The translations under genes and the position numbers were made by a program. A model generated the notes under the pieces. The model ran no database searches and was not told where the DNA came from. It saw nothing but the letters and a program-made list of their open reading frames with translations. Source: a virus. Taken from it: DNA of 20,112 bases. Positions 1-20,112 of this stretch are shown here, in pieces (the stretch's first letter is position 1; the number at the start of each line of letters is the position of its first letter). The DNA lies in IMG/VR virus record IMGVR_UViG_3300021957_000420, positions 1 through 20,112 of that record; one strand, given 5' to 3'.

Positions 1-347
1 GACAAGCTCAAAGTCTAAATACATCAGGAAAACCAAGATATTACGCTTTAACTGCGGGTGAATTACAGGTGCACCCAGCGCCAGATGGCGTTTACGATGC
101 AGAATTATATTATTATCAGAAAATTCCAGCATTATCTGACAGTAATACAACTAATTGGCTTCTGGGAGAATATCCAGATGCTTATTTGTATGGAGCTTTG
201 GTACACTCAGCCCCATATTTAAAAGAAGACGCTCGAATTACTACTTGGGCGGCTTTGTATCAAAGCGCCGTTGACGCAATTAATGCAGTCAGCGATCAAA
301 CTAAATATGGCGGCTCTGGTCGTCGCATGAAAATAAGGGCATATTAA
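1..347 (+). CDS. Head-tail adaptor protein, SU10-type (5'-truncated)
   Basis: The reading frame is open from base 3 to the TAA at 345-347, so the gene enters from outside the window. The internal GTG at 69 is probably not the true start, because the residues before it continue the same protein style. The visible 114 residues are mainly helical and include IPALSDSNTTNWLL and the YPDAYLYGALVHSAPYLK segment. This pattern is typical of the small phage adaptor (head-completion) proteins that form a ring below the portal and connect it to the tail; the SU10 adaptor and the P22 gp4-like role are the comparisons. The C-terminus is basic (GSGRRMKIRAY), which fits an interface role. The next gene starts one base after the stop. 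The family assignment is from remembered sequence style, and the start lies outside the window. Confidence 0.75.
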   Translation, partial: QAQSLNTSGKPRYYALTAGELQVHPAPDGVYDAELYYYQKIPALSDSNTTNWLLGEYPDAYLYGALVHSAPYLKEDARITTWAALYQSAVDAINAVSDQTKYGGSGRRMKIRAY

Positions 348-348
348 A

Positions 349-729
349 ATGAGTTTTTCAAACGATTTCGAAACAAGAGTATTAAACTATGTGTTTACTA
401 CATCATCAGTGACACGTCCTACTGCGTGGCATGTTGCACTATATACAGCCGCACCAAGTGACACTGGTGGCGGTACTGAAGTAACTGGTGGTGGATACAC
501 ACGCAAACCAGTTGCGTTCACTGTATCTGGAAACACTGCATCAAATTCTGCATCTGTTGAATATCCTACGGCTACAGCAGGATATGGGACAGTTACTCAC
601 ATTGGCGTATTTGATGCATCATCTGGCGGAAACTTAATTGCATACGCGGCGCTAACAACAAGCAAAGCAATTGATACTGGTGATGTATTTAGATTACCAG
701 CAGGCGATCTTGATATTACGTTAGATTAA
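349..729 (+). CDS. Small beta-rich phage tail/virion protein
   Basis: This 126-residue protein has a short helical N-terminus (about residues 3-16) followed by a beta-rich body with HVALYTAAPSDTGGG, GGGYTRKPV, GTVTHIGVFDASSGGNLI and a terminal LPAGDLDITLD. This motif order is common in small structural proteins of tailed phages, usually encoded beside tail fibre genes. The molecular role is not established, and a tail or fibre-connector subunit is the likely one. The ATG follows the adaptor stop directly, with an AAGGG element about ten bases upstream. The gene sits between adaptor and fibre genes, which supports a virion role. No enzymatic motif is visible. Confidence 0.7.
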   Translation: MSFSNDFETRVLNYVFTTSSVTRPTAWHVALYTAAPSDTGGGTEVTGGGYTRKPVAFTVSGNTASNSASVEYPTATAGYGTVTHIGVFDASSGGNLIAYAALTTSKAIDTGDVFRLPAGDLDITLD

Positions 730-732
730 TAA

Positions 733-1332
733 ATGGCTGAATATCGTGGTGGATTTGGACAAAGTACATACGGCTCATATAATTTTGGGCTAGATGGATT
801 TGTCACTGATGGGGCTGGTGCAGTTGTCGCTGTGTCAGCTACAGCCTCTTCTGCTATACGAGCTAGATTAAGTGGCTCAATTGCAATCACAGCGTCAGGC
901 ACGACTGCATCTGCTGGTCGTGATAGAAATGCAAGCGCAACGTCATCATGCACATTATTCGGCGGAGTTTCTTTTGTATTTGATGTTGTTGGCTCGTCAA
1001 CTATTGCAACAGCGTCAACCGCTACAGCTACAGCGAATAGAGTGCAAAGCACTGGATCAGCAATATCTGCATCTTCAACAAACACCTCAGATATGGAGCG
1101 TGTTCGTGAGGTTGCGTCAAACAATGTTGTTGGAGTATCAACTACAGCATCTATTGGGTCGGATGTTAATCAGTCTGGCGCAACAATAACCACAACCTCA
1201 TCTGTCACTGCAACGCCCAATAGAGTTATGTCATTTTCTGGTGCGACATCTGCATCCACAACGACAACATGCAACGCAATTGAGAAATGGGAATTAATAC
1301 CGAAAGTAACAGAAATATGGACAGCCGCATAA
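733..1332 (+). CDS. Thr/Ser/Ala-rich repeat protein, probable tail or fibre component
   Basis: This 199-residue protein starts MAEYRGGFGQSTYGSYNFG, an N-terminal style frequent in phage virion proteins. It then consists of about six degenerate repeats of 19-25 residues. Each has a short alternating beta stretch rich in Thr, Ser and Ala (for example GSIAITASGTTASAGRDR, GSAISASSTNTSDMERVR, GATITTTSSVTATPNRV) ending in a charged turn. The C-terminus carries Trp-containing residues (EKWELIPKVTEIWTAA) like those ending other phage fibre-like proteins. There is no clear ribosome-binding site before the ATG. Only one codon (TAA) separates it from the previous stop, so translation is probably coupled. 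The low-complexity beta repeats suggest an elongated fibre or surface decoration. No specific family is recognised. Confidence 0.65.
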   Translation: MAEYRGGFGQSTYGSYNFGLDGFVTDGAGAVVAVSATASSAIRARLSGSIAITASGTTASAGRDRNASATSSCTLFGGVSFVFDVVGSSTIATASTATATANRVQSTGSAISASSTNTSDMERVREVASNNVVGVSTTASIGSDVNQSGATITTTSSVTATPNRVMSFSGATSASTTTTCNAIEKWELIPKVTEIWTAA

Positions 1333-1412
1333 TGTTGCAATTAAAGCATTTTTGTGGCAGTATGCGATCAGCGCCTACTGCGTCTTTCTCTTACATTGAT
1401 GAACGATATTAG
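1332..1412 (+). CDS. Possible 26-residue micro-ORF after the Thr/Ser-rich protein
   Basis: An ATG overlaps the last base of the preceding TAA (TAATG) and opens a 26-codon frame ending in TAG, MLQLKHFCGSM followed by RSAPTASFSYIDERY. The TAATG arrangement is the same coupling seen at real gene junctions in this window, for example at 5326 and 19014. Against it, the ORF is short, has no Shine-Dalgarno sequence and covers a hairpin that could be a terminator. It could be a small virion peptide, a leader peptide, or chance. Confidence 0.2.
   Translation: MLQLKHFCGSMRSAPTASFSYIDERY
1357..1393 (+). terminator. Hairpin, possible intrinsic terminator before the tail fibre gene
   Basis: GCAGTA (1357-1362) pairs with TACTGC (1376-1381), and inside it GCG (1364-1366) pairs with CGC (1372-1374), leaving one T/C mismatch and a five-base loop. 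The stem is followed by GTCTTTCTCTT, a broken T tract. The geometry is that of a weak or partial terminator that would lower transcription between the upstream structural genes and the fibre. The T tract is interrupted, and the possible small ORF at 1332-1412 overlaps it. Confidence 0.4.
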
Positions 1413-1434
1413 GCCGAAAGGCCAACTATAGGAG
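1412..1434 (+). promoter_or_regulatory. GNRA-tetraloop hairpin next to the tail fibre ribosome-binding site
   Basis: GGCC-GAAA-GGCC (1412-1423) forms a four-pair stem closed by a stable GNRA loop. It ends seven bases before the Shine-Dalgarno GGAG (1431-1434) that serves the ATG at 1441. A hairpin directly 5' of the ribosome-binding site may keep the site open or mark a processed mRNA end. The role is inferred from position only. Confidence 0.4.
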
Positions 1435-1440
1435 TTTAAC

Positions 1441-2853
1441 ATGGCAGATACTACAACAACCACATATGGTCTGGTAAAACCAGAAGTCGGTGCGTCCGAG
1501 GATACTTGGGGTACAAAGATAAATACCAATTTAGATAACGTCGATAATCTTTTAGATGGTACGACGCCTGTAACTGGCATTGATATTAACTCTGGATCAA
1601 TCGATGGAACGCCAATTGGTGCAAACTCTGCGTCTACAGTGGCGGCTACCACAATAAGCGCAACTGGAAATATTACAGTTGGCGGCACAGTAGATGGCGT
1701 AGATATACAAACTTTAAACACTACTGCAAATGCGGCTTTGCCAAAAGCTGGTGGAACGATGACAGGCGATATTGATGGAAATGGTAATAAGGTTCTATTT
1801 TCTAACGTATATTCAGCACTAAGTGATTTACCATCTGCATCAGATAATCACGGCATGTTTGCTCACGTTCACGCTACAGGTAAAGGCTATTTTGCACATG
1901 CAGGCGCATGGGTAGAATTGGCAAATAACTCACAAATATCAGATGAAAACTTTACTACAGCAGATCATGCTAAATTAGATGGCATTGAAGCTAACGCTAA
2001 AAATGACCAAACAATTACCGCTGGTTCTGGCTTATCGGGCGGCGGTACTGGCGACGTAACACTAAGCCACAGCGATACATCGACTCAAAGCTCGTCAAAT
2101 AACTCTGGCAGAACATACATCCAAGATATTACTCTTGATACATATGGACACGTCACTGGCTTATCTACTGCTACAGAAACAGTTGTGAATACAGATACGA
2201 ATACAAATTTAACACACACAGGCGAAGTTACAGGCTCTACATCTTTAACCATAGCTAGTAACGTAGTTGATGAGGCCAATCTTAAAGTTTCTAACAGCCC
2301 CACTAATGGTTATATGCTTACAGCACAATCAGGAAATACAGGCGGTCTAACTTGGGCTGAACAGCCTGCGGGCGGTTTCTCGGAGTCAACATCAACTGCC
2401 CCTAGCTCTTCAACAACTTATACTACTAACCCATCAGGGGATTGGTATGGTATGAATGGAACACAATATTTGGGTGCAATTAGGGGATCAGCACCGCCTT
2501 CAAGTATCATTGCTGGCCAACTAACTTTCCCTAGCACTGATAGCATTGGAATGGTTTACGGCAATTTGACTTTTGATGAAATCATACATAACAGCTATTA
2601 CGGCGGTTACGTTTATCTTGTAGTGCAAATAAACTCAACTAATTGGCAAGTTGCGGATTATATATTTTATAGTGGGGGTAATAGCAATAAGCTCGGTGGC
2701 GGGGGGGGTACTACTTGGTATTTCAGTCATTCTGTAAGACATTTGGGCGCAGGACATAAAGCATATGTTTGTGCTGGTCGGGGAAACTATGGTGGTATTG
2801 TTATTGGAGCAAATAATATAAATCTTAAACTAGCGACATCACCAATTGCATAA
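1441..2853 (+). CDS. Modular tail fibre protein (receptor-binding candidate)
   Basis: This 470-residue protein has the domain order of a phage tail fibre. The N-terminus (about 1-50, [20 protein letters not shown]) is the virion-attachment type widespread in marine phages. It is followed by Thr/Ala/Gly-rich beta repeats (50-110). A compact segment around 120-160 ([20 protein letters not shown], then [17 protein letters not shown]) recurs in marine phage fibres. A shaft follows with [14 protein letters not shown] and [11 protein letters not shown] motifs (190-250) that usually mark trimeric beta-structured fibres. The C-terminal 150 residues are Tyr-, Gly- and Asn-rich, with a GGGGG stretch, and probably form the tip that contacts the host surface. 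Translation starts at an ATG with GGAG six bases upstream. No chaperone or enzymatic domain is visible. Confidence 0.88.
2701..2708 (+). repeat. Eight-base G homopolymer inside the tail fibre tip
   Basis: A run of eight Gs lies in the C-terminal tip region of the fibre gene and encodes part of a pentaglycine (LGGGGGTTW). Another five-G run lies at 2673-2677. Long G tracts are uncommon in an AT-rich genome and can be slippage-prone. A one-base change would alter roughly the last 50 residues of the fibre. Confidence 0.9.
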
Positions 2854-2868
2854 TGAAAGGTCAAGATT

Positions 2869-3054
2869 ATGAGTAGCAGTACAGAAGTATGCACACGCGA
2901 AAAACGAAATGAGCTTTTACTAGAAACAGATTATCTAGGATGCTCTGATATTGTTATGAGTGAAGAAATGAGAGTTTACAGGCAAGCATTAAGGGATTTG
3001 CCAAATGACTCTCGATGGCCAGAGCCTAACATTTGGCCGACTAAACCAACATAA
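2869..3054 (+). CDS. Small tail-assembly-chaperone-like protein (Phage_tail_APC type)
   Basis: This 61-residue protein carries the pattern R-N-E-L-L-L-E-T-D-Y, then SEEMRVYRQALRDLPNDSRWP and a Pro/Trp-rich end. The order (R)NxLLxETD, a short spacer, an amphipathic YRQALRDLP helix and a terminal WPxKP is the signature of the short phage tail assembly chaperone family. Those genes are normally found right after a tail fibre gene and are thought to help fold or attach fibres. Here it follows the fibre stop by 15 bases, with AAAGG eight bases before the ATG. The family match is by motif recognition. Whether it acts as a chaperone or as a fibre-tip component in this phage is unknown. Confidence 0.75.
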   Translation: MSSSTEVCTREKRNELLLETDYLGCSDIVMSEEMRVYRQALRDLPNDSRWPEPNIWPTKPT

Positions 3055-3062
3055 AGGCTATA

Positions 3063-3099
3063 TTGTTAATAACCATAAAAATATGTTATAGTCACAGTA
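3063..3099 (+). promoter_or_regulatory. Sigma70-like promoter candidate before the tail hub gene
   Basis: TTGTTA (3063-3068) and TATAGT (3087-3092) are separated by 18 bases and match the -35 and -10 consensus at 4 of 6 and 5 of 6 positions. They lie in the 66-base gap between 3054 and 3121, one of the few gaps in the operon. The -35 overlaps the palindrome GTTAATAAC (3065-3073). A second spaced pair, GTTA (3085-3088) and TAAC (3098-3101), spans the -10 and the expected start. GAGG (3112-3115) serves the downstream ATG. Confidence 0.45.
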
Positions 3100-3120
3100 A
3101 CTTAGACCAATGAGGTAAAC

Positions 3121-4602
3121 ATGCCACTAATACCATTAGACATCCCTGCTGGCATTTACCGAAATGGTACTGAATTACAAGCATCTGGGCGCTGGCGTGA
3201 CGCCAACTTAATTCGTTGGGTTGATGGCACAATGCGCCCGATGGGCGGCTGGCGTACTCGATCAGACACGGCGGCTAATGCTAAAATTCGTGGCATGATT
3301 ACTTGGATTGGAAACGACCAAGATCGTTACATTGTTGGCGGAACATATAATAAACTTTATAGCTGGACTTCCCAAGGCGTGCGACACGACATAACGCCAA
3401 CTGGTATAGCTAATGGACGTGAAGACGCCGAGGCATTTACAGGATATGGTGGCAGTTATTTTGGGCAGTATGCCTACGGCGTAGCTCGCCCAGATACAGC
3501 GCGAATACAGCCTGCAACAACTTGGTCGTTAGATACTTGGGGTGAATACCTTGTTGCGTGTAATGAAGATGATGGAAAAATTTATGAGTGGCAAATAAAT
3601 AATTCTACACCAGCCGCATTACTATCAAATGCACCGACAAGCAATGAAAGCATTGTCGTAACTGAAGAAAGATTTTTGTTCGCATTAGGGGCAGGCGGAA
3701 ATCAACGTAAGGTGCAATGGTGTGACAGGGAAGATAGCTCCACATGGACGCCAGCCGCAACAAATGAAGCTGGTGATTTAGAGCTTAACACAAGTGGCAG
3801 AATTATGGCTGGCATACGTGTGCAAGGCCAAACTTTAATATTAACAAGTATGGATGCTCACGTTGCGACTTACATTGGAGCGCCATATGTCTACGGCATC
3901 GAGCGTGTTGGGGCTAGTTGCGGATTAATTGCGAACAAAGCCATAGCATCAGTTGATAAGGGCGCGTTCTGGATGGGCAATCACTCATTCTATGCATATG
4001 CAGGCGGAGCAGTACAACAAATTGAAAGCGAAATATCAGATTATGTCTTTTCAGATATAAACCGAGCGCAAATATCAAAAACTTTTGCAGTGACTAATAG
4101 CACATACGGCGAGATATTCTGGTTCTATCCTTCTGGGTCATCTACAGAAAATGACAGATATTGCGTTTATAACTACGTTGAGAATACTTGGTATATTGGT
4201 GAACTAGGCAGAACTGCTGGTTATGATATGGGTACATATCGACAACCAATATGGGCAAGCGCAGAAAACAACAAGTTATACGAGCATGAAATCGGATTTG
4301 ATTATGGCTCACTTACACCATTTGCTGAAAGCGGATCAATTGCGCTAGGCACTGGCGAAAGTGTAATGTCAGTCACAGAAATGATCCCAGATGAAAAGAC
4401 GCAGGGTGACGTGACAGTTACATTTAAGACGAGGTTTTACCCGAATGGAACTGAACGATCCTATGGGGCGTTTTCCATGTCTAATCCAACATCTCTGCGA
4501 TTTACAGGCAGGCAAGTTAAATTAAGAATAGACGCAAATTCATTAGGTGATTGGCGTGTTGGTATAAATAGACTTAATGTTACGGCTGGTGGGGCGAGAT
4601 GA
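3121..4602 (+). CDS. Tail hub / beta-propeller-like structural protein
   Basis: This 493-residue protein starts MPLIPLDIPAGIYRNGTELQ, continuing RWRDANLIRWVDGTMRPMGGW. That N-terminal block is characteristic of a structural protein conserved in many marine short-tailed phages. The body is rich in Trp and Tyr with blade-like strands (YIVGGTYNKLYSW, YLVACNEDDGKIYEW, YCVYNYVENTWYIGELG), suggesting a beta-propeller similar in position and size to T7 tail tubular protein B or P22 packaged-DNA stabilisation proteins. The C-terminus (FTGRQVKLRIDANSLGDWR, ending in GGAR) is a conserved ending for the group. It starts at an ATG with GAGG five bases upstream, after the only good promoter candidate in the window. 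It overlaps the next gene by four bases (ATGA). The nozzle or hub assignment is inferred. Confidence 0.75.
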   Translation: MPLIPLDIPAGIYRNGTELQASGRWRDANLIRWVDGTMRPMGGWRTRSDTAANAKIRGMITWIGNDQDRYIVGGTYNKLYSWTSQGVRHDITPTGIANGREDAEAFTGYGGSYFGQYAYGVARPDTARIQPATTWSLDTWGEYLVACNEDDGKIYEWQINNSTPAALLSNAPTSNESIVVTEERFLFALGAGGNQRKVQWCDREDSSTWTPAATNEAGDLELNTSGRIMAGIRVQGQTLILTSMDAHVATYIGAPYVYGIERVGASCGLIANKAIASVDKGAFWMGNHSFYAYAGGAVQQIESEISDYVFSDINRAQISKTFAVTNSTYGEIFWFYPSGSSTENDRYCVYNYVENTWYIGELGRTAGYDMGTYRQPIWASAENNKLYEHEIGFDYGSLTPFAESGSIALGTGESVMSVTEMIPDEKTQGDVTVTFKTRFYPNGTERSYGAFSMSNPTSLRFTGRQVKLRIDANSLGDWRVGINRLNVTAGGAR

Positions 4603-4964
4603 GCGAACAACAACAAAAAGCCCCAGACGTTATCGGCAACGATTGGCGGACGTGGGGTCGAAGGCTTGTTCAGCATTTATCACAAACTCGATCCACACTG
4701 GTTCAGCAGAACGGCGAGGAAAGTGCATCCGAAAATGGCACAATGATGTGGGACAGGGTAAACCTGTATCCAGTTATAAGTAAATCGGGAAATTTTCGTG
4801 AAATTGTCGTAAAAAATGCAATTCCTGCATCGAGCGTGGGTGTAGCTGGCGATAAGGCTGGATTAATATCTTGGGATGCATCATATATTTATGTATGCAC
4901 TGCGGCTCACGATGGGTCAGCTCACATTTGGAAGCGCGTAACATTGACAGGTGGTTCATGGTAA
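4599..4964 (+). CDS. Small phage structural protein of unknown role
   Basis: This 121-residue protein has a helical N-terminal half (about residues 10-40, WRTWGRRLVQHLSQTRSTLV) and a beta C-terminal half. The latter carries GVAGDKAGLISWDASYIYVC and an HIWKRVTL segment, a motif repeated in many phage structural proteins near fibres and tails (loosely AGDxxGxIxxDxxYLYVCTA...IWKRV). The start overlaps the upstream stop by four bases, and the downstream gene begins inside its last codons, so translation is coupled on both sides. A minor tail component is likely. No enzyme motif is visible and I cannot name a defined family. Confidence 0.6.
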   Translation: MSEQQQKAPDVIGNDWRTWGRRLVQHLSQTRSTLVQQNGEESASENGTMMWDRVNLYPVISKSGNFREIVVKNAIPASSVGVAGDKAGLISWDASYIYVCTAAHDGSAHIWKRVTLTGGSW

Positions 4965-5326
4965 TTGATGAATTAATCGAAAATTGCAGGGAATGGATCG
5001 AAGCCGCGTTGGAGTATTCTGGCGGCACTCACGATTTTATTCATGTAGTTGAAGGCATTAAATCAGGTGCAATGCAACTTTGGCCAACGCCAAGGGGGTG
5101 CATCGTATCTGAAATTGTGGTATACCCGAAGGTAAAGCAGTTAAATATATTTCTTGGCGGCGGCGAATTGGATCAAATAATGGATATGCACACTGACGTA
5201 ATTACCTGGGCAAAGGCTCAAGGGTGTTCAGCATTAACAATGACAGGTCGTGCTGGATGGAAAAAACCACTTTCGGAACATGGTTGGGATCAACTACATT
5301 CCTCATACATTAAGGAGTTTGCATAA
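4958..5326 (+). CDS. GNAT-like phage protein in the virion operon
   Basis: The ATG at 4958, rather than the earlier in-frame ATG at 4871, is chosen because it overlaps the preceding stop by only seven bases and matches the short coupled junctions of the operon. The earlier start would run nearly 100 bases into the upstream gene. The resulting 122-residue protein has alternating helix and strand, with WIEAALEYSGGTHDF, CIVSEIVVYPKVKQLNIF, LGGG, and GCSALTMTGRAGWKKPLSEHGW. The order of a strand, a Gly-rich turn, a helix and a final GW-K-HGW segment resembles degenerate GNAT-fold proteins common in marine phage structural operons. A canonical acetyl-CoA loop (Q/RxxGxG/A) is not obvious, so it may be a structural relic rather than an acetyltransferase. 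Confidence 0.6.
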   Translation: MVIDELIENCREWIEAALEYSGGTHDFIHVVEGIKSGAMQLWPTPRGCIVSEIVVYPKVKQLNIFLGGGELDQIMDMHTDVITWAKAQGCSALTMTGRAGWKKPLSEHGWDQLHSSYIKEFA

Positions 5327-6723
5327 TGTCAGGCGGCAAAGGTGGTTCAACCACATCAGAAGTAACAGTACCAGCATATATAGAAAATGCGGCTAAAGCT
5401 AACTTAGCAAAAGCTTCTGCAATATCAGAAGTTGGCTATTCCCCATATTACGGGCCAGATGTTGCGGCGTTTAATCCAATGCAGCAGGCAATGTTTCAAA
5501 ACACATCAGACGTTGCTAACGCATTTGGAATGGCTACTCCAACAGACCCACAAGATATAATGGGTAATATGGGAAGGCCACAAACATACGCAAATGGCGT
5601 AACTGGTTACTCATCAGCTCCAATGTTCCAGGATGCAGTTGACACGTTAGGATACTTTAGACCAAACCAAAAAGCCCTTATGGATAGTTTCTTTGTAAAC
5701 CCAAATGCAGGATTTGACCCAAACTCACCATATGTAGCAAGCCCAGGTAGCGGCGTATCCCTTAATATGATGGGAAGAAACCCAAGCTTTAGTGCAAATA
5801 CTACTAATTATGGATCAAATAGTGATTATTATGGTGGAAATAACGGCGGGGGCTATGGCGGTGCTGTAACTGGTTATGGTTCTGGAATGAGCCCAATTAT
5901 GACAAATAATCCGTACACTTCTGGCACGGCAGTTGCGCCAGAAGTAATTGATCCCGCCGTTCAAGATTTGTTGGCGATGAGGCGAAAATCTCGCAGTGAC
6001 GACAATAAAGCAAGACTTGACGAAATGATGGACGCGCAAATTCAAGAATATCTCGCTAAAAAAGAATTAGGCGTTAGGCAGATTGGGGGTCAGGATGTAA
6101 TATCAAGATCGCCATTCGATGAGGGTTCTTCTTTTGCGGGCACTAATTATGCGACTTACGATGGATCGCAAGGGTTTCAAGCTCCATTTCCGTTAAATAT
6201 AGCGCAAAGTATTTTTGACCCAAAAGTTAAAGATAGTGGAGATTATGGATTCCAAAACCCAAATACTAAATCTGTAATTGCGGCGGGTTATGATGCTGGT
6301 GAAGTTGACCCAACATTAGCAAAATTAGCTGGATATACAAAGCAAATTGAAAATACACCAGGTAATTATACAATGTTTACTGGTAGGGGTGTTGATGGCC
6401 AAGGGAGTCTTGGAGTAGTTGGTGATATTGCGGGTGATATTGGCGACGGACTTGGGTTTACTAACTTCAGCACTGAATTTGCAATAAAACAAAGAAAAGA
6501 AGCTGAAGAAGCAAGAATTGCGGCAGAACGTGCGGCTCAGTTGCAAGTTTTAGCTCAAGCTCAAGCGGCAAGGGATATAAGCCCACCAGCAACATCAAGT
6601 AGACGTAAAAAACAAAAACAAGCTCAAGCGTCAGCTAATAACTTTACATCTTCACAAGTATCTAGGAACGCTAATCCAAGTGGTCAAGTTACCAAAGAAA
6701 GCTACAAAGGCGGCGGGTTTTAA
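5326..6723 (+). CDS. Probable internal virion / DNA-ejection protein
   Basis: This 465-residue protein begins with a Gly/Ser tail, then the conserved-looking PAYIENAAKANLAKASAISE helix and GYSPYYGPDVAAFNPMQQAM. That N-terminal module precedes phage ejection-type proteins in several marine phages. The centre (about 160-210) is disordered and rich in Gly, Asn and Tyr. A charged helical segment (about 215-245, RRKSRSDDNKARLDEMMDAQ) and an Ala/Gln/Glu-rich helix near 385-420 follow, ending in a basic tail with RRKKQKQ. The start shares one base with the upstream stop (TAATG) and has AAGGAG eight bases before. Neighbouring genes are also low-complexity virion proteins, so a role in the ejected protein set is inferred. 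No enzymatic domain is visible. Confidence 0.6.
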   Translation: MSGGKGGSTTSEVTVPAYIENAAKANLAKASAISEVGYSPYYGPDVAAFNPMQQAMFQNTSDVANAFGMATPTDPQDIMGNMGRPQTYANGVTGYSSAPMFQDAVDTLGYFRPNQKALMDSFFVNPNAGFDPNSPYVASPGSGVSLNMMGRNPSFSANTTNYGSNSDYYGGNNGGGYGGAVTGYGSGMSPIMTNNPYTSGTAVAPEVIDPAVQDLLAMRRKSRSDDNKARLDEMMDAQIQEYLAKKELGVRQIGGQDVISRSPFDEGSSFAGTNYATYDGSQGFQAPFPLNIAQSIFDPKVKDSGDYGFQNPNTKSVIAAGYDAGEVDPTLAKLAGYTKQIENTPGNYTMFTGRGVDGQGSLGVVGDIAGDIGDGLGFTNFSTEFAIKQRKEAEEARIAAERAAQLQVLAQAQAARDISPPATSSRRKKQKQAQASANNFTSSQVSRNANPSGQVTKESYKGGGF

Positions 6724-6756
6724 TTATGACAAATTTTAAAAGAAAAGAGGCTTAAT

Positions 6757-8106
6757 ATGGCTGGTGGTGGACAAACAAGGCCGCAAATGCCTGCTCAATT
6801 TACAGCAGGAAATGGTGGAGCTGGAGCGCGTGTGCCGATGGGTATGGGCAGTGGAATGAAAATAAATTCTGACCCAAATAGACCCCCTTTAACTTCTGGC
6901 GGCGTTGCTGGGGTTGATTTTCCTAGACGTGGTGAGGAAGGAAGTTTTTATGGGCAACAAGCCCAACCATTTACACCATCAATAGCGCCACAAGGTAACT
7001 TTAATGTTAACCAAGCGGCGGCTGGTGGATTACAGCAGGCCATGTTAGGCACGCAGGCGGCAATGAATTACGCTCCAATGGCTGTAAGGCCAACTGCATA
7101 TAATGCGGCGAATGCATCAGCTACAGGATATAATCCAAGTGCCATGACTAGCGCAAATTATGGGGCGTCCACCATCGGACAATCTCCGACAGTCGCAGCT
7201 CAAAATGTGCAAGCTGGTCAATTGGCCAATACAAATTTAGGCGCATACACAAATCCATTTGAAACTCAAGTTGTAGATCAAGCGCTTGGAGACTTAGAGC
7301 GATCAAGATTAATGGCTCAAAATCAATTAGGGGCGCAAGCCACATCTGCAAATGCATTCGGTGGTTCTAGGCAAGGCATTGCTGAAGCTGAAACAAATCG
7401 TGCATTTGCTGACCAAGCGGCAAGAACTGCTTCTGGATTACGTCAAGCTGGTTACACTCAAGCTCAACAAATGGCGATGCAAGATATAGGAACGGCGCAA
7501 CAAGCGGCGTTAGCCAATCAGCAAGCAAACTTAGCTGCTGGAACAACTACTGCTGGATTTGGTCAGCAGTCAAACTTAGCAAACCAAGCGGCATTAAACC
7601 AAGCAGGGCAATTTGGGGCTTCAGCGGCTAATCAAGCTGCGGGTGCTAATATGGCGGCTCAAAACCAAGCGGCTCAATTCGGTTCGGGTGCGTCTAATCA
7701 AATGGCGCTCACAAACCAAGCGGCTCAAAATCAGGCAAACCAATTTGGTGCAACGCAAGCTATGTCTGCACAATTAGCAAACCAGGCGGGATTGGCGGGA
7801 GCTAATCAGCAAAACCTTGCGTCCGCAGCGCAAATGGGAAATTTAGCTAATCAGGCGTTTGGTACTGGCCAAGCAGTACAACAACAGCAAGGGCAAGCTG
7901 GGTTACTGCAACAAAGTATGCAACAAGCATTGATTGATGCGGCTAAAGCTCAATATGCTGGCTACCAGGGAGCGCCTTTAGCTGCGTTATCTGCGCCAAT
8001 TGCGGCATTGCAAAATACTCCTAATCAAAGCACGACGACGGATTCAATGAAGCCTGGATTGTTTAATTACTTGCAAGTTGGCGCTAATATGTATGGGAAT
8101 AGATAA
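6757..8106 (+). CDS. Gln/Ala/Asn-rich DNA-ejection-type virion protein
   Basis: This 449-residue protein is extremely rich in Ala, Gln, Asn and Gly. An N-terminal disordered third leads to a conserved-looking module at about residues 155-235 (GAYTNPFETQVVDQALGDLE, then AFGGSRQGIAEAETNRAFAD). That module is typical of a widely distributed phage internal protein. The following 130 residues are helical repeats of the type NQAAQNQAAQFG, including three copies spaced exactly 22 residues apart. The C-terminus (QALIDAAKAQYAGYQGAPLA) is conserved in style with other phages. Its place between two other long virion proteins and upstream of the portal supports a role in forming the channel or pore for DNA delivery. 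The function is inferred. Confidence 0.65.
   Translation: MAGGGQTRPQMPAQFTAGNGGAGARVPMGMGSGMKINSDPNRPPLTSGGVAGVDFPRRGEEGSFYGQQAQPFTPSIAPQGNFNVNQAAAGGLQQAMLGTQAAMNYAPMAVRPTAYNAANASATGYNPSAMTSANYGASTIGQSPTVAAQNVQAGQLANTNLGAYTNPFETQVVDQALGDLERSRLMAQNQLGAQATSANAFGGSRQGIAEAETNRAFADQAARTASGLRQAGYTQAQQMAMQDIGTAQQAALANQQANLAAGTTTAGFGQQSNLANQAALNQAGQFGASAANQAAGANMAAQNQAAQFGSGASNQMALTNQAAQNQANQFGATQAMSAQLANQAGLAGANQQNLASAAQMGNLANQAFGTGQAVQQQQGQAGLLQQSMQQALIDAAKAQYAGYQGAPLAALSAPIAALQNTPNQSTTTDSMKPGLFNYLQVGANMYGNR
7609..7806 (+). repeat. Three in-frame 66-base (22-residue) degenerate tandem repeats
   Basis: QFG codons start at 7609, 7675 and 7741, exactly 66 bases apart. Each unit reads QFG, a Gly/Ala/Ser turn, then an Asn/Gln/Ala-rich helix. 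A period of 22 residues equals two hendecads, the spacing of an 11-residue amphipathic helix. The DNA copies have diverged, so this is a protein-level repeat rather than a recent duplication. Confidence 0.75.
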
Positions 8107-9210
8107 ATGATTGATGATCCAAATAAACCCAAAAGCGGCATTCGAGGTTTACTTGATTATGCTAAAAAAGTTAATGAAAACACTGGATTAAGTAGAGCAG
8201 AAAGTTTTGCCGCAGCGCTTGACCCACTTATTATGAAAGATATGCGTGCAGGCGACTCCATCCGAGCCGCAGGCGAAAGACGTGTAGCTGCAGGTAATAA
8301 GAATAAAACTATGCAAATGTTGATTGATAGTGGGCAACAAGATTTAGCTGACGCTGTTGCGTCTGGCGCAGTGCCAATAGCATCAGCCGTAAACTTAATG
8401 TTCCAAAGGCAGAACCAGGCGAAAGAAAGAGGCTTTACTACTGATGATGCTGCGTTGGCTTTTGAGCGCCAAAAAATACTTAAAGGTATGACTAATAATT
8501 CTACACAAAGTGCTTTTGCAGTTAAGTATGCGGCATATCAGAAGGCATATCCAGATTTAAGTCAGGCAGAATTGTTGGAAAAGATGGAAGGCGACAAAAA
8601 CCTTTCAGCAGAGTATCTTAGCTTGGTACAAAAAGCAAAAGTTGGTGGCTTAGTGGAAGGCACTGAAAGGTATCAAGAGTTTATTAGAAGTAGCGGTGAA
8701 TCTGAAAGAACATTGAGTAAAGCTGATGCAAAAAATTTATCTGATTATAAAAAACAATACAATGATGCAGCCGCTGGAATAATGCCACAGCTAGAAAACA
8801 TTGATAGACTATTGGCTGACCCATTTTTAGATAAAATGTTAGGCCCCAGAAAAGGTCTAATGAAAAATGTATCTGGGCCTGCAAATAGAGTACAGGCAAT
8901 GTTAGACCAGCTATCAGGCACGGCGTTCTTAGCTGCGAGACAACAATTGCGAAGCGGTGGTCAAATTACTGATTACGAAGGCAATAGAGCCGAAGCTGCA
9001 TTGAGTAGACTTGGAAATGTTAAGATGGGGTCACAAGCTTACAGACAGGCAGTTAAAGATTTTAGAGAAATATTAACAGGTGCGCTAGAAAGAAATAAAT
9101 TATTAGCAGAAGGCAAACCAGTGCCTACTTATTTAAGTGGTGAAGACCCAGCATTAACTGGTGAAAATGCAAAACCTAAAATTGGCTGGAGCCGTGTAAA
9201 TGATAATTGA
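8107..9210 (+). CDS. Internal virion protein (DNA-ejection set), mostly helical
   Basis: This 367-residue, almost entirely helical protein starts directly after the upstream stop. Residues about 265-330 carry LSGTAFLAARQQLRSGGQIT followed by DYEGNRAEAALSRL and a VKDFREILTGALERN helix. This C-terminal module (SGxAF, LRxGGQITDxEG, AALxRL) recurs in internal proteins of many tailed phages. The N-terminal half contains amphipathic helices and a conserved-looking FTTDDAALAFERQK segment. It overlaps the next gene by 11 bases. A role as an ejected or capsid-internal protein is inferred from the module and from the run of similar genes. No catalytic motif, including lytic transglycosylase, is visible. 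Confidence 0.65.
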   Translation: MIDDPNKPKSGIRGLLDYAKKVNENTGLSRAESFAAALDPLIMKDMRAGDSIRAAGERRVAAGNKNKTMQMLIDSGQQDLADAVASGAVPIASAVNLMFQRQNQAKERGFTTDDAALAFERQKILKGMTNNSTQSAFAVKYAAYQKAYPDLSQAELLEKMEGDKNLSAEYLSLVQKAKVGGLVEGTERYQEFIRSSGESERTLSKADAKNLSDYKKQYNDAAAGIMPQLENIDRLLADPFLDKMLGPRKGLMKNVSGPANRVQAMLDQLSGTAFLAARQQLRSGGQITDYEGNRAEAALSRLGNVKMGSQAYRQAVKDFREILTGALERNKLLAEGKPVPTYLSGEDPALTGENAKPKIGWSRVNDN

Positions 9211-11251
9211 AATTGATGGATACGGAAAAATTGAAATTGATGATTCTTTTGCAGATATGTCAGAAGATGATCAACAGCAAACCTTGCAAGAAATTATGGG
9301 GTCAATGGATGCAGGCATCGTCAAAAGTCAAAGTGATGGCACAGAAGAAAGCCAGAAACTTAGATCAATTGCACAAGGTTTAACTTTAGGTTTTTCTGAT
9401 GAAATTGAAGCGGCAGGCACAAGCGCAATATCTAAAATCGGCCAATTATTTGGTGGCGAAGGTAAGAGTTACGATCAGTCTTTAGATGAAGTTAGAGGTA
9501 AACTTGATGCTTACAGAGAAAATAATCCTATTGAAGCTATAGGCTATGAGCTTGGCGGCGCTGTTATACCTGCGTTGGGTGCTGGTTTGTTTTCATTTGG
9601 TACTGGAGGCGCAGCCGTAGGTACAGCAACGGCGGCGAGAATTGCTCCAACTTTAGCAAGAGCCGCAAAGATTGGCGCTATCGAGGGTGGAATTGCAGGT
9701 TTTGGTACAGGTGAGGGCGGGTTTAAGGATAGGGCTACGTCTGCTGCGGTAGGTACGGCTTTAGGTGGTACATTTGGCGCGGCTGTTCCTGTAGGGGTAC
9801 AGCAAGCGTCTAAAGCATTAAAAACAATATACAAAGGCGCTATTCCAAATAGATTTGGCGGCGGTGGTTTAGCTGACGCAGAGCGTAAAATATTGGCAGC
9901 CTTTGAAAGAGATGAGATAACACCTGATGTAGCCAAGCAAAGACTTGATGAAGCGGCCAAATTAGGCGTTGATGATATGACTATTGCTGATTTAGGGCAA
10001 TCTTCCCAAAAACAAACCTGGTTGGCGGCAACCTCACCAAATAGTATGAGGAACCAGGTAAAAGATAGCCTTTCTGCCAGAAGGCTTGGCCAAGCCGAAA
10101 ATATTGCTGATAAAACATCAGAAAAGATGAATATAGAAGGCGAGATAGGTATTAATTACCTTGATGAATTAGCTGATAAAACTAGAAAACAAGCTGCTCC
10201 ACTTTACGAAGCGGCTTATAAAGTTGACTTAGACGCAAAACCTTTTGCAGCCCTTACTTCAAGTAAGGAGCTCCAAAAAGCTTATAGAGAAGCTGTTGCT
10301 TTAGCCGAAATTGATCCAGATGTTAATTTAGTTGGGAATATGCCTAAGAACCTAGATGCTTTTTTTGGGGATACAATAACTAGAGGCGAAAAGGTGACAA
10401 TGCCTACAGAAGTAGCTCATCAAATCAAAATAGGGTTAGATAGCTTAATTGAAAAAGAAATTACAACAGTTGTCGGTGCTTCCGATAAAGTTAGTAAAAA
10501 AGGCAGAGCTTTAATAAAGCTTAAAAATAGCTGGAACAATCAAATTGCAAAGCAAAATGATGCGTATAAAAACGCTAATGCAAATTATGCAGATAACCAA
10601 AAATTAAACACTGCATATAAAACTGGTGTAGACGTCATTAAGCTAAGAAATGATGTTTTATACAAAAAGGTAAGTAAAATGTTACCCGCTGAAAAAGAGG
10701 CGTTTCGTGTAGGCTTAGTAAGTCAAATACAAGAGTTAGCTATGAAAACTGGTGATGTTAGTGATTTTACTAAAACTATATTTGGTAGCCCAAAGAAACG
10801 TGCGGCAATGAGATTAGCTTTTGACAATAAGGCTGACTTTAAAAACTTTGAAAAATTTATTAAATTAGAGTCTAATAAAATAAAGACATATAATGAAGTT
10901 TACGGCGGCTCGCAAACTGCCGATAAAGCCATAGAAATGGCTGGAACAGAATTTGACCCACAAGAGGGATTAAGTATACTTTCACAATATTTAAATAATC
11001 CTCAAACGGCAGGCACAAGTATTTTGAAATCTATGGGCAGAAGGGGTCAAGGATTAAATGAAGAAACTTCCAACAATATGTTGAAAATACTAACCGAAAA
11101 AAATCCGAATAGACAAAGAATTATGCTTGATGCGTTAAATCAAAGAAAAATGTTAGATCAGCGAAAAGCCAATAGATTAACTAGAAGGCCAGAAATTTAT
11201 TCTGGTTTACTTGGGTCGCAAAGTAGCTCATTATTTGCAAAAGAGGAATAA
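9200..11251 (+). CDS. Large DNA-ejection protein with glycine/alanine-rich membrane-active region
   Basis: This 683-residue protein starts with a small beta module (MIIEIDGYGKIEIDDSFADM) found at the front of many phage internal proteins. Residues about 57-110 form amphipathic helices, and 115-200 are dense in Gly and Ala with hydrophobic stretches (GGAVIPALGAGLFSFGTGGA, IEGGIAGFGTGEGG). This resembles the membrane-inserting parts of ejection proteins that build a conduit across the envelope. Residues 210-600 are charged helices with probable coiled coil, and the C-terminus is basic (NQRKMLDQRKANRLTRR). The ATG has GGAG eight bases upstream, inside the preceding gene. The gene ends two bases before the portal gene. 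This is the best candidate for the main channel-forming ejection protein. Confidence 0.7.
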   Translation: MIIEIDGYGKIEIDDSFADMSEDDQQQTLQEIMGSMDAGIVKSQSDGTEESQKLRSIAQGLTLGFSDEIEAAGTSAISKIGQLFGGEGKSYDQSLDEVRGKLDAYRENNPIEAIGYELGGAVIPALGAGLFSFGTGGAAVGTATAARIAPTLARAAKIGAIEGGIAGFGTGEGGFKDRATSAAVGTALGGTFGAAVPVGVQQASKALKTIYKGAIPNRFGGGGLADAERKILAAFERDEITPDVAKQRLDEAAKLGVDDMTIADLGQSSQKQTWLAATSPNSMRNQVKDSLSARRLGQAENIADKTSEKMNIEGEIGINYLDELADKTRKQAAPLYEAAYKVDLDAKPFAALTSSKELQKAYREAVALAEIDPDVNLVGNMPKNLDAFFGDTITRGEKVTMPTEVAHQIKIGLDSLIEKEITTVVGASDKVSKKGRALIKLKNSWNNQIAKQNDAYKNANANYADNQKLNTAYKTGVDVIKLRNDVLYKKVSKMLPAEKEAFRVGLVSQIQELAMKTGDVSDFTKTIFGSPKKRAAMRLAFDNKADFKNFEKFIKLESNKIKTYNEVYGGSQTADKAIEMAGTEFDPQEGLSILSQYLNNPQTAGTSILKSMGRRGQGLNEETSNNMLKILTEKNPNRQRIMLDALNQRKMLDQRKANRLTRRPEIYSGLLGSQSSSLFAKEE

Positions 11252-11253
11252 TT

Positions 11254-13338
11254 ATGGAATTAAAGCCTAAATCTGAAACAGAAATTGCAAATATAGTACA
11301 GGACGCAATATCTGATGCTGTAGACTTTGTTGAAAGCGAAATCAGCGAAGATAGAATAAAAGCCCAAAGATATTATGATGGCGAAGTTGATCTTGGCTTT
11401 GAGGATGGCCGTTCTAAGGTTGTTGCCACTAAGGTTAGAGACACAGTAAGGGCTGTAAAACCAAGTTTAATGCGTATTTTTCTAAGTACGGCTAAACCTG
11501 TTGAGTTTGTCCCAAGGGGAGCAGAAGATGTTGCTATGGCTGACCAGGCGACAGAATTTATGCACCATGAATTTACCAGGCTAAATGGTTATAGAGTTAT
11601 AAATGACGCCTTCCAGGACGCATTAGTAAAGAAGCAAGGTATTGTTAAGGCATACTGGATGACTTATCCAGAAGCAAAAACTTACACATTTAGTGGTTTA
11701 AATGACGAAGAACTTACATACGTTACAGACGATGAGGACGCGCAAGTCATTGAACAAACAACTGAAATGGAAATTACCATTGATGAAATGGGAATGGAAA
11801 TTGAAAGCCCGTTACATGATGTAAAAGTAAGCCACAGAGATGAAAAAGGTGAACTTTGCATACAAAGCGTTCCGCCAGAAGAATTTTTTGTAAATCGTGA
11901 AGCTAGGAATTTAGAAGATGCTTATTTGGTGGCGCATAGAACCGAGATGCGTGCAGGCGATCTAATAGCTATGGGTTACGATCCTGATATTGTTCTTGAT
12001 TTGGATAGCATGGATAGCGGCTCTGAAATGACTGAAGCAGAAGTTTATGAGCGTCGTGGATATGACGCAAGCTCATCTGACGAAGACCGATCAGACCCAG
12101 CAATGAGAAACGTATGTGTTACAGAAGCGTATATGAGGATTGACATAGACGGAACGGGTATCCCCGTATTGCATAAACTGACTTGTGGCGGCACTAATTA
12201 CGAATTGTTGGATTATGAGCCATGTGATGAGCTTCCGTTTGCTAAGTTTGAAATAGACCCAGAGCCACATACTTTTTACGGCAGATCATTAGCTGAAATA
12301 GTAATGGATGATCAGGACGCGGCAACGTCAATTTTACGCGGAATCCTGGATAATGTGGCAATGACAAATAATCCGAGAATTGGGATTGTCGAGGGCGCTG
12401 TAAACATTGACGACGTGCTAAATAACGAAATTGGCGCTATTGTAAGGATGCGTCAGGCAGGTTCGATACAAGACTTAGCAGTACCATTTACGGCAGGCCA
12501 AACTTTAGGCGCTCTATCTTACTTAGATGGGCTTGTAGAGAGCAAAACAGGCGTCTCTAGGGCTTCTATGGGCTTAGACCCTGATGCTATGCAATCTACA
12601 ACTAAAGCCGCTGTGCAAGCTACTGTGCAAGCGGCGGCTGGCCAAGTTGAGGTTATGGTAAGAAATTTAGCTGATGGTATGCGTGACTTATTTGGCATAA
12701 TGTTAAGGCTTTCAAATAAAAATGTAGACGAAGAAAAAATGATGCGTATGAACGGATCGTTTGTCCCAGTTGACCCCCGTGTTTGGGATGGGTCAATGGA
12801 TGTGTCTATAAACGTCGGTCTAGGTACTGGACGTGAGGAAGAAAAGGCAATGGCATTAAGCCAGGCGTTGCAAATGCAGACAATGGTGTATCAAACTTAT
12901 GGGCCAATGAATGGCTTAGTATCAATGACAAATATAAGAAATACACTTGCAGATCAATTAGCTGTATCTGGCATACGAAACGCAGATAGATATTTTGCAC
13001 CAATTACTGAAGAAATTGAGATGCAAATGCTACAGCAACAACAGCAAGCACAAGCGGAACAAGGCCAAGCGCCTGACCCTAACGCAGCGTTCTTGCAGGC
13101 AGAGCAAATGAAAACTCAAGCTAAAATGCAATCAGATATGGCTAAGTTGCAACTGGAGCAGCAAAAAGCAAGCGCGGATGATGATTTAAAGCGAGATCAA
13201 ATGGCTCAAGACCTTTTAGTTGACGCAGCTAAAGTGTATGGTAAATATGGTACAGCAGTTGATATTGCTAAGATTAAAGCAGAGCAAGATAAAGTTAGAA
13301 TGGTTGGCGGAATTGCACAAGGTAATGGACAACAATGA
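11254..13338 (+). CDS. Portal protein, SU10-type
   Basis: This 694-residue protein has the size and order of podovirus portals. The N-terminus includes RIKAQRYYDGEVDLGFEDGR and VRDTVRAVKPSLMRIFLSTAKP, the conserved opening of SU10-like portals. The middle has an acidic wing and the clip/stem region with DDQDAATSILRGILDNVAMT, where the helix lining the channel is expected. KTGVSRASMGLDPDAMQSTT and KAAVQATVQAAAGQ follow as the typical late motif. The C-terminal 110 residues form a Gln/Ala/Lys-rich helix, like the barrel or crown of long portals. Twelve copies would form the DNA entry and exit channel at one capsid vertex. GAGGA lies upstream of the ATG, and the end overlaps the next start by four bases. 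The downstream scaffold and capsid genes confirm the head module. Confidence 0.9.
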   Translation: MELKPKSETEIANIVQDAISDAVDFVESEISEDRIKAQRYYDGEVDLGFEDGRSKVVATKVRDTVRAVKPSLMRIFLSTAKPVEFVPRGAEDVAMADQATEFMHHEFTRLNGYRVINDAFQDALVKKQGIVKAYWMTYPEAKTYTFSGLNDEELTYVTDDEDAQVIEQTTEMEITIDEMGMEIESPLHDVKVSHRDEKGELCIQSVPPEEFFVNREARNLEDAYLVAHRTEMRAGDLIAMGYDPDIVLDLDSMDSGSEMTEAEVYERRGYDASSSDEDRSDPAMRNVCVTEAYMRIDIDGTGIPVLHKLTCGGTNYELLDYEPCDELPFAKFEIDPEPHTFYGRSLAEIVMDDQDAATSILRGILDNVAMTNNPRIGIVEGAVNIDDVLNNEIGAIVRMRQAGSIQDLAVPFTAGQTLGALSYLDGLVESKTGVSRASMGLDPDAMQSTTKAAVQATVQAAAGQVEVMVRNLADGMRDLFGIMLRLSNKNVDEEKMMRMNGSFVPVDPRVWDGSMDVSINVGLGTGREEEKAMALSQALQMQTMVYQTYGPMNGLVSMTNIRNTLADQLAVSGIRNADRYFAPITEEIEMQMLQQQQQAQAEQGQAPDPNAAFLQAEQMKTQAKMQSDMAKLQLEQQKASADDDLKRDQMAQDLLVDAAKVYGKYGTAVDIAKIKAEQDKVRMVGGIAQGNGQQ

Positions 13339-13577
13339 CAACTAACATACGCATAACGGCAGATGAGGCGAAGCGTTTAAAAAACGACACCGCTTTCAAG
13401 CAGTTTGTGGAAAATGTGCGCGAAAATCAAATGTTGATTTTTGCAAACAGTGGCGCTTCAGATGTTGAAGCCCGTGAAGATGCTCACGCAATATTGCGTG
13501 CAGTGAACCAGATCGAAATTACACTCGACGCCGCAATTACGGCAGAGGTAATATTAGATCGCAAACAAAGGAACTAG
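13335..13577 (+). CDS. Small helical protein between portal and scaffold
   Basis: This 80-residue protein overlaps the portal stop by four bases (ATGA). It has a short N-terminal strand and then helices (ADEAKRLKNDTAFKQFVENV, AREDAHAILRAVNQIEITLD). Small helical proteins with an REDA-x-x-ILRAVxxIE pattern are common between portal and scaffold genes in phages of this kind and are probably head-assembly factors. I cannot assign a defined function. The position strongly suggests a role in procapsid assembly. Confidence 0.65.
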   Translation: MTTNIRITADEAKRLKNDTAFKQFVENVRENQMLIFANSGASDVEAREDAHAILRAVNQIEITLDAAITAEVILDRKQRN

Positions 13578-13582
13578 CACCG

Positions 13583-14566
13583 ATGGATGAATCGACTAGC
13601 CTAGAAAATGCTTTAGATAGCATAATTGAACCTGCCGCAGAAGAAACTGAAGGCAATAATCAAAGTGAACCTGTAGAAGAAATTATTGAGGACGACGGTC
13701 CCGATGATGAAGAAACAGGCGAGTACGATGATGACATCGAAGATACGTCCGATGAAGGTGAAGAAATTGACCTTGATGATGTAGAAATTGACGACGAAGA
13801 CCCTGTAGAGGCTACTGAAGACACCAATCTTATTCCCGTCAAAGTTGACGGCAAAGATGAGCATTGGACACTGGATCAGCTCAAGCAATCTGCTGCGGGC
13901 CAAGCGGCAATTAATAAGCGGTTTCAAGAGGCTGCCGAGGTGCGAAAGCAACTCGAACAGCAACATGCCGTATTGCAACAGCAACGTGAACAAGTTGTTA
14001 GATTGCATCAATCTTACCAGCAAGGTAATTTACAAGCTCCAGTACCACCAACTAAGGAGATGTTCCAAGATGATCCTATATCATATATGGAGCAAAAACT
14101 TGAATATGATGATGCTAAGAGCGTGTATGATAATCAAATGATACAAGTGCAGGCGTTAGAAAGACAAAACCAGGAGTTTCAATTAAATCAACATAATGTT
14201 TATTTAGCTGAACAGGCAGAGCTTCTAACTAAATATATTCCTGACATTGTGCATCCAGAAAAAGGACAACCATTAAAAGATGCGTTAGTGAAAACTGGCG
14301 TGCACTATGGCTGGACTGAAAAGGAAATGCAAGACGTATCAGACTCCAGATATGTACGTGTCTTAAATGATGCTCGTAAATGGAATCAATTGGTGGCTAA
14401 GAAAGAAGCTGCGCAGGCTAACGGCCAAAAGGCACGCCCCGTAGTGAAACCTGGTGCAAAGAAAAGACAAGTTGGGAACAATGCAACTCGTAAAAAAGCG
14501 CAACAGCGCTTGCAGAAGACAGGCTCAATTGATGATGCATTGAGCTTGATTATTAACGATAGCTAA
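13583..14566 (+). CDS. Capsid scaffolding protein
   Basis: This 327-residue protein has the architecture of a scaffold. The first 82 residues are extremely acidic (runs such as EEIIEDDGPDDEE). A small VKVDGKDEHWTLDQLKQ module follows near 85-112, then a long Gln-rich coiled coil (about 112-205, including EQQHAVLQQQREQVVRLHQ). The C-terminus is basic and helical (KARPVVKPGAKKRQ, then KAQQRLQKTGSIDDALSLI). A positively charged C-terminal helix is how scaffolds such as P22 gp8 bind the coat protein. It lies directly between portal and capsid genes. The ATG at 13583 has AAAGGA ten bases upstream. No protease domain is visible, so scaffold removal probably relies on exit or on another protein. Confidence 0.82.
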   Translation: MDESTSLENALDSIIEPAAEETEGNNQSEPVEEIIEDDGPDDEETGEYDDDIEDTSDEGEEIDLDDVEIDDEDPVEATEDTNLIPVKVDGKDEHWTLDQLKQSAAGQAAINKRFQEAAEVRKQLEQQHAVLQQQREQVVRLHQSYQQGNLQAPVPPTKEMFQDDPISYMEQKLEYDDAKSVYDNQMIQVQALERQNQEFQLNQHNVYLAEQAELLTKYIPDIVHPEKGQPLKDALVKTGVHYGWTEKEMQDVSDSRYVRVLNDARKWNQLVAKKEAAQANGQKARPVVKPGAKKRQVGNNATRKKAQQRLQKTGSIDDALSLIINDS

Positions 14567-14598
14567 TTTTTAGCTAATAGTCTTGAAAGGACGATCCA

Positions 14599-15546
14599 AT
14601 GGCACAGCCAAGCAACACATTCGACAGCTATGATGCAGTCGGTATACGTGAAGATTTATCTGACGTAATTTATGATATTTCTCCCTCAGAAAGCCCATTT
14701 TTCAGTAAATGTGGTAAGAAAAAAGCTTCAAACACTTTCACAGAGTGGCAAACAGATTCACTTCGTACATCTGCTGCTAACGCTCACATTGAAGGCGACG
14801 CAACAACTGCTGAAGCGCGTACAGCAACAACAAGATTGGGTAACTATACTCAAATCTTTAAAAATGCTGTAGTCGTACCCGACACTGATGAAGGTCTAAA
14901 CAAAGCAGGCCGTAGTCGTGAAATTGGGTATCACACTTTACGCATCGCAAAAGAGCAAAAGCTCGATATAGAAAAAGCTCTATTCGACAATAATGCACGG
15001 GCGGCGGGTAGCTCAACAGCTGCGCGCGAGCTTGCAGGCGCACCAGTGTGGCTAACATCAAATGTTGTTAAAGGTTCTGGCGGAGCAAACGCTAATGGTA
15101 CAGGCTCAAACGCTCGTACTGATGGTACAAAATCTGCTCTTACTCAAGCTAAGTTTGATAGCGTAATGCAGTCAATCTGGGTAGCTGGTGGTAAACCAGA
15201 CACAGTGTATCTATCAGCGTTCCAAATGAACATTGCTTTAGGCTTTACTGGTAACAACAATCAGCGTTCAGCAGTACAAGCTGGCGATGAAAAAGTTATC
15301 AAGTCGCTTGCTGTATATGTAACACCTTGGGGTTCTGTTGAGTTTCTGCCAAGCAGAGAAAACAGATCACGCGACGTATTCATCATGCAAGATGATATGT
15401 GGGAAGTTGCTACACTACGTGGAACGAAAAATGTTGCACTAGCAAAAACTGGCGACAACACAACACGTCAAGTTGTGACAGAGCTTACACTTTGCGCTAA
15501 AAGTGAAGCAGCTAACGGCATGATTGCTGACAACACTGATTCATAA
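14599..15546 (+). CDS. Major capsid protein, SU10-type (formerly DUF5309)
   Basis: This 315-residue protein has the conserved beginning SNTFDSYDAVGIREDLSDVI and SPSESPFFSKCGKKKASNTF, followed by EWQTDSLR and a GNYTQIFKNAVVVPDT segment. This order is characteristic of the SU10-like major capsid proteins with an HK97 fold. The long central helix is EIGYHTLRIAKEQKLDIEKA, and the A domain includes VAGGKPDTVYLSAFQ and VTPWGSVEFLPSRENRS. The C-terminus (ATLRGTKNVALAKTGDNTTR, then VVTELTLCAKSEAANG) is conserved in the family. Many copies build the capsid shell. A good ribosome-binding site (AAAGGA, seven bases upstream) and G/C-richer codons at frequent positions suggest high expression. A strong hairpin follows the stop. 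Confidence 0.93.
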   Translation: MAQPSNTFDSYDAVGIREDLSDVIYDISPSESPFFSKCGKKKASNTFTEWQTDSLRTSAANAHIEGDATTAEARTATTRLGNYTQIFKNAVVVPDTDEGLNKAGRSREIGYHTLRIAKEQKLDIEKALFDNNARAAGSSTAARELAGAPVWLTSNVVKGSGGANANGTGSNARTDGTKSALTQAKFDSVMQSIWVAGGKPDTVYLSAFQMNIALGFTGNNNQRSAVQAGDEKVIKSLAVYVTPWGSVEFLPSRENRSRDVFIMQDDMWEVATLRGTKNVALAKTGDNTTRQVVTELTLCAKSEAANGMIADNTDS

Positions 15547-15556
15547 TTAATAATAT

Positions 15557-15590
15557 AGTGAGGGCGGGCAACTGCCCTCACTGTCTTAAC
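15557..15590 (+). terminator. Hairpin terminator after the major capsid gene
   Basis: AGTGAGGGC (15557-15565) pairs perfectly with GCCCTCACT (15574-15582), a nine-base-pair GC-rich stem with an eight-base loop. It starts ten bases after the capsid stop and is followed by GTCTTAAC, a weak T tract. The position after the capsid gene is typical of phage late operons. The poor T tract suggests partial read-through, or protection of the mRNA 3' end, so the distal genes would be expressed at a lower level. Confidence 0.75.
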
Positions 15591-15601
15591 GGGAGATTAA
15601 A

Positions 15602-15856
15602 ATGGCTACACCGCGTAAAGGCAAAGCTAAAGTTAAAGTCACTAAATCTGGCAGAAAAATTAGTTACGGCCAAGCTGGTAAAGCTAAAGATGGCGGGCCA
15701 AGAGTAAGGCCAGGGACATCAAAAGGCGACGCATATTGTGCAAGGTCTGCGGGGCAAATGAAAAAATCACCAAAAGCAGCTAAAGACCCAAACAGCCCAT
15801 TAAGGCTATCTCGCAAGCGTTGGAAGTGTAGCGGTAAAAAATCTAAAAAGGCATAA
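15602..15856 (+). CDS. Small, very basic protein (DUF6321-like)
   Basis: This 84-residue protein is about one-third Lys/Arg. It contains KVTKSGRKISYGQAGKAKDG, RPGTSKGDAYCARS and SRKRWKCSGKKSKK. The pattern (SGRKxxYGQAGKAKDGG, RPGTxKGDAYCARS, LSRKxWxC) is a small family widespread in marine phages, which I recall as DUF6321. Two cysteines (about residues 46 and 74) sit in conserved-looking contexts. The charge suggests nucleic acid binding, either as a capsid-internal DNA condensing protein or a cement protein. GGGAG precedes the ATG by six bases, and the gene follows the capsid hairpin. The function is unknown. Confidence 0.75.
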   Translation: MATPRKGKAKVKVTKSGRKISYGQAGKAKDGGPRVRPGTSKGDAYCARSAGQMKKSPKAAKDPNSPLRLSRKRWKCSGKKSKKA

Positions 15857-15857
15857 A

Positions 15858-16160
15858 ATGAGCAATTTATCTAATAAAATATCCGAAAAGATTTATCGTG
15901 AAGGCGATCAAATTGTTATTAAGAAAACATTTGACGCTGACCAGGCGAAACGTGACGCGGCTTACGCCAGAGAAGTTACTGAAAATAGCTTTGGGTCGGA
16001 TTATAAGCATGTAGGCAATGTTGATATGGGTATGTTAGAAATTTGGCTAAAGCAAGCAGGGGTTAAATGGACTGATACTGAAGCCGTAAAAGAAGTAATT
16101 AAAAGCAAGCTTATGAGCAATGAATTTAGCGCTCTACGCGTATGGGATGGTAAATATTGA
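15858..16160 (+). CDS. Conserved-type small phage protein, head-operon neighbour
   Basis: This 100-residue protein begins one base after the previous stop. It has a charged N-terminal half (EGDQIVIKKTFDADQAKRDA) and a compact C-terminal half with KHVGNVDMGMLEIWLKQAGV, KWTDTEAVKEVIKSKLM and EFSALRVWDGKY. The combination HVGxxxMxxxEIWLKxAGV...D.EAVKxxxKxKLxxxxFxxLRVW is recognisable from small genes beside capsid genes in many phages. Its exact role is not known. An AAAAAGG element lies six bases upstream. It shares one base with the next ATG (TGATG). Confidence 0.7.
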   Translation: MSNLSNKISEKIYREGDQIVIKKTFDADQAKRDAAYAREVTENSFGSDYKHVGNVDMGMLEIWLKQAGVKWTDTEAVKEVIKSKLMSNEFSALRVWDGKY

Positions 16161-16384
16161 TGGAAATTACTGATTTATGGAGCAGTATTCTTACCTTTGC
16201 GTTGGCTTTTGTCGGGTTTGTTTTGCGTGGCTATGTAGTAGAGGTGCAACGCCTGCAAATATTATTAAACAGAACAAGAGAAGATTATGTGACTAAATTG
16301 GATTCTTCACATGTTATGGCGCAAATAATGGGCAAATTTGACAAAATTGAAGAAAAACTTGATAGGTTAGTTGAAAGAAAATGA
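16160..16384 (+). CDS. Membrane-anchored coiled-coil protein (small)
   Basis: The ATG at 16160 overlaps the preceding TGA by one base. It is preferred to the in-frame TTG one codon earlier. The 74-residue protein has one N-terminal membrane helix (about residues 7-26, SSILTFALAFVGFVLRGYVV). A charged helix (27-74) ends in a heptad-like IMGKFDKIEEKLDRLVERK coiled coil. There is no signal-peptidase site, so the helix is probably a permanent anchor. The shape is compatible with an inner-membrane spanin-like, holin-accessory or envelope-scaffold protein, but none is proven. It opens the export-rich block and overlaps the next gene by four bases. Confidence 0.7.
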   Translation: MEITDLWSSILTFALAFVGFVLRGYVVEVQRLQILLNRTREDYVTKLDSSHVMAQIMGKFDKIEEKLDRLVERK

Positions 16385-16944
16385 CACGTTTATTCATAAT
16401 AATGTCTTTTTTAATATTAGGGCTTGTTATAGGTAAATCTGCCTTTGCTGAAGACGATACAATAAAATCTGAAAGCACAGTGACGTCAAGTGGCTCAATG
16501 GACACTACAATCAATAGCCCGCCACCTTCTGCAATATCTCCACAAATTAGCAATAGTAATTCAGATTTATGTACTGTTGGTGTAGCTGGCGCCGTTCAAA
16601 CGCAAATACTTGGCATTTCTGCTGGTCGTACAGTACGTGACATGAACTGTGAAAAATTAAAAAACGCCAAAACCATGTACGATATGGGGATGAAAGTTGC
16701 GGCTGTATCTGTAATGTGCCAGGACGAAAGAGTTTTTGAAGCAATGCTCAACGCGGGGACGCCCTGCCCCAAAGATGGGTTGGTGGGCGATAAAGCTAGA
16801 ATTGCATGGGAAATGGAGTCTGTTAAAGATCAGATTGAGCGTGAGCAAAATAATCCGATGAGAAAGATTTTTAATGAAAATATTGAAACAAAAACAGGGC
16901 TTAGTGTTATTATTAGCACTTTGGCCTTCTTACTCTTTTTGTGA
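16381..16944 (+). CDS. Secreted cysteine-containing protein with C-terminal membrane segment
   Basis: This 187-residue protein has a classical Sec signal peptide (MTRLFIIMSFLILGLVIGKS, cleavage predicted after AFA at residue 23). A Ser/Thr/Pro-rich linker (25-60) follows. The central domain (62-145) has four cysteines at about 64, 90, 113 and 129 that could form two disulphides in the periplasm. A charged helix comes next, then a short hydrophobic C-terminus (about 173-187, LSVIISTLAFLLFL) that could anchor it in a membrane. I recall similar proteins next to curli-type genes in marine phages, but the function is unknown. The last 71 bases are shared with the next gene in another frame. Start coupling is by ATGA. 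Confidence 0.75.
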   Translation: MTRLFIIMSFLILGLVIGKSAFAEDDTIKSESTVTSSGSMDTTINSPPPSAISPQISNSNSDLCTVGVAGAVQTQILGISAGRTVRDMNCEKLKNAKTMYDMGMKVAAVSVMCQDERVFEAMLNAGTPCPKDGLVGDKARIAWEMESVKDQIEREQNNPMRKIFNENIETKTGLSVIISTLAFLLFL

Positions 16945-17746
16945 CCCATACACTTATGGCGTTACTGGCAATGCAGTTTCTAGCTCATTAAGTTGGGGTA
17001 TGCCTGACGTTTTACCATATATTCCTGGCATAGACATAAACGGATTAATTTACAGGTACACAGCTAAAAAAGAAACTGAAGCTGACATGAAAGTGCACAT
17101 TGGTAATAAAAATATATCCAATGATGGATATATTTTTAAACACACGGATGATTGGTCAGGCGTACCGGGGAATAAAATTGTTAAGTCTTTTTCATTTAAT
17201 AATATACCATCATCTAATTGGGGTACGGGCTCAATATCTGTTGAGGGCGATGGAAGCGTAGAAGACGCAGTTGTAATATATAGCTTTAGAATTGATGAAT
17301 GTTTTGATGAGCAGTCAAATCCGAATTGCCCTGGTTACGTGAAGCCAATACCAAAATTGCCAGAATATGAAATATATGTCGCTACGGATGATGAAGATGT
17401 GCTCAATGCAATAGATGTTGATCTTGAGTATGAGTACGACGATGAAGGCAACATAATAACAGAAGATGAAGAAAAAGAAAAGGAAACGCGGCTTGAAATG
17501 GGATTAATGGCATCTGAAAATGCATTGACCATGTTCAAAACGCAAGGGCAGGCTGAAATCATCAATACTATGAACATGCAAACAGATATTGCTATGTACT
17601 ATAATTCCACAATAAATGGTGGTATATACAATGATAAGGCTAAATTAGTTGACGGAAATATAAGTGACAATAAACGTGGTTTAAGGAATAATTTAGCACA
17701 ACAAATTTTGCATGAACAAATGGTTGATATGCAATATAAAAAGTGA
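16874..17746 (+). CDS. Secreted protein with acidic central region, unknown family
   Basis: This 290-residue protein begins inside the previous gene in the +1 frame. Residues 1-23 (KQKQGLVLLLALWPSYSFC) form a signal peptide. The site is not a canonical lipobox, so a lipoprotein is unlikely though not excluded by the cysteine. The N-terminal domain (24-140) has VSSSLSWGMPDVLPYIPGID, a YIFKHTDDWSGVPGNKIV segment and a GSVEDAVVIYSFRIDEC strand, and is probably beta-rich. Cys143 and Cys152 may pair. Residues 171-206 are highly acidic and precede a helical C-terminus. The layout resembles an extracellular or periplasmic adhesin-like protein of marine phages, without a named family. It ends just before the pilin-like gene. 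Confidence 0.75.
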   Translation: MKILKQKQGLVLLLALWPSYSFCDPYTYGVTGNAVSSSLSWGMPDVLPYIPGIDINGLIYRYTAKKETEADMKVHIGNKNISNDGYIFKHTDDWSGVPGNKIVKSFSFNNIPSSNWGTGSISVEGDGSVEDAVVIYSFRIDECFDEQSNPNCPGYVKPIPKLPEYEIYVATDDEDVLNAIDVDLEYEYDDEGNIITEDEEKEKETRLEMGLMASENALTMFKTQGQAEIINTMNMQTDIAMYYNSTINGGIYNDKAKLVDGNISDNKRGLRNNLAQQILHEQMVDMQYKK

Positions 17747-17754
17747 GGTTTAAA

Positions 17755-18243
17755 ATGAAATATTTTACAATAATACTTACATTATTTGCTCTGCCTGTAT
17801 CTGCAAATGTAGAGATAACAGGTAATGTAGCTGCCAAATGTATAATACAAACAACTAAATCTGGTGCATATGGAAACCCTATTGCCAGTAAACTTAGTAC
17901 AACACCTGCCGATGGTGGTGTATTACCTATAATTAGATATGATGTGTCTATTGCAGATTCATATACAGCCAATATAACCCATCCAACAGCGTTTAGCTCA
18001 TCGCCTTCACTATCTGATACAGTTGCATGGACAGGCAGTACAAGCGTTACTCAAACGTCTGTTTCTGGTATGTCAGCATATGAAGCGGCAAAAACTGTTG
18101 TTGGAAGTACAACAATATTTGATTTAACGCTAGCAGGGTCTACTTGGTTTAGCACTGCATCAAGTGCTACATATGGGTCTGCAAAGCCGTTTCCAGGTGG
18201 AACATACACGTCCGTTGTGCAGGCCAGTTGCATTGCGAAATAA
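17755..18243 (+). CDS. Secreted pilin-like / spore-coat-U-like subunit
   Basis: The ATG at 17755 is chosen over the upstream GTG at 17743 because TGAGG (17744-17748) sits six bases before it. The 162-residue protein has a signal peptide (MKYFTIILTLFALPVSA, cleavage after residue 17). The mature domain is beta-rich. It starts with NVEITGNVAAKCIIQTTKSG and ends with PFPGGTYTSVVQASCIAK. The two cysteines (29 and 159) bracket the domain and could form one disulphide. The terminal GGTYTSVVQASC strand resembles the last strand of spore coat U and fimbrial subunits (GTYxxxVxxxxxC), which are exported and assembled with a chaperone. The following gene looks like that chaperone. The family assignment is an inference from fold and motif style. 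Confidence 0.65.
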   Translation: MKYFTIILTLFALPVSANVEITGNVAAKCIIQTTKSGAYGNPIASKLSTTPADGGVLPIIRYDVSIADSYTANITHPTAFSSSPSLSDTVAWTGSTSVTQTSVSGMSAYEAAKTVVGSTTIFDLTLAGSTWFSTASSATYGSAKPFPGGTYTSVVQASCIAK

Positions 18244-18619
18244 CATAATCATATTTCTTTTACTCTGGGCAACAGCACTTTCAAGTCACGAAATGACGCC
18301 TGCTTACCCAGAAGTAAAACCTTCTCACGTATTAGATGTGGTGAAAGTTGAAATGTCTTTGTTTAATTCAAGAGAAGAAATCCAATATTATCAAGTAGAC
18401 TTATTTGATTTAAATTGGACAAATATACCTTTTTCTACAACCTACAGAATAATTAAAATTGCGTACAAAGAGAAAAAGGCATTTAATGTGTATATTAGGA
18501 AATCTGACATGGATGAAGCTGTATATTTGTGCACAACTTCAAAAGTTAGAAAATCAAACAAATCTAAAACACTTATTTCATCAAGAATATGTTCAAGATT
18601 AGATGGTGAGCCCGCATGA
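18233..18619 (+). CDS. Secreted PapD-like chaperone-domain protein (candidate)
   Basis: The frame has no ATG near the expected start; the only upstream ATG lies 69 bases earlier, well inside the pilin-like gene. A TTG at 18233, with AGG nine bases upstream, gives a clean signal peptide (MRNNIIIFLLLWATALSS), so TTG is the likely start. The 128-residue product has VVKVEMSLFNSREEIQYYQV followed by DLFDLNWTNIPF and a RIIKIAYKEKKAFNVYIRKS strand. This layout resembles the N-terminal Ig-like domain of periplasmic pilus chaperones (strand, then xLxN/YYxVxLFD). Cys100 and Cys120 may form a disulphide. Only one Ig-like domain fits, whereas usual chaperones have two. It overlaps the upstream gene by 11 bases and the downstream gene by four. 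The assignment is moderate and needs structural comparison. Confidence 0.6.
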   Translation: MRNNIIIFLLLWATALSSHEMTPAYPEVKPSHVLDVVKVEMSLFNSREEIQYYQVDLFDLNWTNIPFSTTYRIIKIAYKEKKAFNVYIRKSDMDEAVYLCTTSKVRKSNKSKTLISSRICSRLDGEPA

Positions 18620-19014
18620 GACTTGCGTTAATATTTTGCACTTTAGCAAGTACGGCAATAGCAGAAAATAGCTCTTTGTCACTTGCGCTGCCGAGCCCAC
18701 CAATGAACTACCAATCTGACAGCTTTTCTACAGGCAATATGAGGTGCAGTAATGCTGTTGGGGGCGGAGTAAACCTTGAATACGGCGTTACAGGCGTTTT
18801 ATCTGGATTAGATAAGAATATGAGGGGGAAAGATATAGGCATATATGCACGTATTGTAATACCTCTTGATAAGCCAAAAGCACGTATAAATTGTGACGAT
18901 TTATACCAAATAGAGCTAACGCAGCGTAAGTTGGAAATACAAAAATTACGTGACGAAATTGAAGCTTTAAAGAAAATGCAAAATGTTGATACAGCAATGG
19001 AATTTGAAAATTAA
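18616..19014 (+). CDS. Secreted protein with C-terminal helix, curli-neighbour type
   Basis: This 132-residue protein has a signal peptide (MRLALIFCTLASTAIA, cleavage after residue 16). The mature part includes LALPSPPMNYQSDSFSTG, NMRCSNAVGGGVNLEYGVTG and KDIGIYARIVIPLDKPKARI. These read as beta strands of a surface or outer-membrane-associated module, with cysteines 44 and 93 likely paired. Residues 95-121 form a charged helix suited to coiled-coil pairing. I recall similar proteins beside CsgG-type genes in marine phages, but no pore gene lies in this window. The start is coupled by ATGA, and the last base overlaps the next ATG. Confidence 0.65.
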   Translation: MRLALIFCTLASTAIAENSSLSLALPSPPMNYQSDSFSTGNMRCSNAVGGGVNLEYGVTGVLSGLDKNMRGKDIGIYARIVIPLDKPKARINCDDLYQIELTQRKLEIQKLRDEIEALKKMQNVDTAMEFEN

Positions 19015-19526
19015 TGGTTGATACGATTAAAATTGCAGATGATATTGATGGCCTGGCGGATCGCCAGATCAAGGCAGGGGGCATGAAACTTACAATGGGC
19101 TCTGTTATGGCTATATTTGCATTTTTATCCACAATAGTCGGCGGTCTGTACGGCGGATTTGTTCTATATCAAAAAATTGAAGCTGTAGCGGGGCTTGATT
19201 TAGACGAATATCAACAGAACATGAAAGTTATGGATGCAAAGATTGTTGGTATATCTGAAAAAGTTGAAGAAAGTGTAGAATACACCAGAGACATTAAAAA
19301 TGGCTTAAAAGATGATATATTACGCATAGAGCAACAAACTGATAGAATTGAAGATATGGTGCGTAAATCCGAAGACAAAGTAAGGTCTATGATAGACGCT
19401 GCCGAGGTGCGCTTTGAAAATCAAAGAGAACGTGTTAGAGTATCCCAAAGTGGGTCAATGAAAGAACTGGAAGATAAGCTAATGGACAAGTTGCAACGCG
19501 CACTGGATAACCCTTTAGCAGATTAG
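19014..19526 (+). CDS. Membrane-anchored long coiled-coil protein
   Basis: This 170-residue protein has one membrane helix (about residues 29-52, GSVMAIFAFLSTIVGGLYGG onward). A helical, charged tail of more than 100 residues (64-165) follows, with heptad-like spacing (DKVRSMIDAAEVRFENQRER, KELEDKLMDKLQRAL). The N-terminal 28 residues are hydrophilic and lack a signal peptide, so the helix is probably a stop-transfer or reverse anchor. A similar plan is seen at 16160-16384, so the export block has an anchored coiled coil near each end. Possible roles are a periplasm-spanning tether, a spanin-like protein or a scaffold. No family is recognised. It starts at the ATG overlapping the previous TAA. 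Confidence 0.7.
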   Translation: MVDTIKIADDIDGLADRQIKAGGMKLTMGSVMAIFAFLSTIVGGLYGGFVLYQKIEAVAGLDLDEYQQNMKVMDAKIVGISEKVEESVEYTRDIKNGLKDDILRIEQQTDRIEDMVRKSEDKVRSMIDAAEVRFENQRERVRVSQSGSMKELEDKLMDKLQRALDNPLAD

Positions 19527-19533
19527 GTGTATT

Positions 19534-19851
19534 ATGGATGAATTTAAAAAATTTGATGTGGATGGTAACGGCACGATTGATCGTGAAGAATGGGATAAGC
19601 TTGAACTTGAAGATAAAAAGCGAAGGCTAGACGACGAAGACGCGCAAAGGGACGCTCAAAGGAGAATGACCTGGTTTGCTTTAACAGGTATGCTTTTATA
19701 TCCATTTGCAGTTGTTTTAGCTGATTTATTCTCTTTAATCGAAGCCGCCAAGATATTAGGGTCAATGGCTTCTATTTATTTCGTGTCTGTTGCGGGCATT
19801 GTATCAGTATTTTTTGGAGCTAACGCATTAGCGAAAGGTAAAAAGGAATGA
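19534..19851 (+). CDS. EF-hand protein with two membrane helices
   Basis: This 105-residue protein opens with a perfect EF-hand loop at residues 8-19 (DVDGNGTIDREE). The ligand positions are D8, D10, N12, T14, D16 and E19, with Gly and Ile at the canonical spots. A charged helix (20-44) leads to two membrane helices (about 45-66 and 75-97) and a basic tail. Such small EF-hand membrane proteins occur in marine phages. Calcium binding is strongly predicted by the loop, but its role, such as gating, sensing or lysis timing, is not known. AGGTG lies just before the ATG, and the end overlaps the next start (ATGA). Confidence 0.8.
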   Translation: MDEFKKFDVDGNGTIDREEWDKLELEDKKRRLDDEDAQRDAQRRMTWFALTGMLLYPFAVVLADLFSLIEAAKILGSMASIYFVSVAGIVSVFFGANALAKGKKE

Positions 19852-20112
19852 TAGCAGGTTTAGGATTATTAGGAAAAGTCGCTGATTTAGCAGGGACAAT
19901 GATTGAAGGCAAAACTGCCGTTAAGCAAGCTGAAGCGCAAACTAAAATGAAGATTGCAACTGGCGAGCTTGATTGGGATTTAGCCGCAATGAAAGCTTCT
20001 GAAAATAGTTGGAAAGACGAATGGATAACACTTCTCTTTTCGATCCCGTTAATTTTAGCGTTTTGCGGTGATTGGGGCAATCAAATTGTTGAAGCAGGAT
20101 TTTTAGCGTTAT
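19848..20112 (+). CDS. Holin-like membrane protein (3'-truncated)
   Basis: The frame starts at ATG 19848, overlapping the preceding stop by four bases and preceded by AAAAGG. It stays open to the window end. The visible 88 residues begin with a short hydrophobic stretch (MIAGLGLLGKVADLAGTMIE) and then a charged helix (about 20-50). DLAAMKASENSWKDEWITLL leads into a membrane helix (LFSIPLILAFCG), and a second hydrophobic part begins at the edge. The SWKDEW(I/L)T-LLFSIPLILAF motif recurs in small phage membrane proteins near lysis genes, so holin is the best guess. The rest of the gene is outside the window. An endolysin just downstream would support the call. Confidence 0.65.
   Translation, partial: MIAGLGLLGKVADLAGTMIEGKTAVKQAEAQTKMKIATGELDWDLAAMKASENSWKDEWITLLFSIPLILAFCGDWGNQIVEAGFLAL

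Follow-up and report, generated by a model that had tools for sequence, protein, structure and literature searches.

A block of exported and membrane proteins is encoded directly upstream of the lysis genes in marine phages with unrelated virions. We tentatively read it as an envelope complex, made late and stabilised by disulphides, that acts together with lysis, probably in breaching the outer membrane. This reading is reached from the position of the block and the elimination of known alternatives, not from activity.

A nine-gene envelope block

The stretch of DNA analysed here (the window) is a virus fragment of 20,112 bases with podovirus-type virion genes, namely a portal (phrog_1216), a major head protein (phrog_1328) and a tail fibre. 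The closest portal is that of Octadecabacter Antarctic DB virus 2 (49% identity). Positions 16160–20112 hold nine ORFs, P1–P9 (Table 1), and every product is exported or membrane-bound. An earlier note on this DNA had described an envelope block of eight genes; its description of the products stands, and the count becomes nine. P9 is full-length in a near-identical contig, L003. The membrane helices of P1 (one), P7 (one) and P8 (two) were assigned by hydropathy on homologues.

Table 1 Genes of the block in the window, and lipase genes found after P7 in four divergent contigs
Gene	Position	Strand	Features
P1	16160..16384	+	74 aa; one N-terminal membrane helix, short coil
P2	16381..16944	+	Sec signal peptide; conserved four-cysteine domain (residues 62-144); C-terminal hydrophobic tail
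P3	16874..17746	+	Sec signal peptide; jelly-roll domain (~residues 26-140); acidic linker; C-terminal part with MVDMQY end
P4	17755..18243	+	Sec signal peptide; two cysteines; apparent Ig/pilin likeness
P5	18233..18619	+	Sec signal peptide; one predicted PapD-like beta-sandwich domain; TTG start
P6	18616..19014	+	Sec signal peptide; two-cysteine domain; coil at C-terminus
P7	19014..19526	+	Core protein; inner-membrane helix (hydropathy); long coiled coil; invariant C-terminal NPL motif
P8	19534..19851	+	EF-hand (PF13202 above cut-off); two membrane helices
P9	19848..20112	+	Holin-like membrane protein, cut by contig end
Class-3 lipase (PF01764)	L168:11707-12435		Directly or soon after P7
Class-3 lipase (PF01764)	L171:11683-12390		Directly or soon after P7
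Class-3 lipase (PF01764)	L172:11735-12439		Directly or soon after P7
Class-3 lipase (PF01764)	L176:10962-11693		Directly or soon after P7

Several of the proteins belong to database families of unknown function, as had been anticipated: P2 matches phrog_20531, P6 phrog_37374, P7 phrog_3999 and P9 phrog_2524, and P1 matches phrog_462 weakly. Searches of Pfam, PHROGs and PDB sequences yielded no function for P2–P6. Parts of the module are already present in published genomes as hypothetical proteins, and no description of the module was found in the open-licence papers searched.

Export signals, cysteines and gene overlaps

The consecutive genes P2–P6 are the only ones among the 26 in the window to be picked out as Sec-exported by a simple home-made signal-peptide score (not SignalP) compared against shuffles. 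Their scores were equalled by 0–16 of 2000 shuffles, and the other 21 genes were not picked out. Homologues of P2–P6 keep the hydrophobic N-terminus and the small-residue cleavage sites, in agreement with the earlier proposal of five Sec signal peptides in a row. In three large contigs, P2–P6 form the sole credible Sec-exported gene set by a crude score. The cysteines, described before as coming in pairs or fours, proved invariant in the mature part of each protein, in alignments of 17–27 homologues per protein: C64/C90/C113/C129 in P2, C143/C152 in P3, C29/C159 in P4, C100/C120 in P5 and C44/C93 in P6.

Overlaps of 1–71 bases had been reported at most junctions. They are real and conserved, except that P3/P4 and P7/P8 do not overlap. 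P2 and P3 overlap by 65–74 bases in 74 of 74 loci (71 bases in the window), P4 and P5 by 11–16 bases in 72 of 72, P5 and P6 by 4 bases in 69 of 69, and P6 and P7 by 1 base in 62 of 62. Purifying selection acts on all nine genes (median dN/dS 0.07–0.13). In 68 of 72 homologues P5 begins with TTG, a start codon that falls within the last part of P4; this suggests that translation of the two is coupled or that the dose of P5 is set low.

The block accompanies unrelated virion modules

Relatives were gathered by scans with P3 (best 80 of 116 viral contigs) and P6 (best 80 of 430). The order P2–P7 is kept in more than 100 marine viral contigs, nearly all those of sufficient length, with P2–P6 identities mostly of 60–88%; P2 and P3 occur together in 147 loci, a few contigs being counted twice. 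P1, P8 and P9 are less constant: P1 is present often but not always (43 loci of the first set). Members of the P8 family were also seen apart from the block, in HTVC008M gp021 (L184:16021-16353; E 4e-39), which lies beside the tape-measure gene, and in MAG contigs.

At least three unrelated virion modules are represented among the contigs bearing the block. Among the 95 loci that extend far enough upstream, only 8 have the virion type of the window. Other loci have lambda-like siphovirus tail genes upstream (tape measure phrog_1538, phrog_290, phrog_2048) or T7-like podovirus genes (internal virion protein phrog_342), and further ones a distant relative of the window portal. The P3 tree mostly tracks virion type, requiring seven changes against a minimum of five, and L047, of a different virion type, is placed in a small clade of T7-like contigs (support 96%); we therefore conclude that exchange of the cassette between virion types has occurred, but not without restriction. 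This gene-order comparison, which the earlier note had itself put forward as a check, upholds the notion of a dedicated envelope machine, since the genes travel jointly across unrelated virion types.

A role in the virion or in adsorption, with the proteins as structural or tail-linked parts passing via the periplasm, is very improbable. Tail-fibre or other virion genes do precede the block and the matches of the P3 domain include tail-needle knobs of phages, but signal peptides and conserved cysteine pairs are ill-suited to cytoplasmic tail assembly, and the same block is paired with unrelated tails.

Lysis genes follow P7

Neighbouring genes were counted in the 110 loci whose sequence continues for 2.3 kb or more past P7. 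An endolysin lies within 2.6 kb after P7 in 98 of them (58 GH19-type, 40 GH108), and 98 have a holin-like gene within the same distance, 54 of the PF11351 (GTA_holin_3TM) family and 44 of P9 type. Two holin-like and two endolysin families thus stand beside the same block, and all four combinations occur. In L003, the full P9 is followed by a GH19-type endolysin, with a Pfam score just below the cut-off. P9 has no holin match in Pfam and its family is hydrophobic in the second half; we infer a holin-like role from its position, as it occupies the place of the PF11351 holins of other relatives. Of the downstream genes suggested for inspection, an endolysin was found, together with a holin-like gene, but no CsgG and no recognised spanin in the records searched. 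Of the three functions proposed earlier, outer-membrane remodelling for release is the best positional fit, since in near-identical and other relatives the holin-like gene and endolysin lie just beyond the point at which the window stops.

The same neighbourhood could point to lysis timing, with a periplasmic sensor complex that would control the holin by analogy with the secreted T4 antiholin RI, which we consider distinctly unlikely. The block does place Sec-exported cysteine proteins directly before a holin-like gene, and RI is likewise a secreted protein with a cleavable signal peptide that acts in the periplasm beside the holin (PMC8385771). However, six proteins are many for such a role, far more than in the RI case, no relation to RI was noticed, and retention of the block beside two holin-like families makes a specific holin contact unlikely.

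Predicted folds of P3, P4 and P5

The P5 model is a seven-strand sandwich (pLDDT 76). In a Foldseek search of the PDB, about 36 of its best 50 matches were pilus chaperones (FaeE, Caf1M, FimC, SfaE and DraB), with E values of 0.004–0.04 and TM scores of ~0.45, over a single domain only. A PapD-like fold is thus likely but not certain for P5, which had no Pfam match; in a viral structure library the matches of the model were limited to phage proteins without a name and to Ig-like proteins that are unrelated. The first domain of the P3 model is a jelly roll, best matched by the knobs of phage tail needles, by TNF-like lectins and by carbohydrate-binding modules; the C-terminal half is modelled at low confidence. 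The jelly roll is a common fold. P4 gives the impression, from its sequence, of an Ig/pilin-like protein and matches the gp142 family of Vibrio phages by profile (E 3.5e-7); gp142 is a two-cysteine protein with a pilin-like look. P4 matched no pilin family in Pfam or among PDB sequences.

These folds bear on an unlikely alternative, a surface coat or fibre, in which P4 would be the subunit, P5 its chaperone, and P2, P3 and P6 would display or anchor an appendage on the infected cell, serving aggregation or phage exclusion. The chaperone matches of P5, the profile shared by P4 and gp142, and the lectin-, CBM- or knob-like jelly roll of P3 speak for it. As in chaperone-usher pili, P5 may have a PapD-like fold and P4 appears to be a small secreted two-cysteine protein of Ig/pilin type. 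Unlike in those pili, P5 has one domain where true PapD chaperones have two, P4 has no pilin match, a holin and an endolysin adjoin the block, and there is no usher: PF00577 was absent from all 25 records searched, with a positive E. coli control, and a chaperone-usher pilus was rejected on that ground. The surface fibre of the earlier note gains a hint from P5 and P4 but lacks usher and CsgG, and its superinfection-exclusion coat found no specific support.

The earlier note had also placed some of these proteins near curli-type genes of marine phages. The curli (T8SS) region of pelagiphages (PMC9599517) is, like the block, a multi-gene exported module shifted between phage families in marine phages. 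In contrast to that region, CsgG (PF03783) was absent from all 32 records searched, although it was detected in four control genomes, and none of P2–P7 was found in the first 50 kb of HTVC008M, curli locus included. The link was not borne out, and curli was rejected for the records examined.

Two separable trios in cultured phages

P2, a core protein, is common to the block and SAR11 phages. Cultured pelagiphages and roseophages with P2 are HTVC115P, HTVC202P, HTVC033P, Baldr, HTVC023P, the myovirus Mosig, CRP-207 and CRP-810; in most of the genomes inspected, P2 precedes a secreted P3-like protein and then a P7-like protein with an NPL end. This arrangement is also found in MAG-binned phage contigs, and in HTVC023P an M15 peptidase comes after the trio. 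The P3-like proteins vary widely (300–850 aa), and all that some of them have in common is a motif of the M[VI]D[ML]Q[YW] type at the C-terminus. Profiles gave no link between the pelagiphage proteins and P3 over any length, and we infer homology from position, signal peptide and the C-terminal motif. The short P7-like proteins of some pelagiphages are weak matches by profile alone. In L088 (4227-5333), the gene just after the P2-like stretch is annotated ‘transport protein tonB’, and in L089 (3776-4531) the P2 homologue is annotated ‘OmpA family protein’; no support for either annotation was seen here.

Relatives of P6 occur in 64 Vibrio phage records. In the two T5-like Vibrio phages read, Pylo and pVp-1, a P4 relative and a likely P5 relative (gp143, a weak match by profile alone) precede P6, and a holin and an M15 peptidase follow shortly after. 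pVp-1 is counted among spanin-bearing phages (PMC6139136), so P4–P6 at least need not replace spanins.

Homologues had been expected together and not singly. P2–P7 do occur in order in the large majority of suitable contigs, but the trios P2-P3-P7 and P4-P5-P6 also exist apart, in pelagiphages and T5-like Vibrio phages, respectively. The block might then combine at least two independent envelope functions that simply lie side by side, one belonging to the P2-P3-P7 core and another to the P4-P5-P6 module. This is improbable: P4–P6 are nested between P3 and P7 in more than 100 contigs, and their position inside the core with conserved overlaps suggests one unit.

A possible route through the outer membrane

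We favour an outer-membrane breach because a holin-like gene and an endolysin (or a lipase) directly follow the block, and because no Rz, and no conserved lipoprotein near the block, were found. Rz (PF03245) was absent from 31 records, with a positive E. coli control; spanins being diverse, this absence is weak evidence. ORFs with a lipobox were found neither in the window block nor in L003, and none was conserved in 28 relatives; Vibrio phage lipoproteins were detected as controls. With no Rz and no o-spanin lipoprotein found, a known spanin system was rejected. The block resembles two-component spanins such as lambda Rz/Rz1 in its place in the lysis region and in P7, whose single helix and coiled coil would recall the i-spanin layout in the topology predicted from hydropathy. 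It differs in lacking a lipoprotein partner or Rz family match and in having five further exported proteins.

In the proposed mechanism, the block proteins would be exported, probably late in infection as judged from gene order, and deployed with the downstream lysis genes. P7 would sit in the inner membrane, with the coiled coil and the conserved tip, NPL, reaching into the periplasm. P2 and P3 would be secreted partners, an envelope-binding domain that varies being supplied by P3, and P4-P5-P6 an add-on in which PapD-like P5 may help to fold or hold Ig/pilin-like P4. Jointly, P2–P7 would breach the outer membrane, or destabilise it, when phages without recognisable spanins lyse the cell, acting like a spanin system yet standing outside the spanin family. 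Against an outer-membrane breach, two proteins suffice for a spanin and six is many; spanins are also very diverse and the contigs may be incomplete, so that a spanin may have been overlooked. The block proteins had no sequence or structure match to membrane-disrupting proteins. We are more doubtful of the full form of this reading, a multi-protein, lipoprotein-free breaching system of four-cysteine P2, variable jelly-roll P3, inner-membrane coiled-coil P7 and, optionally, a pilin/PapD-like add-on, which unrelated marine phages would pass on as a cassette and which would provide for release where spanins are lacking.

How phages without recognisable spanins disrupt the outer membrane is unsettled in the literature (PMC6139136), and the block is a concrete, recurrent candidate for this crossing. 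The presence of its parts in cultured SAR11 and Vibrio phages makes the module testable. Were it instead a coat or timing device, it would still be an unnamed envelope module common to phages of several virion types.

In the four divergent contigs of Table 1, a class-3 lipase (PF01764 over the cut-off) follows P7, in place of the holin and endolysin of the others; it is possibly a phage lipase for membrane lysis.
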